DNA of 64,000 bases, taken from Candidatus Aenigmatarchaeota archaeon. GTDB lineage: Archaea > Aenigmatarchaeota > Aenigmatarchaeia > CG10238-14 > SCSR01. Positions 1-64,000 of the stretch are shown piece by piece. The position numbers were made by a program, and so were the translations under genes. The notes under the pieces were generated by a model. The model saw only the letters and a list, made by a program, of their open reading frames with translations, was not told the origin of the DNA and did no database searches. The stretch is from the NCBI GenBank assembly GCA_030615205.1, contig JAUWZS010000002.1, forward strand, positions 1 through 64,000. Reading direction: 5' to 3'. How positions within the stretch are numbered: position 1 is the first letter of the stretch; every line of letters begins with the position of its first letter.

Positions 1-47
1 ATACTTAGTGAAGCTGTAAAGATAGAGAAGTTATAAGTTAGCTGTTT

Positions 48-266
48 CTACTTGTGATATCTACTCTTAGGGCTTTTCTTAATTTTAATACCCAACTTTC
101 TGATTAGAATAACCTTTTCTCCTTTATCCTCGATGACAGAAACAGTAACAGCCTCTCCGATATTCATACCACACATCCTGGCCTCTTTTGTCACAAAGAC
201 CACAGTCCCAGAAGACCCCCACTTTACTATGCTCTTGACCTTGTAGCTGAAAACATCTCTACTCAT
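48..266 (-). CDS. AbrB/SpoVT-like DNA-binding protein
   Basis: A 72-residue protein with the swapped-hairpin AbrB pattern: residues 11-57 alternate strands around a WGSSGT-V motif followed by GMNIGEAVTV, as in antitoxin or transition-state regulators. A basic tail (KKSPKSR) follows. It is read away from the RHH gene at 380, with a shared 110-bp AT-rich promoter region between them. A regulator of the mobile element is likely (inference). No toxin partner is visible, though the element may continue past the left edge. Confidence 0.65.
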   Translation of the reverse strand: MSRDVFSYKVKSIVKWGSSGTVVFVTKEARMCGMNIGEAVTVSVIEDKGEKVILIRKLGIKIKKSPKSRYHK

Positions 267-379
267 AATAACCTTTAAAAATATAGGAGAAGTCCATTTG
301 AAATATCAGATACGTGCTTAAGTAGATTTCTACGTAGGGTTTAAATCTTTTATAGTTCTTAATAAAATCAGTCTAGAGT

Positions 380-658
380 GTGAAAAATGTGAAGTCCGTT
401 AAGTCGAGCAAAGTAGTAAGGACAACCTACAAATATCCTAGTGATTCGATTCACTATAAGTTCAAAGCTCAATGCTCTGCTCTAGGGACTAACATGCAAG
501 AGCGTATGACAAAGCTCATTCTAGGCGATCTTAGGAAACATAAGAGACTGCGGACTAGACGGGCCCCGAAATTAAGCGTGAAGATGGAGAAAATAAAGCC
601 TCTGAAGAAGGATGACGCAATGAAGGAGTTAGAAAAGCTAGGACATGTGGAGGAATGA
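380..658 (+). CDS. Ribbon-helix-helix (RHH) type small regulator
   Basis: A 92-residue basic protein starting at GTG 380 (GTG 389 is also possible). Residues 13-50 fit an RHH pattern: a basic strand (VVRTTYKYP), then helices around HYKFKAQCSALGTNMQERMTKLIL. The C-terminal 40 residues are charged. RHH proteins of this size are common copy-control, partition or repressor proteins of archaeal plasmids and viruses. The stop overlaps the next start (ATGA), which suggests translational coupling. The specific role is unknown. Confidence 0.5.
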   Translation: MKNVKSVKSSKVVRTTYKYPSDSIHYKFKAQCSALGTNMQERMTKLILGDLRKHKRLRTRRAPKLSVKMEKIKPLKKDDAMKELEKLGHVEE

Positions 659-816
659 ATGTGAATAATGGGTCGGCTATGCTTGAAAGAGGAGTAGTCT
701 GTTGGAATTGGATTGTCGTCCTGTTCCCATCAGCTAATCCTTCAAGAAACGTAATCGACCCGTTCAAAAGAGCAACTGGAGCGATGATATCCAAAATTCC
801 CGTAAAACGGGCGTAG
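655..816 (+). CDS. Small hypothetical protein coupled to the RHH gene
   Basis: A 53-codon ORF starting at ATG 655, which overlaps the TGA of the RHH gene by four bases and has GGAGG just upstream. The product has a short hydrophobic stretch (GVVCWNWIVVLF) and a basic end; I do not recognise it. The ATGA overlap and the SD-like sequence are the only support, so chance remains possible. Confidence 0.35.
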   Translation: MNVNNGSAMLERGVVCWNWIVVLFPSANPSRNVIDPFKRATGAMISKIPVKRA

Positions 817-854
817 ATGAATACCAAGATGAGCGTAAATAAAGAAGTGATAAG

Positions 855-1940
855 ATGAAATTAATGTCAAAGAAAGTAACGATATTCGGAAAGCAGATGT
901 CAGCAGTTCTGATAGCATTACTAGCAATGACAGGACTGGCAAGCGCAGGATTGCTAAGCTATTACGGACTGGCAGTTGGAACAGCAACAGTAGAACAGTC
1001 AGTAAAACTTGATGGTAATGAATGTACAGGTGGAGATTATGAAGCATGTACAATTACCTATACAGTTGGAGTATCACCAGCAGTTGCAGGAAGCACTTAC
1101 ACAAATGGGCCATTTGAATTAACTAACGATGCAGAAGTTCCAGTGACAGTAGATTTCGAAACTGACCAGCAACCTCAAGATGAAGAAACTCCTGGAGAAG
1201 TGAAAGGAATCACAACAACATATCTTGGACCGCTCGACTATTCATGGTCTGGAACAGTTGGATACCAAGGGATTGTAGTGAGCGTTGAAGACGACGGTAA
1301 TCAAATAATATGGACTGTCGACTTTCCGCTAGAAGCACCCTATGATGAAGTCACAGAAGGCAACGGTCTGATGGCTGTTGGTTTAGTCATAGCCACTGAC
1401 GGAGAAGGCAACGGACCAGTATTTCAGATACACAACAACGATGGTACAGACCCAGGATTCGAATATGGAACTTGGCTAATGAGTCCTTGGGGACCAGAAA
1501 TTACTGATGGTTGGTTTGGATGGCATTCAGGAGACACAAACACACCAGTAACAGAACTTGATTGGGTTTCTGCAACAGGTGGAAGATACAACGAGGTAAA
1601 TCCAGACGGAACATTTACCATACGGATTGACAAATCTGAACTTGGTAAGGATTTCCATTGGGCATTAAATCTAGCAATCGGTAGTGGGTTCATAGGTGAC
1701 TATTTGACCTATGAGCAAATGTCAGTACCTGATGGAGTTACTGCTTGGTTCGACTGGACTACACCAATAGTAGACATGACAGTACCAAACTATGAATACG
1801 CAGGATTAGTGGAAGAACTTGTAACACCATTGACACTAGAACCAGGAGAAGTGGTGAGCTTCTACATAGTCAACGAGTTCGATATAGCTCTAATTCCAGA
1901 CACATACAAAATAACAACAGAAATAGCAGTACCAGAATAA
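855..1940 (+). CDS. Secreted protein with TasA/camelysin-like N-terminus
   Basis: A 361-residue exported protein. A hydrophobic segment (residues 15-32) ends in ASAGLLSYYG, and the following VGTATVEQSV resembles archaeal proteins annotated as SipW-type or TasA/camelysin-like. The rest is acidic, rich in Gly, Thr and Trp, and predicted beta-rich, with no C-terminal anchor. The next gene (2041) shares the same export motif (ASAS-LTYYGKAIG), so the two are probably paralogous surface, fibre or virion proteins. A hairpin with a T-tract follows the stop. Structural role is inference. Confidence 0.55.
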   Translation: MKLMSKKVTIFGKQMSAVLIALLAMTGLASAGLLSYYGLAVGTATVEQSVKLDGNECTGGDYEACTITYTVGVSPAVAGSTYTNGPFELTNDAEVPVTVDFETDQQPQDEETPGEVKGITTTYLGPLDYSWSGTVGYQGIVVSVEDDGNQIIWTVDFPLEAPYDEVTEGNGLMAVGLVIATDGEGNGPVFQIHNNDGTDPGFEYGTWLMSPWGPEITDGWFGWHSGDTNTPVTELDWVSATGGRYNEVNPDGTFTIRIDKSELGKDFHWALNLAIGSGFIGDYLTYEQMSVPDGVTAWFDWTTPIVDMTVPNYEYAGLVEELVTPLTLEPGEVVSFYIVNEFDIALIPDTYKITTEIAVPE

Positions 1941-1971
1941 GAGCAAGCAATAAATCAATCAAAGACTTTGA

Positions 1972-2005
1972 GGGAAGTTCACGCTTCCCACCTTTTGTTT
2001 TTTCT
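1972..2005 (+). terminator. Hairpin plus T-tract (intrinsic terminator or attenuator)
   Basis: GGGAAG at 1972-1977 pairs with CTTCCC at 1984-1989 over a 6-nt loop, and a T-rich run (TTTTGTTTTTTCTT) follows. It sits between the secreted-protein gene at 855 and its smaller paralogue at 2041, where it could make the first gene the predominant transcript. Confidence 0.6.
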
Positions 2006-2040
2006 TAGCATCGGGTTGAATCGGATAAAGGGTTTAGGCA

Positions 2041-2610
2041 ATGAATGAAAAGATCGCAATCGCAACGGTTGGAATGGTATTTTTGTTAATGGTAAGTATC
2101 GCCTCAGCATCCATGCTAACCTATTATGGCAAGGCTATTGGCATAGCTGAAGTTTCCGAGCCAACTTTCTACGCTTACCCTGAAAGCATAGAGGATCACA
2201 GGTTGTATAAACTTGGGATTAACGAGCCATCTTCTACTTCAGATGAGATCTCTTTCATTGATTCAGAATTTATAGGATTCACAACAGATTCATTGGGAAT
2301 AGCAAGCTTCTACCCAGCAACCTATAGTTTTCACATTAAGGCAAAGGTTGAATCACCACCAAGAAATCTAAGCCTAGAACTTCAGATTCATGATAGTAGT
2401 GGTAATTTACAGAATGAGATTTGTAAAGCTAAAGTTACTGTGGATTCCTCTGAATATAAAACATACGAAGCTTCTTGTAGTGCTGACTCATTAGCTCTAG
2501 CGGAGTCTGATAGTTTTTACTGGAGAGTTGAAGGGTTAACCACTGCAAGCGTTGACTATTCAGTCATGATTGATGGAGATATGAGAATTAAGGTTGAGGC
2601 TTTGGGTTGA
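2041..2610 (+). CDS. Secreted protein, paralogue of the 855-1940 product
   Basis: A 189-residue protein with an N-terminal hydrophobic segment ending ASASMLTYYGKAIGIAEV, matching the export region of the upstream gene. The remainder looks like a beta-sandwich with no anchor. The stop (2608-2610) lies 5 bp before the ATG of the next gene at 2616, so the two are co-expressed. Likely part of an extracellular or particle-associated assembly; function unknown. Confidence 0.5.
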   Translation: MNEKIAIATVGMVFLLMVSIASASMLTYYGKAIGIAEVSEPTFYAYPESIEDHRLYKLGINEPSSTSDEISFIDSEFIGFTTDSLGIASFYPATYSFHIKAKVESPPRNLSLELQIHDSSGNLQNEICKAKVTVDSSEYKTYEASCSADSLALAESDSFYWRVEGLTTASVDYSVMIDGDMRIKVEALG

Positions 2611-2615
2611 GTAAC

Positions 2616-4001
2616 ATGAGAAGAATAATTCCAATCGCATTGACAATCGCATTCTTACTACTGACTCCAAGCTTAGTTAGTGCTTGGTGGTATCGAGATA
2701 TCGAGGTTGAGAAGGACATATCCGAGAGTTTGATAGCAGGATCAACAGACTCGATAATTGTTACTTTCAAGAATCCCAAGAAACGCATGGGATCTTTGAT
2801 CGCTAAACTTAACGTAACTGAAAGCACAGGAGATTATTCTGTTTGGCTAGGAGATTTTGAGGTAAGAGCAGTTTTGAAGTCAACAAGCATGTATCCAGGA
2901 AACGTTTATAACATCTCAGAAATGACATGTAAAGAAAAGGAGAATGGAACTTTCTACTGTTTTAACCTGACTGATATCAGGAAAATTAAGTGCATTGATC
3001 TCGATGGTAGAAAGATCTGCTTTACCAAGACAAAAGCGAGCTACATAGTTCTGCCGAAATCAACCAATGAACTAACTTTTCATATAACCTTTAACCCCGC
3101 TCTGATTCCTTCGGACTATACTTTTGAAGTGGGACTGTTCAACGAGCTAAGGGTCCCCAGAATTAAAGATCCAGTGGAAAACACAACACAAGCAGACGTA
3201 CCAACTTTATTCGACACATCAGAAGTAGATACGTTGCTGTGGATAACAACAAACGAGAATCAGAGCCTATCAGTTGACGTAATTCTGTATGAGTTTGTTA
3301 TAGAGGAAGAGTATGCTCCAGTCGATCTAATCCCGATCAAATTTGTTGGCATAGATGCAAATAACACGAAGAACATAACATCGGTGGACATAAGGATCTA
3401 CTATAACGAAACCGAGATGCCAGCATGGGTAGACGAAAGCTCTTTGAGATTGTATCATTATGACGATAGCAGTGAGGATCCTGAAGAGTGGGGTTGGAAA
3501 TCTGTAGCAAACTCAGGAGTGAATGCAGAAGAAAATTACGTTTGGGCAACTTTAGATCATCTCAGCTTGTTCGGAATATTCGGCTCTTCGTCAAGGGAAG
3601 TCGTTTACGTTCCTGGCCCAACAACCTATTTGCCTGGTGGTGTTGTATACAGAGATGCCACTCAAAATGTTACAGAAGAAGAGGAAAAGATTGTTAACAT
3701 AACGGTAGAAGTCCCTGCTGAAGCTGTATGTGGCAATGGCTATTGCGAATCAGGAGAGACTTGCTCTAACTGTCCAGAGGATTGTAGCTGTCCTGTTGGC
3801 CAGGAATGTGTAGATGATGTTTGTACAAGCGTGCTAACTACAACAACTACAATTCCAGCACCAATCGGTATAACTGGTAGATTTGTTGCATTCGTATCAA
3901 ACCCGTTATACGCTACGATATTAGCGTTGACCGTAATAGCGATAGCTTCGGCTGTTTTCAGGTTTAAGTTTCTTCCGAGAATGAGAAGAAAGCGAAAATG
4001 A
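2616..4001 (+). CDS. Cell-surface or virion membrane-anchored protein with Cys-rich module
   Basis: A 461-residue protein. The ATG at 2616 gives a clean signal peptide (about residues 1-23, ending VSAWW); an in-frame TTG at 2607 is less likely. The ectodomain carries many N-x-S/T sequons. A cysteine-rich module follows near residues 370-400 (CGNGYC, ETCSNCPEDCSC, C-x4-C), then a short Thr-rich linker (TTTTTIPAP), one transmembrane helix and an Arg/Lys-rich tail. This is a classic archaeal tethered surface protein; ligand or role unknown. Confidence 0.6.
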   Translation: MRRIIPIALTIAFLLLTPSLVSAWWYRDIEVEKDISESLIAGSTDSIIVTFKNPKKRMGSLIAKLNVTESTGDYSVWLGDFEVRAVLKSTSMYPGNVYNISEMTCKEKENGTFYCFNLTDIRKIKCIDLDGRKICFTKTKASYIVLPKSTNELTFHITFNPALIPSDYTFEVGLFNELRVPRIKDPVENTTQADVPTLFDTSEVDTLLWITTNENQSLSVDVILYEFVIEEEYAPVDLIPIKFVGIDANNTKNITSVDIRIYYNETEMPAWVDESSLRLYHYDDSSEDPEEWGWKSVANSGVNAEENYVWATLDHLSLFGIFGSSSREVVYVPGPTTYLPGGVVYRDATQNVTEEEEKIVNITVEVPAEAVCGNGYCESGETCSNCPEDCSCPVGQECVDDVCTSVLTTTTTIPAPIGITGRFVAFVSNPLYATILALTVIAIASAVFRFKFLPRMRRKRK

Positions 4002-4104
4002 TATAATGGATGTGAAGGAGTAAACCCTAATCGGTTGTAGTGGTGGACTCTCAGGGTGACCAAAATGCCCTTGCTTATCGGTCTTAATAAAGAACTGGAC
4101 ACGT

Positions 4105-4518
4105 TTATCCTCCAATAACAACGACTAGAGTATAAGCGGACCACAAATTATAGAACCCAACTATTGCGCAGAGAAAACAAAGGATTACTGTAACAGCTTT
4201 AATGCCCTTATCTCGAAATAGTCTGCCAAAAAGCGATACAAGTGCCGTTGCTGCAAAGAGATAAGCAGTATACAACCAACGAGTGTAAGATCCCCAAATA
4301 TATGTTTTCCACTCTTCTCTAATGTTAGTTTTTTCTACGTATAGAGGTAAAAAAGTTGATGCTGCTATCATCGAGAAACCAGCTAACGTAGCCATGATTA
4401 AACCCATATCTCGCAAAAGATTGTCCCACTCCTTTATACTCCTCTCTTCCAACCAAGCGCTAATTTTGGAACTAATCATATCATCATGCTGATGTTTTGA
4501 TGTTGGAGTTACTAGCAT
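4105..4518 (-). CDS. Hypothetical membrane protein (three transmembrane helices)
   Basis: A 137-residue protein with a charged N-terminus and about three hydrophobic helices (near residues 42-60, 82-100 and 108-134). I do not recognise the family. It converges with the surface-protein gene ending at 4001. No clear Shine-Dalgarno precedes ATG 4518, and a later ATG (MISSKISAW) is possible. Confidence 0.45.
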   Translation of the reverse strand: MLVTPTSKHQHDDMISSKISAWLEERSIKEWDNLLRDMGLIMATLAGFSMIAASTFLPLYVEKTNIREEWKTYIWGSYTRWLYTAYLFAATALVSLFGRLFRDKGIKAVTVILCFLCAIVGFYNLWSAYTLVVVIGG

Positions 4519-4601
4519 AAGTAGTATTCACTTTTAACTCTCAGTGCGGTAGAAATAGACTGTTAAAATCTACTGCGTGGACTACTGCTAATTTCTAGAA
4601 G

Positions 4602-5270
4602 TTAAGATCCTACATAAACTTTTATGTCGAAAATTGCATCTACAGGATTTTTATTGACGATTGCGATACCACCTTCAGAGCTAATGGTACATTCTCTGTC
4701 ATACTTCAGAGTTTGGATACCTTGACATGTGGGATAATGAATAAATTCTTCATTAAGTCTAAGAAGTTCGTAATCAGATTTGGAGGGAACTATGTAGATA
4801 TTTACTGGTTGCGAAGATTCGATCATATAATGGTAAGTGATAGTTTCTTCTGGAGTTTCATAAGTTCCACCATAGTAGTAGATCTCATCAGAATGTAGGA
4901 CCATCCTCTCATCTTTGATTAAGGTACTCGGTAACTCTGTCGAGTAAAATCCAGCCCAAAATCCAGCCCAAAAATATCCCATGAATATGACGATGAAAAT
5001 AATAGCTGTTATCCAGATGGCGTTTTTATACGGCTTTTGATGAACTGTCCTCTTTGCAGTCGTATAGGCATCGTAGACTGCGTATATCACAATAAGGAAG
5101 CCTAACAAGCTTCCAATCCAATAGCCCGTGAACATCAGAGTAGAACATACAAGCCCCAGGATAAAGATAAAAATACCCTTTCCGTACTCCCTGTTGTAGA
5201 TCTGACCCATGCCAGTTAGAAGAAGGGACAACAAACCAGCCAACCAGGGTTTTTTCTTCGGCTTAGCCAT
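4602..5270 (-). CDS. TM2-like membrane protein with extracellular C-terminal domain
   Basis: A 222-residue protein. The N-terminus (KPWLAGLLSLLLTGMGQIYN-EYGKG) matches the TM2/DUF5683-type hairpin motif. Two or three more hydrophobic helices follow to about residue 110, then a 110-residue soluble domain with a CQGIQ...C pair that could form a disulfide. It lies 10 bp from the small gene at 5281-5412 on the same strand. Function unknown. Confidence 0.55.
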   Translation of the reverse strand: MAKPKKKPWLAGLLSLLLTGMGQIYNREYGKGIFIFILGLVCSTLMFTGYWIGSLLGFLIVIYAVYDAYTTAKRTVHQKPYKNAIWITAIIFIVIFMGYFWAGFWAGFYSTELPSTLIKDERMVLHSDEIYYYGGTYETPEETITYHYMIESSQPVNIYIVPSKSDYELLRLNEEFIHYPTCQGIQTLKYDRECTISSEGGIAIVNKNPVDAIFDIKVYVGS

Positions 5271-5280
5271 GATGAATCAT

Positions 5281-5412
5281 CTACTTTATCTTCAACAAGA
5301 TCTTGCATAAAGCTAGCTGGCCCTGAGCAAATTCGTTCAACTTATCCTTTCGCTTCAGTGCTAAGCAATCTTTGTAGATCCTTGTTATGACTCCTCTTTC
5401 TATTTCGCTCAT
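5281..5412 (-). CDS. Small hypothetical protein (43 aa)
   Basis: A 43-residue charged, probably helical peptide beginning MSEIERGVITR. Support comes from a strong Shine-Dalgarno (GGTGGGTGAG) directly before ATG 5412 and from tight spacing to the TM2-like gene. I do not recognise the family. Confidence 0.5.
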   Translation of the reverse strand: MSEIERGVITRIYKDCLALKRKDKLNEFAQGQLALCKILLKIK

Positions 5413-5487
5413 CTCACCCACCTATTTTATAATTTAAAATCCATGCCTTAAATTTTTGGATAGATAGATTTTATATTTCATTTCAAC

Positions 5488-5877
5488 TCAGCCCCTAATT
5501 ATTCTCGTTCTTATCCCACTATCATCTATTTCTGGATTGCTACCCTTCGGCAAATAAACAGTGACATCTATTCCAGACACAACAAGCTCTTGAACGACAG
5601 TATTTTCTTCCACTCTCACAACAACACGAATCCCGCTTACAAACAATATAATGGGAACATCGCTACTTACTGTCTCCTCCTTGTCGATTCCGCTTATATG
5701 AAATGTTTTAGTTTCTATAGTCGTTGTGGTTGTAGTAATTGTTGTGGTTGTAGTAGTCGGAACAGTTGTCGTAGTTGTAGTTGTTGTGGTGGTTGTCGGT
5801 CTTCCTTCTTGACCAACACAGCCAGAAAGCAACAAAACTCCTACCAAGAGAACTGATATCAGTAATTTCTGTCTCAT
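5488..5877 (-). CDS. Lipoprotein with poly-threonine linker
   Basis: A 129-residue protein. The signal peptide ends in a lipobox (LLLSGC, Cys about residue 20), followed by a 30-residue stretch of almost pure Thr and a 70-residue beta-rich domain with recurring SGI/VxV segments reminiscent of DUF3060-type repeats. The Thr tract is a likely O-glycosylated stalk (inference). The ectodomain is displayed outside the membrane. Last gene of the secreted-protein cassette. Confidence 0.6.
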   Translation of the reverse strand: MRQKLLISVLLVGVLLLSGCVGQEGRPTTTTTTTTTTTVPTTTTTTITTTTTTIETKTFHISGIDKEETVSSDVPIILFVSGIRVVVRVEENTVVQELVVSGIDVTVYLPKGSNPEIDDSGIRTRIIRG

Positions 5878-6145
5878 ATCTACAGCTTGTTACGATAATT
5901 ACGCATTTAAATTTTACTGAGGAGTTACGTAAGCACATGCCAAAAACATGCTCCATAAACAGGCCCGTAGCATGCTCTAGACTTTCGTTTTCGGGGGTTA
6001 TGATTTAAAGGGTGTTTTGTGTTAGAATCCACGACAAATGGGCTTGATTGAAAAAACCATGCAAAATTGTAATTTATACTTCTGAGGACAAATAATGTAA
6101 GGGGATGCTAAAAAAGGCTGGAACATACAGTAGGGCGGTGGGAGT

Positions 6146-6532
6146 GTGTTAGAGAAAGAAACGAACAACAATTCATTAACATCAAAGAGAAGAAAGAAAT
6201 TGCCAGACGCAGATGTAAAGAAATTTGCTACGTTGCTTGCTTTAAAGTCAGCATGGGGACAAGCACAGTTTTCTCCAACAAACAGGATCAAGATACTAAA
6301 GCATCTCAGCCATGGAGGAAAACACAGCATTAGGAACATAGCCGAATCTATCGGTGTGAAGAGAGCCAACGTTATAGAACGATTGAAGTTGATGGAGAAA
6401 GGGGGGCAAGTGGCAGGCAAGCTTGTGAAGGAATTAACTCCATTAGGAAAATATATTCAAGTTCATTGGTACTGGATCACTGAAGAGGGTAAAGCCTTCC
6501 TCAAGAAATATTTGGAAGAGGTAGAGGATTGA
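6146..6532 (+). CDS. Winged-helix transcriptional regulator
   Basis: A 128-residue protein from a GTG start preceded by GGTGGGAG. Residues 50-125 form a wHTH: RIKILKHLSHGGKHSIRNIAES, then VKRANVIERLKLMEKGG (recognition helix) and WYWITEEGKAFLKKYLEE (wing and final helix), as in MarR/ArsR-like archaeal regulators. It is adjacent to a zinc-ribbon gene only 1 bp downstream, so the two are probably co-translated. The target is unknown. Confidence 0.6.
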   Translation: MLEKETNNNSLTSKRRKKLPDADVKKFATLLALKSAWGQAQFSPTNRIKILKHLSHGGKHSIRNIAESIGVKRANVIERLKLMEKGGQVAGKLVKELTPLGKYIQVHWYWITEEGKAFLKKYLEEVED

Positions 6533-6533
6533 T

Positions 6534-6800
6534 ATGCAACTGGGAGCTCCCTATTTTGAAGTGTATACACACCCACTGAAAAAGCGAGAGAAGAATTTTT
6601 ATTGTCCCGTTTGTGGCAGGATTACAAAACATCTCAGAGGTAGGATCATGGGAGGAAAACCTGCCTGGCTCTGCGTTGAATGTAGGAATTGTAGCAAGTC
6701 ACTAATAAAGGGAGAATCCATTTACCTTGACTCTACGTTAGCTATGGCCCACAGATTAGCAAAGAAGTCACTAACCAAGAAGCGGCAGGTAGCAGTATAG
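6534..6800 (+). CDS. Zinc-ribbon protein
   Basis: An 88-residue protein with CPVC near residue 25 and WLCVECRNC near 47-53, enough for a treble-clef or ribbon zinc site, followed by a basic tail. It starts 1 bp after the wHTH gene stop. Possibly a nucleic-acid-binding partner of the regulator (inference). Family not recognised. Confidence 0.5.
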   Translation: MQLGAPYFEVYTHPLKKREKNFYCPVCGRITKHLRGRIMGGKPAWLCVECRNCSKSLIKGESIYLDSTLAMAHRLAKKSLTKKRQVAV

Positions 6801-6864
6801 AGTGTGGGAAGTTGAAGTTTTTTACCGATGCTTAAAGTTTTTAGGTTTATACTATATAATAGAC

Positions 6865-7003
6865 GTGCCATAGGCTCGCTTCGCTCGCACATGTATAGGG
6901 GGAAAAATACAGTAAGACTAAGATCAAAGCATGCTCCTACCTACTTCACGTTATACACGCACCCGAAGGGTGCCTAGATTAAATGGCACATCGACTATGG
7001 CAC
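6865..7003 (+). ncRNA. Candidate structured RNA or origin segment
   Basis: GTGCCATAG at 6865-6873 is perfectly complementary to CTATGGCAC at 6995-7003, closing a 139-nt segment that contains an internal GAA-loop hairpin (6959-6973). TATA-like sequences (CTTAAAG near 6833, TATATAAT near 6853) lie just upstream. This could be an RNA with a closing stem or a DNA cruciform or iteron region; strand and function are guesses. Confidence 0.3.
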
Positions 7004-7370
7004 AGGCTACTGCTACGACTATACGAGACAGTACCCCTTGACATGCCTAAATGAGCTAAAACCTGGTCTATTTTCACCTTGCGCATGATCGGAAAAAGGC
7101 TGGAGAAGGCTTTGTAACAAGCCTTGTGTGTGCGCCAGAAAAGGCTGACGCTTCCGTGCAGTTGTTTGGCACACGGGCCATGCACAGCGAAGGACTTGTA
7201 CGGCAAAACCCAGCTAAGAGTTTGGGCCATAGAAAAGATGGAGAAGAGAAAATCTTGCGCTGTTATATACGTGAAACCTAAAAATTTTAAAGGCCCGTCA
7301 AAACCTCTACATTGCCTGGCGCTTGTACGTGTTTGGCCTTATCTCTGTTGTCATACCTTAATAATAATAT

Positions 7371-7445
7371 AGTGAGTTAAGGTGTGGTGTAGTATGAGGA
7401 TATCGTCAAGATAATAAGAAAGAATACACCACAGTGCTACTCACT
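7371..7445. repeat. Two-arm symmetric inverted repeat
   Basis: AGTGAGT (7371-7377) pairs with ACTCACT (7439-7445) and GTGGTGTA (7384-7391) pairs with TACACCAC (7425-7432). Both sides have exactly 6 nt between the two arms, and the central loop is 33 nt. It ends 4 bp from the stop of the putative replication ATPase at 7449. A protein-binding site, origin structure or transcription terminator is possible. Confidence 0.5.
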
Positions 7446-7448
7446 GTA

Positions 7449-9020
7449 TTATTGGCTTAGTGTCTTTTGTCTATCCGCTTTAGGTGATAAAGATATAGGA
7501 AAAATTAATTTTCTCCTCTTGTCGTCTGGATCGGGTTCTTCCATTATTAGCCCTGCCATACCAAGAGATGGTAAAATCTCTTGACGCAAACGCCAATCTT
7601 CGAGCATTCTTCCATATACGGCATAGTGTTTAGCCATGATATCCCTTCTCGATAATCCCCTCCAGTCTTCAGCCTTAAGGTCTTTATTCTGTTCCTCAAA
7701 TGCTGAAACTATCACTTCCTTGTATAGGTTGTAAACGTATGGTGGGATTCCAAGCTCCTGGCATTCTGCTATCTTATCCCACAACCCGAAAGCATCGTTA
7801 ACATCCTTCTCACTTGCTACTATATTAGATCCTTTCTTTTTTCTCTTCCATAAGTTGAGTAGCGCTATCCCTTTGATCAGGCCGAAGAACCTTCCAATAT
7901 CTCGAGCATGTCTTGGTTTCAATATCTTACATCTTTCTATAAATTCATCAGTAACCTTCTTGAGATTCGGAATTATTACATCGTCTATCTTTTCCTCCTT
8001 TATAGCTCTAATCCTCTCCATCAACAACAATCTCTTGGGATTGCTGTCAAGCCACTCTATAAATTTGGGTGCATTACCTACTCTCTCAGCCTTAAGATAG
8101 ACAGCCTCCCTTATCTTCTCTTGGCTCGTCTCTGGAGAAAGAATTATCATTCTCGTAGCTTCCTGGTCCTTTACCTTAAGCCCACCTGTACAAAATATAA
8201 CTGAAGGAAAACCAACTATCTCTACGTTCTTCGTTCTTATTCCGTGCCTCTCTCTTCTATCTGTTATCTTCAACAGTAACCTTTTCTTATCATGTGATAG
8301 TAATGGCCTTAGCCTACGCAACAACTCGTCATGTGGTTGATCAAGGAATACAAGGATCTTCCTCTCGAGACTGATTGTAATTATTTTTCTCTCATCGTCC
8401 CACTCGCCAATATCATGGAAGAATGCTGTCGGACTGCAATACGCAATCAAGATAGTATCTTCATCTGGAAATAGAGCTGAGATCTCTATAGGGATATAGC
8501 TTTTACCCGTTGATGATGGCGCTCTATAGCTAATATTAAATTGAGAATCCTTCGTATAGGCCGTAAGCGTGGAGAGGAAAGTTATCATCTTATTTACTTC
8601 ATCATGCTTAACAGTCAGGCCCAGGATATCTCCTAACTGTTTCAAACTCATAGCTTTCTTGACTTCACCATCTGGAATTCTCAATTCTTCTTGCTGTTGT
8701 AATTCTTTAGCTATAGCTTTACCTTTAGCAGTTATTTTGTAGAATGGCTTATCTTTCTCATCTGTTATTTCACACAACTTAAGATTGTCCAGATTACTTA
8801 AACAGGTTGTTATTGCTTCCGAAGAGGTAAAGGTTAGATCCTCTCTTCCAATTATCACTCCTAATTCTTGTGGATCGTACGGTAGCTTAGAATGTTCAGA
8901 TAACAGGAGTAATAACTGCTTAGCATGACCGAGAAGTCTAACTGTTTTCTTAGCCTTATCAGTCTTCTTTCGCTTACCCTTCTTCAGAAGCTTTATGTTT
9001 TCAGAAGTATTCTCAGCCAT
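7449..9020 (-). CDS. Putative element replication ATPase/helicase
   Basis: A 523-residue protein. The N-terminal 120 residues are basic and contain a winged-helix-like region. The ATPase core begins at about residue 165 with a Walker-A-like APSSTGKS, then an ILVFLDQP segment (Walker-B-like), arginine-rich RRERHGIRTKN and the sensor-like VIFCTGG. The C-terminus is helical. Overall it resembles plasmid or virus primase-helicase ATPases, but I cannot name the family. It is the last gene of the minus-strand operon of DNA-binding proteins. ATG 9020 was chosen because GAGGTTGAT lies just upstream. Confidence 0.5.
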   Translation of the reverse strand: MAENTSENIKLLKKGKRKKTDKAKKTVRLLGHAKQLLLLLSEHSKLPYDPQELGVIIGREDLTFTSSEAITTCLSNLDNLKLCEITDEKDKPFYKITAKGKAIAKELQQQEELRIPDGEVKKAMSLKQLGDILGLTVKHDEVNKMITFLSTLTAYTKDSQFNISYRAPSSTGKSYIPIEISALFPDEDTILIAYCSPTAFFHDIGEWDDERKIITISLERKILVFLDQPHDELLRRLRPLLSHDKKRLLLKITDRRERHGIRTKNVEIVGFPSVIFCTGGLKVKDQEATRMIILSPETSQEKIREAVYLKAERVGNAPKFIEWLDSNPKRLLLMERIRAIKEEKIDDVIIPNLKKVTDEFIERCKILKPRHARDIGRFFGLIKGIALLNLWKRKKKGSNIVASEKDVNDAFGLWDKIAECQELGIPPYVYNLYKEVIVSAFEEQNKDLKAEDWRGLSRRDIMAKHYAVYGRMLEDWRLRQEILPSLGMAGLIMEEPDPDDKRRKLIFPISLSPKADRQKTLSQ

Positions 9021-9039
9021 GATCATCAACCTCGCTTGG

Positions 9040-9234
9040 TCACCGCTCCAATTCCATCCTCACAATTTTATCCAAAGAAATAGCCTCTTCCTTGTCGGTG
9101 CCCTTTATGACAACCATCCTATCAGAAATAGACTGCAAAACACCATGATGCGTGACGACTCTAGAGCCATCATTGAATATTACTGAGACCCTCTTATTCA
9201 ACCAACCTTCCACACCACCACGCAAGCCAGCCAT
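9040..9234 (-). CDS. Small Sm/LSm-like fold protein
   Basis: A 64-residue protein of alternating strands (KRVSVIFNDGSRVV, GVLQSISDRMVVIKG, EAISLDKIVRMEL), the spacing of an Sm1-like five-strand barrel. The Shine-Dalgarno GGTGGG precedes ATG 9234. It lies between the OB-like and ATPase genes of the element operon. RNA binding is a guess from the fold pattern. Confidence 0.4.
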   Translation of the reverse strand: MAGLRGGVEGWLNKRVSVIFNDGSRVVTHHGVLQSISDRMVVIKGTDKEEAISLDKIVRMELER

Positions 9235-9246
9235 TAACCCACCTAC

Positions 9247-9576
9247 TTACTCCTCTTCGACTGACTCGCCGTATATAACCTGTTTTAATTTCCCAAATAC
9301 TGTTTGCTCGACCTTGCTCAGCTTGACTTTTTTCCCGATCCATTTTTCTGTATCTTTTCCATGTGCACTGGCTACATTTTTCTGGCTAGTACGATTCATA
9401 GTCCACACGAATTCCTTGTCACCTTTCTTTATCGTAATTTCGAACACATCAGTTTCGAATCCTGTCTCATCTTTTGTTCTGATCTTGCCAGCGTCCACAA
9501 ACTTGAAGATAGCTCCTGGCTCAAAGCTGTTAGGTTTAAGGTACAGTGGAATATCTAACTTTACCAAACTTCTCAC
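9247..9576 (-). CDS. OB-fold-like protein, possible single-strand DNA-binding protein
   Basis: A 109-residue protein from GTG 9576 that overlaps the preceding stop as GTGA. The beta-rich layout (IFKFVDAGKI, DVFEITIKKGDKEFVWTMN, WIGKKVKLSKVEQ) and a Trp-containing strand resemble phage or archaeal-virus OB proteins. It is embedded in the replication-like operon. Homology is not certain. Confidence 0.4.
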   Translation of the reverse strand: MRSLVKLDIPLYLKPNSFEPGAIFKFVDAGKIRTKDETGFETDVFEITIKKGDKEFVWTMNRTSQKNVASAHGKDTEKWIGKKVKLSKVEQTVFGKLKQVIYGESVEEE

Positions 9577-9770
9577 CTCATCTTAGTTTCAAAAAAGGAC
9601 GATCCAGTTCGAACCTTCATCCTGACGAAAGTAAAAATAGTTTTATTGCCTTTGTCCTGGGCCCTAAAGTCAAACACGTCACCCTTTTTTACGCTATACT
9701 TCTTCACAGCAAACACAGGGACTGTTAAAACCAGCGAATTCCCCGACTTGAAAGCTCTTAGGATCGTCAT
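9573..9770 (-). CDS. AbrB/SpoVT-like DNA-binding protein
   Basis: A 65-residue protein with the AbrB signature FKSGNSLVLTVPVFAVKKYSVKKGDVF. It has a GAGGTGAT Shine-Dalgarno before ATG 9770 and overlaps the next gene by 4 bp. It is a second AbrB-type protein in the element and probably regulates the operon (inference). Confidence 0.6.
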   Translation of the reverse strand: MTILRAFKSGNSLVLTVPVFAVKKYSVKKGDVFDFRAQDKGNKTIFTFVRMKVRTGSSFFETKMR

Positions 9771-9779
9771 CGGTTTAGA

Positions 9780-10037
9780 TCACCTCATCCGTCCCCCATT
9801 TAAGATTTTAATCCCATTCCCTGGAGCGATCTCTATGAACCCTAGGTCACGAAACACGAACAGTAGCTCCCAACACTGTTGCTTGTTAATAGAGAAAGTA
9901 GATCCTAGCTTCTCAAAGGCACGTGGGAATCTGATCACACCAGAAGAAGATCCGTCAAGCTCGTTCAATCTTTCTAGAGCTAGTCCGTACAAGCCACTCG
10001 GAAAATGTTTCTTATTAGCATTAAGATTTAATCTCAT
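9780..10037 (-). CDS. Small winged-helix-like protein
   Basis: An 85-residue protein. Residues 35-80 (IRFPRAFEKLGSTFSINKQQCWELLFVFRDLGFIEIAPGNGIKI) have the helix-turn-helix-wing spacing of a wHTH. GAGGTAATCA lies upstream of the ATG. It overlaps the 43-aa gene and lies 9 bp from the AbrB-like gene. Function unknown. Confidence 0.45.
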   Translation of the reverse strand: MRLNLNANKKHFPSGLYGLALERLNELDGSSSGVIRFPRAFEKLGSTFSINKQQCWELLFVFRDLGFIEIAPGNGIKILNGGRMR

Positions 10038-10152
10038 CTTGATTACCTCTACCCTTCTTGGCAGAGTCCTCTTTCTCTTTTACCAAACCAATGACGAGCT
10101 TCAACCATTCTGGAGTTCGGATCTCTTGGGATTTTCGGATATCGTCACTCAT
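10021..10152 (-). CDS. Small hypothetical protein (43 aa)
   Basis: A 43-residue charged peptide beginning MSDDIRKSQEIRTPEWLKL, with a GGTG motif upstream of ATG 10152. It starts 2 bp after the stop of the gene at 10155 and overlaps the start of the wHTH gene by 17 bp. Family not recognised; the operon spacing makes it credible. Confidence 0.45.
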   Translation of the reverse strand: MSDDIRKSQEIRTPEWLKLVIGLVKEKEDSAKKGRGNQDEIKS

Positions 10153-10154
10153 TT

Positions 10155-10340
10155 CTACACCTTCATGCCTAGAGCCTTCTTCATGTCATCGTCAAAGAAC
10201 GAGAGGCTAGCAAGTTCCTTAAATACGGATCTTCTAACAAAGTCGCTTACGTCCTCTCCTCTAGATTTACAAACCTTTGATAGTAACTTCGCATGCTTTG
10301 GATTGAATCTCACTCCAATAATTTTTGTCTTGTTAGGCAT
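10155..10340 (-). CDS. RHH-like small DNA-binding protein
   Basis: A 61-residue protein from ATG 10340 (MPNKTKIIGVRF), with the pattern basic strand, NPKHAKLLSKVCKSRGEDVSDFVRRSVFKEL helix pair. This resembles MetJ/Arc-type RHH repressors. An upstream in-frame ATG at 10361 lies inside a TATA-like sequence and is less likely. First gene of the minus-strand operon, divergent from the HTH gene at 10389. Confidence 0.5.
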   Translation of the reverse strand: MPNKTKIIGVRFNPKHAKLLSKVCKSRGEDVSDFVRRSVFKELASLSFFDDDMKKALGMKV

Positions 10341-10388
10341 ACGAACAACCCTGTTAAACATATAAGTGTAGACTAAACATTATCATTC

Positions 10389-10940
10389 ATGACAAGATTG
10401 GTTCACACCATAAAAGCAAAGGGTAAAAATCTGGAGAAGATGAAGGAGTGTCAAAGGAAAGTCCTTAATGCCCTTAGGGTAACTATGCCAGATATAGTAA
10501 CAACAGGGAAACTACGCAATCTTAGTAAAGTAGCGAAGCAGACATTAAATAAGACGCTACGTCTATTCGAGGAAATGGGAATCGTAAAGAAGATCCGAAG
10601 AGGACGGTGGAGAGTTTCATCTCCTAAGTTTCAGGAATACTATGAGAAGAGATTCGGTAGGTTCGATTTTTCACTTGTAAAGGCAGTTACAAAATCCGTC
10701 AAAGAAGGGAAGATAGATTACATCTGGTCTGGTGATCCGAAGCAAGGCCCGATATCAGCAGTCTTTTGCTATCCGAAAGGTGTATCTAGGAAATGGGAGT
10801 TTACTGATAATGAAGTCAAGTTGCTTGAATTTGCTAGAGAGAGTTACATAACAGCAGTGGATAGAGCGAAACTAAATCTTGATAAAAGAAGAGAGAGTGG
10901 ATTGATACTCATTTTCATTAATCCATCAATGGGAATCTAA
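10389..10940 (+). CDS. HTH-containing regulator of the element
   Basis: A 183-residue protein. The N-terminal 80 residues hold a winged-helix pattern (CQRKVLNALRVTM, VAKQTLNKTLRLFEEMGIVKKIRRGRWRV). The C-terminal half is a separate mixed alpha/beta domain without recognisable motifs. It is divergent from the replication-like operon and shares its promoter region (10341-10388), so it may control that operon. Confidence 0.45.
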   Translation: MTRLVHTIKAKGKNLEKMKECQRKVLNALRVTMPDIVTTGKLRNLSKVAKQTLNKTLRLFEEMGIVKKIRRGRWRVSSPKFQEYYEKRFGRFDFSLVKAVTKSVKEGKIDYIWSGDPKQGPISAVFCYPKGVSRKWEFTDNEVKLLEFARESYITAVDRAKLNLDKRRESGLILIFINPSMGI

Positions 10941-10963
10941 ACCAATATCATCTTCATCAGCTA

Positions 10964-12163
10964 CTAACCCATTTCTCCAATAACCTCTTTTATCAGCCCG
11001 ATAAACCTCTCCCTACGTTTGTCATCCTGTATCAGTTTATCAAAAATTTTATCTGCTACGTCTCTTCCAGTATCCTTTCTTATCAACTCAGTTTCAGCTT
11101 CCTCGTCAATCACTCTACCACATCTTCTACAAAACTTGTTGGTAGCTTCGTTGACTTCCTCACATCTTGGACACTTTATCGGCTTTAACACGTTCTTCTC
11201 TTTCTTTTGTTCACCTTCCTCTATCCCATAAGTTTTCAAGATCGCTTTGTCTATGTCCCTTCCTGACAAGTGAACATAGGTTGATGCTTGATCAGAACCT
11301 TGAGTCCAACCAAAGAATTCACATAGTTGAGCTTCTGTTAGATCATTAGCTAGATGAGTGGCCCTAGAATGCCTGAAGTTATGAGGGTTAAGTGGTTTTG
11401 TTATACCAGCCCTTCTCCCTAATTTCTTTAATATGCTCTGTACTCCTCCATAGCCTATCTCTTCGTTCTTATCTCTCCTTACCCAAAGAGGAGATTCTTT
11501 ATCGTTTTTCATAGGATGTTTGTTGATCCATTCCTGTAGATAAGGTACAGAGGCAACTATTCTAACCACTCTACTTCCTGTCTTTCCACTCACATGTAAC
11601 CTTGCACCATGTCCATCAAACTCCACGTGCTTGATCTTTAACATGAGCAGTTCACCGATTCTACAACCCGACTCATATAGCACTGAAACAAAGGCTCTAT
11701 TCCTGGGATGCTCTGCAACGTTGATGAGCTTCTTTATCTCTTCTTCTGTCAGCATCTCCTCTGGTAGTTTCTTGTTATTGTTGCTCACTGTAGTTCGTAT
11801 CCATTCTACTTCCTCAGGATACTTCTTAGAATTCCACTCAAATCCTCTAACCCACTGATAGAACTTCCTTAAAACAACTCTATACATCTGCTTAGTCCAT
11901 GGACTGTAATCCATCTTATTTATCTCTGCAACAACCGTTTTTATATCATCCTTAGTAGCATCCTCTAAATCAACTTTCATCCATTCGGCTAATTTCCTCA
12001 TGGATTGCATGTACCTGACAGTTCTACCTATTGATATGTTGAGCAAGCATTGATCATCGAACTTCAATATAGTTGCCTTATCCTTACGAGAAATAGCCTT
12101 CGATTCCTTAATGCTCTGAATAGTTGATTCGAGCCTTCTCCTATAGTTGTGCGGATCTTTCAT
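10964..12163 (-). CDS. Tyrosine recombinase/integrase with C-terminal zinc ribbon
   Basis: A 399-residue protein. The N-terminal SAM-like core-binding domain spans roughly residues 20-125. The catalytic domain carries Arg in SGCRIGELL, the HNFRHSRATHL box (H-x-x-R) and the nucleophile Tyr in QASTYVHLSG. A C-terminal CPRCEE...FCRRCG zinc ribbon follows. GAGGTAATT precedes ATG 12163. The start lies 62 bp from the 3' end of tRNA-Ser, the arrangement of an archaeal element integrated at a tRNA gene. It should excise and integrate the 1-12225 element. Confidence 0.85.
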   Translation of the reverse strand: MKDPHNYRRRLESTIQSIKESKAISRKDKATILKFDDQCLLNISIGRTVRYMQSMRKLAEWMKVDLEDATKDDIKTVVAEINKMDYSPWTKQMYRVVLRKFYQWVRGFEWNSKKYPEEVEWIRTTVSNNNKKLPEEMLTEEEIKKLINVAEHPRNRAFVSVLYESGCRIGELLMLKIKHVEFDGHGARLHVSGKTGSRVVRIVASVPYLQEWINKHPMKNDKESPLWVRRDKNEEIGYGGVQSILKKLGRRAGITKPLNPHNFRHSRATHLANDLTEAQLCEFFGWTQGSDQASTYVHLSGRDIDKAILKTYGIEEGEQKKEKNVLKPIKCPRCEEVNEATNKFCRRCGRVIDEEAETELIRKDTGRDVADKIFDKLIQDDKRRERFIGLIKEVIGEMG

Positions 12164-12225
12164 GTTTAATTACCTCCTGTGGTTGCCTATTAACCACGTT
12201 CATAGGCACACAACTAATTATTCCA

Positions 12226-12341
12226 CGCCGAGGATGGGATTTGAACCCATATGTCCTTACGGACACCGGTTTTCAAGATTCGCCCGCAAGCTTTGTTTAT
12301 TTGCCTACGTCCGGCGCACTACCTGGTTATGCGACCTCGGC
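12226..12341 (-). tRNA. tRNA-Ser(UGA) with intron
   Basis: The acceptor GCCGAGG/CCUCGGC, discriminator G, and long variable arm (GUCC-GUAA-GGAC) are class-II serine features. The anticodon UGA is at 12273-12275. About 32 nt (12277-12308) interrupt the anticodon loop, apparently between positions 32 and 33, fitting an archaeal intron. CCA is not encoded. The integrase gene starts next to its 3' end, so this is the probable attachment site. The exact intron ends are inferred. Confidence 0.85.
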
Positions 12342-12378
12342 ATTAAATAATCTACAATTAGTATAAAAATACTTTGCT

Positions 12379-12669
12379 TTATTCTTTTTGCAGTTCGAGC
12401 TTTCCAGACCGCGGGATATTCAGTTGCAACACATCTCTAAACTCTGTTACATAAGCGCCGCTGACAGAGATTTTATCACCGACACGTACGCTGGTAATCT
12501 GATTTTCCCATAAGCTGATTTTGATTTCTCCACTATCGTCTTCTACCATTGCATCTGCAACATTGCGCTTTCCATATCGAGTATTAACTTCCCGTACTTC
12601 TGAGATGTCTAAGATTTTTCCTTCAACCGAGATGTTGCTCATCCCTCTTTGTATTTCTGAAATTTTCAT
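12379..12669 (-). CDS. OB-fold nucleic-acid-binding protein (RPA-like)
   Basis: A 96-residue single OB fold: VEGKILDISEVREVNTRYGKR, then VEDDSGEIKISLWENQ and VRVGDKISVSGAYVTEF, as in archaeal RPA/SSB-type OB domains. It lacks the additional repeats and zinc finger of full RPA. GTGAT precedes the ATG. It lies 39 bp downstream of cbf5 and just upstream of tRNA-Ser. Likely binds ssDNA or RNA. Confidence 0.75.
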   Translation of the reverse strand: MKISEIQRGMSNISVEGKILDISEVREVNTRYGKRNVADAMVEDDSGEIKISLWENQITSVRVGDKISVSGAYVTEFRDVLQLNIPRSGKLELQKE

Positions 12670-12708
12670 AAAATCACTAAGTTTATTTTAGGATTTAAGC
12701 TTTAAAAT

Positions 12709-13689
12709 TTAAGTGGATTTAAGTTTTTGATAAGTTCCCTTCTTCATAAACACTCGATCTGTGCGTATAGCTGTGCCGCGCTTAGCTTTAAGCATCTGTT
12801 CACTAGTCATTTTAGCAATACCAAGTGCGACAAGCTCTTCTTTCAACGTATATACTGCTATGGTCTCGCCTTTTACAATTCCTTTTTGGATTCTTGCAAT
12901 ACCACCTGGGTAAATAGGCGAACCATTGCATATTGCGTCCACAGCTGAATCTTTTACGAACACACGCCTAACATGAAGTATGGCGTATTCAACTGGAATT
13001 AAAATTTTTCTCAATCTCCTTTCGTCGCTGTTTTCCTTCCAAAATTCGTATGCGTCTTTTACTTCGATTAGACTGTGACTTTGTTGTTCTGTAAACTCGC
13101 CGACTTTTATTCGTCTGAGCTCTGTCATATGCGCACCGATGCCTAACGCCTGTCCGATATCGTGGCAGAGCTTCCGTATGTATGTTCCTGCTTGGCATCC
13201 TACATGGAAAAGCACATCTCTCCCACCTTCTCCGATTTCAAGGATATCAAAAAAATAGATTTCACGTTCCCTTATTCTCCGTGCTACAGCAGATTTGATA
13301 GGCGGTCGTTGTTTTATTTTTCCTACGAAGCTTTGCAGAGTTTTTCTCAGTGTGGCCTCGTCAATTTCTTTATGCAATCGCATCACACCGATGTACTCCT
13401 TGTCAACCCCCATAAGCACAGGCATAGCTTTTCTAGCTTCTCCAAGTGCGATCGGTAGAACGCCTGTAACTGCTGGATCAAGCGTACCGGCATGACCGGC
13501 TTTCTTTACTCCGAATATATCTACGACCCATTTAGTTATTTGGTGCGAAGTCGGGCCCCTATGTTTATCAACAACTATAACCGAGGTTTTTATCAGTTCT
13601 TCGATCGACCGGTCGTTCGGTCGCTTACCATAATCTTCGTTAGACTCGGCTCCGTATTTTGTTAACCATAACTTTTCAGCTCGCGCCAT
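12709..13689 (-). CDS. cbf5: Cbf5, tRNA/rRNA pseudouridine synthase
   Basis: A 326-residue TruB-family catalytic subunit of H/ACA RNPs that also makes tRNA Psi55. The catalytic motif HAGTLDPAVTG places the nucleophile Asp at about residue 71. KIKQRPPIKSAVARR, GTYIRKLCHDIG and a C-terminal PUA domain (from about residue 240, GSPIYPGGIARI...GETIAVYT) are all present. Length is normal. ATG 13689 has almost no visible leader SD. Confidence 0.95.
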   Translation of the reverse strand: MARAEKLWLTKYGAESNEDYGKRPNDRSIEELIKTSVIVVDKHRGPTSHQITKWVVDIFGVKKAGHAGTLDPAVTGVLPIALGEARKAMPVLMGVDKEYIGVMRLHKEIDEATLRKTLQSFVGKIKQRPPIKSAVARRIREREIYFFDILEIGEGGRDVLFHVGCQAGTYIRKLCHDIGQALGIGAHMTELRRIKVGEFTEQQSHSLIEVKDAYEFWKENSDERRLRKILIPVEYAILHVRRVFVKDSAVDAICNGSPIYPGGIARIQKGIVKGETIAVYTLKEELVALGIAKMTSEQMLKAKRGTAIRTDRVFMKKGTYQKLKST

Positions 13690-13759
13690 AAAAAGATTCT
13701 CTAGTTACATAATTAAAAAGTAGTATCCTAAACTATTCTTTACCAACCTTTACAAACCT

Positions 13760-14557
13760 TTACCAACCATTCACAGCTTTGCTAAGACCTGCAAGAATAA
13801 GCATAGCGATGAACAGTACCGCAGCGGTTTTATACAAAAGCATTTCATTCGTTAATATAGCTTTTATAGTTATCCTTACACGCGTCACTGCAGCACGAAA
13901 CTTTGAAAAAACGATTTCTGGATTTAAGATTTCCAACACACTTATTGGTTTTTGTAGTTCGGTCGGTGCAGTAGTTGATGTGGTTGGTTCAGTGGTTGTT
14001 GTAGTAGTCTCAGCTGTCTTAATCTCAGTTGTCGTGGTTGTAGTAGTGATTTTCGGCTCGGTTAAAATTGTAGCATTTAAAATAACAGGCTTTATATCGG
14101 ATACTATGCCGACACCGTAGGACCCACGTGCGATAAGTGGAAATGCATAGAGACCTGATATGCCTACAGGTACTGTTAATTCATATTTCAGAGCACCAAC
14201 TTCTCCAAACTCCAAATCGATAGTAGCATCGGATGAGAACCAATCTTCTGGAATTTTTTCAGCTTCTAGTTTTACATCACGCAAACTTAAGATGCCGATA
14301 TTTTTGATTTTTACTTCATATGTTTCGGTCGTTCCCGGCTTTTGGTTAAGTGAATAGTCGTACTCTAAAATTTCTATGCCATAGATAGGCGGTGGCACGT
14401 CCTTAGTAGCCGAGCTGATAATCGGAGTAAATAACGTAAATAAAGTAAATAACGTTAAAATAATCAAGAACGATGCGATTCCTATCGAACCTCCAATTCC
14501 TGCTGAAATCTTTGAATTCGTATCAGAGTTCATATCAAAGTTTGTATCAGAGTTCAT
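13760..14557 (-). CDS. Membrane-anchored surface protein with CARDB/NEW3-like domain and Thr linker
   Basis: A 265-residue protein. The N-terminus has an odd duplicated MNSDTN motif, then a hydrophobic export segment (about residues 22-50). A beta-sandwich follows (ETYEVKIKNIGILSLRDVKL...PEDWF, typical of NEW3/CARDB-like domains), then a Thr-rich linker (TTTTTTEIK...), and a C-terminal helix (LLYKTAAVLFIAMLILAGL). It is divergent from a similarly built gene at 14697. The stop codon lies in a 10-bp tandem repeat (GGTTGGTAAA-like). Role in the cell envelope is inferred. Confidence 0.6.
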   Translation of the reverse strand: MNSDTNFDMNSDTNSKISAGIGGSIGIASFLIILTLFTLFTLFTPIISSATKDVPPPIYGIEILEYDYSLNQKPGTTETYEVKIKNIGILSLRDVKLEAEKIPEDWFSSDATIDLEFGEVGALKYELTVPVGISGLYAFPLIARGSYGVGIVSDIKPVILNATILTEPKITTTTTTTEIKTAETTTTTTEPTTSTTAPTELQKPISVLEILNPEIVFSKFRAAVTRVRITIKAILTNEMLLYKTAAVLFIAMLILAGLSKAVNGW

Positions 14558-14696
14558 ATTAAACTATTTAAAATTGGTAGAAAAGGAATTTTAATGAGCC
14601 TCGCCTTTTTTGAGGAATATGTGTCATTTATAAGCTTTATGCGCCAAAATGCCAAAAATTTAAAAAGCTTTTCGTCGATTAAAATAAAAACTTAAG

Positions 14697-15872
14697 ATGA
14701 CCTCTTTAAATAAGGTAAAAATGAGGATTAACAAAACATTTGTTTTAGTTTTTCTGGCGTTCGGTATGGTAGCACTGCCATTTTTGGCACAGTCCAGAAT
14801 GACTTTCTATAGTTTTGGGATGTCTGTCCCGGACGAAGTTAATGCTAATCCAGGTGTTACAGTTGACGTGGAAGGAGAGATTCTTGTAACTGGTATGTTC
14901 TGGTTGCACAACTTTGACTTGACTGTATCTGGTCTTGATTACGATTATGAAATAGAACCGGCTTGGTGGGAGCATGTTCGTATATTAAGGGAATGGAACC
15001 CACAGCAAGGTGTATTTCGCGTACCTGAAAAGTTCAAGTTGACTATTAATGTGCCTGAAGATGCGTCAGGTGCACATATCGTTACTATAACGGGCCAAGA
15101 GCACCACTCATTCAGAGAGGTATCAAACGAGACCTATTTCGTATTGACTATCGGCGGTGCACCGGCACAAGTGAACCTTAGCATATCAGACATACTCGTA
15201 CCAGAAATGATAAAAGAGTATGAGCCATTCAATTTGACATTTAAGATAGACAATGCCGGAGCAATAGACATCGCTGCAACCGTTTCGATGTCTGTTCCTG
15301 AAGACTGGGAAGTTGATGAGGCGTCCAAAACAATACAGGTTAAAGGCGGTAGCTCCGAGATAGACATGTTTACTATAATACCAACAACAACATCAGGCGA
15401 GATTTCACTTTTTGTAGAGTATCCTTTCAAAGGAGAGGTGATAAACTTTACAAAAGTTGGACCATATCTTGTACCAAGTGGAGAATTGCCTACAACAACT
15501 ACAACAGCAGCTCCATCTTTCTACGCTCCAATAGCAAATTTCATTTATTATCTGACTAGCCCGATAATAGGGAGCTTTGAAAGTTTAGTAGGATCCTACG
15601 CAGTTCCGGCAATGGTTGGTATCATAGTAATATTGTTAATAATAATAATCTGGATTATTTCGGGGATGTTCAAGTTCGTCCGAAGCAAAAGCAGATCTGA
15701 ACCAGAAAGCATGGAAACAAAAGATACAGAAACAAAGAACAAGGAAACAAAGAATACGACACCAGAAATAACGTCAGAAAGCTCTCCAGAAGTTAAAGCC
15801 CCAGAAAGCGTGCAAACAGATGTTAAAGATACAACTGTCGAAACTACTGGCGTTGACAGAAAAGAAGTTTAA
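14697..15872 (+). CDS. Membrane-anchored surface protein with NEW3-like domain
   Basis: A 391-residue protein with a signal peptide (about residues 12-30) and two beta-sandwich regions (PEDWEVDEASKTIQVKGG is NEW3-like). A short Thr linker (TTTTTAAPS), a strong transmembrane helix near residues 305-330, and a 60-residue charged cytoplasmic tail rich in Glu, Lys and Thr complete it. ATG 14697 is 30 nt after a TATA-like TTTAAAAAG, so the mRNA may be leaderless. Probably functions with the divergent neighbour at 13760. Confidence 0.6.
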   Translation: MTSLNKVKMRINKTFVLVFLAFGMVALPFLAQSRMTFYSFGMSVPDEVNANPGVTVDVEGEILVTGMFWLHNFDLTVSGLDYDYEIEPAWWEHVRILREWNPQQGVFRVPEKFKLTINVPEDASGAHIVTITGQEHHSFREVSNETYFVLTIGGAPAQVNLSISDILVPEMIKEYEPFNLTFKIDNAGAIDIAATVSMSVPEDWEVDEASKTIQVKGGSSEIDMFTIIPTTTSGEISLFVEYPFKGEVINFTKVGPYLVPSGELPTTTTTAAPSFYAPIANFIYYLTSPIIGSFESLVGSYAVPAMVGIIVILLIIIIWIISGMFKFVRSKSRSEPESMETKDTETKNKETKNTTPEITSESSPEVKAPESVQTDVKDTTVETTGVDRKEV

Positions 15873-15894
15873 ATTACGTTATTTCTAAATCACA

Positions 15895-16506
15895 TTACAC
15901 TATTTTTAATAATCTTTCAGGCTTTGTTATTAGGTAATCCGGTTTTCCTTTATTCAAGCAGGGTCTGGATTCGTAACCCCAACTGACTGCCACTATTTTT
16001 ACCCCAACTTTTTTTGCAGCTTTTATGTCTCTAGTCTCATCGCCTATATAGATTACTTCGAATTTTTTGTACCCATGTTTTTTAATGGCTTTTTTCAGTC
16101 TTCTGTGCTTACCAAACAGAGGATTCCCTGTTTCTATGAAATCGAACACCTCATTCAATCCATTGTTTTTTAAGAAAATTTCTACATTATCTTTCGAGTT
16201 CGAAGTCACTATGCCTAGCCTGTACTTTTTCTTAAGTTTTTTTAAAACACTTTTCAGTCTGGGAAATGTTTTTACTGCCCTTATTTTTTTCTTTAGATGC
16301 CTTCTACACACTCTTGTTAACAATATTACGCCTCTCCGAGGAATTTTGTATTTCTTTAGTTTTTCTCTGGCTCCCATCGAGCGCGGCTTTTTCCTATCTT
16401 TTGGTATTTTCACACCACGTTTATGAAAAATTTCGCTAATTATTTCAAATACAATGTTGTATGTATCCGCGATTGTTCCGTCAAAATCAAAAATTAGGCA
16501 TTTCAT
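15895..16506 (-). CDS. HAD-superfamily phosphatase
   Basis: A 203-residue protein with motif I FDFDGTIAD (residues 6-14), motif II GIVTSNS, a conserved Lys (KFEVIYIG region) and motif III YIGDETRDIKAAKKVG, with a helical cap between. This is the phosphoglycolate-phosphatase-like subfamily; the substrate is unknown. ATG 16506 gives the usual MKCLIFDFDGT start. Confidence 0.8.
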   Translation of the reverse strand: MKCLIFDFDGTIADTYNIVFEIISEIFHKRGVKIPKDRKKPRSMGAREKLKKYKIPRRGVILLTRVCRRHLKKKIRAVKTFPRLKSVLKKLKKKYRLGIVTSNSKDNVEIFLKNNGLNEVFDFIETGNPLFGKHRRLKKAIKKHGYKKFEVIYIGDETRDIKAAKKVGVKIVAVSWGYESRPCLNKGKPDYLITKPERLLKIV

Positions 16507-16542
16507 ATCTTCCACAACGAAAACCCGAGATAGAGCAGTGCT

Positions 16543-16950
16543 TTATTTCTTATCTTCTTTAGTTTTTTCTTTCTTCTCAACTTTTTTCTTTTCTTTCCCA
16601 GCTGTCGCTTTCTTAACTTCCTTCTTAGCTGCTTTCTCAGCTTTTGCTTTTATCTGGGCTGCTGACGGTTTCTTCAGATCAAGTTTTACAATCAAGCCAG
16701 CCTTTTCATAAGCAGCAATCACTTGCTCATCTATAGCATTGTCTGAAATCTCTAGTTTATATTCGGTCGCTTTTAGATGGTCTATATTGCACTTTCTACG
16801 CTTCACGCCTGTTAGTAGCCTTGGGCCTGTAACAAACACAAAACTTTTTTCTTCTTTGCTTTTACCAGCAGGCTTTATCACAATGCAGTATTTCCCTGCT
16901 TCACGCCCGGCAATCTTCAAACATACACGTCCGATTTCAAGCACAACCAT
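16543..16950 (-). CDS. rpl14e: Ribosomal protein eL14
   Basis: A 135-residue large-subunit protein. The KOW-like N-terminal domain (MVVLEIGRVCLKIAGREAGKYCIVI) is followed by GPRLLTGVKRRKCNIDHL, typical of archaeal eL14. The last 45 residues are an Ala/Lys/Glu-rich extension. GAGTGA precedes ATG 16950. Separate from the main ribosomal blocks. Confidence 0.85.
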   Translation of the reverse strand: MVVLEIGRVCLKIAGREAGKYCIVIKPAGKSKEEKSFVFVTGPRLLTGVKRRKCNIDHLKATEYKLEISDNAIDEQVIAAYEKAGLIVKLDLKKPSAAQIKAKAEKAAKKEVKKATAGKEKKKVEKKEKTKEDKK

Positions 16951-17004
16951 TTCAACTCACTCTATTCTATTTAATAACCTAATCTTAATAAGTATTTCAC
17001 TAAA

Positions 17005-17463
17005 TTAGAACACTTCAGGTTTTACTATTTTTAACAAATCAGAACTTTTAATTTTTAGAGTTTTAAAATGAGATCCTGGATTGAAATAAATATATTCACT
17101 ACTCAATAGGTCTTTATCCAAATAGGTTTTAATCCGTTTAATGTATCCAAATGGTGGAACGCAACCAACAGGACAGCCAGCAATTTTGAGCACCTCCTTT
17201 GGTTCCGCTAATTTTATGCTTTTCGTGTTTTCAATTCTCGATATTTTTTTCTCATCTACTTTTTTATTGCCTAGAGATAAAACTAGAATGAACCTTCCTT
17301 CCTGAGTTTTAAATATCAGAGACTTGACGCCTGCCTCTGACGATAGATGCATAACTTTGACATGTTGTTCACATGTGTAAACAGGATCATGTTCGAAGAT
17401 ATCGTATTTAATATTTCTTTCTTTTAAAATTTTTTCAATTCTTTTTTCTGTTTGGGACACCAT
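17005..17463 (-). CDS. YbaK/ProX-family aminoacyl-tRNA deacylase
   Basis: A 152-residue single-domain deacylase. The conserved Lys47 lies in VKSLIFK, and the GCPVGCVPPFG loop (residues 96-106) matches the GxxxP substrate loop of the YbaK/ProXp superfamily. ATG 17463 starts only 13 bp after the 3' end of tRNA-Thr(UGU), with GGGCGAT between, leaving no room for its own promoter. Some family members (ProXp-ST) clear Ser-tRNA-Thr. Given the neighbouring ThrRS without an editing domain, a trans-editing role on tRNA-Thr is the best inference. Confidence 0.8.
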   Translation of the reverse strand: MVSQTEKRIEKILKERNIKYDIFEHDPVYTCEQHVKVMHLSSEAGVKSLIFKTQEGRFILVLSLGNKKVDEKKISRIENTKSIKLAEPKEVLKIAGCPVGCVPPFGYIKRIKTYLDKDLLSSEYIYFNPGSHFKTLKIKSSDLLKIVKPEVF

Positions 17464-17476
17464 TATATCGCCCTAT

Positions 17477-17573
17477 AGCCTCGGGAGGGATTTGAACCCT
17501 CAACCAATGAATTTCTCAGAGCTACGAGTTTCGACCCTACAAGTCCATCGCTCTTCCATTAAGCTACCGAGGC
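17477..17573 (-). tRNA. tRNA-Thr(UGU) with intron
   Basis: Acceptor GCCUCGG/CCGAGGC, discriminator U, and anticodon stem AUGGA/UUCAU. The anticodon UGU is at 17539-17541. A 25-nt insertion (17513-17537) follows position 37, the canonical archaeal intron site. CCA is not encoded. Two bp separate it from tRNA-Thr(GGU) and 13 bp from the deacylase gene. Confidence 0.9.
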
Positions 17574-17575
17574 AA

Positions 17576-17646
17576 AGCCCTGGCCGAGACTTGAACTCGG
17601 GCCTTCAACTTACCAAGCTGACGTTCTGCCACTGAACCACCAGGGC
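17576..17646 (-). tRNA. tRNA-Thr(GGU)
   Basis: A 71-nt cloverleaf without intron: acceptor GCCCUGG/CCAGGGC, discriminator U, anticodon stem UCAGC/GUUGA with loop UUGGUAA. The anticodon GGU is at 17612-17614. It lies 20 bp downstream of the thrS stop codon, consistent with co-transcription. Confidence 0.92.
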
Positions 17647-17666
17647 AAAATGACGAAGATGAAATC

Positions 17667-19100
17667 TTATTCACCCCATGGAACGAATATAAGCCTCTTG
17701 CTAATCTCTCTCGGAATATACATCGGTCTAAAAGGCATATCCTGACATTTTTGTTTAATCTCAGAGATTAACTGTTTCAAACTCATGTTTTTCTTGCAAT
17801 CTTCATCTGCTTTTGACAACTCTCGTTTTACAACGATTAGCTCATCTGAATTTAGCTCCTTGTCACCGATTACGATAAAGTAAGGAATCCAGGATTTCTT
17901 TGCTTCAAATACTTTCTTCGAAACACTTTGATTTTTATCATCGATTCCCACCCTGATGTTGTTCTTCTCCAATTCTTGAGCTATCTCTTCACATTTCTTG
18001 ATGTGCCTATCAGCAACAGGTAGCAACCTTACTTGCTCTGGAAATAACCATAGAGGTAACATTGGTAGTTTTCCCTGGTTTTCCATCTTCCCCGCTCTTT
18101 CTAATATCGCATACATCTGTCTCTCCAAAGAACCTATCGAGGAGTGTACTATGACACATCCCCTTTTCTTTCCTTCTTGATCTACATAGTAAATTCCGAA
18201 TCTTTCTGAGTTTTCGACGTCTAATTGAACGGTTGATACTTGAGCATTAAAACCATCAGCCCCAATAGCCTGATATTCATTCTTCATAATCCAGTAGTTT
18301 TTCTGTTCTGGAAGTAGTTCGATCAAAGCCGGTCTCTCAGCTTTTTTGAGTATGTCCAGTATCATTTTTTTCAATTTAGGATACCAACTTTCAACGACTC
18401 TCCATGCGAAAGCATACTCTAAGCTTAAGGCATTCATCAATTCATCATACGCATAACTAATCTTTTCGAACCATTCTTTTCCCTGTTCTAGATCCAAACA
18501 AAAGCTGTGGATGTCAGGCATCCAGAAGTATCTGTTTCTCTTTAGCCCTGAACATTCACCTCTCTGTTCAAGCCTGTAACAGTGCGACATATCAAAGACG
18601 CTGAATGGAAAGCATCTCCAACTTATTACCGCTTTACTCAACATCTCGAATACTCCCAAATCACCTGCAGAAGGTCTCATGACAAACTCTTCACCATTGA
18701 CTATTACTTTGTAGATTTTGACATCGAACTTACCACAAATTTCTTGCACTCTTGGATACTGAGCTCTATACATCGGAGGAGAGTCTACCTTTATGCAGCC
18801 TAATGGATATGCCACCTTCCAGAATGCAAACTCTCTGAGTAGATCGTGGATAAGATTACCATTAGGGTAAAATTTTAGATGTCCAATATCGCTCATCGGT
18901 TCATAATCTACTAGCTCTAACTTTCTCATTATTTCAATGTGTGCTGATTGTACTCCTTTGGGTGGTTTTCCAGCTACCTCATTCCTGACGAATACTCTTA
19001 ACAGTGAGAACTTGTCCAAGATTTTACATTTTTTCCAGTTTTTCACATCTACAGAAAACTCATTTCCTTTTTGATCTAATATTATGAATTTGGATTTCAT
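17667..19100 (-). CDS. thrS: Threonyl-tRNA synthetase, catalytic core without N-terminal editing domain
   Basis: A 477-residue archaeal-type class-II ThrRS. The recognisable core starts near residue 52 (AHIEIMRKLELVDYEP). Motif 2 (YRLEQRGECSGLKRNRYFWMPDIHSF), motif 3 (VIVHSSIGSLERQMYAIL) and the anticodon-binding domain (LWLFPEQVRLLPV...) are all present. Only about 50 residues precede the core, whereas euryarchaeal enzymes carry a 140+ residue D-aminoacyl-deacylase-like editing domain. The motif-1-distal stretch reads RPSAGDLG where a zinc-binding Cys is usual, so the metal site may be altered. ATG 19100 overlaps the TGA of the upstream reading frame. Confidence 0.9.
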   Translation of the reverse strand: MKSKFIILDQKGNEFSVDVKNWKKCKILDKFSLLRVFVRNEVAGKPPKGVQSAHIEIMRKLELVDYEPMSDIGHLKFYPNGNLIHDLLREFAFWKVAYPLGCIKVDSPPMYRAQYPRVQEICGKFDVKIYKVIVNGEEFVMRPSAGDLGVFEMLSKAVISWRCFPFSVFDMSHCYRLEQRGECSGLKRNRYFWMPDIHSFCLDLEQGKEWFEKISYAYDELMNALSLEYAFAWRVVESWYPKLKKMILDILKKAERPALIELLPEQKNYWIMKNEYQAIGADGFNAQVSTVQLDVENSERFGIYYVDQEGKKRGCVIVHSSIGSLERQMYAILERAGKMENQGKLPMLPLWLFPEQVRLLPVADRHIKKCEEIAQELEKNNIRVGIDDKNQSVSKKVFEAKKSWIPYFIVIGDKELNSDELIVVKRELSKADEDCKKNMSLKQLISEIKQKCQDMPFRPMYIPREISKRLIFVPWGE

Positions 19101-19403
19101 AGTACCACCTTTAATCTTTCGATAAAATCTGGTCTTCCCGAATGCCTTTCAGAAACCTCAACCTCCAGTTTTAATCGAGACAAAGAATTCAGAAACTGAG
19201 AATTACATCTATTCAGAGCATAGTTAGAAATAGAAATCTTTTTCAACTTTGGACATTTGTCTAAGACTCCCCTTAATAATTTCTTATTTAAAAACTTTCT
19301 GAAATGTACAAACTTGACATCAGGTGAGAGTTTTGATAGATCTGAGTAACTAGAAATAGAGACCTGTTTTTAATTCACCTTGTTGACTTTTACCTCTTAC
19401 CAT
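19097..19403 (-). pseudogene. Frameshifted small gene upstream of thrS (DUF1699-like)
   Basis: ATG 19403 has a perfect GGTGA Shine-Dalgarno and a TATA box, but its frame stops after 17 codons (TAG at 19350-19352). Shifting at the AAAAA run (about 19365) opens a continuous frame of some 85 more codons that ends in TGA overlapping the thrS ATG. The joined product would be about 100 aa with SSYSDLSKLSPDVKFVHF, LLRGVLDKCPKLKKISI and a basic GRPDF end, a layout reminiscent of archaeal DUF1699. It may be a pseudogene, a sequencing indel or a programmed frameshift. Confidence 0.55.
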
Positions 19404-19443
19404 TTTTTTCACCTAACTGTAACTACTCTATAGTATTCAATAG

Positions 19444-19450
19444 TATATAA
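19444..19450 (-). promoter_or_regulatory. TATA box for the threonine module
   Basis: On the minus strand TTTATATACT lies about 45 bp upstream of ATG 19403, with A-rich sequence behind it. This is the only clear promoter between eL34 and the end of the deacylase gene, supporting one transcript through thrS, both tRNA-Thr genes and the ybaK-like gene. Confidence 0.5.
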
Positions 19451-19505
19451 ACAATTCTAAATGTCACAAATTAAACTCAAAAATCAACTTATTTTATTTT
19501 TAATT

Positions 19506-19745
19506 CTATTTTTTCTTGAATAATTCACGCATGCATCTGCTACACAAATAACCGCCATATGGTCTGTTCGGCATCCGTTTGGACTTTGGCAATTTCCTTA
19601 GTTTGCTTGGTCTTAATCTTGGCATTCCGTGAAGTTGCGCTCTGCACACTGCGCATCTTGAAATCTTAGGATTTCTCCTCCTGCGTTTTATTACCAAACG
19701 TCCAGAAGGTGTGCGCTTTTTTATCTTTTTGGCTTTTCTAACCAT
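19506..19745 (-). CDS. rpl34e: Ribosomal protein eL34
   Basis: A 79-residue large-subunit protein with two CxxC zinc knuckles (CAVC near residue 31, CSRC near 70) and the eL34 pattern LHGMPRLRPSKLRKLPKS. GTGAT precedes ATG 19745. It follows DUF106 by 22 bp, as part of the secY end of the minus-strand ribosomal block. Confidence 0.9.
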   Translation of the reverse strand: MVRKAKKIKKRTPSGRLVIKRRRRNPKISRCAVCRAQLHGMPRLRPSKLRKLPKSKRMPNRPYGGYLCSRCMRELFKKK

Positions 19746-19767
19746 AAAATCACAGAACCAATGACAA

Positions 19768-20256
19768 TTAACTGAGCCCCAAAAGCTTTCTTATTACCCA
19801 TCCCATCGTAAACGAGACGAGTATATACCATAATATCCAAGTGAGTTCAGATCCAATCATCGGTACCTCAAAAGGAAGAGACGCAACAATCATTCCACCA
19901 TAATTATGTCCCAACCATGGAAGGAATATTGCAATCACAATCAAAGATATGAAGATCCCCTTGTAAGTATGTTTCATATATTCACTATTAACACTCATCA
20001 TTTCTTTTAGGAATTTACTCGCACTTTCGCTATCACCAATTTTTTGCGCAGCTGTCAATTGCTCCCTTATATTTTGCAACCTGTCCTTTATTTCTTTCAT
20101 AGCTTTTTTATTTGTTACAAGTCTGTTTAAACCAGTTACTAGGATAGTCATAAGAGAAGAGACTATGAATAGAGATACTGCAGGATTGAAAACAGCAAGT
20201 GGTGCAAAAATAGTACCTACAGCACTTACAAGCATCCCTGTTATTGCCTCAAGCAT
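19768..20256 (-). CDS. DUF106 / EMC3-TMCO1 family membrane insertase subunit
   Basis: A 162-residue protein with three transmembrane helices (near residues 22-45, 98-116 and 136-156). A basic cytoplasmic coiled segment (KAMKEIKDRLQNIREQLTAAQ) lies after the first helix, the hallmark of the archaeal Oxa1-superfamily DUF106 proteins. These help insert membrane proteins alongside SecY. It sits 41 bp after secY and before eL34, the usual archaeal neighbourhood. Confidence 0.85.
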   Translation of the reverse strand: MLEAITGMLVSAVGTIFAPLAVFNPAVSLFIVSSLMTILVTGLNRLVTNKKAMKEIKDRLQNIREQLTAAQKIGDSESASKFLKEMMSVNSEYMKHTYKGIFISLIVIAIFLPWLGHNYGGMIVASLPFEVPMIGSELTWILWYILVSFTMGWVIRKLLGLS

Positions 20257-20297
20257 TACTATCGCCGTTTTTTCTTTTTTTATACTTCAGATAATTT

Positions 20298-21731
20298 TCA
20301 TTCTTCAAACAATTTTCTCACGAGTGGATGAGCTTCTTCCAGTCTTTGGCTGCGTAATTCTTCATAGTAATTATACACTATCATAACAGTTAAAAGTATT
20401 CCTGTGCCTGTGCCTAGTGCGCCTGTAAAATCCGCAAAAGCTGCAAGCAGTCCGACTAAGAGTCCGCCAATAACAGCTAGTGCCGGGATGTAGCGATTTA
20501 AAACGCTTTCCATAACTCTTTTATCCCGTCTATAACCAGGTATCTGCATACCTATACCTTCTATCTGTTCTGCAACAGAGCCAGCATCCATACCAGATGT
20601 ACTAACCCAAAAAATGGAGAATATCATAGCGAATATAGACATAAATGCAGTGTAAGTAAGCGCTCGTATGAGCTGCGAACCTGTTATTGTCATTGAAACT
20701 ATCTCTCCAAGAAGGTTTCGAGGTGCTGTAAGATAGTATATAATTCCGCTTACTGGTGCGTTCTGTTGATCAAAACATCCGAGCCAACCACATGACAAGC
20801 CGGCAGCGTTTGGTGCAGCGCCAAGGCTAGCCATAAGCTGCAGATTCGCAACAAGGGCTGCTGTCAGTATTACAGGTATGTTGCTTGTGTACAGTAGCTT
20901 CAAAGGCCAAGTGCGACCAAACCCTCGCAGTGCGGAAAAAGCGAGGGGTATTTCGATTCTAACATCTTGCACATAAACAACAAGTGCAAAAACAATTGCA
21001 GTAGAAATAAGAGGCAATACAGTAACCAAAGCCAGGTAGCTATTGTTAGCAAATATTTCGATTATAAAGTTCCATAGAATCCCAGTTGGTGGATTCGCTA
21101 CACTGGGCAGACAACTCAGGATGTTACCAGGAATACATGCGGCTGAAAATGGCGAAAGGACACGTATCAAAATCAGGCTACCAACTCCAGCAGCTATAAA
21201 CAAACTTATTCCAGAGCCAAACCCCCATTTACTTACAAGCTCATCAAGCAAGATGACTATTATAGCTCCAGCTGCGAGTTGTAGTATTACAAAGATCTTG
21301 ATTTCCAAACCACCAGCCACAGGCAGCGCACCAGCTAGGACAAAAGCCGCAGCTGTTATAAAGCAGAGCATGACCGCAAGGAATTTGTTCCACATCTGAA
21401 ATTTTTCCCGCTCTTCAGGCTTGGTCGTGTCCCAGTCTATTATTTTCGATCCGACTAACAGCTGTAGCAATATGCCGGCTGTTACTATCGGTCCGATCCC
21501 AAGTGTCATCAGACTGCCAAATTTCGAGCCAAGAACGATTTCAAAAAAGCGGAACTGCTCAAAGTTGGCCTCCTTGTCAATGCCAAAAACCGTTATAGCT
21601 GATAGAACAAAATACATCAAAAGCGCGATGCCAGTCCATTTCAAGCGCGTATTAAACGTCTGCTTGTATGTCGGTTTTTCAACAGATGGTATGTATTTTG
21701 TTACTTTGCTTACATCGAATCCGAACTTCAT
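20298..21731 (-). CDS. secY: Protein translocase subunit SecY
   Basis: A 477-residue, ten-helix channel protein of the Sec translocon. Typical archaeal features are a first helix after KWTGIALLMYFVLSAI, the plug region, VQDVRIEIPLAF in the cytoplasmic loop and the C-terminal GTGILLTVMIVYNYYEEL. It overlaps the uL15 stop by ATGA. Helix 7/8 loops contain a CGWLGC pair. Confidence 0.95.
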   Translation of the reverse strand: MKFGFDVSKVTKYIPSVEKPTYKQTFNTRLKWTGIALLMYFVLSAITVFGIDKEANFEQFRFFEIVLGSKFGSLMTLGIGPIVTAGILLQLLVGSKIIDWDTTKPEEREKFQMWNKFLAVMLCFITAAAFVLAGALPVAGGLEIKIFVILQLAAGAIIVILLDELVSKWGFGSGISLFIAAGVGSLILIRVLSPFSAACIPGNILSCLPSVANPPTGILWNFIIEIFANNSYLALVTVLPLISTAIVFALVVYVQDVRIEIPLAFSALRGFGRTWPLKLLYTSNIPVILTAALVANLQLMASLGAAPNAAGLSCGWLGCFDQQNAPVSGIIYYLTAPRNLLGEIVSMTITGSQLIRALTYTAFMSIFAMIFSIFWVSTSGMDAGSVAEQIEGIGMQIPGYRRDKRVMESVLNRYIPALAVIGGLLVGLLAAFADFTGALGTGTGILLTVMIVYNYYEELRSQRLEEAHPLVRKLFEE

Positions 21732-22213
21732 CTCAATCTTCCTTTTTTCCCTCTGGGCTTCTCAGCTTCTTTTTTTACCTTTTCTTTTTCTTGTTCTTTT
21801 TCAGATTTTTTTGATATTACCACTTTTCCGCCAGTTGCTTCAATCTTTTCAATAGCTTTTTTTGAAAAAGATTCAGCAACAACTTCCAAGCCCACTTTTA
21901 TTTTTCCGCTGCCTAGAACTTTGTTGTATCCAAGCTCTGCCAGAACCATTTTTTTCTTGCCAGCAGCAAGCAATTCGAGTCGCCTCAGATTAATCGCTTT
22001 TACTTTTTTCGCAACGCCAACCGGTAGCTTGAAGCCACGCTTACCGAAATAATCTGGCTCGTATTTTACTATATAACTCCACTTGTGTTTGTGCAGTCCA
22101 GCTTTACCGCGACCTCCTCGACTTCCACCACCACGATGCTTTTTATGAGAACCATATCCATAGCTTCGCTTTCCACGGAACTTTCTAAATTTTTTCTTTT
22201 TTCGTACGACCAT
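21728..22213 (-). CDS. rpl15: Ribosomal protein uL15
   Basis: A 161-residue large-subunit protein. The Gly/Arg/Lys-rich N-terminus (GYGSHKKHRGGGSRGGRGKA) and the C-terminal ANLELLAAG-like region (LRRLELLAAGKKKMVLAELG) are as expected. A Lys/Glu-rich tail of about 20 residues extends it. The ATG directly follows the uL30 stop. Confidence 0.92.
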   Translation of the reverse strand: MVVRKKKKFRKFRGKRSYGYGSHKKHRGGGSRGGRGKAGLHKHKWSYIVKYEPDYFGKRGFKLPVGVAKKVKAINLRRLELLAAGKKKMVLAELGYNKVLGSGKIKVGLEVVAESFSKKAIEKIEATGGKVVISKKSEKEQEKEKVKKEAEKPRGKKGRLR

Positions 22214-22669
22214 CTATATCATCCTTTCCAACAGTTCGTTTATTGCTTCGCCGCGATTGCCTAAGTCGCCTTTTGGCCAGTGCTGCTTAATGGATTTGAA
22301 TCCTTTAGACGGAGGTGTGAGTTTGAATATTGGCTTTAGCTTTGGTATGCTTTTCATGCTCACTTGTCCTTCGAAAATCGCTTTTGCCATTTGTTCTATG
22401 CTTTCATATCCAGTTTCCTTAATCGTTTTTTCGTCCAACCTTTTATTCTCATCGAGCCTACCACGCTTTTTCAACATCGCTAAAAGGGTATCGAAATTTA
22501 TTTTGCCGAATGTCACGTAATCCCTTACTTTTGTTATCATTCCATTATAGCTCGGGTTGTCTGGCACAACTACGCATCTGTTCGGCGCGTCAAGCCTTAG
22601 AATACTCATACTATCTTTCAACTTTTTTCTTACACCAACACTTCCTCTGATTCTTACGACCGCCAACAT
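22214..22669 (-). CDS. rpl30: Ribosomal protein uL30
   Basis: A 151-residue archaeal uL30 with the long form: VVRIRGSVGVRKKLKDSMSILRL, then NRCVVVPDNPSYNGMI and the C-terminal FKLTPPSKGFKSIKQHWPKG. ATG 22669 was chosen because GGTGAT lies 5 nt before it, over GTG at 22672. Part of the spc-type minus-strand operon. Confidence 0.93.
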   Translation of the reverse strand: MLAVVRIRGSVGVRKKLKDSMSILRLDAPNRCVVVPDNPSYNGMITKVRDYVTFGKINFDTLLAMLKKRGRLDENKRLDEKTIKETGYESIEQMAKAIFEGQVSMKSIPKLKPIFKLTPPSKGFKSIKQHWPKGDLGNRGEAINELLERMI

Positions 22670-22696
22670 CACAAATCACCTGTTCACCTATCAAAC

Positions 22697-23647
22697 TCAC
22701 CTATCGTATATGTATAATCTTTTGAGGGCGTTGAAAAGTGCAGTTATTAGATTTATTCTCATTCCTGTATTGCCGAAAGTTTTCATCCAAACATCTTTTA
22801 TTCCTGCAAGACGCAAAGCCTTTTTGGATTCGTCGTCTGCAACAAGTCCGATGCCCTTCGGCGCAGGCATAAGCACGACGCGCACGCTGCCTGACTTTCC
22901 TTTTGTTTTGTAAGGTATGCTATGGCTTCCATCGCAGCCACACTCCCAACTTCCACATCCACGCTTTATCCGTATAACATTTAGCTTAGCTTTATCTACC
23001 GCTTTATTTATTGCAGCACGGCTTTCGACAGCTGATGCTTTTCCAATCCCAATTAACCCGTCTTCGTCGCCAACAACAGCAAAAGCATTTGATGTGAATC
23101 TCCTGCCAGATCGGTGCATAGTCGTTGTTATCCTTACAGCTATCCTTTGTCTACCACCACCTTTGCCCCTTCTACCACCGATAAGAATAAGTTCGTTTTT
23201 CAGGTTCGGAACTAATTTGTCAACAATTTCCGGCTCAAGTATTTTTTTACCAGAATCTAAAACTTCATCGATGCTTGTTATCGCACCGCTTGCAACAAGT
23301 TTCCCAAGTTCTGTTACAGGTTTCCATAAAATGAACTCTCCTCTTCTCCCTTTTGCAATTTGGATTCCTGCAGAAATATCCAAGATTTTCTTTTCTTCTT
23401 CCTTTTCTCCCTCTGTTTCACCTTTTTCTATTTTTATTTCATCTTTTTCTTTTTCGCCAATTTCAGTTTCAACGATTTTTCCCACTTCTTCCTCGATTTT
23501 TTCTTCCACTTTTTCATCAAGCGGCTTTTCTAATCTTCCTTTTTTCAAAGCTTTCTCTTCCTTCTTCTTCCTTTCGTCTTCACTGAGTTTTTCTTCCCGC
23601 GTTTTTTTTGCTTCCAATGTCTTTTCTTTACTTTTTCTTTTCGGCAT
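22697..23647 (-). CDS. rps5: Ribosomal protein uS5 with charged N-terminal extension
   Basis: A 316-residue protein, clearly longer than typical archaeal uS5 (about 210-240). Residues 1-90 are almost entirely Lys/Glu (predicted charged helix). The uS5 domain follows, with GGRRGKGGGRQRIAVRITT, DGLIGIGKASAVE and a CGSWECGCD cluster with CGC cysteines. ATG 23647 has GGTGA upstream; the start overlaps the uL18 end by 20 bp. The extension is unlikely to fold on its own; role unknown. Confidence 0.9.
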   Translation of the reverse strand: MPKRKSKEKTLEAKKTREEKLSEDERKKKEEKALKKGRLEKPLDEKVEEKIEEEVGKIVETEIGEKEKDEIKIEKGETEGEKEEEKKILDISAGIQIAKGRRGEFILWKPVTELGKLVASGAITSIDEVLDSGKKILEPEIVDKLVPNLKNELILIGGRRGKGGGRQRIAVRITTTMHRSGRRFTSNAFAVVGDEDGLIGIGKASAVESRAAINKAVDKAKLNVIRIKRGCGSWECGCDGSHSIPYKTKGKSGSVRVVLMPAPKGIGLVADDESKKALRLAGIKDVWMKTFGNTGMRINLITALFNALKRLYIYDR

Positions 23648-24182
23648 TTTTTTCACCTAAAATTTTTCCTTTAATCTTTTCGAACTGTTTAGGCAGCTCT
23701 TTAAATCTTTCATTGTATGCTGCAATATGCTTACCGCTTATTCTTTCTTCACTTGGAAAGATTTCGGCATTGCACGGTACATTAAGTCCAGCGTCAATTG
23801 CACCTTTAACAACAGCGTATAACTTTGAACCTTTTGTTGAAAAATACAATCCAGCATCAAACACAGCATCATTTATTTTTTTATCTTTTGCAGCGCGGCC
23901 GATCATAAGACCGGTAAGATATGCTGCAGGCGTATTATCGCATGCGAATTGCCACCCCATACCACGAAGTGCACCTGAGGTTGCTGCTGCAATTGTTCTA
24001 TCACCGCGTTCATCAAATACGATTATCTGAGCACGTATATATTTTAAGCTCCTGCGTACAACCAACCGGGGCTTTCCAGATTTCAAAAGTGCCAATCGTC
24101 CCTTATAGTCTGTTTTTCCCTCCAGACGTCTACGGAATTGCATCTTTCTGGTCGGTTTTAATTTTCTTTTTTTCAGTGCCAT
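23628..24182 (-). CDS. rpl18: Ribosomal protein uL18
   Basis: A 184-residue 5S-rRNA-binding protein: RRRLEGKTDYKGRLALLKSGKPRLVVRRS, IVFDERGDRTIAAATS and PSEERISGKHIAAYNERFKELP are archaeal uL18 signatures. AGTGAT precedes ATG 24182. The 3' end overlaps uS5. Confidence 0.93.
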   Translation of the reverse strand: MALKKRKLKPTRKMQFRRRLEGKTDYKGRLALLKSGKPRLVVRRSLKYIRAQIIVFDERGDRTIAAATSGALRGMGWQFACDNTPAAYLTGLMIGRAAKDKKINDAVFDAGLYFSTKGSKLYAVVKGAIDAGLNVPCNAEIFPSEERISGKHIAAYNERFKELPKQFEKIKGKILGEKNAEKKK

Positions 24183-24186
24183 GTAA

Positions 24187-24636
24187 TCACTTTTTATTTT
24201 TCAGCATCCCATGTTGTTCTGCATAAAGCCGCATGTGCGATTTGCTACGGAATTGCCCGCCTTTGACAAGCATGTAAAGCCTGCGATAGTTTGCATTGTT
24301 GATTTGGTCACTGGCTTTCAGCTCTTTCAATGCCTTTCTCAATGCTCGTACTGTGAACATCCATCTCTTCTTTTTCGGCAGCCGTGCATACTTCGAACCG
24401 CTCCTACTGCCGCGCTTTCTTCTTCTCTTCCGCTCTTTTGTGGTTCTAGGTCTTCTTACATTTGTTCGCATCGCTTTTATCACTTTTCGCTTTATCAGCC
24501 TGTTTATGTCTGCCCGTGTTATAGCAGCTTGTATTTCTTTTTGCCTAGCTGGATCCGGGTCCAACCATACGCGTGATTTGCCGACTTTCAATATATCAGC
24601 TGCAAGTCTTTTCTGCAATGTTAATTTCGATGCCAT
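24187..24636 (-). CDS. rpl19e: Ribosomal protein eL19
   Basis: A 149-residue archaeal eL19: LTLQKRLAADILKVGKSRVWLDPD, then the basic RKRRRKRGSRSGSKYARLPKK hinge and a C-terminal helix. AGTGAT lies before ATG 24636; 4 bp separate it from uL18. Confidence 0.93.
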   Translation of the reverse strand: MASKLTLQKRLAADILKVGKSRVWLDPDPARQKEIQAAITRADINRLIKRKVIKAMRTNVRRPRTTKERKRRRKRGSRSGSKYARLPKKKRWMFTVRALRKALKELKASDQINNANYRRLYMLVKGGQFRSKSHMRLYAEQHGMLKNKK

Positions 24637-24670
24637 TAAGAATCACTATTTATCGTCACGTCCTTTACTT

Positions 24671-25000
24671 TTACGGATTTAACACTTTCAATTTCATCTC
24701 TTTCGCACGTTTCACAATTTCCTCCTTCTTTTTTCTGCCAACAGCAGCGGATATCCTTATTGCTTGGGTTTTTTCGTTTACCCGCTCCAAATCTTTTAAA
24801 TTGCGCACAAAAAACTCGTCAAATCCTGATGGATGTAGCCCCCGCCAAGCCCTCGGCGTCCTACGACTAACACGCGGCATAGCTGGACGTCCACCTTTTT
24901 GCTTTCGCATTTTGCTTTGGCTGCCTGTGGGTTTTCGCCATTTCCTTTTCAATCGCTTATATCCATGCACAGTTTGTCTCAAAAATCTTTTTTTCGCCAT
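24671..25000 (-). CDS. rpl32e: Ribosomal protein eL32
   Basis: A 109-residue eL32: AKKRFLRQTVHGYKRLKRKWRKP, the RRTPRAWRGLHPSGFDEFFV core and a C-terminal AAVGRKKKEEIVKRAKEM. ATG 25000 is preceded by GGTGAG at 4 nt; an in-frame TTG at 25012 lies inside that signal and is rejected. Confidence 0.92.
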   Translation of the reverse strand: MAKKRFLRQTVHGYKRLKRKWRKPTGSQSKMRKQKGGRPAMPRVSRRTPRAWRGLHPSGFDEFFVRNLKDLERVNEKTQAIRISAAVGRKKKEEIVKRAKEMKLKVLNP

Positions 25001-25015
25001 GTTTCTCACCAATCA

Positions 25016-25552
25016 TTATTTTCCTTTAGGTTTTTTTGTTATGTAGATACCGTCTTGGAAAACTTTTCTATCGTGTTTACGTATTCTCGTTGCCTGTTCC
25101 ATGTTTGCGGCCGTTTGCCCGACCGCTTCTATATCCGTGCCGCTTACGATAACGTCAGCACCTTTTACTTCAACTTTGGTATCATCACCAACTATCTTTG
25201 ATATGCGTGGTATTTTTTCTCCAAGGAAGTTTTGAATAAGCACCTTTCTATCTCCAACTTTTACTGTGGCTGGGAAGTGGCTGTATATAACTTTGAGCTT
25301 GGCACTATAACCTTCTGTTACGCCATGAAACATGTTTTTGATATGGGCAATTATACTACCTACCACGGCTTTCGACTTTCTTATGCCAGACTCGCTTATG
25401 ACTTTAATTTTTTTATCGCTTTTTTCGATTTTTATGCTGAATAACCCCCTAAAGTTACGCTCGAGCGTGCCCTTTGCTCCGCTGACCTTTACTGTTCCGC
25501 CTTCAACCTCTACTTGCACGCTTTCTGGAATCTCAACTTCCTTTTCATACAT
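25016..25552 (-). CDS. rpl6: Ribosomal protein uL6
   Basis: A 178-residue protein with two uL6 repeats: VQVEVEGGTVKVSGAKGTLERNF and, in the second, VEVKGADVIVSGTDIEAVGQTAANMEQ. The tail FQDGIYITKKPKG is diagnostic. GGTG precedes ATG 25552. Confidence 0.94.
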   Translation of the reverse strand: MYEKEVEIPESVQVEVEGGTVKVSGAKGTLERNFRGLFSIKIEKSDKKIKVISESGIRKSKAVVGSIIAHIKNMFHGVTEGYSAKLKVIYSHFPATVKVGDRKVLIQNFLGEKIPRISKIVGDDTKVEVKGADVIVSGTDIEAVGQTAANMEQATRIRKHDRKVFQDGIYITKKPKGK

Positions 25553-25595
25553 TTAAAACACCTTTTCGTATTGTCGAAATCAAAACAAAACAACA

Positions 25596-25982
25596 TCAAT
25601 ATACATACGCTAGCAACTTACCTCCAATTTTCAACTGTTTTGCTTTTTTATGGCTGATTACACCTTTGGGTGTAGAGAGAATTAGAATGCCGAACTCGCG
25701 TGCAGGCAAATAACGCTTCTCCCATTTCTCAAACTTGTCCACCTTGACCGAATACCTCGGTTTTATTGCGTTGCAGTCGATTATTTTTCCTTTTAGTTCT
25801 ATTTTGAATTTGCCTCCACGTCCATCCTCTATAAACTCAAAAGTTTCAATATAGTCCTGTGCTTGCATTATCTCCAGAATTGATTTTATTACTTTAGAGG
25901 CACGAGTAACACAACTATTCTTTCCAACGCGCTCAGCGTTTTTTATTGTTGACAATGCGTCTGCCAACGGGTCATGGAGCAT
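25596..25982 (-). CDS. rps8: Ribosomal protein uS8
   Basis: A 128-residue protein. The start at ATG 25982 ([17 protein letters not shown]) has a GGTGA Shine-Dalgarno and removes an 18-residue basic extension that no homologue should have. The C-terminal [26 protein letters not shown] is typical. First gene of the minus-strand ribosomal block; its usual upstream partner uS14 is at 39399 on the other strand. Confidence 0.93.
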
Positions 25983-26121
25983 CGTATTCACCTTTTTTCT
26001 ATTTTTTCTAATTCTCATATAGTTTTTTAAAGCCACATCCCGAATACAGCCCTAATTACCCATTTTGTTCTATAATGTAAAAGAGATTATGATTTAAAAA
26101 CTTTAAATGTTTTGAGAAAAA

Positions 26122-26195
26122 TGCGGCTGGCGGGATTTGAACCCGCGTTGCGAGCTTGGAAGGCTCGAGTCTTAGCCAGACTGGACCACAGCCGC
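26122..26195 (-). tRNA. tRNA-Gly(UCC)
   Basis: A 74-nt cloverleaf: acceptor GCGGCUG/CAGCCGC, anticodon stem CGAGC/GCUCG with loop CUUCCAA, anticodon UCC at 26158-26160, T-arm GCGGG/CCCGC. Discriminator A. No intron, CCA not encoded. Confidence 0.93.
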
Positions 26196-26236
26196 TTGTT
26201 TTGTAATTCTTTAACTCTTTTTAAATCTTTTTCGTT

Positions 26237-26773
26237 TCACCCACTTTCAATCTCACGCCTAATATATTCAATATCTTCCTTGCTTCTCTTTTCTGCAGGT
26301 GCCTTTTCTTTAACTTCTTTAATCTCTTCGGCTTTTTCGGCCATTGCGGCTACTGCTTTTTTTGGTGGGTTTTTTGCTATGGCTGCTTTAAGCTTCTCAG
26401 CGATTTGAATCATTTCCTCTTTAGGTATTTTCTTGACGTTTCCAAAAACTGGAAGTTCTGAGTGGCCATCATTTTCAAATCTGGGCACTACATGTATATG
26501 TGCATGAGGAACTCCGAGCCCAGCAGTAATGAAATTAACAAACTTGGCTTCCAAAGCTTCAATCGCAGCCAGTGCGATCGCTTTTGCAACTTCCCAATAA
26601 TCGCCGAACCTCTCCACATCATACGTCCATCTAATATGGGCCTTAGGGACAACGATTGTATGTCCAGCATTTAAGGGATTGACGTCTAAAAACCCAATAA
26701 AGTCTTCGTCTTCGTATATAATGTTCGACGGTATCCGCCTGTCTGCAATCTCACAAAATATGCATTTTTCCAT
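26237..26773 (-). CDS. HIT-family nucleotide hydrolase
   Basis: A 178-residue protein: CIFCEIADRRIPSNIIYEDED at the N-terminus, HTIVVPKAHI, and the histidine triad PHAHIHVVPR (about residues 97-106). The last 45 residues are a charged, Ala/Lys/Glu-rich extension. HIT enzymes hydrolyse AMP-lysine-type or dinucleoside substrates. Adjacent to tRNA-Gly. Catalytic role is very likely; the substrate is unknown. Confidence 0.9.
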   Translation of the reverse strand: MEKCIFCEIADRRIPSNIIYEDEDFIGFLDVNPLNAGHTIVVPKAHIRWTYDVERFGDYWEVAKAIALAAIEALEAKFVNFITAGLGVPHAHIHVVPRFENDGHSELPVFGNVKKIPKEEMIQIAEKLKAAIAKNPPKKAVAAMAEKAEEIKEVKEKAPAEKRSKEDIEYIRREIESG

Positions 26774-26880
26774 AAAATTACCTTCTTTTAAAACCTTTTT
26801 ATTTATTACATACCTTAATGATTTATTAATTAAAATGAAATGCTAAAAAAAGATAAGGCAGTTTATTATAGGGCGATAGT

Positions 26881-27930
26881 ATGCCAACAAGGAGAAAACC
26901 TCGTGCAGGTTCATTGCAATTCTGGCCGAGAAAAAGGGCCAAGCGGATGTATCCGCGTATGAATAGTTATCCTTCTATCGATGAGTCCAAGCTTGACAAG
27001 CCTAAGCTTCTTGCGTTTGCGGGTTATAAGGCTGGTATGCTGCATGTTATTGTTAAAGACACAACAAAAGGCTCAGCAAGCTTCGGCGAAGACATCAGCG
27101 TGCCTGTAACTGTGCTTGATTGCCCACCTATGCTCGCTGTCGGAGTTCGTTCTTATAAGCCTACTGCGTATGGTTTGTCAATTATAACTGAAGCATGGGC
27201 AGATAAACTGCCGAAAGGATTCGAATTAAAGAGGAAATCAAAGAAGACAGCAAAAAAAACGAAGAAAAAGAAAAAAGAAAAGAAAAAGGTCAAGCCCACT
27301 GCAAGTACACAATTCGCAAAGATGGAAAAAGAGCTTGCTCAGATTTCTTCTGTGCGTCTCATTGTTGCAACACAGCCAAAGATCGCTGGTTTTGGAAAGA
27401 AAACAACAGATATTTTTGAAATCGAGATAGCTGGGAAGAGTGCAAGCGATAAACTGGATTTTGCACGGGATATACTGAGCAAGGAGATAAAACCTAGCGA
27501 TGTTTTTAGAGAAGGCGAACTTATAGATGCTATAGGAATAACAAAAGGTAAAGGTACAGTTGGTCCTGTGAAGCGGTTCGGTGTTGTTATACAGAACAGG
27601 CATGCAAAGGGCAAACGTAGGCACGTGGGTTCGCTTGGACAAGAAAGTCCAGGTCGTGTGAGGTGGACTGTGCCGATGGCTGGACAGCTTGGCTTTCAAC
27701 AACGCACTGAGTATAACAAAAGATTGCTCAAAATTAACGACAACAAAGATGCTGGGGGGGAAATCACGCCCACAAGCGGCTTCAAGGGCTACGGTGTAGT
27801 AAAAGGTCCGTATGTGCTGCTCGAAGGTTCTGTGCCAGGCCCGAAAAAGAGATTGATATTTTTGCGCGCATCGATTAGGCCCGGAAAAAGAAAGTTCATA
27901 GTACCAGAAATAAAGGAGATTGTAAGGTGA
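26881..27930 (+). CDS. rpl3: Ribosomal protein uL3
   Basis: A 349-residue archaeal uL3: RRKPRAGSLQFWPRKRAKRMYPR start, DAIGITKGKGTVGPVKRFGV, the HVGSLGQESPGRVRWTVPMAGQ loop and the C-terminal GSVPGPKKRLIFL. A Lys-rich insertion at residues 118-140 (KSKKTAKKTKKKKKEKKK) is unusual. GGGCGAT precedes ATG 26881. First gene of the plus-strand ribosomal block. Confidence 0.95.
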   Translation: MPTRRKPRAGSLQFWPRKRAKRMYPRMNSYPSIDESKLDKPKLLAFAGYKAGMLHVIVKDTTKGSASFGEDISVPVTVLDCPPMLAVGVRSYKPTAYGLSIITEAWADKLPKGFELKRKSKKTAKKTKKKKKEKKKVKPTASTQFAKMEKELAQISSVRLIVATQPKIAGFGKKTTDIFEIEIAGKSASDKLDFARDILSKEIKPSDVFREGELIDAIGITKGKGTVGPVKRFGVVIQNRHAKGKRRHVGSLGQESPGRVRWTVPMAGQLGFQQRTEYNKRLLKINDNKDAGGEITPTSGFKGYGVVKGPYVLLEGSVPGPKKRLIFLRASIRPGKRKFIVPEIKEIVR

Positions 27931-27957
27931 TTTTAAAAAATGAAAGGTGGAAATAAA

Positions 27958-28881
27958 ATGAAAATAGTGGTTATGGAAAAAATAGAGATGAGTAATGAGC
28001 AAATTAACAGATTAAAAAGGCTTGGGGATGTGACTTCCTATCACGATTCACCGAATACTGAGCAGGCAATTGAGAGGGCTAAAGACGCGGGCATAATCAT
28101 CGTAGACTGGGCTGAAGTGAATCCTCTTTTGGGACATATACCTAAAACTAAATTAATCGCTCTCATGTCCACTGGCTATGCTTGGGTGGACACAAAAAAA
28201 GCAAGAAGTTTGGATATAGCAGTTACAAACATTCCAGGATATGCAACAGAAGCTGTTGCCGAGCACGCATTTGGCCTGATGGTTTCTGTTTTCAAGCACA
28301 TCGTAAAAGCCGATAAAGGTGTGAAAAAAGGAGAATGGGAAAAGAGCCGATTTAAGGGATCCGAACTTAAAGGCAAAACTTTAGGCATCATCGGTCTCGG
28401 AAGAATCGGAAGCAGAGTTGCAGAAATAGCTAAAGGGTTTGGGATGGAAGTTATAGCAAATAACACTAATCCAAAGAGTATTCCAGGAGTAGAGATGGTT
28501 GAACTTAGCGAACTGCTAAAAAGAAGTGATGTTGTTACGTTGCATTGTGATCTCAATCCAACTTCGGAAGGTCTCATCGGTGAGGATCAGTTCAATTTAA
28601 TGAAATCATCTGCAACCCTAATTAACACTTCAATCGGCAAATTGGTAGACACAGAAGCGTTAGTTAAAGCATTAAAGGAAAAGAAAATTGCAGGTGCAGG
28701 AATAGATAGAATAGAACCGGAAAAACTAGATAATTCGCATCCATTACTCCAATTCGATAATGTGGTGATTACTCCTCATATTGCTTTTAATACAAGTGAA
28801 GCTCTCTCAAGAAGAGTTGACATATGTATTGATAATATTGAGGCTTTCATTAAAGGTAAGCCACAAAACGTTGTGAATTAA
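27958..28881 (+). CDS. D-isomer-specific 2-hydroxyacid dehydrogenase-like protein inserted between uL3 and uL4
   Basis: A 307-residue NAD(P)-dependent dehydrogenase-fold protein. The Rossmann motif GLGRIGSRVAEIAKG lies at about residues 142-156, with VTLHCDLNPTSEGL and the catalytic-type TPHIAFNT near the C-terminus. The usual N-(A/S)-R-G catalytic arginine reads NTSIGKLVD here, so activity is doubtful. ATG 27958 has GGTGG upstream; ATG 27940 is an alternative. It sits 27 bp after uL3 and 10 bp before uL4, embedded in the operon. Phosphoglycerate- or glyoxylate-type substrate unknown. Confidence 0.85.
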   Translation: MKIVVMEKIEMSNEQINRLKRLGDVTSYHDSPNTEQAIERAKDAGIIIVDWAEVNPLLGHIPKTKLIALMSTGYAWVDTKKARSLDIAVTNIPGYATEAVAEHAFGLMVSVFKHIVKADKGVKKGEWEKSRFKGSELKGKTLGIIGLGRIGSRVAEIAKGFGMEVIANNTNPKSIPGVEMVELSELLKRSDVVTLHCDLNPTSEGLIGEDQFNLMKSSATLINTSIGKLVDTEALVKALKEKKIAGAGIDRIEPEKLDNSHPLLQFDNVVITPHIAFNTSEALSRRVDICIDNIEAFIKGKPQNVVN

Positions 28882-28891
28882 AGGTGAAAGA

Positions 28892-29698
28892 ATGAAAGTG
28901 CCAATGAAAGTAGCAGTTTACGATTTGAATGGACAAAAAAGCGGAGAAATAGATTTGCCTAGAGTTTTTTCCACCCAGCTTAGAGAAGATCTAATTATTC
29001 GTGCATTTTTGAGTACGATGAGCAAGCGCAGGCAGGCTCATGGTACAGACCCGCTCGCTGGGCAGAGAAGCTCTGCACATTACCACGGTCGCAGGCGACG
29101 CATTAGGTGGACAATGATGGGAAGGGAAATGGCTCGTATGCCGCGGTTGCACGGAAAGATACCTGGTTGGCAGATGTACCGTGCGAGGAATGTGCCACAG
29201 GCTGTGAAAGGCCGTGCAGCGCATCCGCCAAAGACCGAGAAAGTCTGGATACAAAAAATTAACAGAAAAGAGCGTCAACTTGCAGTAAAATCTGCGGTCG
29301 CTGCAACAGCTAATAAAAAGCTCGTGGACAGCCGCGGACACAAAATAAAAGATATAAAAGAACTTCCAATAGTTGTGAGCAATGCTGTAGAGACTTTGAA
29401 AAAGACGTCTGAAGTTAAAAAATTCCTGGCAGCTCTTGGATTAGGAAATGAGATGAAAAGAATTGAAAAGAGAAAAACACTTGGTCGCAAGAAATCATCC
29501 CGCGGCAGAAAATATAAGAAGAAAATAGGACCGTTAATTGTTGTGACAAGCGACAAAGGCATAGGTAGGGCTATAAAAAATATTAGTGGCGTTCATGCAA
29601 GCCGCGTGAGCAATTTATCTGTGGAAATGTTATCTCCTGGTGGCGTTCCAGGAAGGCTAACGATTTTCACAAAAGGTGCAATTGAAAAATTAAAATAA
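28892..29698 (+). CDS. rpl4: Ribosomal protein uL4
   Basis: A 268-residue archaeal uL4: MKVAVYDLNGQKSGEIDLPRVF, the RRQAHGTDPLAGQRSSAHYHG loop, and C-terminal VTSDKGIGRAIKNISGVHASRVS. GGTGA precedes ATG 28892. Confidence 0.95.
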   Translation: MKVPMKVAVYDLNGQKSGEIDLPRVFSTQLREDLIIRAFLSTMSKRRQAHGTDPLAGQRSSAHYHGRRRRIRWTMMGREMARMPRLHGKIPGWQMYRARNVPQAVKGRAAHPPKTEKVWIQKINRKERQLAVKSAVAATANKKLVDSRGHKIKDIKELPIVVSNAVETLKKTSEVKKFLAALGLGNEMKRIEKRKTLGRKKSSRGRKYKKKIGPLIVVTSDKGIGRAIKNISGVHASRVSNLSVEMLSPGGVPGRLTIFTKGAIEKLK

Positions 29699-29708
29699 GT
29701 GATAAAAC

Positions 29709-29969
29709 ATGACTGAATGGAAATATCTGAAATACCCGTATCTGACTGAAAAATCTGTAACGCTTGTTGAGCAAGCGAACACGATCGTGTTTATAGTAGA
29801 TTTGAAAGCGGATAAAAACCAGATAAGAGAGGAATTTGAGAAAGTGTTTGAGGTGAAAGTTGAAAAGTTGAATACAGAAATCACTGCAGATGGAAAGAAA
29901 AAAGCATTTATAAAACTCAAGCCAGAATTCAATGCTGGCGATGTCGCAGTGAAGTTGGGATTGGTGTGA
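29709..29969 (+). CDS. rpl23: Ribosomal protein uL23
   Basis: An 86-residue protein with WKYLKYPYLTEKSVTLVEQANTIVFIVD and VKVEKLNTEITADGKKKAFIKL, as expected for archaeal uL23, which lines the peptide-exit site. AGTGAT precedes the ATG. Confidence 0.94.
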   Translation: MTEWKYLKYPYLTEKSVTLVEQANTIVFIVDLKADKNQIREEFEKVFEVKVEKLNTEITADGKKKAFIKLKPEFNAGDVAVKLGLV

Positions 29970-30011
29970 GTAAGTGAAAAGTGAGCAAGTGAAAGTACTA
30001 CAGGTGATTAA

Positions 30012-30734
30012 ATGGGTAAAAGAATAATCGCACGAGCACGCGGAAAGGGTGGATCGCAGTATCGCGCACCTAGTCACAGATATTTAGGTAAGGTCAGCTA
30101 TCCACCTGCTAAAAAAGTTGTCGGCAAACGTGGACTGGTTAGGGACATAGTCCATGATCCGGGCAGGAGTGCGCCGGTTGCACTTGTTAGTTTTCCTTGG
30201 ATGAAAGAGGACTTGCTTCAGATTGCTCCTGAAGGTTTACATGTCGGTGATGAAATAAAATATGGAGGCGAAGCCAGTGTGGGAAATGTACTTGAACTTA
30301 AAGACATACCAATCGGCGTTCGTATTTTTGGGCTTGAAACTTGTCCAAACTCTGGGCCCAAGCTTTGTAGGAGCTCAGGCAGCTTTGCAACAATAATGAA
30401 TAAAGGTGATAATAAAATAACAGTGAAGTTTTCTTCAGGAAAGACTAGAGATTTCAATGCACGCTGTCGAGCAACAATCGGCGTGCCAGGAGGTGGCGGC
30501 AAGCGAGAGAAACCATGGGTCAAAGCTGGTAAACGTTATTATGCGATGCGTGCACGTGGTAAGTTATATCCAAGAACATCAGGCGTGGCGATGTCTCCTG
30601 TTGACCATCCATATGGTGGAAAGCGTAAGGCACCTAGGCCTTCAGGTACAGTGAGCAGGAACGCTCCTCCGGGGGCAAAGGTTGGTAGTATAGCTGCCAG
30701 AAGAATGGGTAGGAAGAAAGGAAGTAAAAAATAA
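30012..30734 (+). CDS. rpl2: Ribosomal protein uL2
   Basis: A 240-residue protein: GKRIIARARGKGGSQYRAPSHR start and the peptidyl-transferase region MSPVDHPYGGKRKAPRPSGT near residue 195, with an intact conserved His. GGTGAT precedes ATG 30012. Confidence 0.95.
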   Translation: MGKRIIARARGKGGSQYRAPSHRYLGKVSYPPAKKVVGKRGLVRDIVHDPGRSAPVALVSFPWMKEDLLQIAPEGLHVGDEIKYGGEASVGNVLELKDIPIGVRIFGLETCPNSGPKLCRSSGSFATIMNKGDNKITVKFSSGKTRDFNARCRATIGVPGGGGKREKPWVKAGKRYYAMRARGKLYPRTSGVAMSPVDHPYGGKRKAPRPSGTVSRNAPPGAKVGSIAARRMGRKKGSKK

Positions 30735-30805
30735 AGATAAGCAAAAATAAAGATTAAAAAATTAAAAAAGAGATAAAGAAGAGTGATTGGAAATGGTGAA
30801 AAAAT

Positions 30806-31189
30806 ATGGTTAAAAAAATCAAATTCAGAGGACTCACAGAAGAGCAATTAAAGGAGATGACTCTAACAGAATTCAGCAGAATCATTACAGCAAGAGAACG
30901 CCGAACTTTAAAAAGAGGGTTTACAGAACCTCAAAAGAAACTACTTAAAAAAATAAAAGAGCAACCAGACAAATTCCATAAAACCCATGAGCGAGATATT
31001 GTAATTGTTCCTCAAATGCTTGGCGCAAAGCTTGGTGTTTACAATGGCAAAGAATGGATAACAGTTGAGATAACTCCTGAAAAACTTGGACACAGATTAG
31101 GAGAGTTTGCATTGACAAGGCAGCGCGTTAAACATTCGGCTCCTGGGGTCGGGGCTTCGAGAAGCAGCAAGCATATCAGCATTAAATAG
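30806..31189 (+). CDS. rps19: Ribosomal protein uS19
   Basis: A 127-residue archaeal uS19: FRGLTEEQLKEMTLTEFSRI, VIVPQMLGAKLGVYNGKEW and the terminal RQRVKHSAPGVGASRSSK. GGTGA lies 6 nt upstream of ATG 30806. Confidence 0.94.
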   Translation: MVKKIKFRGLTEEQLKEMTLTEFSRIITARERRTLKRGFTEPQKKLLKKIKEQPDKFHKTHERDIVIVPQMLGAKLGVYNGKEWITVEITPEKLGHRLGEFALTRQRVKHSAPGVGASRSSKHISIK

Positions 31190-31208
31190 TAGACTGAATG
31201 GTGTAAAA

Positions 31209-31592
31209 ATGGCGGTTAATGAGAAAAAGAAAACAAAGAAAGCATCTGCGTGTGTAAAAGACGCGCGTATATCTTTAAAGAGTTCAAAGATTTTGTGCAA
31301 GGAAATCAGAGGTAAGAAAGTTGAAAAAGTAAAGGCTCTGCTCGAAGACCTTGTTTCAGAAAAGCGGTCTTTGGGTGGAAAACATTACACAAATACAACA
31401 AAGAAGTTTTTGGAAGTTCTAAAAAGCGCTGAAGCAAATGCAAGAGCAAAGATGATGGATGAGAGCAGACTTTTTGTGATATCTGCAAAAGCTGACAAGG
31501 GCCGGACATTTGTCAGACCAAGAAGTAGTATGGCAAGACGTGGACAACGTGCGAAAATGACCCATCTTGAAATAATTTTGGGAGAAAGGTAG
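31209..31592 (+). CDS. rpl22: Ribosomal protein uL22
   Basis: A 127-residue protein, short for archaeal uL22 (about 150). CKEIRGKKVEKVKALLEDLVSEKRS and the exit-tunnel hairpin near ADKGRTFVRPRSSMARRGQRAKMTHLEI are intact. The N-terminus is Lys-rich. Confidence 0.92.
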   Translation: MAVNEKKKTKKASACVKDARISLKSSKILCKEIRGKKVEKVKALLEDLVSEKRSLGGKHYTNTTKKFLEVLKSAEANARAKMMDESRLFVISAKADKGRTFVRPRSSMARRGQRAKMTHLEIILGER

Positions 31593-31596
31593 TAAA

Positions 31597-32262
31597 ATGG
31601 CAATAGAAAAAACGTTTGTGAAAGAAGGAATAAAAGAGTCTCAGATAGAGAACTTCCTCCGCAAGCGTTTTGAGCGTGCAGAATACAGCCACACAGAGAT
31701 CCAGCGCACGCCTGTTGGCACAAGGATAGTTGTTTACGCGAATAAACCTGGCCTCGTGATTGGCCGCTCTGGAAGAAGAATAGCCGAAATAACAGAGGAG
31801 ATAAAAAAGGAGTTCGGTTTTGAAAACCCGCTTATAGACGTACGGCAAGTCGAACAGCCGTTCCTTGATGCTGCTATAGTTGCAACAAGGATCGCAAAAG
31901 CACTCGAACGCGGCATACATTACAAACGTGTTTGCAATTTTTACATAGAAAAAATTATGGAAGCAGGGGCTATTGGTGTACAGATTGAAGCCTCTGGCAA
32001 GCTGGCTGGTGTTGAACGTTCGAGATTCCAAAAGTTTAAGAAAGGTTTTATTGTTCATTCGGGAGATTATGCAGAAAAGCTTGTTGATAGAGGGTATGCG
32101 CAGGCTCTGCTCAAGCCTGGCGCAGCAGGGATCCAAGTTAAAATCATGAAGGAAGCACCAAAAGAATTTATAGTAGAAAAAGGAATAGAAAAACAGGAAG
32201 AGCTGCTTAAGGAAAAGAGCGAAACAAAAACTGAGGAAAAAGAAGATAAAAAAGAAAAGTAA
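31597..32262 (+). CDS. rps3: Ribosomal protein uS3
   Basis: A 221-residue protein. The KH domain GLVIGRSGRRIAEITEEIKKEF and the C-terminal GYAQALLKPGAAGIQVKIM are visible. The tail is Glu/Lys-rich. Starts 4 bp after uL22. Confidence 0.95.
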   Translation: MAIEKTFVKEGIKESQIENFLRKRFERAEYSHTEIQRTPVGTRIVVYANKPGLVIGRSGRRIAEITEEIKKEFGFENPLIDVRQVEQPFLDAAIVATRIAKALERGIHYKRVCNFYIEKIMEAGAIGVQIEASGKLAGVERSRFQKFKKGFIVHSGDYAEKLVDRGYAQALLKPGAAGIQVKIMKEAPKEFIVEKGIEKQEELLKEKSETKTEEKEDKKEK

Positions 32263-32276
32263 ATGGTAGAGAAAAA

Positions 32277-32537
32277 GTGAAAATCAAAGAAATAAGAAAA
32301 ATGAAACCTAAAGATTTAGATAAAAAGCTTTCTGAATTGCATTTAGAGCTTAGCAAAGAGCTCGGCAATGTCAAGATGGGCCGGGCTGTGAAGAATCCTG
32401 GAAAAATTAAACAGATGCGAAAATCTATAGCTCAAATTCTTACTGTTAAAACAGAACTGAAAAAAGGCGAATTGGAAAAAGGAAAAAATGAGATGAAAAA
32501 AGAAAAAATTTTAAAAAAAGAAAAGAGGTTAAAATAA
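32277..32537 (+). CDS. rpl29: Ribosomal protein uL29
   Basis: An 86-residue uL29 from a GTG start: KIKEIRKMKPKDLDKKLSELHLELSKE and KNPGKIKQMRKSIAQILTV. About 20 extra Lys/Glu residues extend the C-terminus. Starts 14 bp after uS3. Confidence 0.92.
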   Translation: MKIKEIRKMKPKDLDKKLSELHLELSKELGNVKMGRAVKNPGKIKQMRKSIAQILTVKTELKKGELEKGKNEMKKEKILKKEKRLK

Positions 32538-32540
32538 AAA

Positions 32541-32840
32541 ATGGCTGAAGTTTGTCCGAAATGTGGATTGCCAAAAGAGCTTTGCGCATGTGGAATTAGA
32601 GAACGAGAAGAGCAAAAAATAACCGCGTTCATGGAAAAAAGAAAATTCGGTAAACCGACAACGATTGTCGAAGGCGTGGCAGAGAACGGGAAAGACCTTT
32701 CTAAAAAACTAAAGTCTCAACTTGCATGCGGCGGCACTTTCAAAAACGGCCGCATAGAACTTCAAGGAGACCACAGGGCTAAGATGAAAGAAATCCTGGT
32801 AAAACTTGGCTACGATGAGAGTAAAATAGAGATAATATAA
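32541..32840 (+). CDS. Translation initiation factor aIF1 (SUI1)
   Basis: A 99-residue eIF1/SUI1 factor involved in start-codon fidelity. An N-terminal CPKCGLPKELCAC zinc-ribbon-like segment precedes the SUI1 core (KPTTIVEGVAENGKDLSKKLKS, ACGGTFKNGRIELQGDHR). It lies 3 bp after uL29, its usual archaeal position. Confidence 0.92.
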   Translation: MAEVCPKCGLPKELCACGIREREEQKITAFMEKRKFGKPTTIVEGVAENGKDLSKKLKSQLACGGTFKNGRIELQGDHRAKMKEILVKLGYDESKIEII

Positions 32841-32879
32841 CTTAAATATCTATTTAATCTCTTACTCTAATTTTTCTAT

Positions 32880-33032
32880 ATGCCAATTACAGTTAAAGAT
32901 ATAGCTGATATGTTTGATAAGGATGTTTTCACAGGAAAGGGTTTCTACTGCGGCAAGGTCCAAGATCTAGAGCTAGACCTTTCAAGGTTCAAGATTCGTT
33001 CAGTAGTGATACAGGCATACTGGAAAAATTAA
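32880..33032 (+). pseudogene. Truncated PRC-barrel protein
   Basis: A 50-codon ORF whose first 45 residues (KDIADMFDKDVFTGKGFYCGKV...LDLSRFKIRSVVI) match the archaeal PRC-barrel N-terminal half. The second half, normally ending near VVIP...VGDVV, is missing. Archaeal PRC-barrel proteins are about 75-80 aa. It is probably a remnant lying at the junction where foreign genes interrupt the ribosomal operon. Confidence 0.6.
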
Positions 33033-33095
33033 AAAGTTCTGGACTTGTTAAGTGGGTGTAGAAAACTTATCTTGAGTCAGCATGAATAAAAATAT

Positions 33096-35591
33096 ATGAG
33101 AAGAAAATATTTTTCAATACTGTTTTTATTATTTTTTTCGACCATTTTCCTATTCTTAGTGTATTTAAAACCTAAAGAAGTAAGGGCATCACCAGGCATA
33201 ACAACAGTGTCATTTCAAGTATCTGCAAGCCATGATGATGCTGGCGATCATTATAATCCGTCTGGATATTGGGAAGGTTGGCACTTAGATAAGTCTCGAA
33301 TTCAACCAGGCCATTTTTCACCTGAGGGGGACGGCACATATAAATACGGAGGGGTACGCTTTATCAATGTTAACATACCTCAAGGGGCTATAATTGTTTC
33401 AGCAATTTTAAGGTATTGTGCTGATACTTCATGTGAAGGTACAGGTGCGAGATGGTATGTTTATGGTCAGGATGACAGTAATCCTGTTGAGTTTTCGACT
33501 TTTGACGATTTTTTAGCAAGACCACAAACTACTGCCGCAACAGACACAGGTTTTTGGCCAGCCTGGGTTGCAGATACATGGTATGAAACCCCGGACATAT
33601 CTTCTGTTATACAAGAAATAGTGAACAGGCCAGACTGGAATTCAGGTAATCCTTTGGCGCTTCTTTTTTATGGGCATCCTCAAGCTAGAACGACACATGA
33701 AATAAGGACTTGTGATGCCAATCCCGCCGAAGCAACCATACTTGAAGTTCAATATACTACCGAAGCAGAAGTAGAATATGCTGAATATAATGCTACTTTG
33801 GGAGCACCAGATTGCCATGGAGGTTCTCCCTGTATAGCGAATAGTTCATTATTGCAATGTTGCGGTAATCAACCCGGTGGCCCTGAACCAAACCAACCTA
33901 ATACGATAAACGGCGATGTGGATGCCTCAAGTGGAACTTGTCATAGCGATGAGTCTGTGGAGAATATTACTGTGGAGAGTTTAGACCATAATTATATGGG
34001 ACAGGAGGACCATGTAAGAGTTAGTGTCACCATTTATTGTTGGGGGACTACTGATAGATGGGCAATTTGTTATACAAATGATTCTTCAACTGCGGATTGG
34101 GTTATGGTAGCCGGGGGAACTTCTACCTGTTCCGGATCTGGTTTTGAAACTAAAACTGTTACATTTACTCTTGATAACATAGGGGGGAAGCATGCTGTAA
34201 GAGGAATAAACAGATATGGTACAGCTATAACAGTTTGCTCTTATTCAGATACATCTTATAATGATTTTGATGATTTGGCTTTTGAGATTTACACTGGTGG
34301 ACCACCGCCAGATATTACAGCACCAACTTATTCATCAAGTTCGATTAATTCAACTGAAGCAGGGAAACCGACAAACTTCACTCTAGACTGGACGGATGAT
34401 AATGGACTATCTGGTTATATATTCTCCACGAACAATACCGGACGTTGGTTCAACACCTCTTTTACAAGTTTCAGTGGAACAGCAAATACAGCCTGGTATG
34501 TGACAACTTTAAACGATACTGTTGAGGCATTAGTGCAGTGGAGATTTTATGCAAACGATACAAGTAATAACTGGAATACTTCTCAAATTTACGATACCAT
34601 AACTACTTTTGTCGAGACAGAACCACCAAAATACTTTGATATTTCAACAAACTCGACTTTAGCTGGAACAGCTGTTCTATTCTCATTAAAGTGGACTGAT
34701 AATATTGGTTTGGACAAAGGAATTTTAAGTTTGGACAATTGTACTGGAAATTTCGTCAACCAGACATGGCAGAACTTATCAGGAACTATAGATTGGTTGA
34801 ACGATACTTATATTATAAATTCAACTTTAGGCTGTACAATAAGATGGAAAGCATATACTAATGATACTTGCAATAACTGGAATGTTACGGATGTATATAG
34901 TTATGTTACAACGGCTGAAGCGCCAACAACAACAGAAACTGCTATTCAAGTTGGTGCAACAATAAATCCAGTCACTCAATATTATAACACAACAATATGG
35001 TGTGATTACAGAAATGCTACTGATAATGCAAAAATAACAGATGCTACAGTCAAAATTAATGCAGGTGGATCAAACATCACCATTCCTTATAATTCAAGCA
35101 GCGACAGATACGATTATGTCTATAACTCAACTGTTCTTGGCAGTAGAGAAGTGTTCTGCTATGCTAATAGAACAGGTTATGAAAGCAATTCAATAAGCTT
35201 CAATCTAGTGACCCAGACAATTGTCTCCGAAGAATGTGATTGGACATGTGAAGATTGGGTTGGGTACATTGATGATACCGGCTGGGAAGAAGAGGAATCA
35301 TCTAGTTCTTCTCCTGATGAAGAACCAGTCCCTGGCACTGAGAAGACCTTTTGGTTCAGGAAACATATAACAATACCACATTCTGTCAATTCGATCTTTT
35401 TGAATCTTACTTACAGTGATAACATAAATATCTACATTAATAGCAACCTGATTCCAGATCCTCTGGCAAGCCTGTATGATTATAACATAACTGACTACAT
35501 TGATAGAGATAGGACCAATTTAATCACAGTAAAGGTCTGGGCTTTTGGCGGTGGTACTGTAAAATTTGGTGGTGATATGAGATATGAGTAA
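33096..35591 (+). CDS. Giant secreted surface protein with Ig-like repeats
   Basis: An 831-residue protein. A signal peptide or anchor covers residues 1-31. A DNRLRE-like lectin-type domain follows (GGVRFINVNIPQGAIIVSAILRY to NPLALLFYG). Then a disulfide-rich region and two tandem Ig-like repeats (TAPTYSSSSINST...WRFYANDTSNNWNTS, then PPKYFDISTNST...WKAYTNDTCNNWNVT) lead to a C-terminal domain. More than 20 N-x-S/T sequons suggest heavy N-glycosylation. No C-terminal TM helix. It overlaps the pilin gene by 8 bp. Probably an adhesin or envelope protein linked to pili. Confidence 0.65.
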   Translation: MRRKYFSILFLLFFSTIFLFLVYLKPKEVRASPGITTVSFQVSASHDDAGDHYNPSGYWEGWHLDKSRIQPGHFSPEGDGTYKYGGVRFINVNIPQGAIIVSAILRYCADTSCEGTGARWYVYGQDDSNPVEFSTFDDFLARPQTTAATDTGFWPAWVADTWYETPDISSVIQEIVNRPDWNSGNPLALLFYGHPQARTTHEIRTCDANPAEATILEVQYTTEAEVEYAEYNATLGAPDCHGGSPCIANSSLLQCCGNQPGGPEPNQPNTINGDVDASSGTCHSDESVENITVESLDHNYMGQEDHVRVSVTIYCWGTTDRWAICYTNDSSTADWVMVAGGTSTCSGSGFETKTVTFTLDNIGGKHAVRGINRYGTAITVCSYSDTSYNDFDDLAFEIYTGGPPPDITAPTYSSSSINSTEAGKPTNFTLDWTDDNGLSGYIFSTNNTGRWFNTSFTSFSGTANTAWYVTTLNDTVEALVQWRFYANDTSNNWNTSQIYDTITTFVETEPPKYFDISTNSTLAGTAVLFSLKWTDNIGLDKGILSLDNCTGNFVNQTWQNLSGTIDWLNDTYIINSTLGCTIRWKAYTNDTCNNWNVTDVYSYVTTAEAPTTTETAIQVGATINPVTQYYNTTIWCDYRNATDNAKITDATVKINAGGSNITIPYNSSSDRYDYVYNSTVLGSREVFCYANRTGYESNSISFNLVTQTIVSEECDWTCEDWVGYIDDTGWEEEESSSSSPDEEPVPGTEKTFWFRKHITIPHSVNSIFLNLTYSDNINIYINSNLIPDPLASLYDYNITDYIDRDRTNLITVKVWAFGGGTVKFGGDMRYE

Positions 35592-35997
35592 AAGTACATC
35601 AACGGTCATTGCAACCATTCTAATGCTGATGATTACCATTGCAATAGCTGGACTTGCTTATTTTTACATGAGTGGTACTCTTACTAGTATAACATCACAC
35701 TTTGTGGAAATAATAAGTTTTAACAAAGGTGCTGTACTGGTCAGGAACATTGGGACAAATCCTATATCTAAGGATAGCATCAGAGTACTAGTCGAAGGGG
35801 AAGAAGCATCTTTTAAATTGGATAAGGATCAGATAGACGCTGGAGGAATAGCTACTCTAACCATTCTTGATACCTACAAGTACGATGGGAGAAATATAAT
35901 GGCCATAATCCCAGGTGTAAAATTTATAGGAGATTTTGGAAAGAACTTGCCTGAAGGGGCAGCAAACTGGTTATTTAAAGTGGGGAAGAGTGGTTGA
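35584..35997 (+). CDS. Archaeal type IV pilin-like protein
   Basis: A 137-residue protein. SKSTSTVIATILMLMITIAIAGLAYFYMSG has the class-III signal plus hydrophobic spine of archaeal type IV pilins, followed by a beta-rich head. It is translationally coupled (8-bp overlap) to the 831-aa surface protein. The prepilin peptidase at 39601 would process it. Likely forms or caps an adhesive pilus. Confidence 0.75.
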   Translation: MSKSTSTVIATILMLMITIAIAGLAYFYMSGTLTSITSHFVEIISFNKGAVLVRNIGTNPISKDSIRVLVEGEEASFKLDKDQIDAGGIATLTILDTYKYDGRNIMAIIPGVKFIGDFGKNLPEGAANWLFKVGKSG

Positions 35998-36046
35998 TTT
36001 TAGTATTTAGGCAACTTTTAATAGGATTTCTTTTCAAAATAACACT

Positions 36047-36346
36047 ATGTCAATTACAGCAAATAATATCGTACGACATGAGCTCTGTGGACTTAGTGTT
36101 GAAGTAGTGAAAAGCACAGACAAATCTTTAGAGAAATTAAGAGGCAAAGTTATAGACGAAAGCTACAACATACTGAAAATCGAGGGCAAAAAAAGAGGAG
36201 AAAAAAGACCGAAAGAAAAATCAATACCAAAGCGTAATAGCATATTTATATTTACTCTCCCAAATGGTGTTAAAGTCGAGGTCGACGGTCGATTGCTTGT
36301 TGGCAGGCCTGAAGATAGGATAAAGAAAAAATTTGAGAGATGGTGA
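36047..36346 (+). CDS. rnp1: RNase P protein component 1 (Rpp29/Pop4)
   Basis: A 99-residue Rpp29-like protein with IVRHELCGLSVEVVKSTDKSLEKLRGKVIDESYN and VDGRLLVGRPEDRIKKKFERW, the typical archaeal placement before uS17. It binds the RNase P RNA with Rpp21 to process tRNA 5' ends. Confidence 0.92.
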   Translation: MSITANNIVRHELCGLSVEVVKSTDKSLEKLRGKVIDESYNILKIEGKKRGEKRPKEKSIPKRNSIFIFTLPNGVKVEVDGRLLVGRPEDRIKKKFERW

Positions 36347-36352
36347 AAAAAA

Positions 36353-36694
36353 TTGGCGAAAAGAAAACAGAATGTAAGAAACATTGGTATAGTTGTTACT
36401 CCACCCAAAAACGCATGTCAGGATAGACACTGTCCTTTTCATGGAACTCTTAGTGTACGTGGCCGTGTGATTAAGGGCCGCATTGTGTCAGTAAAAGCTC
36501 AACGCACAGCAATAATAGAGCGTGAATATTTCCGTTTTATTCCGAAATACGAACGTTACGAGCGAAGGCACAGCCGCACAGCCGCATACAAGCCAGACTG
36601 CATAGATGCAAAAGTCGGCGATAAAGTAAAAATTGCCGAATGCAGACCATTGAGCAAAACAAAGCATTTTGTCGTTATTGAAGTTTTGAAATGA
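36353..36694 (+). CDS. rps17: Ribosomal protein uS17
   Basis: A 113-residue protein from TTG 36353, which has GGTGA just upstream; the N-terminus [14 protein letters not shown] has no earlier [23 protein letters not shown] and [20 protein letters not shown] are the expected motifs. Confidence 0.92.
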
Positions 36695-36710
36695 AATGAA
36701 AAGTGATAAA

Positions 36711-37109
36711 ATGAAACCAATTAAAGCAAGAATAATTCGTGCACTCTCTGTGGGCAGTAGGTTGACATGCGCGGACAATACGGGCGCAAAAGTTTTAGAA
36801 ATAATTGCAGTTATCGGCTACAAGGGTGTAAAGCGCAGGAAACCAAAGGCAGGCGTTGGCAATGTTGTAAAATGTACTGTAAAAGAGGGCAATGTAAAAC
36901 TGAGAAAACAAATCGTGGATGCTGTTATTATTAGGCAGAAAGCAGGATACCGCCGAGCAAATGGAATGCGCGTTTGCTTTGAGGACAATGCTGCTGTTCT
37001 GGTAAATGAGAAATACGAAGCTCGTGGATCGCAAGTCAAAGGCCCGGTCGCAAAAGAAGTAGTCGAACGATTTATCTCGATTGGAAAAGTTTCCAGTATG
37101 GTGGTATAA
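36711..37109 (+). CDS. rpl14: Ribosomal protein uL14
   Basis: A 132-residue protein, the standard archaeal length when started at ATG 36711 (MKPIKARIIRALSVGSRLTCADNTGAK); GTGAT lies before it. An ATG at 36696 would add 5 residues. GVGNVVKCTVKEG and GPVAKEVVERF confirm the family. Confidence 0.93.
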   Translation: MKPIKARIIRALSVGSRLTCADNTGAKVLEIIAVIGYKGVKRRKPKAGVGNVVKCTVKEGNVKLRKQIVDAVIIRQKAGYRRANGMRVCFEDNAAVLVNEKYEARGSQVKGPVAKEVVERFISIGKVSSMVV

Positions 37110-37110
37110 A

Positions 37111-37407
37111 ATGAATTGGCAAAATGTGAAAGAATTTTTAAAACCGGACTGGAGAAAAATAGCACTGACATTGCTAATAATTGTAGCATTTGGTAGTTTA
37201 CTATTCTTTATATTTTCACCGTTGTGCTTTGCTAGTCTCCCTATGGGAGAAGGACGTCCACTAATTTGTCCGATAATTAAATTATTATTTCCAACCAAAG
37301 GGTGGGGTGTATCTTTTGTAGAAAGTTCATTGTTGTTGATTGTATATTCTTATTTTTTTTCCTGTCTAATACTCTGGATTTATAATAAGGTGACAAAGAA
37401 ACGGTGA
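37111..37407 (+). CDS. Small membrane protein inserted between uL14 and uL24
   Basis: A 98-residue protein from ATG 37111 with GGTGG upstream. Two transmembrane helices (about residues 17-38 and 68-90) flank a Pro/Gly-rich loop. I recognise no family. It lies 1 bp after uL14 and 6 bp before uL24, so it must be co-transcribed with ribosomal proteins. Confidence 0.6.
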   Translation: MNWQNVKEFLKPDWRKIALTLLIIVAFGSLLFFIFSPLCFASLPMGEGRPLICPIIKLLFPTKGWGVSFVESSLLLIVYSYFFSCLILWIYNKVTKKR

Positions 37408-37413
37408 AAAGAA

Positions 37414-37830
37414 ATGAGACGTCCGAAATCTAAAAAACCGAAAAAGCAAAGAAAGTTCATGCGAACAGCGCCGTTGCATCTGCGTAGGAAAATGATGGCA
37501 GCGCACTTGTCGGCCGAGCTTAAAAAACAGTACAACACACGGAGCATGCCTGTTAGAAAGGGCGACGAAGTTGTTGTTATGCGTGGGAGGTTCAAGAAGC
37601 GCAGCGGAAAAATCGCACGCTTAGATACGAAAAAGTATCGTGTTTACATAGAAGGCATAATGGTTAGACGTACAGACGGCACAGAGCGCCAGGCGCCAAT
37701 ACACTCATCAAAGTTAAAAATTATGAAGCTGAATTTGCAAGATAAGAAGCGTGTTAAAGCTTTGAAAAGAAAAGGCGGAAAAAGAAGAAGTAAAACAGAA
37801 ACCAAAACAAAAACCGGTGAAAAGAAATGA
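37414..37830 (+). CDS. rpl24: Ribosomal protein uL24
   Basis: A 138-residue archaeal uL24: RTAPLHLRRKMMAAHLSAELKKQYNTRSMPVRKGDEV, then the KOW region MRGRFKKRSGKIARLDTKKYRVYIEGI. GGTGA precedes ATG 37414. Confidence 0.93.
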   Translation: MRRPKSKKPKKQRKFMRTAPLHLRRKMMAAHLSAELKKQYNTRSMPVRKGDEVVVMRGRFKKRSGKIARLDTKKYRVYIEGIMVRRTDGTERQAPIHSSKLKIMKLNLQDKKRVKALKRKGGKRRSKTETKTKTGEKK

Positions 37831-38555
37831 AACGACACTTGAAGAGATTGCGAATCCCAAAATTTTGGCGAGTACCGAAAAAACATGCAAAATGGGCAGT
37901 GAAGCCTAGAGCAGGACCGCACAGGCAGTTTGAATCGATTCCGCTGCTGGTAATTCTACGTAATATACTGGAAATCACAGACAAAGGAAAAGAAGCTAAA
38001 TCTATAATAAAAATGGGCGAAGTCTTTGTAGATGGCAAATACATTAAAGATCCAAAATATCCAGCAGGTATGATGGATGTTGTGTCTATACCTAAGCTGA
38101 AAATGCGATACAGAATAATTCCGACAACTAAAGGATTGGAGCTGATTGAAATCGGCTCGGCAGAATCTAAGAAAAAGATATGCAAAATAAGAAGTAAGAC
38201 CATTGTCCATAGCGGAAAACTACAGTTGAACTTGCATGACGGCAGGAATTTGCTTATTAACGCCAAAGATGCTAAAGGCTCTAAAGGCTCGGAAAAGTAC
38301 AATACAGGAGACTCAATCTTAATCGAGCTTCCATCGCAAAAGATTCTCGACCACCTGAAACTCGAAAAAAGAGCGCTTGCATTGATCACAAAGGGCAAGA
38401 ACATGGGTCTGCTTGGAAAAATCGAAGAGATAATCATCACGAGAACTAAAGAACCGACAAAAATAATCTGCAATGTCGATGGCGAGAAGCTGGAAGTTAT
38501 AAAGGATTATGTTTGTGTTGTTGGAAAAAACAAGCCCCTGATTAAACTTGAATGA
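37827..38555 (+). CDS. rps4e: Ribosomal protein eS4
   Basis: A 242-residue S4e: RHLKRLRIPKFWRVPKKHAKWAVKPRAGPH, ILEITDKGKEAKSIIKMGEVFVDGKY, and a KOW-like C-terminal domain. Starts with ATGA overlap on the uL24 stop. Confidence 0.94.
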   Translation: MKRHLKRLRIPKFWRVPKKHAKWAVKPRAGPHRQFESIPLLVILRNILEITDKGKEAKSIIKMGEVFVDGKYIKDPKYPAGMMDVVSIPKLKMRYRIIPTTKGLELIEIGSAESKKKICKIRSKTIVHSGKLQLNLHDGRNLLINAKDAKGSKGSEKYNTGDSILIELPSQKILDHLKLEKRALALITKGKNMGLLGKIEEIIITRTKEPTKIICNVDGEKLEVIKDYVCVVGKNKPLIKLE

Positions 38556-38574
38556 TTAAACGTGGTTGATAAAA

Positions 38575-39117
38575 ATGGCTGATAAAAGTAAAAGTGGAAA
38601 AACTCCAATGATTCCAATACGCTCGATCAGGATAGGCAAGGTTACAATAAACATTGGTTGCGGGGGCGATGAGGACGCTATCGAACGGGCGAAGAAACTT
38701 TTGGCAATGCTCACCAGCAGAAAAAAATCAGTTGTTACATTGTCCAAGCGCAGGAGCACGTTTGGAATCGCAAAGGGCAAACCCGTTGGCGTGAAGATGA
38801 CATTGCGTGGCGATGCTGCAATAGAATTTTTGAAGCTGGCATTAGGCGGTGTGGATAATATATTGAAAAAATCTCAATTCGATTCTGAAGGAAATTTCAG
38901 TTTTGGGATTAAAGAATACATAGAGCTGCCTAGGATAAAATACAGCCATGATATAGGTATGTTAGGATTTGATGTGGCAGTTAGCCTTGAGCGTGCAGGC
39001 TTCCGGATAAGCCAAAGGCGTATACAGAAAAGAAGAATACCATTAAAACATAAAATTAAAAGAGAGGAATCCATCGAATGGGTAAAGAAGAATTTTGGGG
39101 TTGACATACTCGAATAG
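38575..39117 (+). CDS. rpl5: Ribosomal protein uL5
   Basis: A 180-residue protein started at ATG 38575 (MADKSKSGKTPMIPIRSIRIGKVTINIGCG). FGIAKGKPVGVKMTLRGDAA and FSFGIKEYIELPRIKYSHDIGMLGFDVAV are uL5 signatures; archaeal genes of this length are standard. Confidence 0.94.
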   Translation: MADKSKSGKTPMIPIRSIRIGKVTINIGCGGDEDAIERAKKLLAMLTSRKKSVVTLSKRRSTFGIAKGKPVGVKMTLRGDAAIEFLKLALGGVDNILKKSQFDSEGNFSFGIKEYIELPRIKYSHDIGMLGFDVAVSLERAGFRISQRRIQKRRIPLKHKIKREESIEWVKKNFGVDILE

Positions 39118-39128
39118 AGTTGATATAA

Positions 39129-39353
39129 TTGGATAGACAGTTTAGAGGCGTTAGAAACATTAATGAGGTAGCAATAGCTGATATTGAGATTGCGGAAATG
39201 ACGACGAAGTTTTCAGGAGTTATTTTGCGAAAAGCCGAGCTGGAAAACAATTTTGAAAAAGTCTATTCCCGTGTCTTTGAAAAAATGGTAGAGTTCCAAT
39301 TTTTGGGCAACAGTGAAAACGTATTGGAGATTTTTGGCGAATCTGGTGGGTAG
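39129..39353 (+). CDS. Hypothetical 74-residue protein between uL5 and uS14
   Basis: From TTG 39129, with GTTGAT upstream. A mostly charged, amphipathic protein (NFEKVYSRVFEKMVEFQFLGNSENVLEIFGESGG) that I do not recognise. It occupies the gap where archaeal uS14 normally follows uL5 directly. Credible because the spacing (11 and 45 bp) matches the operon. Confidence 0.5.
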   Translation: MDRQFRGVRNINEVAIADIEIAEMTTKFSGVILRKAELENNFEKVYSRVFEKMVEFQFLGNSENVLEIFGESGG

Positions 39354-39398
39354 AAAACTATAGAAAGCGAGCCGGATAAAAAAGAATAAGGTGTTCTA

Positions 39399-39566
39399 TT
39401 GGTAGGAAAAAATAAAATAGTAAAGAAAAAAAAGCACGGCATTGGCACGCGTGTATGCAGACGTTGTAGAACTACTCACGGCCTCATAAGAAAATATAAT
39501 CTTTATTATTGCAGGCGTTGCATGCGCGAGGTAGCCAGAGATATAGGGTTCAAAAAGTACAGATAG
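39399..39566 (+). CDS. rps14: Ribosomal protein uS14
   Basis: A 55-residue zinc-type uS14 from TTG 39399: [32 protein letters not shown] holds the CxxC...CxxC site. Last gene of the plus ribosomal block; the usual next gene, uS8, is on the opposite strand at 25982. Confidence 0.92.
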
Positions 39567-39600
39567 TTAAAATTTTTAACATAAGATCAAAATATTATTT

Positions 39601-40485
39601 ATGTTATCTATGCTTCAGATGATTCCTTTTGCAGTCGCGCTTATAGGCTCATCGATTGCTGCGTGGTGGGATTTGCGTACAACTGAGATACCAGATGAGA
39701 TACCATATGCAATGATTGCTATTGCTTTGCTTTTTTATGGCACGCAGGCACTTCTGGTGTGGAGTTACTGGCCTATTGTCAACAGCGCAGTTGCTGGGTT
39801 GGCTTTTTTCGGGTTCGGGTTTGCTATGTATTATTTTGGACAATGGGGAGGCGGGGATGCGAAACTGCTGGCAGCGATCGGTTTTCTTTTGCCAAGTGTC
39901 AGCGGATTGGGATTCTTTAGCGGGTTGAATCTGGTGTTTCCTTTCCCAGCTAGTTATTTGTTCAATGTGTTTTTTGTTGGTGCGGGTTATATGCTAATTT
40001 ATGCTTCTGTTCTTGCTTTGCTCAATAGAAAAATAATTACTCGGTTCAAGCGTGATGTAAAAGCTGTCAGCAATGTCTTTTTGACAGGTTCTGCTGCCCT
40101 CTTCTTCGCACTGATTGCTATAAACTGGGGTCTGTATACATATTTCCAAATCCGCCCAGACCTTTCTTTAATCGCTACCAATTCGGTTATGCTGACCACT
40201 GCTACTATAGGGATATTTTTGATTTGGAAATTTGCACGTGCAGTTGAAAATGTCGGGTTCAAGAAAAGGATTCCTGTGAAAAAGCTGCGCGTGGGCGATG
40301 TTCTGCTTAAATCGAAACTATGGGAAGGAATCACAGAAAAAGAACTGCGGAAACTAAAGAAATCTGGGAAAAAATATGTAACTGTGAAGGAAGGTGTTCG
40401 GTTTGCGCCGGCGTTTCCACTTGCACTGATGTTCACGATTTACTTTGGAGATGGTATTTTACTTTTATTCAGAATTATGGGCTAA
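39601..40485 (+). CDS. Prepilin/preflagellin peptidase (A24 family)
   Basis: A 294-residue polytopic membrane aspartic protease that cleaves class-III signal peptides and methylates or activates pilins. WWDLRTTEIPDEIPY gives the first catalytic Asp, and the GGGDAKLLAAIGFLLP (GxGD) motif gives the second. About eight hydrophobic segments and a cytoplasmic 60-residue C-terminal domain follow. Located 34 bp after uS14, suiting processing of the pilin at 35584. Confidence 0.85.
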   Translation: MLSMLQMIPFAVALIGSSIAAWWDLRTTEIPDEIPYAMIAIALLFYGTQALLVWSYWPIVNSAVAGLAFFGFGFAMYYFGQWGGGDAKLLAAIGFLLPSVSGLGFFSGLNLVFPFPASYLFNVFFVGAGYMLIYASVLALLNRKIITRFKRDVKAVSNVFLTGSAALFFALIAINWGLYTYFQIRPDLSLIATNSVMLTTATIGIFLIWKFARAVENVGFKKRIPVKKLRVGDVLLKSKLWEGITEKELRKLKKSGKKYVTVKEGVRFAPAFPLALMFTIYFGDGILLLFRIMG

Positions 40486-40491
40486 ATCATT

Positions 40492-41781
40492 TCATTTCTT
40501 CCCGATAATCTCTATCCCATTCATAAACGATCGCAGTACTTTTGGAACAACAACTGTTCCGTCATTTTGTTGGAATTGCTCGATTATTGCCATCATTGTT
40601 CGGCTTGTTGCGAGCGCTGTGTTGTTGAGCGTATGTACAAGGCCAGCAACTGGTTTACCTTCAGCTTCACGCCATCTGATGTTCAACCTGCGTGCTTGAT
40701 AGTCTGTGCAGTTTGAGTTCGAACCGATTTCTCTAAACTTGCCATCAGCCATCCACACATCTATATCATATTTTTTCGCTTGGATAGTGCCGATGTCACC
40801 TGTGCATACATTCATAACACGATGGTGCAATCCAAGCGCTTGGTACAGTTCTTCGCTGTTTTTCTGGAGCTCTTCAAGTAACTTCCAGCTCTGTTTAGGC
40901 AAGCAGAAAATGAACTGCTCGACCTTGTTGAACTGGTGCATACGGAAAAAACCCTTTGTATATTTGCCATGCGTGCCGACCTCTCTGCGGAAACAAGGAC
41001 TGACTCCTGCGAACTTTATCGGTAGCTGATCCTTATTGAACACTTCGTTCATAAACATCGCTCCCATCGGATGCTCGCTTGTTGCAATCAAGTACAAATC
41101 CTCGCCTTCTGCTTTATACATCACGTTCTCAAAATCGCCAAGATCTGTCACACCTTCGTAAGCTTTGCGTCTCATCATAAACGGCGGCTCAATAATCGTA
41201 AACCCGCGTTTGTGCAAAAAGTCAATAGCAAATCTCTGTATTGCAAGATCCAACAGAACGATTTCATCTTTCAAATAAACAAAACCAGCGCCTGAGACTT
41301 TTGCAGCGCGTTCAGTATCCACAAGACCCAAGCCCAGAAGGATTTCCATATGGCTTTTCGGCTTGAAATCGAATTCCGGTGGTTTGCCCCATCGCCTGAT
41401 TTCAATATTGTCATGCTCATCTTTTCCAAACGGCACACTTTCATGCAGTAGATTAGGCAAAGACATCAGACCGATTCTTAATTCTTCGCCTACCCCATCG
41501 CGTTTTCTTTCGACTTGGTTTATTTTCGTGGGCAGTTTTGACGCTTCTTTCATTTTTGCAATCGCTCGTTCGGATTTGCCAGCCTTTTTCAATTTTGCAA
41601 TTTCCAAACTGATTTCATTTCGCCTTTTGCGCAGAGCGTTTACTTCTTTTGTCAACTCACGCCACTTTGTGTCGAGCTTTATCACTTTTGTCAACAGCTT
41701 CAGCTTATCTTTGTCTTGCCTGCGTTCTATGTTCACTCGTACAAGCTTCGGGTTCTCACGAATTAATTTAATGTCTAACAT
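40492..41781 (-). CDS. serS: Seryl-tRNA synthetase
   Basis: A 429-residue class-II SerRS. An N-terminal coiled coil (residues 25-105, LDTKWRELTKEVNALRKRRNEI...) binds the long variable arm. Motif 2 (FAGVSPCFRREVGTHGKYTKGFFRMHQFNKVEQF) and motif 3 (AGLVHTLNNTALATSRTMMAIIE) are intact. The bacterial-like standard form, not the rare methanogen type. Confidence 0.94.
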   Translation of the reverse strand: MLDIKLIRENPKLVRVNIERRQDKDKLKLLTKVIKLDTKWRELTKEVNALRKRRNEISLEIAKLKKAGKSERAIAKMKEASKLPTKINQVERKRDGVGEELRIGLMSLPNLLHESVPFGKDEHDNIEIRRWGKPPEFDFKPKSHMEILLGLGLVDTERAAKVSGAGFVYLKDEIVLLDLAIQRFAIDFLHKRGFTIIEPPFMMRRKAYEGVTDLGDFENVMYKAEGEDLYLIATSEHPMGAMFMNEVFNKDQLPIKFAGVSPCFRREVGTHGKYTKGFFRMHQFNKVEQFIFCLPKQSWKLLEELQKNSEELYQALGLHHRVMNVCTGDIGTIQAKKYDIDVWMADGKFREIGSNSNCTDYQARRLNIRWREAEGKPVAGLVHTLNNTALATSRTMMAIIEQFQQNDGTVVVPKVLRSFMNGIEIIGKK

Positions 41782-41879
41782 TTGAGTCTGTGCCTCCTAT
41801 AACTTGAATTAATTTTAGATGTATTAAAATTAAAATTATTAAAATTATTAAAATAAGGAATAAATTCTAAATATATGTT

Positions 41880-43160
41880 ATGAAACTTGGTCTCAAGCGC
41901 GATGTCGGCCTGGTCACAGCAATACTATACGGGATTGGTATAATACTTGGCGCAGGCGTTTATGCGCTTGTTGGTGAGGCGGCCGCACTGGCTGGCAATA
42001 GCCTTTGGCTTTCCTTTGTATTCGCCGCGGCTGTGGCCGCTTTTACAGGCTTAAGCTACATGGAACTTATTTCTATGTTTCCACAATCTGCGGCAGAGTA
42101 CGTATATGTGAAAAACGCTTTCAAAAACAAGCTGCTTGCATTCAATGTGGGATGGATAGAGATTTTTGCAGATACGATTGCAGCATCGGCCGTGTCGCTT
42201 GGGTTCGCGGGATACTTCCACGCACTATTCGGTGTGCCTGTAGTGATTACTGCGCTTACATTGATTTTCATTATGTCGGTTGTAAACTTCTTGGGGATAA
42301 AAGAATCATCGAGACTAAATGTAATATTTTCGATAGTTGAAGTTGCCGGCCTTATTTTTGTTGTGCTGCTCGCGTTATATTTCGGTAGTTTCGGCTCTGT
42401 GAATTACCTTGAGATGCCATACGGTGTTGCAGGCACCCTCAGCGCTGCGGCACTGATATTCTTCGCCTACATAGGGTTCGAGGACCTTGCGAACATAAGC
42501 GAAGAGGTTAAGGACGCACGAAGGAATGTACCAAAGGCGCTCATAGCATCGGTTATTATAACAACTGTACTATACGTGTTGATTGGATTAGCTGTCGTCA
42601 GTTTGGTCAGCTGGCAAGATCTTGCAGCCTCGAAAGCCCCGCTTGCATTTGCCGTTTCTTCTGTACTTGGCGAGCAGGGTGGTTGGGTTATGTCTGTAAT
42701 CGCTCTTTTCGCCACTGCCAATACAGTGCTCATCTGTTTGATTGTCGGCTCGAGGATGATGTATGGGATGGGTAGAGACGGCGCGTTGCCGAGGCTCCTT
42801 TCAAGGGTTCATAGAAAGCGCAGAACGCCGTGGATAGCTGTTTTTACAACAATGATTATTGCAATATTTTTCGTACTCTTAGGGAACATAAATATAGTTG
42901 CAAGTGTAACCGATCTTGGTACATTCTACATCTTCATTTTCGTCAACGCATCTGCAATCGCTCTTAGGTACAGAATGCCCAAAGTAAAACGCATGTTCCG
43001 TACGCCATTGAACATCGGCCGATTCCCGCTCATACCGTTTTTCGGTCTGATATCTTCGCTGATTCTTGTGTCGTATCTGAGCATGGACGCTATTTTGATA
43101 GGTTCAGGACTTGCGTTGGCTGGTGTAGTTGTTTATCTGATAATTAGAAAGAAAGAATAA
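41880..43160 (+). CDS. APC-superfamily amino-acid/cation permease
   Basis: A 426-residue transporter with about 12 transmembrane helices. TM1 (GLVTAILYGIGIILGAGVYALVGE) contains the broken helix GxG motif, and TM6 reads FFAYIGFEDLANISEEVKDARRNVPKA, typical of APC amino-acid permeases. Substrate specificity cannot be told. The ATG is 4 bp after a TATATG and appears nearly leaderless. Confidence 0.88.
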   Translation: MKLGLKRDVGLVTAILYGIGIILGAGVYALVGEAAALAGNSLWLSFVFAAAVAAFTGLSYMELISMFPQSAAEYVYVKNAFKNKLLAFNVGWIEIFADTIAASAVSLGFAGYFHALFGVPVVITALTLIFIMSVVNFLGIKESSRLNVIFSIVEVAGLIFVVLLALYFGSFGSVNYLEMPYGVAGTLSAAALIFFAYIGFEDLANISEEVKDARRNVPKALIASVIITTVLYVLIGLAVVSLVSWQDLAASKAPLAFAVSSVLGEQGGWVMSVIALFATANTVLICLIVGSRMMYGMGRDGALPRLLSRVHRKRRTPWIAVFTTMIIAIFFVLLGNINIVASVTDLGTFYIFIFVNASAIALRYRMPKVKRMFRTPLNIGRFPLIPFFGLISSLILVSYLSMDAILIGSGLALAGVVVYLIIRKKE

Positions 43161-43162
43161 TT

Positions 43163-44251
43163 TTATCTAGTTACTTCACTTTTCTTTACAGCTTCGTACA
43201 GTTCTTTTGCTTTCTTATTTTTCTCGAAATGTTCACGTATAGGTTTTATTAATTTGTCTAATGCTTCAGCTGTCGCATTCTTCAAGTCTAATGGATGAAT
43301 TTTTTCTTCTCTATAGAGTTTCTCTAGTTCTTCGTAACTTCCTATTTCCAAATCTCCTCCATGCTCTGCAGATCTACTTATCTCAAGCGTCTTAAATTTC
43401 CTGAAAACCATGTACTTCGCATATTCTAAAACAGGATTATTGTCCACAACCTTCGCAGGACAAAAAGCATTATTCATTTTTCGTTTAATATCTTCTTTTG
43501 TGTCATGCACGAGTATACATGTCTCGGGCTGGCTTTTGCTCATCTTCGAGCTGATCTCAGTATCTATTTGCTTATTAGTATCAAATCCTTCAGGTTGTTT
43601 TATTCCTTGCAGTCCTATTAACATATGATGACTGACAATAACGGGTTTCCACCAACCTAACTTGGGCCCGACTTCTCTCGCAAGCATGTTAACTCTTCTC
43701 TGGTCCAATCCCAATTGGCAAATATCAGCCTTTAAGTGAAAAATATCAGCACATTGCATCATTGGATAGAATAATAAAGCTGTTTCTTTAAGTTCGGTTT
43801 CTTTCCTGCCCATGATCGAAAGACATCTTATAGTTCTATTGACTGTGGTCTTCTTTGCTATCAATATAACTTTTTTCCAATATTCTGGATCGGATATAGC
43901 ATCGCTTGTCCATAGAAACTCAACTTTTTTTGTAGGAACACCAGAAGCCTTCCAAACCTCTATGAAGTATTTACCAACGTCTTTTATCTTTTCTAAATCG
44001 CCGCCCATCTTGTTGTTTATCCAGCCGAACCAATCTGCAATCCACAGCTTGAAGTGGATTCCTGCTTTGATCAAGTCTTCTATGTTAATCGCTCTATAAA
44101 CGCCAAAAGCTATGTGTGCTAAACCAGACGGCTCGAATCCATCATAAGCAATAGGATGATCTTTAGTTTCTAACAATTCTTTTAGTTCTTGTTCTGTGAT
44201 TATTTCTTCGCCAACTTGCCTAATTAGGTCCATTTTTGTTTCTATATCCAT
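43163..44251 (-). CDS. tyrS: Tyrosyl-tRNA synthetase
   Basis: A 362-residue archaeal TyrRS. HIGH-type motif HIAFG and the KMSKSQPE loop; LGLDQRRVNMLAREV is the tyrosine-binding helix. No C-terminal S4 domain, as in archaea and eukaryotes. ATG 44251 was chosen over TTG 44260; overlapping GAGTGAT supports translation start there. Confidence 0.93.
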   Translation of the reverse strand: MDIETKMDLIRQVGEEIITEQELKELLETKDHPIAYDGFEPSGLAHIAFGVYRAINIEDLIKAGIHFKLWIADWFGWINNKMGGDLEKIKDVGKYFIEVWKASGVPTKKVEFLWTSDAISDPEYWKKVILIAKKTTVNRTIRCLSIMGRKETELKETALLFYPMMQCADIFHLKADICQLGLDQRRVNMLAREVGPKLGWWKPVIVSHHMLIGLQGIKQPEGFDTNKQIDTEISSKMSKSQPETCILVHDTKEDIKRKMNNAFCPAKVVDNNPVLEYAKYMVFRKFKTLEISRSAEHGGDLEIGSYEELEKLYREEKIHPLDLKNATAEALDKLIKPIREHFEKNKKAKELYEAVKKSEVTR

Positions 44252-44359
44252 ATCACTCAACTATATCAGTATTTTTCGCATCTACGCATTTTAAGATATC
44301 TTTTCATTTCATTATTCCCATGTGTAGGATTATTAAGTTTTTAAATCTGATTTAAAAAT

Positions 44360-45331
44360 ATGGTGGCAAAAGAACCAGAACCAGAAAGAGTTGAGCATGA
44401 AGATACTACACAACCCATAAAAGTTAGACAGTGTCCGGAATGCGGAAGTCCAAAATTAATGAGAGATTATGAAGTCGCAGAAATAGTTTGTATGGATTGT
44501 GGTTTTGTTGTTGAATCTAAGATTGCAGATCGAGGTCCGGAGTGGCGTGCGTTTGATCACGAACAACGTGCTAAGCGAACTCGTGTTGGTGCGCCTCTTA
44601 CGTATACTGTTCATGATAAAGGGCTCTCTACCATGATTGATACGCGCGATAAAGATATTTATGGAAAACGTCTGCCACCTGCACAGAAAGCACAAATCTA
44701 TCGGTTACGTAAATGGCAGCGTCGTATTCGAGTTGCCGATGCTACTGAAAGGAATCTTGCCTTTGCCTTAGCTGAAATAAGTAAAATAGGTAATAATCTA
44801 GCGTTACCAAAAAACATTCTTGAAACTGCTTCAGTGATTTATAGAAAGGCTGTTAAAGAACATATTGTTCGTGGACGGTCGATTCAAGGCGTTACTGCCG
44901 GTGCTATATATGTTGCTTGTAGGCAATGTAAGCTACCACGAACCCTCGAAGAAATTGCCAAAGCATCAGGCGTAGACAAGAAACAAGTAGGTCGCAACTA
45001 TCGATCACTCGTGAAAGAGCTCGATTATTTCATCCCACCACCAGAATCAAACCCATACATAACAAAGCTTTGCGATCAATTGGATACGCATGGGGAAGTT
45101 GAGGCGACAGCATATAAAATCGTTAAGGCTGCTAGGGAGACCAAGCCCAATCTCATTTCTGGTAGAGGACCTATGGGAGTAGCTGCAGCATCCTGCTATA
45201 TTGCATCTGTACTTACTGGCGGAAAAAAAACCCAGAGGGAACTTGCTGAGGCAGCCCAAGTAACTGAGGTTACGATAAGGAATAGATATAAAGATTTACT
45301 GAGATATTTAATGTTTACAATAAGTCTTTAG
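44360..45331 (+). CDS. tfb: Transcription initiation factor TFB
   Basis: A 323-residue TFIIB homologue. The N-terminal zinc ribbon reads CPECGSPKLMRDYEVAEIVCMDCG. The B-finger region (GPEWRAFDHEQRAKRTRVGAPLT) and two cyclin repeats (first from residue 120, with ITAGAIYVACRQCKLPRTLEEIAKASGV) recruit RNA polymerase to TATA-bound TBP. The terminal ribbon and linkers are normal. Confidence 0.95.
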   Translation: MVAKEPEPERVEHEDTTQPIKVRQCPECGSPKLMRDYEVAEIVCMDCGFVVESKIADRGPEWRAFDHEQRAKRTRVGAPLTYTVHDKGLSTMIDTRDKDIYGKRLPPAQKAQIYRLRKWQRRIRVADATERNLAFALAEISKIGNNLALPKNILETASVIYRKAVKEHIVRGRSIQGVTAGAIYVACRQCKLPRTLEEIAKASGVDKKQVGRNYRSLVKELDYFIPPPESNPYITKLCDQLDTHGEVEATAYKIVKAARETKPNLISGRGPMGVAAASCYIASVLTGGKKTQRELAEAAQVTEVTIRNRYKDLLRYLMFTISL

Positions 45332-45384
45332 AAAATCAAAAGCCGTCAGCCAAATTATATAAATCGGCTGAGCTAAAGGTTATT

Positions 45385-46704
45385 ATGGTCAGACTCGAGT
45401 TCTTAGGAGCGCTCTCAATCGTTGGTTCTAGTGGCGTACTGGTTGAAACAGGTAGCGAGCGCATAGTCTTTGACTATGGGACGAATATACAGGAGCTACC
45501 ACCAACATTTCCACATGTTGTCAAGGGAAAGATTGATGCAGTTTTTCTAAGTCATGCACATCTTGATCACAGTGGGGGCTTGGCTATTCTGATGAAAAAA
45601 AACCCATGTACGATTTATGCAGCTGCGCCTAGCAAGCAGATGGTCCAGATGCTATTGAAAGATTCATTGAAGATTGCGAAGCACGAGGGCATTCGATTGC
45701 CATTCACAACAAAAGATGCGCAAAGTGCTATCAACAATTTCAAGCATATCGAATATAGAAAACCTATAACAATCGGGAATACAAAAGCGATTACTTATGC
45801 TGCAGGCCATATACCAGGCAGCATGATGACATTTTTACGGATAGGCAACAACAAAACGCAGGCAAGTAGCAAAAGAAAAAAAAGAAAATACAACACCCTT
45901 CTTTATACAGGCGATTTCAATACAAAAGACACGCAATTGATAAACGGCTCTGATACAAGATTGCCTGAGCTTGACATACTTATAACAGAAAGCACATATG
46001 CGGACCGTGAGCATCCAGACAGAAAAAAACAGGAAAAAGAACTAATCAAAATAGTACAATCAACACTCGCGAACGACGGCATTGCAGTTGTATCCAACTT
46101 TGCGATCGGTCGTACACAGGAAGTCCTGCTTATTCTGGGCAAATATGGCATCGACTACCCACTTTATATAGATGGTATGGCAAAAAAGGCAACAACAATC
46201 ATTAACGGCCACCCCCAAGCCCTTCGAGACCCCACATCACTGGATAAAGCCCTTCGGAAAGTCCACTACATAACAAACGAACGGCAGCGCGCAAAAATAA
46301 TTAAAAACCCATGCGTTATACTGACAACCAGCGGTATGCTCAGCGGCGGCCCAGTAATTTACTATTTGCAAAAACTTTACGAAGATAGAAGAAGCAGCCT
46401 AACGCTCTCAGGCTTTCAAGTGCCAGGCACACCTGGTCATACGCTTATGGAAACCGGCAGGCTCCCATTAGAGGATTGTGAGCGCAAAATACATGAACTT
46501 AAGCTGAAGATGAGTGTGCGGCGGCTTGACTTTAGCTCGCATGTCGGCCGTAAAGAGATGTTCGCATTTATAGAAAGGCTGAACCCGAAAAAAATATTCT
46601 GCGTTCATGGCGACAATACACCAAAATTCGCTCGAGAGCTGCGCGATAAAGGGTTCGACGCAACAGCACCACTGCCAGAAAAAAGAGTTTTTGATTTGGC
46701 GTGA
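45385..46704 (+). CDS. beta-CASP metallo-beta-lactamase RNase (CPSF/RNase J-like)
   Basis: A 439-residue archaeal mRNA-decay or 3'-end nuclease without N-terminal KH domains (aCPSF2 type). Motif HAHLDHSG (HxHxDH), the TGDFNT motif, ITESTYADRE (motif A), LTTSGMLSGGP and SSHVGRKEM/VHGDNTPK (motif C region) are present. A basic insertion (SSKRKKRKY) sits before the TGD motif. TATATAAAT lies about 26 bp upstream of the ATG, suggesting a nearly leaderless message. Confidence 0.9.
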   Translation: MVRLEFLGALSIVGSSGVLVETGSERIVFDYGTNIQELPPTFPHVVKGKIDAVFLSHAHLDHSGGLAILMKKNPCTIYAAAPSKQMVQMLLKDSLKIAKHEGIRLPFTTKDAQSAINNFKHIEYRKPITIGNTKAITYAAGHIPGSMMTFLRIGNNKTQASSKRKKRKYNTLLYTGDFNTKDTQLINGSDTRLPELDILITESTYADREHPDRKKQEKELIKIVQSTLANDGIAVVSNFAIGRTQEVLLILGKYGIDYPLYIDGMAKKATTIINGHPQALRDPTSLDKALRKVHYITNERQRAKIIKNPCVILTTSGMLSGGPVIYYLQKLYEDRRSSLTLSGFQVPGTPGHTLMETGRLPLEDCERKIHELKLKMSVRRLDFSSHVGRKEMFAFIERLNPKKIFCVHGDNTPKFARELRDKGFDATAPLPEKRVFDLA

Positions 46705-46789
46705 AATAGATTTTAGATTTGTTACTGCATCTGTTACCACTATAGAGTAACATTTATATACTCCTTATTTCCATAGTAACCATTAGAAA

Positions 46790-47125
46790 GTGACAACACG
46801 ACGAGTGAAAACACAAAACCAAACAATACAACAAAGTGATTCAAAAATGCCAATAGAAACACAAATGGCAACATGCGCAGAGCAATACGGCAAATGGAAA
46901 AAGATGGCACTTGATGCGCGGACATTGCCAGAGGTAAAGCAGTGCTTGAATAAGGCCTTGTTCTGGCTCGAACTGCAAACTGCATTTGTTGCTTTGTGGA
47001 GTGTTGAGCAGATTCGTGGAAAAGATCCTGCTGTAAAGCGTCAGTTGATTTCTGCAAAGGCAAATCTTTCAAAGCGCCTTGCAGATTATGCACAGAAAAC
47101 ACTTGATGAAATAAATTGGAAATGA
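46790..47125 (+). CDS. Hypothetical helical protein
   Basis: A 111-residue protein starting at GTG 46790. An N-terminal basic, Gln-rich segment (TTRRVKTQNQTIQQS) precedes a predicted four-helix core (MATCAEQYGKWKKMALDARTL..., ALFWLELQTAFVALWSVEQI...). I do not recognise it. A TATATA box lies about 35 bp upstream of the start. Confidence 0.45.
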   Translation: MTTRRVKTQNQTIQQSDSKMPIETQMATCAEQYGKWKKMALDARTLPEVKQCLNKALFWLELQTAFVALWSVEQIRGKDPAVKRQLISAKANLSKRLADYAQKTLDEINWK

Positions 47126-47201
47126 TTTTTTTCACTATTTTTTAACTTTTTTCCTTTTTAGAACAAAAAGTTATCTCCTTCTACGCGAAATAGATATATA
47201 G

Positions 47202-48482
47202 ATGGCATTAAAAAGGAAGAAAAAAACAAAGCGAACAGCAAAAAAGCGCACAAAACGTAGCCTTGGCCATAAAAAACAAAAGAAAGAAAAGAAACAAAGG
47301 AAAATCGTTTTTATTGTTGTAGACGGCTTAGCTGATATGCCACAGAATGGTAAAACTCCGCTGTCTATAGCGAAAACACCAAATCTCGATTGGTTTGCTG
47401 CGAATGGCGCTTGCGGCGAGTTGGGTCTTATACCAAGATCGATTGCTAAAAAGCTCTACAAGCATGTTGTCTGGAGTCATGTAGCTAATGTTAGTCTGTT
47501 AAGCTTTAATCCTGCTAGATATTATTTGCGCAGAGGGCCGCTTGAGGCCGTGGGCGTTGGGATTCCGTATAGAGAAGGACATCTAGCGATAAGGTGCAAT
47601 TTTGCTACTGTGGACAGAGAACTGAGGCTAATCGACCGTCGTGCTGGTCGTGCGGCCTACGGTTTGGACGAGATTGCTAGACACATAAATACACATTTGA
47701 AAATCGGTCCAAGATTTGTGCTTATTCGTACGTATGGCCATCGGGCAGTTCTTGTAATCAAGGAGCGGCTCAGCGATCAAATAACTAGCAATGACCCTTA
47801 CAAAACCGGTGTAAAGCCGCATCGCGTAGAAGCTTTGAACCCTAAAGCGCAAAGAGCAGCTGAACTTGTGCAGAGCTTCGTGGATAAATCACACAGACTC
47901 ATTGTTTATCATACAAAAAATGCTGAGCGTATCGATAAAGGGCTGCCACCTGCTAACTACTTGCTTGTGCGTGAAGCGGGTAACAAAGTTGTAGCTCTAC
48001 CTAATTTTAACAAGAAGTGGCACACGCATGCTGTATGTATAGCAGAGAATGGTGTTATGAAAGCAACATGTATGCTAGCCGGCTTCAATTCGATTGCAGT
48101 GCCTGAGTTGGGCCCAGAAGAGACGCTTGATTTTATTTTCGACAATATTGACACAGCTTTGACCGAGTATGATTTTGTATATGCTCATTTCAAGGGCGCA
48201 GACGAGCCAGCGCATGATGGGGATTTCGATCGCAAACGCCTCGCAATAGAGGAAATCGATTGCCGGCTCGGGTCATTCAGAAATTTCGACGGCATTTTAG
48301 TACTAACATGCGACCACATCACTTCATGCAAGCACAAATCGCACATGCAAGGGTCAGTTCCAGTGCTCGTACATGGAAAAAAGAAAGACGCAGTCAAAAA
48401 GTTCGATGAACGTTCTGTGAAAAAAGGCTCGTTGAAAAAGATGAGCGGCAGAGAACTGATGAAATATATATTTGGAAAATAA
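47202..48482 (+). CDS. Archaeal 2,3-bisphosphoglycerate-independent phosphoglycerate mutase
   Basis: A 426-residue alkaline-phosphatase-superfamily aPGAM. Motifs: FIVVDGLADMP, then the Ser motif region WSHVANVSLLSFNP, AHFKGADEPAHDGD and TCDHITSCKHKSHMQGSVPV for metals. An Arg/Lys-rich N-terminal tail (residues 1-33) is unusual. The motif usually reads SD, not SH, after the nucleophile region. It lies 62 bp upstream of the HAD-type phosphatase and enolase, forming a lower-glycolysis module. Confidence 0.88.
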   Translation: MALKRKKKTKRTAKKRTKRSLGHKKQKKEKKQRKIVFIVVDGLADMPQNGKTPLSIAKTPNLDWFAANGACGELGLIPRSIAKKLYKHVVWSHVANVSLLSFNPARYYLRRGPLEAVGVGIPYREGHLAIRCNFATVDRELRLIDRRAGRAAYGLDEIARHINTHLKIGPRFVLIRTYGHRAVLVIKERLSDQITSNDPYKTGVKPHRVEALNPKAQRAAELVQSFVDKSHRLIVYHTKNAERIDKGLPPANYLLVREAGNKVVALPNFNKKWHTHAVCIAENGVMKATCMLAGFNSIAVPELGPEETLDFIFDNIDTALTEYDFVYAHFKGADEPAHDGDFDRKRLAIEEIDCRLGSFRNFDGILVLTCDHITSCKHKSHMQGSVPVLVHGKKKDAVKKFDERSVKKGSLKKMSGRELMKYIFGK

Positions 48483-48544
48483 AGAGTTCTAATTTTTTTA
48501 CTTCTATGGTAAATATTTCTTCGACAAAAAACAAATTCTAAACA

Positions 48545-49186
48545 ATGAAGATCAAATTGGTTTGTTTCGACTTAGACGGAACTCTTATAGATGATTATAC
48601 ATTCAGTAGAATTTTTACAGAACTTAAAAGACTAGATGAAGTAAAAATACCAATCGGCAAATGGGTTAGACTCGAGTACCCGCTCAGGGATTTTTTGATG
48701 GATGTTGCGCGATTATTTAAGGGTGTTGAATATAGAGCTGTTGAGAAAGCTGTTAAGAAACTTAAATTGATGAAAGGAGCAAAGGAGTTGATGTCATTCC
48801 TAAAGTCGAACTATGTTAAAACAGCGATAATTACCGGTTGTCCTGAAATATCACCTAAGACTGTGGCAAAAAAACTCGGCATAGATTTTTATGCAACAAA
48901 TGATTGGGAAGTTAAGAACGGCGTTTTCACAGGCAATGTAAATTTTAGGATGTTGGACAATGAAGACAAAGTCAAAATTATGCAGATGTTTGCGAATAAA
49001 GTTGGGTGTGAACTGAGTGAAGTTGCTGCTATCGGCGATTCTATGGCAGACGCACCAATGATAGATAAGGCTGGTATAGGCATAGCGTTTAATGTCGAAC
49101 ATGAAGAATTGACTAAAATATCAGACTATACAATCAAGGAAAAGGATTTGTCAAAAGTTATCGAAATATTAAAAGAAAACATATGA
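48545..49186 (+). CDS. HAD-superfamily hydrolase, phosphoserine-phosphatase-like
   Basis: A 213-residue protein: CFDLDGTLIDDYTF (motif I), the helical cap, TGCPE (motif II), and AAIGDSMADAPMIDKAGIGIAF (motif III/IV), with FDATNDW-like spacing as in SerB-type HADs. It starts 62 bp after the phosphoglycerate mutase, and its stop is 20 bp before enolase. Likely acts on a phosphorylated small molecule such as phosphoserine (inference). Confidence 0.82.
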   Translation: MKIKLVCFDLDGTLIDDYTFSRIFTELKRLDEVKIPIGKWVRLEYPLRDFLMDVARLFKGVEYRAVEKAVKKLKLMKGAKELMSFLKSNYVKTAIITGCPEISPKTVAKKLGIDFYATNDWEVKNGVFTGNVNFRMLDNEDKVKIMQMFANKVGCELSEVAAIGDSMADAPMIDKAGIGIAFNVEHEELTKISDYTIKEKDLSKVIEILKENI

Positions 49187-49205
49187 GCAGTATCTGGTGA
49201 AATAG

Positions 49206-50441
49206 TTGTTAATTCGCGAATTGAAAATCAGAAAAATATTTGCAACAACTTCTATACCGACAATAGAGATTAAGCTTTGTACGAACAAGGGCATAGTCAG
49301 AAGTTCAGTGCCGGTTGGGACAAGTACTGGCAGGCATGAGGCCACCGCACTACCGGCAACCGATGCAATAAAAAAATTCGCCTTGATCAGCCGTTACTTC
49401 CGAGCCGAGAGCTTTGACACGCAAGAAGACGTGGATTTTACGCTGCATGCAATAGACAAAAGCTCGAACTTTAAAGAGATAGGAGGCAACCTTGCTCTTG
49501 GTATTTCATCAGCGTTTTTTAAAGCCTTTACAATCGAGGCACATATGAATCTTTTTGAATATGTATACGATCAATGCAAACCGAAATGGCATCGCGAGCC
49601 AAAGGAGCAGCATAAGCTGAGTATGCCAATGCCGATTTGCAATATGGTCGGTGGTTGGCACGGCCAGTCAGACATACAAGAATTCCTCTTGTTGCCTGTG
49701 CAGCAAAAAAGCTTTGCAAATTCTGCGGCGTTGCTCTCAGAAGTTTATCATAAAATAAAAAAAGAATTGAAAAAAGAAGATAAATCATTCGCCTATGGTA
49801 AAGATATTGAATCAGCCTGGATAACTGCGCTAAACTATGAGCGTGTGCTGGCGATTTTGACAAAAGTAGCAAATGAAAACCTCTTGAAGCTAGGAATTGA
49901 CGTGGCAGCATCAGGCCTCTGGGATGGCCAGAGGTATATTTACAAACATGACAAACTCATGCGAATCGAGCAGCTTAATTTTATTACAGAACTCGCGAAG
50001 CGCTTTCCAATAGTTTACATCGAGGATCCGTTTGAGGAGGATGATTTTATCACTCATGCAGTACTGACTCACCGACTTTCGGGCGACCGTGAAGGCAGCG
50101 GAGACAGCGGTGTTATGGTATGCGGCGATGATTTATATGCAACGAATTTGTATCGTCTGCATAAAGGCATAGAGCAGAAATCTACAAACGCTGTAATTAT
50201 AAAACCAAACCAAGTAGGAACAATAACTGATACTATCAAATTTACACAAGAAGCAAAGAAGAATGGACTGAAAACTGTTATGTCTCACCGCTCGGGCGAA
50301 ACAAGTGATACACTGATATGCCATCTGGCTGTTGGGCTCGGTTGCGACTATATAAAACTCGGCATCGCGGGCGAGCGAATAACAAAAATAAACGAAATGA
50401 TACGAATAGAAGAAAAAATTCTGGAAATGAAAGACATTTAA
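49206..50441 (+). CDS. eno: Enolase (divergent)
   Basis: A 411-residue enolase that makes PEP from 2-phosphoglycerate. Conserved are IEDPF near residue 278, VIIKPNQVGT (catalytic Lys), SHRSGETSD, IKLGIAGERITKINEMIRIEE. The N-terminal loop reads VPVGTSTGRHEA instead of VPSGASTG, and the usual GDEGGFAP motif is replaced by YGKDIESAWI. So substrate-loop residues are diverged and an enolase-like role remains possible. Start TTG 49206. Confidence 0.85.
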   Translation: MLIRELKIRKIFATTSIPTIEIKLCTNKGIVRSSVPVGTSTGRHEATALPATDAIKKFALISRYFRAESFDTQEDVDFTLHAIDKSSNFKEIGGNLALGISSAFFKAFTIEAHMNLFEYVYDQCKPKWHREPKEQHKLSMPMPICNMVGGWHGQSDIQEFLLLPVQQKSFANSAALLSEVYHKIKKELKKEDKSFAYGKDIESAWITALNYERVLAILTKVANENLLKLGIDVAASGLWDGQRYIYKHDKLMRIEQLNFITELAKRFPIVYIEDPFEEDDFITHAVLTHRLSGDREGSGDSGVMVCGDDLYATNLYRLHKGIEQKSTNAVIIKPNQVGTITDTIKFTQEAKKNGLKTVMSHRSGETSDTLICHLAVGLGCDYIKLGIAGERITKINEMIRIEEKILEMKDI

Positions 50442-50464
50442 ACCTTGTTTCTTAATTGAAAAAT

Positions 50465-50611
50465 ATGGATGTTTTGTTTCTTTTCTTAGGACTAATAGAC
50501 TTAATTGCAGGCGGGATATTATTCTTTGAACCAGCTTTGCCAGTGAAAGTAATAGCTGTGATTCTACTTACAAAAGGATTTGTAACGGTTTTCAAAAGTA
50601 TAGAACATTAA
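50465..50611 (+). CDS. Small two-helix membrane protein
   Basis: A 48-residue hydrophobic protein (MDVLFLFLGLIDLIAGGILF... then VKVIAVILLTKGFVTVFKS), 23 bp after enolase. The pattern recurs in archaeal genomes as small hypothetical membrane proteins. It is too short for routine ORF calls. It overlaps the eS27 stop convergently by 4 bp. Confidence 0.6.
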   Translation: MDVLFLFLGLIDLIAGGILFFEPALPVKVIAVILLTKGFVTVFKSIEH

Positions 50612-50796
50612 TCAAGAACTCGCAATACTTTTCCTATTATGTATGCATGGCCCCCTGATGGGATAACTATTTCTTCGCCACAATTTTCGCATTTTATCAG
50701 CGTAGAAGCTTTGTCGAAAACTATAATTCTTTCTTTACATTTCACACATTCGATTTCTAAAAATTTGCTTCTTGGCGTAAGTACTTTTGCTTTCAT
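50608..50796 (-). CDS. rps27e: Ribosomal protein eS27
   Basis: A 62-residue protein from ATG 50796, with GGTGA 4 nt upstream (an in-frame GTG at 50805 is earlier). The CxxC...CxxC zinc site reads ECVKCKERIIVFDKASTLIKCENCGEEIVIPSGGHA. Adjacent to eL42, as usual in archaea. Confidence 0.93.
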   Translation of the reverse strand: MKAKVLTPRSKFLEIECVKCKERIIVFDKASTLIKCENCGEEIVIPSGGHAYIIGKVLRVLD

Positions 50797-50805
50797 CTTT
50801 TTCAC

Positions 50806-51084
50806 CTATTTCAATTCGAACTTCTTTACACGAAAACCCGAGCCTTTTGTATGTTTTTTATTGCATACACTGCATTTGAACCGCAGATCGATTTTTCTGG
50901 TTGGTTTCTCTCTGCCGCGTGGATTTTCCTTTGGGAATGAATGGTATCCTTTCATCTTACGCAAGAAACGTCGCTGACCTTGTGCCATTTTTCTTCTAGT
51001 TTTTTTCTTCGCCTGTTCGACAGTATGGATTGTATGTTTATGGCAATATGGACAAAAAATTTTCACGCGCTTGGGGTATTTCAT
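50806..51084 (-). CDS. rpl44e: Ribosomal protein eL42
   Basis: A 92-residue protein of the L44e/eL42 type: [19 protein letters not shown] and the C-terminal [24 protein letters not shown] give the zinc knuckle. AGTGAT precedes the ATG. Stop 9 bp from the eS27 start. Confidence 0.94.
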
Positions 51085-51113
51085 TTAATCACTTACACTT
51101 ATTTTTATAAAAT

Positions 51114-51695
51114 TTATTTCTCGATTTTAAATTCTTTGGCCACGCCTTGTTTAATCATCACGTTCATGTTCTCTTCTGGTAGCTTGGTTATATCTCCTTT
51201 TTTGAACGGTCCATACGTCTTCATGTCACTGCCTATAAACTCTTGTATATCTTCATTGAATATAACAAGTGTTGCCAGCTCTTTTTGAGCGCCTTCTTTT
51301 TCCAAAATTTTGTTTAGTATATTCGTTCGACGTGCTTTCAATGTATCTACGATCTTGTCAAAAAAATCCTTTTCTTCGTCTATCAAATTCTCAGGTGGTA
51401 TACCTGTACGTGCAGCAATAATTGACAGATTGAATACCTTCCGCTCACGCCTGTTGAATACGTCCTCCACAAGCCTTTCCACGTTTTTCGCTTCAAGAAC
51501 AACTCTCCTATTGCTTGCACCTCTCTTTCTTTTCAAGTAGGCCTTTACATTATTGTAAAATCCTTCAGGCAACTTTGTGAGCTTTGGTGTCCGTTGTTCT
51601 CCGCGCTGTATTCTACGTATTAATTCGAATGTTATTGTTTCCGGTTGAGATTGAGATTTTTGAGTTTCTTTTGATTCTTTCGAGTCTTTAGGCAT
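51114..51695 (-). CDS. gins51: GINS complex subunit (Gins51/Sld5-like)
   Basis: A 193-residue protein. The helical A-domain (VEDVFNRRERKVFNLSIIAARTGIPPENLIDEEKDFFDKI...) is followed by the B-domain (IGSDMKTYGPFKKGDITKLPEENMNVMIKQGVAKEFKI), the archaeal Gins51 pattern. GINS activates the MCM helicase. GGTGA precedes ATG 51695. It lies with eS27-eL42 upstream and primase downstream: a replication-translation neighbourhood. Confidence 0.88.
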   Translation of the reverse strand: MPKDSKESKETQKSQSQPETITFELIRRIQRGEQRTPKLTKLPEGFYNNVKAYLKRKRGASNRRVVLEAKNVERLVEDVFNRRERKVFNLSIIAARTGIPPENLIDEEKDFFDKIVDTLKARRTNILNKILEKEGAQKELATLVIFNEDIQEFIGSDMKTYGPFKKGDITKLPEENMNVMIKQGVAKEFKIEK

Positions 51696-51758
51696 TTATT
51701 CACCAGTTAATAATACAATCAAGAAGATTAAAAAGCTTTTTTAAACTTTTTTAGACTT

Positions 51759-52127
51759 TTATATTCGGCGCCAAATTCCTTCAGATCCAAGTCGCTCTTC
51801 TTCTCTGGCTCTTTCCCACGTGTTCCAATCATATCTCTTTTCATGCCCGTATTTACTGCAGTGTTCAGTTTGTTCATTTAGTAATTCTTCTTTATCTCCG
51901 TTTACATGAGTGTATGCTCCTATTGTTCTAGTCTCTCTAAACCCCGGGCAGTTTGTGCATACTGCACAACGATTGTTTTCCCAGATTTCATAAGATTCTA
52001 TTTTGCCTTTTATACAATCATTACGTAAAGATGCTCTTTTTTTCTCAGTAAGTCTTTTAACCCAATAAACTTGTTGTTTTATAGAAGTTTTTGGTACAAG
52101 AAGTTCTTTTGTAACGCTTTTTAACAT
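51759..52127 (-). CDS. Hypothetical Cys/His-rich protein
   Basis: A 122-residue protein from ATG 52127 (MLKSVTKELLVPK). GGTGAT lies 7 nt before it. The region CAVCTNCPG...HCSKYGH gives a plausible zinc site near residues 55-90; the rest is charged. I do not recognise the family. It is between GINS and primase. Confidence 0.5.
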   Translation of the reverse strand: MLKSVTKELLVPKTSIKQQVYWVKRLTEKKRASLRNDCIKGKIESYEIWENNRCAVCTNCPGFRETRTIGAYTHVNGDKEELLNEQTEHCSKYGHEKRYDWNTWERAREEERLGSEGIWRRI

Positions 52128-52253
52128 CAGACATATCACCTATGTTGACACTTATTGCGCACTTTATCCAGCGCATACCACACACTTTCGAAATCATTCA
52201 GAAAAAGCGATCATCAATCATTTTTCAACAGCTGGCCATCTTTTAACAGCTGA

Positions 52254-53669
52254 TTACCTATTCTTTCCAGCATTTTTAAATGTAGCAGTTCGCCCAGTTC
52301 TTGAGCCCCGTGTTTTTAATCCTTTCTTTTTCTCTTTACCAAATTTTCCTTCGCGTCTCATCTTTCTGAACGCATAGTTTACTGGATTTTTGATTGTTAT
52401 TGTTTTTGTATTGGCCATGCAAATTGCGTCGGGCTTGCAAACACCAAAAGAGATGTAGAAGTTATCATTGTCGCAGTTCGGTGGGAGCAGATTGCGTTCT
52501 TGCTGTATATGCCAGCGCAGCTGCGAGCGTATGTAGTTCGCGCGCAAAGGCGGGTAGTTCTTTTCGTTCCATTCTGCCAGACTTTTTTCTATCTCTTCAG
52601 CGCTCCAACCCATGTTGCGCAAAAAGTTTATCAGAATAAACACGCTTCTCTTTCGGCCGTCTGCTAAACCTTTTAATATACGATTTTTTATACATGGTGG
52701 GAATTGCGACTCTGGTATTTTTCTGATTTTAGTCTTAATTTTTGGTTTTGCTAAAATCTTTGGCTTTTCTTTCATATATTTCGCAGCCCAGTCGAACGCC
52801 TCAACGACTAAAGCCCCTGCGTCACGTATTTTCAGTTTTTTTTCTGGTATCAAAAATTTCTCTACAACTTTCACCTTCTCAGGTGCTGCGTCAGCCTTTT
52901 GGAATTTGTCTATATTTTCAACTTTTATGGGCAAGCTCACAAGAAGACTTTTTTCGTGCAGGCTGAATGGTAAACGGAACATGTGCCTCGAGCCGAAAAT
53001 ATCCATGTTCACGATTTTAAAAGGCTCGAGTCCTTCGTTACTAGTGATGTCAATAATGTTTTTCCCAACACGCTCTGCAAGTTCTGTCGGTGTTGCAATT
53101 GATAGTAGTTCGTCGCGCAACGGCTCGGTTGTGTACCATTTTATGTACTCTATTATTTTTTCCATCGCTTCTGGGTACATACGCTTAGTCGGTTTCATGT
53201 CCACTTTTTCCGGCATCGATTCGAAAGGCACAATTATATGAAAGCTCTTTCCACCGGTAAACTTTAGGCCAAAACTGGTGATCCCATGCTCTTTTAATGC
53301 AGCAATTATCTGCTTGACAGCCGCTTTTGCAATTTCAAAATCGGGCACGTCCACGTCGATGAGAACATCCCAACCACTGCGCAGCTCGTCCAACTGCTGC
53401 TTTGTCATGCCAGCATCAAGCTTCATCGGCTGCTGCCAACGCTCGACCGAGCCATGAAAAGAAATAGTACCCTCGCGCACAGCTTGCATTATGTCAGCAG
53501 GATATTGCAAAATATCAGGCCGCTTCCCAAATCGACCGTCCTTAAAAACAGATACAACTTCCCTACCTTTAGCAGCTTCGATTATTGCTTTTTGTATATC
53601 TTCGCGAGAATAATAAGATTGAATCTTTTTAAAATCTATCTTTTCGGAACCTACATATATAGCTACCAT
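52254..53669 (-). CDS. Single-chain DNA primase (PriS fused to PriL-type Fe-S domain)
   Basis: A 471-residue protein from ATG 53669 with GGTG upstream. The AEP catalytic core has DVLIDVDVPD (Asp105/Asp107) and the GGKSFHI motif (139-145), with Asp223 and the SRHMFRLPFSLHEKS box. The C-terminus has four Cys at about 326, 399, 411 and 417 within FPPCIKN...LPPNCDN...GVCKPDAIC, the PriL Fe-S domain arrangement. PriS and PriL are normally separate proteins; such fused enzymes are known from DPANN (e.g. Nanoarchaeum). A Lys-rich tail follows. Confidence 0.88.
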   Translation of the reverse strand: MVAIYVGSEKIDFKKIQSYYSREDIQKAIIEAAKGREVVSVFKDGRFGKRPDILQYPADIMQAVREGTISFHGSVERWQQPMKLDAGMTKQQLDELRSGWDVLIDVDVPDFEIAKAAVKQIIAALKEHGITSFGLKFTGGKSFHIIVPFESMPEKVDMKPTKRMYPEAMEKIIEYIKWYTTEPLRDELLSIATPTELAERVGKNIIDITSNEGLEPFKIVNMDIFGSRHMFRLPFSLHEKSLLVSLPIKVENIDKFQKADAAPEKVKVVEKFLIPEKKLKIRDAGALVVEAFDWAAKYMKEKPKILAKPKIKTKIRKIPESQFPPCIKNRILKGLADGRKRSVFILINFLRNMGWSAEEIEKSLAEWNEKNYPPLRANYIRSQLRWHIQQERNLLPPNCDNDNFYISFGVCKPDAICMANTKTITIKNPVNYAFRKMRREGKFGKEKKKGLKTRGSRTGRTATFKNAGKNR

Positions 53670-53863
53670 GCAAATACACCGTATTGAGCGGCGAAAAACT
53701 CTAAAATCAAAATGCCCTCGAAAATATAATAGAACAATCAATTATATGACTATTACGCTGGTAAGGTTCCGACGTACTATCTTCCTATTCCATAATTAAT
53801 TGTGTCGTCTGAACATAAACGCAGGCAATTGAAGAGATTTTCAAGTGAAAATCTTTGATTTAC

Positions 53864-54754
53864 TTATTTAATTTTTTCACTTTCTTTGTCTATGGACATA
53901 ACGACTTTTTGGGATAACTTTATCAACTTCGATTCAAGACGCTTAGGTAATTTTTCAGGTTTTGCACCTTTTGAAAAATTTGTGACTTTTTTATCTGATA
54001 GTCTAACAACACTTCCCGCATACTTCCCGTCAATGACATATACCCTAACATCCCAAAATTTATCTTTTATTTTTTTAGTAACAATCCTTTCTTGCATTAT
54101 CATCTTTTTCTTTATTTTAGGAATATAACGATTTGACGAAAACACATGTACATTACGGCCAAGACTTCCAGTTAGAGGTTTTATCACAAATCCATTCTCT
54201 AGACCATGTCTTTTAATAATATTTTTTACATCATGTTCACTCTTCACCAAAAAGGTCTTAGGTACCCTAACTTTCGATTTTATTAAATTATACAGCAATA
54301 ATTTGTTTCTCACAATCTTCTTAACATTAGGCTTATTGACAAATTTATCTCCAAATGAATTAAAAATAGAATCCGGAATAATAATTGTGTCATAAGAAAA
54401 AACAGTGTCGGGAATTATTTTTTCTCCATTTTCTGCAATCAAACTCTTTTTTCTATGTAGATTATCTTCAATATAACAGAGAGAAATATCGAGTCTTCTT
54501 TTTAAGAAGTTATAAAACCATCTACAATTATCAGAGGATTCTTTTCTATATTTACCCATTATGTAGCAAATGTTCTTTCCATTCTTCTTCAGCAAATTTA
54601 TTAACTTTGTAATTATTTTATCGTCTATTTTTTTCATATATTTCGCTAAACCATGCGGTGCAAAATTGGCTTCGATAAACCAAGGCGTATCGTTTTTGTC
54701 AAATATAAAATCCAATCCAACGAAAAGATAATTTTTGACATCCCTCTTAGTCAT
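53864..54754 (-). CDS. Circularly permuted ATP-grasp ligase
   Basis: A 296-residue ATP-grasp protein. The metal-binding motif FVGLDFIFDKNDTPWFIEAN comes at the N-terminus (residues 10-30). The Rossmann-like region, the glycine loop VIKPLTGSLGRNVHVF (about 188-203) and the MIMQERIVTKKIKDKFWDVRVYVI strand come after it, so the fold order is permuted. It shares the terminal (N/D)GKYA(G/S)S(V/L)VR motif with the gene at 55666. Likely forms an amide or peptide bond; substrate unknown. Confidence 0.75.
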   Translation of the reverse strand: MTKRDVKNYLFVGLDFIFDKNDTPWFIEANFAPHGLAKYMKKIDDKIITKLINLLKKNGKNICYIMGKYRKESSDNCRWFYNFLKRRLDISLCYIEDNLHRKKSLIAENGEKIIPDTVFSYDTIIIPDSIFNSFGDKFVNKPNVKKIVRNKLLLYNLIKSKVRVPKTFLVKSEHDVKNIIKRHGLENGFVIKPLTGSLGRNVHVFSSNRYIPKIKKKMIMQERIVTKKIKDKFWDVRVYVIDGKYAGSVVRLSDKKVTNFSKGAKPEKLPKRLESKLIKLSQKVVMSIDKESEKIK

Positions 54755-54803
54755 AAATTAAAATTTCTTTTTTACATTAATAAGAATTCATAGAAAACTT
54801 AAA

Positions 54804-54935
54804 TTAACTCTTTTTCCACTTGAATACAAAACCTCCAAGCGCATGTACAACAAGCTGGTAAGGAATTGTTGGTATTTCATCATCTTTTTCAGTTACACGA
54901 CCTCGCAAATTTAATTCCGCTGTGGAAACATTCAA
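54804..54935 (-). pseudogene. C-terminal remnant of an N-formylglutamate-amidohydrolase-like gene
   Basis: A 43-residue reading frame (about LNVSTAELNLRGRVTEKDDE...) ends as ELNLRGRV-TEKDDEIPTIPYQLVVHALGGFVF and so matches the C-terminus of the complete gene at 57064 (ELNARGRV, ILPTIEYQVATQALGRFFV). The rest of that gene is absent. It starts 1 bp after the glutaminase stop and likely reflects an ancient duplication with loss of the N-terminal part. Confidence 0.65.
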
Positions 54936-54936
54936 A

Positions 54937-55557
54937 TCAAATAAACAATGATCGATTCTTCTCGCATATTTTGAGGAAGTTATCTAGCACAATATGACCA
55001 TCACCGCCGCATTCTGGATGGAACTGGACACCAAAGTGCGGTCTGTCAGCATGTCTGACAGCCTCATACCCACAGTTGTTTGAATATGCAGTCTGTATCA
55101 ATTCATCTGGTATGTAACCGGCAGAATATCGGTGGTTTTTAAAAACTCTAATTTTCTCCAACCCAGCAATCAGCTTGCTTTCTTTTGTTGGGAACACAGT
55201 GTAAAAGCCTTTAAGTTTAGCACCTTCATCATACAGAAAGCCACCACAAGCTTGGACTAAGAACTGGTGACCGAGACAGATTCCGAGTAAAGGTTTCTTC
55301 CTAAATGTTTTCATTACTTTGGCGTTGAATTTAAACTTCTCGTTCCAGAATTTGTCAGGACCTCCGCTAAGAATTACACCATCGTACTCTTTAGGATTCA
55401 ACTTTCCTTTGAAAAGGAGTGGGTTTGCACGATAAATAGTAACATTGTTCTTGACTAAATATTTGACTATTTTTTTGTAGGATTCACTATTAAAATTGGG
55501 TTTTTTGCTCTTCAGGCTGTTATTAGCCAACAGAATCCTCAAGCCAGATATTACCAT
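54937..55557 (-). CDS. Class-I glutamine amidotransferase (GATase1)
   Basis: A 206-residue standalone glutaminase subunit. The nucleophile motif GICLGHQFL (Cys about 93) and C-terminal FHPE (QFHPECGGDG, His-Glu) are intact. The closest look is to GMP synthase or carbamoyl-phosphate-synthase-type GATase1 domains, but no synthetase domain follows. GGTG lies 5 nt before ATG 55557. Its ammonia may feed the ligases around it (inference). Confidence 0.85.
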   Translation of the reverse strand: MVISGLRILLANNSLKSKKPNFNSESYKKIVKYLVKNNVTIYRANPLLFKGKLNPKEYDGVILSGGPDKFWNEKFKFNAKVMKTFRKKPLLGICLGHQFLVQACGGFLYDEGAKLKGFYTVFPTKESKLIAGLEKIRVFKNHRYSAGYIPDELIQTAYSNNCGYEAVRHADRPHFGVQFHPECGGDGHIVLDNFLKICEKNRSLFI

Positions 55558-55665
55558 AAAAACACCCATGCATCACAAAAATTCAAATCTAAATAAATTT
55601 GAGTTTAAAACTCTTCCAATTTTTAAATAATATTATAGGTTTTCAAATCTATATATGATGAGAAT

Positions 55666-57072
55666 ATGAGAAAAGACCCGGCAGAGTATCTCAAGTCGAT
55701 AATTGCGAAAAATACAGAAGCTGCGGAGAGGGATTATGAGAGAATCAAGTCCGAAATTGTAAGAAGGAAGGTGGTTTTAGGCAAAACACCAATCAACACT
55801 TTTCTGACACCCCTTTTTGTAAAGTCAAAACAAAACACCTTGCTCACCACTGTTTCAACAAAGATGTTTTTGATTTTGAACAAGATAATCGATTTATATT
55901 TTACAGAAGATTCTATTGCGGGTGAATTCATCCTGAATAGTACCGAGAAGAAATTGATTGAAATTGAGCCGGGATACAAAAACCAATGCACAATCATGAG
56001 GGTGGACGCTTTCTTGGAACCTAAAAACTCAAACTCCTTACGAATATTGGAGTGCAACACAGACAGCCCTGGAGGTATGTCTAAAGTCGACGAAATCAAC
56101 AAATTGTTTCTCGAATCGCATACGATAAAAAAATTTTGTAGCATGTACAAAATAGAAGAACCTATTGTATCAAAGCAAGTGCTGCTAGAAGCGTTGCTGA
56201 CATGCTACAGAGAATTTGTAAAAAACAGGAAAATAGTAGAAACGAAGAAAATAAAAAAATACAAGCCTGTCATCGCGATAGTGGACTTGCCGACAACGAA
56301 GAATATCGAGGAGTTCATGAAGATAAAGAGATATTTCGAGTCGTGTGGGGTCAAAACAGTTGTAGGTTTTCCGGAGAATTTAAAATACGATGGCGAAAAT
56401 CTTTATCTGAAAAACTTGAAGATAGACCTTGTCTACAAAAGAGTCATTGTAAAAGAACTGATAGAGAGCACCACAAAAATTAAAGGTCTCAACGACTTGA
56501 TTGTAGCCTATAGAGCTGGGAATGTATGTCTGATTAATTCACTCAGAGTCTCGTTGTTGAACAAACATGTATTTTCATGCCTTAGTGATGGGAGATTCGA
56601 CGAGTATCTCACTAAAGAAGAAATCAAATTAGTTAAATCTGTCGTACCGTGGACAAGAGATATTATTGCTGGTGAGACAGTTGTACCAGATGGAGAACGG
56701 CGTAATATGGAAAAGTTCCTACAATCTGACAAAGACTTGCTTGTCATTAAACCAAGCGGAGACTATGGAGGGAAGAATGTCTACATCGGAAGACAAGTCG
56801 CGGAGGAAAAGTGGCTTGAACTTTTGGAGCGGGCTTTCAAAGAAAAAAATTGGGTAGTTCAAAAATTCATAAACATCCCCAAATACGAGTTTCCAATATT
56901 TTCAACACGATCTAACTTGAAGTTCGAGAAAATATATGTTAATGTGTCACCATATGTTTTCAACGGAAAGTATGCGAGTTCTTTAGTTCGAGTATCAAGA
57001 GAGAAAGTGATAAACATTTCAAGGGGTGGTGGTATCGTGCCTCTGTTTGTTGTCAAACGATTATCAAAATAA
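55666..57072 (+). CDS. Circularly permuted ATP-grasp ligase (glutathionylspermidine-synthase-like)
   Basis: A 468-residue protein. ILECNTDSPGGMSKVDEINKLF (residues 126-147) is the metal-binding motif of the circularly permuted ATP-grasp superfamily. The glycine-loop VIKPSGDYGGKNVYIG (about 362-378) and the final VINISRGGGIVPLFVV close the fold. Not enough to name a substrate; homologues ligate amino acids or peptides. It is opposite in strand to, and overlaps by 9 bp, the N-formylglutamate-amidohydrolase-like gene. Confidence 0.8.
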   Translation: MRKDPAEYLKSIIAKNTEAAERDYERIKSEIVRRKVVLGKTPINTFLTPLFVKSKQNTLLTTVSTKMFLILNKIIDLYFTEDSIAGEFILNSTEKKLIEIEPGYKNQCTIMRVDAFLEPKNSNSLRILECNTDSPGGMSKVDEINKLFLESHTIKKFCSMYKIEEPIVSKQVLLEALLTCYREFVKNRKIVETKKIKKYKPVIAIVDLPTTKNIEEFMKIKRYFESCGVKTVVGFPENLKYDGENLYLKNLKIDLVYKRVIVKELIESTTKIKGLNDLIVAYRAGNVCLINSLRVSLLNKHVFSCLSDGRFDEYLTKEEIKLVKSVVPWTRDIIAGETVVPDGERRNMEKFLQSDKDLLVIKPSGDYGGKNVYIGRQVAEEKWLELLERAFKEKNWVVQKFINIPKYEFPIFSTRSNLKFEKIYVNVSPYVFNGKYASSLVRVSREKVINISRGGGIVPLFVVKRLSK

Positions 57073-57966
57073 ATTTTTTCCTTTTATCCAAGCAACGAAA
57101 AATCTGCCGAGGGCTTGAGTCGCAACTTGGTATTCAATTGTTGGAAGTATACCTCTTTTTACTCTCCCACGCGCGTTCAGTTCAACTTGTAGGCCAACCC
57201 GTTTATCGAGCCCTTTATTATTGGAGTCATTAGCTTTCAACAGGTTGTTCTCTATCACGTGCTTTCTCAAAACGTAATTACCCTCGCCTCTGAAAAGCTG
57301 TGATATGTTGACTTTCAGGTCAAAATCTAGGTCCAAATCTCCAAAAGTTGTTTTTAAAAACTCCACAAAACTATTCTTGAATCTTCGCGCGTTTTTGAGA
57401 CCGCTGATATATTGGTAGTTTTTTCCGAAACCGAGCGACAAGTCGAACTTCCTCCTTTTGTCCATTCCGTGAATAGATACAATCAACCGCGGGTTCATCT
57501 TTTCGATCGTTTCATTGTAGGAGTCCAAATATTTTTTATAATTTGTGTCGTTGTGTATCGGAAAATTAATGAAAATCTTTTTTTTAACGCCGTAGACCAT
57601 TTGATATAGCGTTAGTCCTTTTCCTAAATCGTTTGGATCTCTGCTCGCATCGGCTTTTGTTCTAATAAACTTAGGGAAAATGTAAGCGGATCTTAAAGAG
57701 CAACAGGCGATTTTTGCGAGTATATCTGTGTTCTTGTCACCAATTTTTATATACGCGTCGCTCCCGAACCTCTTCAATGGTATTCGTTTCTCTATTGCAT
57801 GTTCAGCTGTGAAAAGTATCCTATTCCATGCAAATTTTTCCATAACACAATATTCAATCTTATCTTCTACCACAGGATTGATATTCCTCTTGAAGAACCA
57901 GTTCATTTCCTCGGAAGAGTTGAAGATCCTGTATCTTGTTTTGGGTTTATTTGTAGTGGGCATCAT
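57064..57966 (-). CDS. N-formylglutamate-amidohydrolase-like protein
   Basis: A 300-residue protein of the FGase/zinc-carboxypeptidase-like family. The first metal motif is in FTAEHAIE (about residue 55), the second in IVSIHGMDKRRKFDLSLGFG (about 165). GLQVELNARGRVK leads the C-terminus. Such enzymes deacylate or trim amide-linked amino acids. ATG 57966 was chosen; it lies 30 bp after the rimK-like stop and is probably co-transcribed with it. Confidence 0.72.
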   Translation of the reverse strand: MMPTTNKPKTRYRIFNSSEEMNWFFKRNINPVVEDKIEYCVMEKFAWNRILFTAEHAIEKRIPLKRFGSDAYIKIGDKNTDILAKIACCSLRSAYIFPKFIRTKADASRDPNDLGKGLTLYQMVYGVKKKIFINFPIHNDTNYKKYLDSYNETIEKMNPRLIVSIHGMDKRRKFDLSLGFGKNYQYISGLKNARRFKNSFVEFLKTTFGDLDLDFDLKVNISQLFRGEGNYVLRKHVIENNLLKANDSNNKGLDKRVGLQVELNARGRVKRGILPTIEYQVATQALGRFFVAWIKGKNLF

Positions 57967-57996
57967 TATTCTCAACCCTCATCTTTTTTTCAACAC

Positions 57997-58914
57997 TCAT
58001 TTTCTTTTCAGCCAACCCATAAACTTTTCAAAGGTTGTATAGTCGACAGTACTGGCCTCGTCCTTAACATACTTGACTATTTCATGTGCAACATTCATCC
58101 CCAACGTCTTTTTCAGGCCCTCGAAATGCACGTTCACATTAGCTTCGATTATGACAGGTCCTTTCGGGCCTTTTATTATATCTATTCCTGTGATGTCCAT
58201 ACCAAGCACATCAGCAGCCTTTATTGAGATACTCTTCATATTTGTGTCAACTTTAATCGGTTCACCTATGCCACCTATTCCTATGTTTGCTCTCAGGTCG
58301 TCCTTCTCAGCAGTTCTTTTCATAGCGCCTAAAACGCCACCACCAAGAACGAATACGCGTATATCCTCGCCTGGGTTGGGTATATACTCTTCGAGGAATA
58401 TAGGCTCCTTCAATCTTTCAAGCGTATCCATAAGACTCTTTGCTGACTGCTTCGAATCCGCAAACATAACACCTTTGCCTAGACTACCATAAAGCAATTT
58501 TATCACAACTGGGTAATTCATATCATCAAGCAGATTTTCAAATGTCCCTCTTGATGCAGCCATAAAAGTTTTTGGCACAGGTAATCCGGCTTCTTTTAAT
58601 GCAAGCAATGTGAGGAATTTGTTGTGCGACACAATAACAGAACGCGGTTCAATGGGCATATAAACTTTTCCTTCAAGAGTTTTCAAAATCTTGTAGCCAA
58701 ACCACATATATGTCCTTGGTATTCTTGGCAGCACAAAATCAAGCTCAGCTAAATTTTTACCTTTGAAGAGCACTTTGCCATCGCTTATAACAATTGATGG
58801 CATAGGCGCATAAAAAAATTTGTCGAATACTTTTTTTCCTTCTTCCAGTAACCAAATTTCACAATCGCTTCTTATTTTCGGTCCGATGATGCAACCTTTC
58901 ATTTTAATCCTCAT
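57997..58914 (-). CDS. RimK-like ATP-grasp ligase
   Basis: A 305-residue protein. Pre-ATP-grasp Rossmann region (residues 1-100), then VVIKLLYGSLGKGVMFA (glycine loop), EEYIPNPGEDIRVFVLGG, MKRTAEKDDLRANIGIGGIGEP and GPVIIEANVNVHFEG (metal-binding EAN). This is the RimK/LysX/MptN group that adds Glu or amino-adipate-type residues. ATG 58914 overlaps the TGA of the next gene upstream, as ATGA. Confidence 0.85.
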   Translation of the reverse strand: MRIKMKGCIIGPKIRSDCEIWLLEEGKKVFDKFFYAPMPSIVISDGKVLFKGKNLAELDFVLPRIPRTYMWFGYKILKTLEGKVYMPIEPRSVIVSHNKFLTLLALKEAGLPVPKTFMAASRGTFENLLDDMNYPVVIKLLYGSLGKGVMFADSKQSAKSLMDTLERLKEPIFLEEYIPNPGEDIRVFVLGGGVLGAMKRTAEKDDLRANIGIGGIGEPIKVDTNMKSISIKAADVLGMDITGIDIIKGPKGPVIIEANVNVHFEGLKKTLGMNVAHEIVKYVKDEASTVDYTTFEKFMGWLKRK

Positions 58915-59828
58915 TTTTTGATTCTGAAAAACTCTTCGATTTTTGTGTGCCACCAAGGCTTTTCTACTTTGAATTTCCTGGAAGAACAGCTTACTATGTG
59001 TCTTGCGATATTAACCCCTGTTATTTTTTGAAAGTTTGAAAAATTCGGCGAAAGAGCAATCTTATCAAGTACCCATTCGTTTTTTTGCATTAGGAATCTC
59101 ATTGAGCAGTACTCGCAGCCGATGAGCTCTCTGGCCTTTATTGCTATATTTTTCAGTTTATCATCAACTGCAAACGGTCTATCTGCTTTTCCAGCGTTTC
59201 CAGTTTTTTCATAGCTTGCTATAACTTCATCTCCTAAAACAAAAACCCAGATGTTCTTCTCAGCCTTTATAGGCGTTTCGATTCTTATAGGTGTTCCTAT
59301 TTTATAAAGCGATATAACATCTTTTAGTGTCTGCTTGTTTGTTACTATAACACGTTTCTTCGGCGGTTTGACAATAACAGGATATTTTATATTCTCCTCT
59401 ACACTGTCCAAGGACGCATTTGATGCAACTGTAATTGATTTTCTAACAGGCAAACCATTGGAGCCCAGAAAGTTAAAAAGCAGCTGCTCATTCATGGTAA
59501 GAAGATATTTTTCTGCATTAATCGGTATGGTGTGAGCAGGTATAGTCTGGGCATCAAGCATCCGTAATGCAGTGTAGAAAAGCTCAGAATGCGTAATAGT
59601 CGGTATTGCGATTATGCAATCGAATTCTGCCAGATTAGCCCCGTTGAACCTAACACTTATCCCCCCCATAGGATCTCTGCTAAGTCTTGAAGCTCTACCA
59701 ATGTCGAATCTTATCTGCGTTATAGGTGCGTATACAACTGATCCAGCTCCAAATGCTTTCTCAGCCTCGGCCAGTATCGGCTGGTCCTTGGATTTCCTAT
59801 TAGGGTCTGCTAATATCGCGATCTTCAT
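58911..59828 (-). CDS. Degenerate RimK-like ATP-grasp paralogue
   Basis: A 305-residue protein with the same overall ATP-grasp order (Rossmann, VIVKPPKKRVIVT, IETPIKAEKNIWVFVLGDEV, FAVDDKLKNIAIKARELIG). The glycine loop is missing (KPPKKR replaces YGSLGKG), and the metal EAN motif is replaced by KIALSPNFSNF. It is likely catalytically inactive or altered. It is translationally coupled to the intact RimK-like enzyme (ATGA), suggesting a regulatory or scaffold partner role. Confidence 0.72.
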   Translation of the reverse strand: MKIAILADPNRKSKDQPILAEAEKAFGAGSVVYAPITQIRFDIGRASRLSRDPMGGISVRFNGANLAEFDCIIAIPTITHSELFYTALRMLDAQTIPAHTIPINAEKYLLTMNEQLLFNFLGSNGLPVRKSITVASNASLDSVEENIKYPVIVKPPKKRVIVTNKQTLKDVISLYKIGTPIRIETPIKAEKNIWVFVLGDEVIASYEKTGNAGKADRPFAVDDKLKNIAIKARELIGCEYCSMRFLMQKNEWVLDKIALSPNFSNFQKITGVNIARHIVSCSSRKFKVEKPWWHTKIEEFFRIKK

Positions 59829-59927
59829 TTTTCAACCTCTTCGTTTTTCTCTCCTTGTAAGATATCGAAGCCAATTACTATTTAAATAATATTACAATTG
59901 AAACCAGAAAGTTAAGTTTAAAAAGGA

Positions 59928-61382
59928 CTATTTTTTCTTCTTAATTTTTTTAAATTTCCATCTAGTACCTTTGATTGTATCCTCGATTAAAACGCCGAAT
60001 TCTTCGCTCAAGCGCTTCCTTATCTCATCTGCTTCTTGATATTTGCCTATTTTCCTGAACTCTTCACGCTTTTTAATAAGCTCTTTCACCTCATCGCTCA
60101 GCTCCTTTTTCTTTGCTGGCTTCACGTCTTTTAGTCGCAGACCCAAGACCTCGTCGAACTTCAACAGTAGCTTCAGTTTGTTTTTGTCGCTGATTTGTTT
60201 TTCACGCACCACTTTCCAAGCCACGCTCAGTGCAGTCGGTGTGTTTAGGTCGTCATTTATTGCTTTCAAAAATTTGGTTTCATATGTTTCGATTTTCTTT
60301 TTATTGTTTTTCATTTTCTTTTTTGATTTTTTCCATTCGAGCACACGCTCTCGTAGCGTGTCTAATGCACGTTCGGCTGCTTCTAAACTTTCCCAAGTGA
60401 AATTAATCTTTGAGCGATAATGCGCTGTGAGGAACAGATAACGCAATGCAAACGGATCGGTGCCTTTAGCTTCAATATCAGCCATATTGTAAAAGTTTTG
60501 TTTGCTTTTGCTCATCTTGCCGCCGTCCACAAGCAGGAACTCATTATGCAACCAGAATCTTACCGGCTCTTTGCCAGTTGCAGCTTTGGCTTGTGCGATT
60601 TCGTTTGGATGATGTATGGGTATATGATCCACGCCGCCTGTGTGGATGTCAAAAGTTTCACCTAGATATTTTGTACTCATTACCGAGCACTCTATATGCC
60701 AGCCCGGGAAGCCCACTCCCCATGGCGACCGCCATTCCATTTGCCTTTTCATACGCTTAGGCGAGAATTTCCATAGCGCAAAATCGGTTACGTTTCTCTT
60801 TTCAGCACTGAACCTTATTCTCGCTCCTGGTTTGAGCCCTTCGATTTTTTTCTTATCCAATCCAGCAAGTTTCCCATAGTCGCTAAGCTTGGACGTATCG
60901 AAGTATATGCCATCGCTCGTTTTGTACGTATACCCGTTCTTCTCAATTTTCTTAATAAATTTAATCATGTCTTTTATATGATCAGTAGCTTTGCATATTT
61001 TGTCCGCTCGTTGTACGTTGAGCTTGTGCATCGCATCGAAAAAATCTTTTGTGTAGAATTTTGCAATTTCCCATGCACTCATCTTTTTTTCTCTTGCTGC
61101 TTTTTCTACTTTATCCTCACCAGTATCCGCGTCTGAAGTAAGATGGCCAACATCTGTGATATTCATTACTTGCTTGATTCGAAAACCATTGAATTTCAAC
61201 GCTCGCCTTAACACATCCACAAAAACATACGCACGGAAGTGTCCCAAATGCGCATAATCATACACAGTCGGACCGCAGCTGTACATCTTAACTAAGCCTG
61301 GCTTTAGCGACTTGAATATTTGCTTTCGCCTACCCATAGTGTTGAACAATCTTAAAGGAATCTTTTTCGTTTGTTTTTTCAT
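59928..61382 (-). CDS. cysS: Cysteinyl-tRNA synthetase
   Basis: A 484-residue class-I CysRS. YSCGPTVYDYAHLGHFRAYVF holds the zinc Cys and HLGH (HIGH) motif. KMSKSKQNF is the KMSKS loop. ECSVMSTKYLGETFDIHTGGVDHIPIHHPNE gives other metal and binding residues. AGTGATGGA precedes ATG 61382. It lies 30 bp downstream of the tRNA-Cys gene and is thus in the same transcription unit as cysK. Confidence 0.95.
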   Translation of the reverse strand: MKKQTKKIPLRLFNTMGRRKQIFKSLKPGLVKMYSCGPTVYDYAHLGHFRAYVFVDVLRRALKFNGFRIKQVMNITDVGHLTSDADTGEDKVEKAAREKKMSAWEIAKFYTKDFFDAMHKLNVQRADKICKATDHIKDMIKFIKKIEKNGYTYKTSDGIYFDTSKLSDYGKLAGLDKKKIEGLKPGARIRFSAEKRNVTDFALWKFSPKRMKRQMEWRSPWGVGFPGWHIECSVMSTKYLGETFDIHTGGVDHIPIHHPNEIAQAKAATGKEPVRFWLHNEFLLVDGGKMSKSKQNFYNMADIEAKGTDPFALRYLFLTAHYRSKINFTWESLEAAERALDTLRERVLEWKKSKKKMKNNKKKIETYETKFLKAINDDLNTPTALSVAWKVVREKQISDKNKLKLLLKFDEVLGLRLKDVKPAKKKELSDEVKELIKKREEFRKIGKYQEADEIRKRLSEEFGVLIEDTIKGTRWKFKKIKKKK

Positions 61383-61411
61383 TCCATCACTTCTAGAGGA
61401 TTCAATCTAAA

Positions 61412-61486
61412 AGCTGAGGATGGGATTTGAACCCATAATCTTCCGCTCTGCAGGCGGACGCGTTAACCAGATTCCGCCACCTCAGC
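61412..61486 (-). tRNA. tRNA-Cys(GCA)
   Basis: A 75-nt cloverleaf: acceptor GCUGAGG/CCUCAGC, anticodon stem UCCGC/GCGGA, loop CUGCAGA with anticodon GCA at 61449-61451, discriminator U. CCA is not encoded and there is no intron. It sits between cysK (36 bp upstream) and cysS (29 bp downstream), same strand. Confidence 0.93.
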
Positions 61487-61522
61487 TTAATTTAATTTAT
61501 ATTTTTACTTTTTATTAACTCC

Positions 61523-62521
61523 TTATTTAAACAAATCGGTGCTTAAATAACGCTCACCACCGTCAGGCAATATCGCTACTATTGTTTTCCCGGTGCCAAG
61601 TTTCTTTGCTTTCTGTAGCGCTATATGCATAACTGCGCCCGAGCTCATACCGACCAGCAAGCCTTCTTTTAGTGCCAACTGCCTTGCTGTTTCGAACGCG
61701 TCCTCATCTTTTATATTGATTTTTTCGTCCAATTTCCTGCTCACGTATATGCTTGGCACATAAGCCTCTTTCATGTTTTTCATACCTTGCAATTTGTGGC
61801 CTATGTAAGGCTCGACACCCACAATTTTTATTTCCGGGTTTAATTCCTTCAGCCGTTTGCCAGTGCCCATAATTGTTCCAGTTGTGCCCATAGCTGCGAT
61901 TACCATATCTACGCGACCTCCAGTCTGTTCCCATATTTCCGTAGCTGTTGTTTCGTAATGTGCTTGCGGATTCCATTTGTTGTTGAATTGATTTGGCAAG
62001 AAATATTTTTCTGGTTCGTCTCGTACCATTGCATACGCTTGTTCTATTGCACCATCCGTCCCTTTCTCCTTTGGTGTCAGCAGCAGCTCGGCACCGAATG
62101 CACGTAAGATTTTTCTCCTCTCGATGCTAACTGACTCTGGCATAACAAAAAGTGCGCGGTAGCCTTTTACTGCTGCGACTATTGCCAAGCCAATGCCTGT
62201 ATTGCCTGATGTAGGCTCTAAAATAATTTTATCTTTTGTTAGTTTGCCCTCGCGTTCTGCAGCTTCAATCATAAACTTCGCAATTCTATCCTTAATCGAG
62301 CCACCAATATTCTGCCGCTCAAGCTTTGCAAGAACTGTTGCATCACCTGGCCCGACGAGTTTGTTTATTTTTACAAGTGGTGTGTTTCCGATTAAATCCA
62401 AAACAGAATTTGCAATAGAATTATGAGCAGGATTGGAATGAACAGACTTAGGATTAGCAATAGGTTTAACTTTAGCATTTGCATTCGACGCATTTACAGC
62501 ATGCACAGCAAAAACGTTCAC
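61523..62521 (-). CDS. cysK: Cysteine synthase (PLP, CysK/O-acetylserine sulfhydrylase type)
   Basis: A 332-residue beta-family PLP enzyme. Motifs: IGNTPLVKINKLVG, the PLP lysine in GGSIKDRIAKFMIE, PTSGNTGIGLAIVAAVKG, MGTTGTIMGTGKRLKELNP, and GMSSGAVMHIALQKA near the C-terminus. Residues 1-35 (MNVFAVHAVNASNANAKV...) are low-complexity and have no counterpart in the family. No ATG lies in this frame before the domain: GTG 62521 and TTG about 62401 are the options. Frame and start are complicated by the overlapping Cys-rich ORF. Confidence 0.88.
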   Translation of the reverse strand: MNVFAVHAVNASNANAKVKPIANPKSVHSNPAHNSIANSVLDLIGNTPLVKINKLVGPGDATVLAKLERQNIGGSIKDRIAKFMIEAAEREGKLTKDKIILEPTSGNTGIGLAIVAAVKGYRALFVMPESVSIERRKILRAFGAELLLTPKEKGTDGAIEQAYAMVRDEPEKYFLPNQFNNKWNPQAHYETTATEIWEQTGGRVDMVIAAMGTTGTIMGTGKRLKELNPEIKIVGVEPYIGHKLQGMKNMKEAYVPSIYVSRKLDEKINIKDEDAFETARQLALKEGLLVGMSSGAVMHIALQKAKKLGTGKTIVAILPDGGERYLSTDLFK

Positions 62522-62525
62522 CCAT
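62472..62525 (-). CDS. Cysteine-rich leader peptide overlapping cysK
   Basis: A 17-codon ORF on the minus strand from ATG 62525. The product is MGERF followed by CCACCKCVECKC: seven Cys in the last 12 residues, all TGC or TGT. AGGTGA (62531-62536) lies exactly 5 nt upstream, the best Shine-Dalgarno context at this locus. It ends TAA 62472 inside the cysK N-terminal extension, read in the +1 frame. This resembles cysteine attenuator leader peptides; it could sense Cys-tRNA level for the following cysK-tRNA-Cys-cysS genes (inference). Confidence 0.65.
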   Translation of the reverse strand: MGERFCCACCKCVECKC

Positions 62526-62530
62526 CTGTT

Positions 62531-62571
62531 TCACCTTAGGATTTTATACAATCTAAAGTTTAAAAAGCTAT
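62531..62571 (-). promoter_or_regulatory. Promoter and Shine-Dalgarno of the cysteine module
   Basis: On the minus strand a TTTTTAAAC box (about 62562-62571) would place transcription start near 62540, a short leader before the AGGTGA at 62536-62531. A second TATAAAAT lies at about 62542-62549. The SD sits 5 nt from ATG 62525 and 9 nt from GTG 62521, so one ribosome site could serve both reading frames. Confidence 0.45.
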
Positions 62572-62591
62572 CTGATTCGCTCTTTTTTTGT

Positions 62592-62870
62592 CTACTTTTT
62601 CTTTTTCTTCTTCGCTTCTTTTTTCAGTTTGAGGAAACGCATCTCATTGCCGCATTTACTGCATCGTACAAGAAACTTTCTCTTTGTTCCTTCGCCGATA
62701 ACTAGAGGCTCCTCCCACAGCTCGTGACGCTTCTCGCTAAATCCGCATTCTGGGCATGTATAATCCACGAGCGCTTTTGGTTGCTCTTTCAGCTTTACAA
62801 TTCTTACTTTTCCTTTAACTTCGCCAGCTTTGTTTGTCAACTCGCGTGTTGTTACAAATTCGATTGCCAT
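62592..62870 (-). CDS. Conserved zinc-ribbon protein (TFIIS-like ribbon)
   Basis: A 92-residue protein with CPECGFSEKRHELWEEPLVIGEGTKRKFLVRCSKCGNEMRFLKL, a CxxC...CxxC ribbon, preceded by a short beta region (VTTRELTNKAGEVKGKVRIVKL) and ended by a poly-Lys tail. I cannot name it; similar short ribbons occur near eL40 in small archaeal genomes. 43 bp from eL40, same strand, so probably co-transcribed. Confidence 0.6.
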   Translation of the reverse strand: MAIEFVTTRELTNKAGEVKGKVRIVKLKEQPKALVDYTCPECGFSEKRHELWEEPLVIGEGTKRKFLVRCSKCGNEMRFLKLKKEAKKKKKK

Positions 62871-62913
62871 ATTTGATACCTAAGTACTTTTTTACGCCTG
62901 ACTTTTTCACATC

Positions 62914-63093
62914 TTATTTTTTCACACCTGGTTTTCTTTTCGGCCGCAATGCTTTCGATCCGCACTTTCTGCATTTTACCTTACCCACGCGCACATGCCT
63001 AGCATCCGCACGAATTTTGCTTTTGCAGACCTTACATACAAAAACGCGATGAAAGAGCCTAGCTGTTGCTTCTGGAAATATCTTCTTTGTCAT
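62914..63093 (-). CDS. rpl40e: Ribosomal protein eL40
   Basis: A 59-residue protein: FPEATARLFHRVFVCKVCKSKIRAD... followed by KCRKCGSKALRPKRK. The CxxC...CxxC zinc site is intact. Below the usual length cut-off for ORF calling. Confidence 0.92.
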   Translation of the reverse strand: MTKKIFPEATARLFHRVFVCKVCKSKIRADARHVRVGKVKCRKCGSKALRPKRKPGVKK

Positions 63094-63180
63094 AGTATCA
63101 TGCTCTCTATCACATTATTTGTCTTCTATAAAATAAACTTAAGTTAAATTTAAATATTAAATGAAATGTAGGGGAATTAG

Positions 63181-63780
63181 ATGATTGAGACTAAAAAGAT
63201 TAAACGTGAAATCCGCATCCTGGGATTTGATGATGCTGCTTTCGAGCCTAACACAGCAGGCGAGAGCGTGCCGGTTATTGGCGTTGTCTATCGTGGCGGC
63301 GACTTTATAGATGGCATGCTGCGTACGGATATAACTATAGACGGCATGGATTCGACTGATAAGCTCATTGAACGGATAAATTCCACGCGGCACAAGCAGC
63401 AGCTCAAAGTGATTATGTTTGACGGCATAACACTCGGCGGGTTTAATATAATAGATATACACAGGCTTCACGAGCAGACAGGACTGCCTGTCATAGTTAT
63501 AGCACGGAAAATGCCAAATTTTGAAGATGTACAAAAAGCTTTAAAAAATTTCAAAGACTATAAAATACGGTGGAAACTCATCAAAAAAGCAGGAGAGCCT
63601 AAACAGTGCGTTTTAAAAGGAGGAAAAAAGGTATATTATCAATCAGTAGGCCTAAGCGATAAAAAAGCAGAAGAAATAATAATATTAAGTTCAACACGGA
63701 GTTTCATACCAGAGCCTTTGCGTGTTGCACATCTAATCGCAACAGCCATTGTAAAAGGTGAGAGTAGTGGTCGTGCGTAA
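63181..63780 (+). CDS. DUF99 family protein (endonuclease V-like fold)
   Basis: A 199-residue protein with IRILGFDDAAFEP, VVYRGGDFIDGMLRTDITIDG, KVIMFDGITLGGFNIIDI and the final STRSFIPEPLRVAHLIATAI. Archaeal DUF99 proteins share an RNase-H-like fold with endonuclease V. Biochemical role unknown. ATG 63181. Confidence 0.88.
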   Translation: MIETKKIKREIRILGFDDAAFEPNTAGESVPVIGVVYRGGDFIDGMLRTDITIDGMDSTDKLIERINSTRHKQQLKVIMFDGITLGGFNIIDIHRLHEQTGLPVIVIARKMPNFEDVQKALKNFKDYKIRWKLIKKAGEPKQCVLKGGKKVYYQSVGLSDKKAEEIIILSSTRSFIPEPLRVAHLIATAIVKGESSGRA

Positions 63781-64000
63781 GAGCCGTAACATACGTAGAG
63801 AAGAAGAAAAATTCGGAGCAAGAAGAGCTAGGCAAAGAACAACGCTCAAGTGGAAAACAAAACCAAAGCGGAAAATAAAGTCCACTTCGAGAGCAAATAC
63901 TATTAATGCCACTTGGAAAAAACTGACAGGAGGATGGACAGGCGCAATATTCTATGTTTTTCTCGGCATTGGACTTGCTTTGCTTGCAAGGCAGACGCTT
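63767..64000 (+). CDS. Partial membrane protein, possibly signal peptidase I
   Basis: 78 codons before the window edge from GTG 63767, which has GGTGA 5 nt upstream and overlaps the DUF99 stop. A 60-residue basic N-terminus (RARQRTTLKWKTKPKRKIKS) leads into a hydrophobic segment (GAIFYVFLGIGLALLARQTL). Archaeal signal peptidases begin similarly; the catalytic Ser is outside the window, so the call is weak. Confidence 0.35.
   Translation, partial: MVVRKSRNIRREEEKFGARRARQRTTLKWKTKPKRKIKSTSRANTINATWKKLTGGWTGAIFYVFLGIGLALLARQTL

Follow-up and report, generated by a model that had tools for sequence, protein, structure and literature searches.

The cysteine synthase gene (cysK) of the window (the whole stretch of 64,000 nucleotides analysed here, from an archaeon of the phylum Aenigmatarchaeota) carries a leader whose sequence, together with that of its relatives, makes it likely that synthesis of CysK depends on a programmed +1 frameshift of the ribosome, through which the supply of charged tRNA-Cys is sensed. 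With somewhat less confidence, though still on the side of acceptance, we propose that this phylum uses +1 frameshifting at hungry codons as a general amino-acid sensor, whose specificity would be set by the codon standing in the ribosomal A site (Cys, Trp, Tyr or Lys). The putative sensor module would consist of a start codon, an SD-like GGTGA, a slippery NXX-X and a codon for the sensed amino acid, and would precede genes of several kinds (for biosynthesis, for aminoacyl-tRNA synthetases, for tRNAs and for a dedicated family of winged-helix regulators), so that scarcity of an aminoacyl-tRNA would open the genes that restore its supply.

All features of the window locus lie on the minus strand. 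A Shine-Dalgarno (SD) sequence AAGGTGA (62531..62537, read from the sequence) is separated by a 5 nt spacer from ATG 62525, which opens a zero-frame ORF of 17 codons (MGERFCCACCKCVECKC*, 62472..62525) with seven Cys codons among its last 12, as the original prediction had described. The codons that follow the ATG are GGT GAA CGT TTT TGC TGT GCA TGC TGT, and the remainder is AAA TGC GTC GAA TGC AAA TGC TAA (stop at 62474-62472). Within this initiating frame, an internal SD-like GGTGA (62518..62522; a candidate shift stimulator, by analogy with bacterial prfB) ends 4 nt 5' of the P-site codon of the proposed shift site TTT TGC (62508..62513; P-site TTT 62513-62511, A-site Cys codon TGC 62510-62508, with T62510 as the base that would be skipped), as compared with the 5 nt that lie between SD and ATG at the initiation site. 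This NTY-TGY arrangement is conserved in six cysK loci and stands in equal register in sister genes, while the six further Cys codons of the zero-frame tail (62475..62507) are not conserved in relatives. The 3' end of the organism's own 16S rRNA (for which the archaeal model was the best of its clan) reads GGATCACCTCC and is complementary to GGAGGTGATCC; therefore GGTGA should be able to pair with it. The cysK frame is +1 relative to ATG 62525 and past the proposed shift (GCT GTG CAT ...) occupies 61523..62509 (PF00291 E 2e-71; TIGR01136 cysteine synthase E 3e-113). It holds no ATG before the domain, and its sole upstream starts are those listed in the original prediction, namely GTG 62521 (62519..62521, overlapping the SD-like element), GTG 62506 and TTG 62401; initiation at the first of these would give a PF00291 protein encoded by 61523..62521. 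Downstream of cysK follow a tRNA-Cys gene (anticodon GCA, 61411..61487) and the cysteinyl-tRNA synthetase gene cysS (59928..61382; PF01406 E 2e-98), the latter with an ordinary ATG start. The extension of about 35 residues at the N-terminus of CysK, which had been reported as absent from homologues, is indeed not common to its relatives, since the alignments of 11 of them (E < 1e-50) start at residue 30 or later (at least 30) of the 332-residue query.

We propose that translation would begin at ATG 62525 and, once MGERF has been made, bring TGC into the A site while TTT occupies the P site. With ample Cys-tRNA, this codon would be decoded and the ribosome would reach the stop 12 codons on; if Cys-tRNA is scarce, the A site would stay empty, the P-site tRNA would slip by one base (from TTT to TTT within TTTTT, with the SD-like GGTGA as the presumed stimulus) and the ribosome would proceed in the cysK frame. 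We infer both the slip and its response to starvation. The shifted product would read MGERF-AVHAVNASN..., for which the expected N-terminal peptide is MGERFAVHAVNASNANAK, as opposed to MNVFAVHA... from the GTG start.

The earlier idea of cysteine sensing, with a slip that fuses the leader to CysK, is thus kept in spirit, but the slip had been placed at TGC-T-AAA, and the conserved site is TTT-T-GC (62513-62510), at the first Cys codon. We rejected TGC-T-AAA, given that a +1 step at any stop would serve and that the relatives stop elsewhere and keep the first Cys codon. This codon is retained in all five module-bearing relatives of the window cysK, whereas the run of Cys codons is not kept: the zero frames of these five leaders contain one or two Cys codons each, and those of G021 and G146 stop directly after the first. 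The outcome that the original prediction had named as refuting is thus seen for the run, but not for the first Cys codon. Resampling of synonymous codons in the +1 protein yielded a mean of 3.04 Cys codons (P(>=7) = 0.009), so the run by itself is only modestly unusual; it arises in part as a shadow of the CysK extension and, though not conserved, may strengthen the sensor. A metal-binding Cys peptide was rejected, as the run is not conserved. The same null (with three Cys codons expected on average) speaks for reading the Cys codons as a mere shadow of an Ala/Asn extension of low complexity that begins at GTG, which holds only for the length of the run; as an account of the locus we regard it as extremely improbable, seeing that unrelated genes and genomes have the first Cys codon in the same context. 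The recurrence across the phylum of start-GGN-GAA-NNN-NTY-TGY with a downstream gene in +1 is far beyond chance.

The comparison set comprised 156 genomes of the phylum (the class set and the phylum set hold 156 each), 23 of which had a detectable cysK (E <= 1e-40). We inspected the starts of 24 cysK loci of the phylum, and found in six of them (the window, G031, G029, G021, G146 and G061) a module of the form start-(0-2 codons)-GGN-GAA-NNN-NTY-TGY with cysK in +1; the best 80 matches among cysK loci of other organisms contained none (0/80). The six leaders read ATG GGT GAA CGT TTT TGC (window), ATG AAA GGT GAA TAT TTT TGC (G029), ATG ACT GGT GAA CAA GTT TGC (G031), GTG AAA GGG GAA TTA CTT TGT TGA (G021), ATG AAA AAG GGT GAA CGA CTC TGC TGA (G146) and ATG AAC GGT GAA TAT CTT TGC (G061), and a slip of one base at NTY-T-GY yields natural N-termini (e.g. 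MNGEYL-AKNALDLIGNTP and MTGEQV-AQNVTELVGNTP). A plain in-frame ATG was present at 17 of the 24 loci, and the six loci that lack one near the domain include five with the module, the sixth (L010) being a match without the start of the domain. The G021 gene has the module plus an ATG at the domain edge, and a cysK-like gene of G069 has the motif together with an in-frame ATG 5 nt upstream. Among the six module-bearing cysK genes, the fixed codons differ at their third bases (GGT/GGG, CTT/CTC, TGC/TGT), and these differences leave the protein unchanged in the ATG frame but not in the GTG frame. On the other hand, GAA is followed by a pyrimidine in 6/6 and the resulting AAC/AAT (Asn) changes are silent only in the GTG frame, so that a GTG-started protein (five of the six have a GTG in the +1 frame) would also account for both; the codon after GAA and the first P-site base vary in both frames.

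Searching the 156 genomes with a TGY pattern (ATGNNNGGNGAANNNNTYTGY), with the reversed pattern as background, gave 23 matches versus 4. Thirteen of the 23 were Cys-operon leaders with a +1 ORF (they belong to cysK or to a winged-helix gene some 70 codons long, or stand ahead of tRNA-Cys or CysRS), and the other ten resembled background. Several copies can stand close together, with three TGY modules within 464 bp in G029 and three within 1.8 kb in G031. The corresponding TGG pattern gave 16 matches versus 3 reversed, eight of which were in TrpRS operons (three in G029, two in G025 and one each in G031, G087 and G015), the remainder being the G104b winged-helix gene and seven that resembled background. 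When 42 regions were scanned for either codon, the +1 ORF exceeded the zero-frame tail in length at 48 of the 51 matches; in TrpRS regions 17 of 17 carried TGG, in CysRS or cysK regions 26 of 26 carried TGY (two of them doubtful), and five lay elsewhere. The genes that bear the module are otherwise unrelated (cysK, a SerK-like kinase, a ThiI-like protein, winged-helix proteins, a racemase, a GNAT protein and others), the racemase and the GNAT protein being of the TGG type, and the kinase having the module with TTT TGT. This kinase is of the SerK/SbnI type (PDB 5x0b, E 2e-11), which is known from archaeal Cys synthesis. A pattern match at G095:C54 was judged to be due to chance.

That the conserved string also lies ahead of genes for tRNA-Cys and tRNA-Tyr, which call for no protein product, would suit a DNA or RNA operator that covers the start region and to which the reading frames are incidental. 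Against such an operator, which we hold to be very unlikely, stand the change of the matching codon with the operon, the third-base changes of the fixed codons that are silent in the ATG frame, and the +1 frame itself, which is open through the tRNA-Cys gene in the leaders of G029, G031, G032, G053 (where it runs on into the ThiI-like protein) and G094, and ends just 5' of tRNA-Cys in that of G033. Within the frameshift sensor, the probable role of the leaders that precede tRNA genes is to hold ribosomes on the transcript while it is being made.

The window and 56 further curated sites share an initiating ORF that is overlapped by the main ORF in +1. These 57 sites were picked after the pattern and homology searches, and proportions among them are descriptive, the module sites being related by descent and their counts not independent. 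Omitted were G019 (its leader is truncated at the end of the contig), G144 (which has an ordinary ATG), G092 (ambiguous), G069 (in-frame ATG), L279:3924 (TTG start, doubtful), the antisense L250:14507, and pattern or scan matches without a plausible +1 gene. The zero-frame tail has a median length of 6 codons and the +1 ORF one of 71, and an upstream in-frame ATG is absent at 56/57 sites: upstream of the shift, the +1 frame offers no start at 18 sites, GTG only at 33, GTG/TTG at three, TTG at two and ATG at one. The P-site codons were CTT (27), GTT (16), TTT (5), CTC (3), ATT (2), GAA (2), CCC (1) and CAA (1); the TTT-T of the window can re-pair after the +1 step, whereas GTT, ATT, GAA and CAA can do so only in part. 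GGN G[AG]N stands at equal register in 51/57 leaders, and the exact GGTGA in 33 (many of them found with patterns that contain it). Transcriptional slippage was judged unlikely, as the sites have short runs (CCC-T and GAA-A among them), and so was sequencing or assembly error, given that the same offset recurs in many genomes.

The winged-helix family allowed the relation between codon and operon to be assessed apart from the nucleotide patterns, as it was gathered by protein similarity alone and turned out to include members with TGG or AAG instead of TGY; the prediction that TGG would lie by TrpRS and AAG by LysRS was fixed before the neighbours were inspected. Among the 32 curated winged-helix genes, 11 with TGY had CysRS and 10 with TGG had TrpRS in the fetched region, and the reverse pairing never occurred (1/352,716 = 2.8e-6 by an arithmetical exact test, where shared descent means that the sites are not independent). 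For nine of the 32 (TGY: G080, G123, G126 and G086; TGG: G104b, G092 and G089; AAG: G078a and G067), tblastn found no matching synthetase in the fetched region, and a second look at part of these nine gave a match only in G080 (a TyrRS about 5 kb off). The G144 gene has an ordinary ATG and lies beside cysK and CysRS; a search of G156 (the genome of L087), run without a positive control, returned no winged-helix match. Wherever CysRS/cysK or TrpRS was in the region, the Cys or Trp match held without exception. The A-site codon matches the amino acid of its operon for Cys and Trp in many genomes, for Tyr twice and for Lys once. We consider that the winged-helix protein of the sister operons is probably a regulator made under starvation.

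This correspondence also bears on whether the +1 frameshift might be real and yet merely set a ratio, being driven by sequence and unresponsive to the supply of aminoacyl-tRNA. A slippery NTT-T with an SD-like element could suffice for that, and the register is fixed in the 51 leaders mentioned above; a constitutive site, however, needs no fit between A-site codon and operon, and such a fit is found for Cys, Trp and Tyr and, in one genome, for Lys. We therefore regard a fixed-ratio shift as unlikely, and favour a frameshift that responds to the charged tRNA.

In five winged-helix genes (G077, G078b, G084, G085 and G089) the proposed shift falls within the domain, so that helix 1 and the remainder are encoded in successive frames, and all five of these internal shifts are at TGG; G078b, G084, G085 and G089 would in addition require a preceding shift, located in each case at (CTT or CCC) TGG. 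Such doubling of the module in series would sharpen the response. Scored against an HMM built without G077 and G092, the fused product exceeded the last frame alone in 5/5 genes by full-sequence bits (G077 61.0 versus 53.4, G078b 53.3 versus 50.7, G084 51.9 versus 47.6, G085 47.6 versus 44.4, G089 51.3 versus 49.5; a gain of 1.8 to 7.6 bits), and in 4/5 by best-domain bits, G078b being 0.8 lower (49.7 versus 50.5). Weak conservation of helix 1 keeps these gains small; the unshifted product, or one made by a two-base skip, scored below 8 bits.

The split genes weigh on the attenuator that had been put forward in the original prediction, according to which CysK starts at GTG 62521 and ribosomes translating the overlapping Cys peptide stall for want of Cys-tRNA. 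Cys-rich leader ORFs are known to regulate genes in mycobacteria, and the in-frame GTG in 5/6 cysK genes, the strong SD on the out-of-frame ATG and the Cys-rich tail all agree with it. Nevertheless, it accounts at best for the window cysK and cannot explain those sister genes in which the +1 start is absent, a stop stands between GTG and domain (among the Trp-type winged-helix genes, those of G029 and G031 have a TAG beyond the potential GTG start, and that of G034 has a TAG and no GTG), or the domain is split across the shift. Moreover, a run of regulatory codons, which attenuation would lead one to expect to be conserved, occurs in the window only and is absent from the five other cysK leaders. 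A GTG start with attenuation was for these reasons abandoned as the main reading and kept as a rival for the window cysK, for which we rate it as quite unlikely in comparison with the +1 frameshift. Bacterial leader-peptide attenuators and T-boxes likewise sense the supply of aminoacyl-tRNA and control aminoacyl-tRNA synthetase and biosynthesis operons, but act through RNA structure and are not known to involve a frameshift; an Rfam scan of window positions 61300-63200 at E up to 1 returned no T-box match (the tRNA and one sub-threshold chance match only).

The closest likeness is to the frameshift of bacterial prfB (CTT_TGA_C), with which the module shares a short zero-frame start, an SD-type upstream element (here a putative stimulator), a YTT P-site codon, the +1 direction and (as proposed here) a product made when the A-site ligand is scarce. 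In prfB a similarly short SD spacing pushes the ribosome forward, and the G061 site (TAT CTT TGC A) resembles that of E. coli prfB, which reads TAT CTT TGA C. The present cases differ in being archaeal, in having a sense codon (Cys, Trp, Tyr or Lys) in the A site, in belonging to operons for amino-acid supply and aminoacyl-tRNA synthetases, in being present in several copies in some operons, and in that some genes seem to shift twice. The window site has no UGA in the A site and its gene is cysK, not RF2; its working may be called prfB-like, but this sense codon and this gene place it outside the prfB class. Among sense-codon shifts, we know of no SD-like element in that of yeast Ty1. The Ty1 site (CUU_AGG_C, +1) is alike in that CUU occupies the P site and a slowly decoded sense codon the A site, as far as its description goes in an excerpt of a review (PMC5009743). 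It belongs to a retroelement and is not known to sense an amino acid. The motif of prfB and its autoregulatory role have been described in PMC3711429, an excerpt of which also states that some prfB shifts less than 50 nt from the start escaped detection; genes of the module type may have been overlooked because shifts so near the start escape detection.

Hungry-codon frameshifting (Gallant), a long-studied phenomenon, rests on the same step as is proposed here, an A site left empty by shortage of aminoacyl-tRNA that lets the P-site tRNA slip, but is known from starved cells and without a regulatory role. Of starvation-specific trans-frame proteins, 'no examples are known' in the words of an excerpt of the Atkins 2016 review (PMC5009743). 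Programmed frameshifting in archaea is otherwise represented by the -1 shift of fucA1 in Saccharolobus, called the only -1 case reported in archaea (excerpt of PMC8211752), and by the archaeal virus HSTV-2, for which +1 frameshifting was predicted and called very likely (excerpt of PMC5009743); neither is linked to amino-acid supply in the cited accounts, as far as these excerpts extend. A search of open-licence PMC papers yielded no report of an amino-acid-sensing frameshift system among the matches listed. If the proposal is true, starved-codon frameshifting would have a natural use, recurring for several amino acids, in making a starvation-specific product, and the ribosome itself would be the place where aminoacyl-tRNA is directly sensed. 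Furthermore, such a device would be programmable (a change of one codon should alter the amino acid sensed), and gene callers would miss or truncate the regulators and enzymes concerned.

The Tyr-codon pattern, which had been meant as a control, gave 23 matches versus 17 reversed in the 156 genomes. One of them, in G059 (ATG ATT GGT GAA CGG GTT TAT TGA), opens a +1 ORF of 61 codons that ends 23 nt before a gene for tyrosine--tRNA ligase (NF006330, E 2e-107); all 23 matches were read, and of the others only L307, L308 and L313 had a clearly longer +1 ORF (in L307, one of 840 codons with a zero-frame stop ahead of the site). A wider pattern (ATGGGTGAANNNNTYTNH), in which the A-site codon begins with T and does not end with G, gave 51 matches versus 8 reversed. 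Thirty of these loci were read (two of them, and two of the others, in a wider region), and most were ordinary zero-frame genes; in nine, a brief zero frame was accompanied by a longer ORF in +1, six of them modules and the others L321, L334 and L335, of which L321 was rejected as a chance match inside a long gene. The second Tyr case, in G029 (ATG GGT GAA TGC TTT TAT), lies 106 nt before a tRNA gene that we read by hand as tRNA-Tyr (anticodon GTA, intron after position 37, C1-G72); ARAGORN, with a different splice position, assigned it to Asn. The support is weakest for Lys, for which the match was seen in one of the three AAG winged-helix genes: in the window's own genome, GGT GAA CGA GAA AAG occurs in a winged-helix gene 933 nt before a class I LysRS.

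In the genome from which the window derives (G000), a winged-helix gene (G000:C29:350618-350797; L186:5583-5906 and L265:9913-10101 in the regions read from the genomes) lies in the +1 frame behind the leader GGT GAA CGA GAA AAG, with a class I LysRS (L186:6512-8197) encoded downstream. This AAG-leader gene preceding a class I LysRS is a candidate lysine version of the module. The winged-helix genes of G085, G084, G078 and G089 (L273, L272, L271 and L274, respectively) appear to require two +1 shifts in series, with a Trp codon at each. The winged-helix gene of G080 (L254) is an exception to the codon-operon match: it carries a Cys codon, no CysRS was found in the region around it, and a TyrRS (approximately 5 kb away) and a tRNA-Tyr are present. 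A Tyr-codon leader (L346:3194, minus strand; G029:C53) precedes an intron-containing tRNA-Tyr, which is followed by a racemase-like ORF and by an ORF similar to one in the Trp operons.

Open +1 ORFs of 51-86 codons extend through tRNA-Cys genes (L250:9598, L251:2497, L279:4980 and, on the minus strand, L278:5634); since these frames stay open, a translation-dependent control of tRNA transcription is suggested. At L280:1771 the leader stops just short of its tRNA. In G053 (L277:2938-3718), a ThiI-like domain is reached by a +1 frame that crosses a tRNA-Cys-like sequence (for which ARAGORN made no call).

Among the cysteine-related variants, the cysteine-synthase-like gene of G069 (L344:3779, minus strand; motif CTT TGT) also has an in-frame ATG 5 nt upstream, and may possibly represent an intermediate or escaped form. 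A LAGLIDADG gene in the Cys operon of G008 (L248:2709-3410, minus strand), itself preceded by a TTT TGC leader, has an in-frame ATG available. A stop codon occupies the A-site in L325 (G004; ATG GGT GAA CGA CTC TAA) and L316 (G068; ATG GGT GAA CGT TTC TAA), both with a module-type start and a short +1 ORF.

Look-alike ORFs inside or near Trp-type loci (L260:4869-5711, L261 near 3485 on the minus strand, L184:5051-5884) share a (V/A)DEF motif; the L260 ORF, the single one of the three tested, had no match in a Pfam search. Downstream of cysS, the window carries two tandem RimK-like ATP-grasp ORFs (57997-59828, minus strand).
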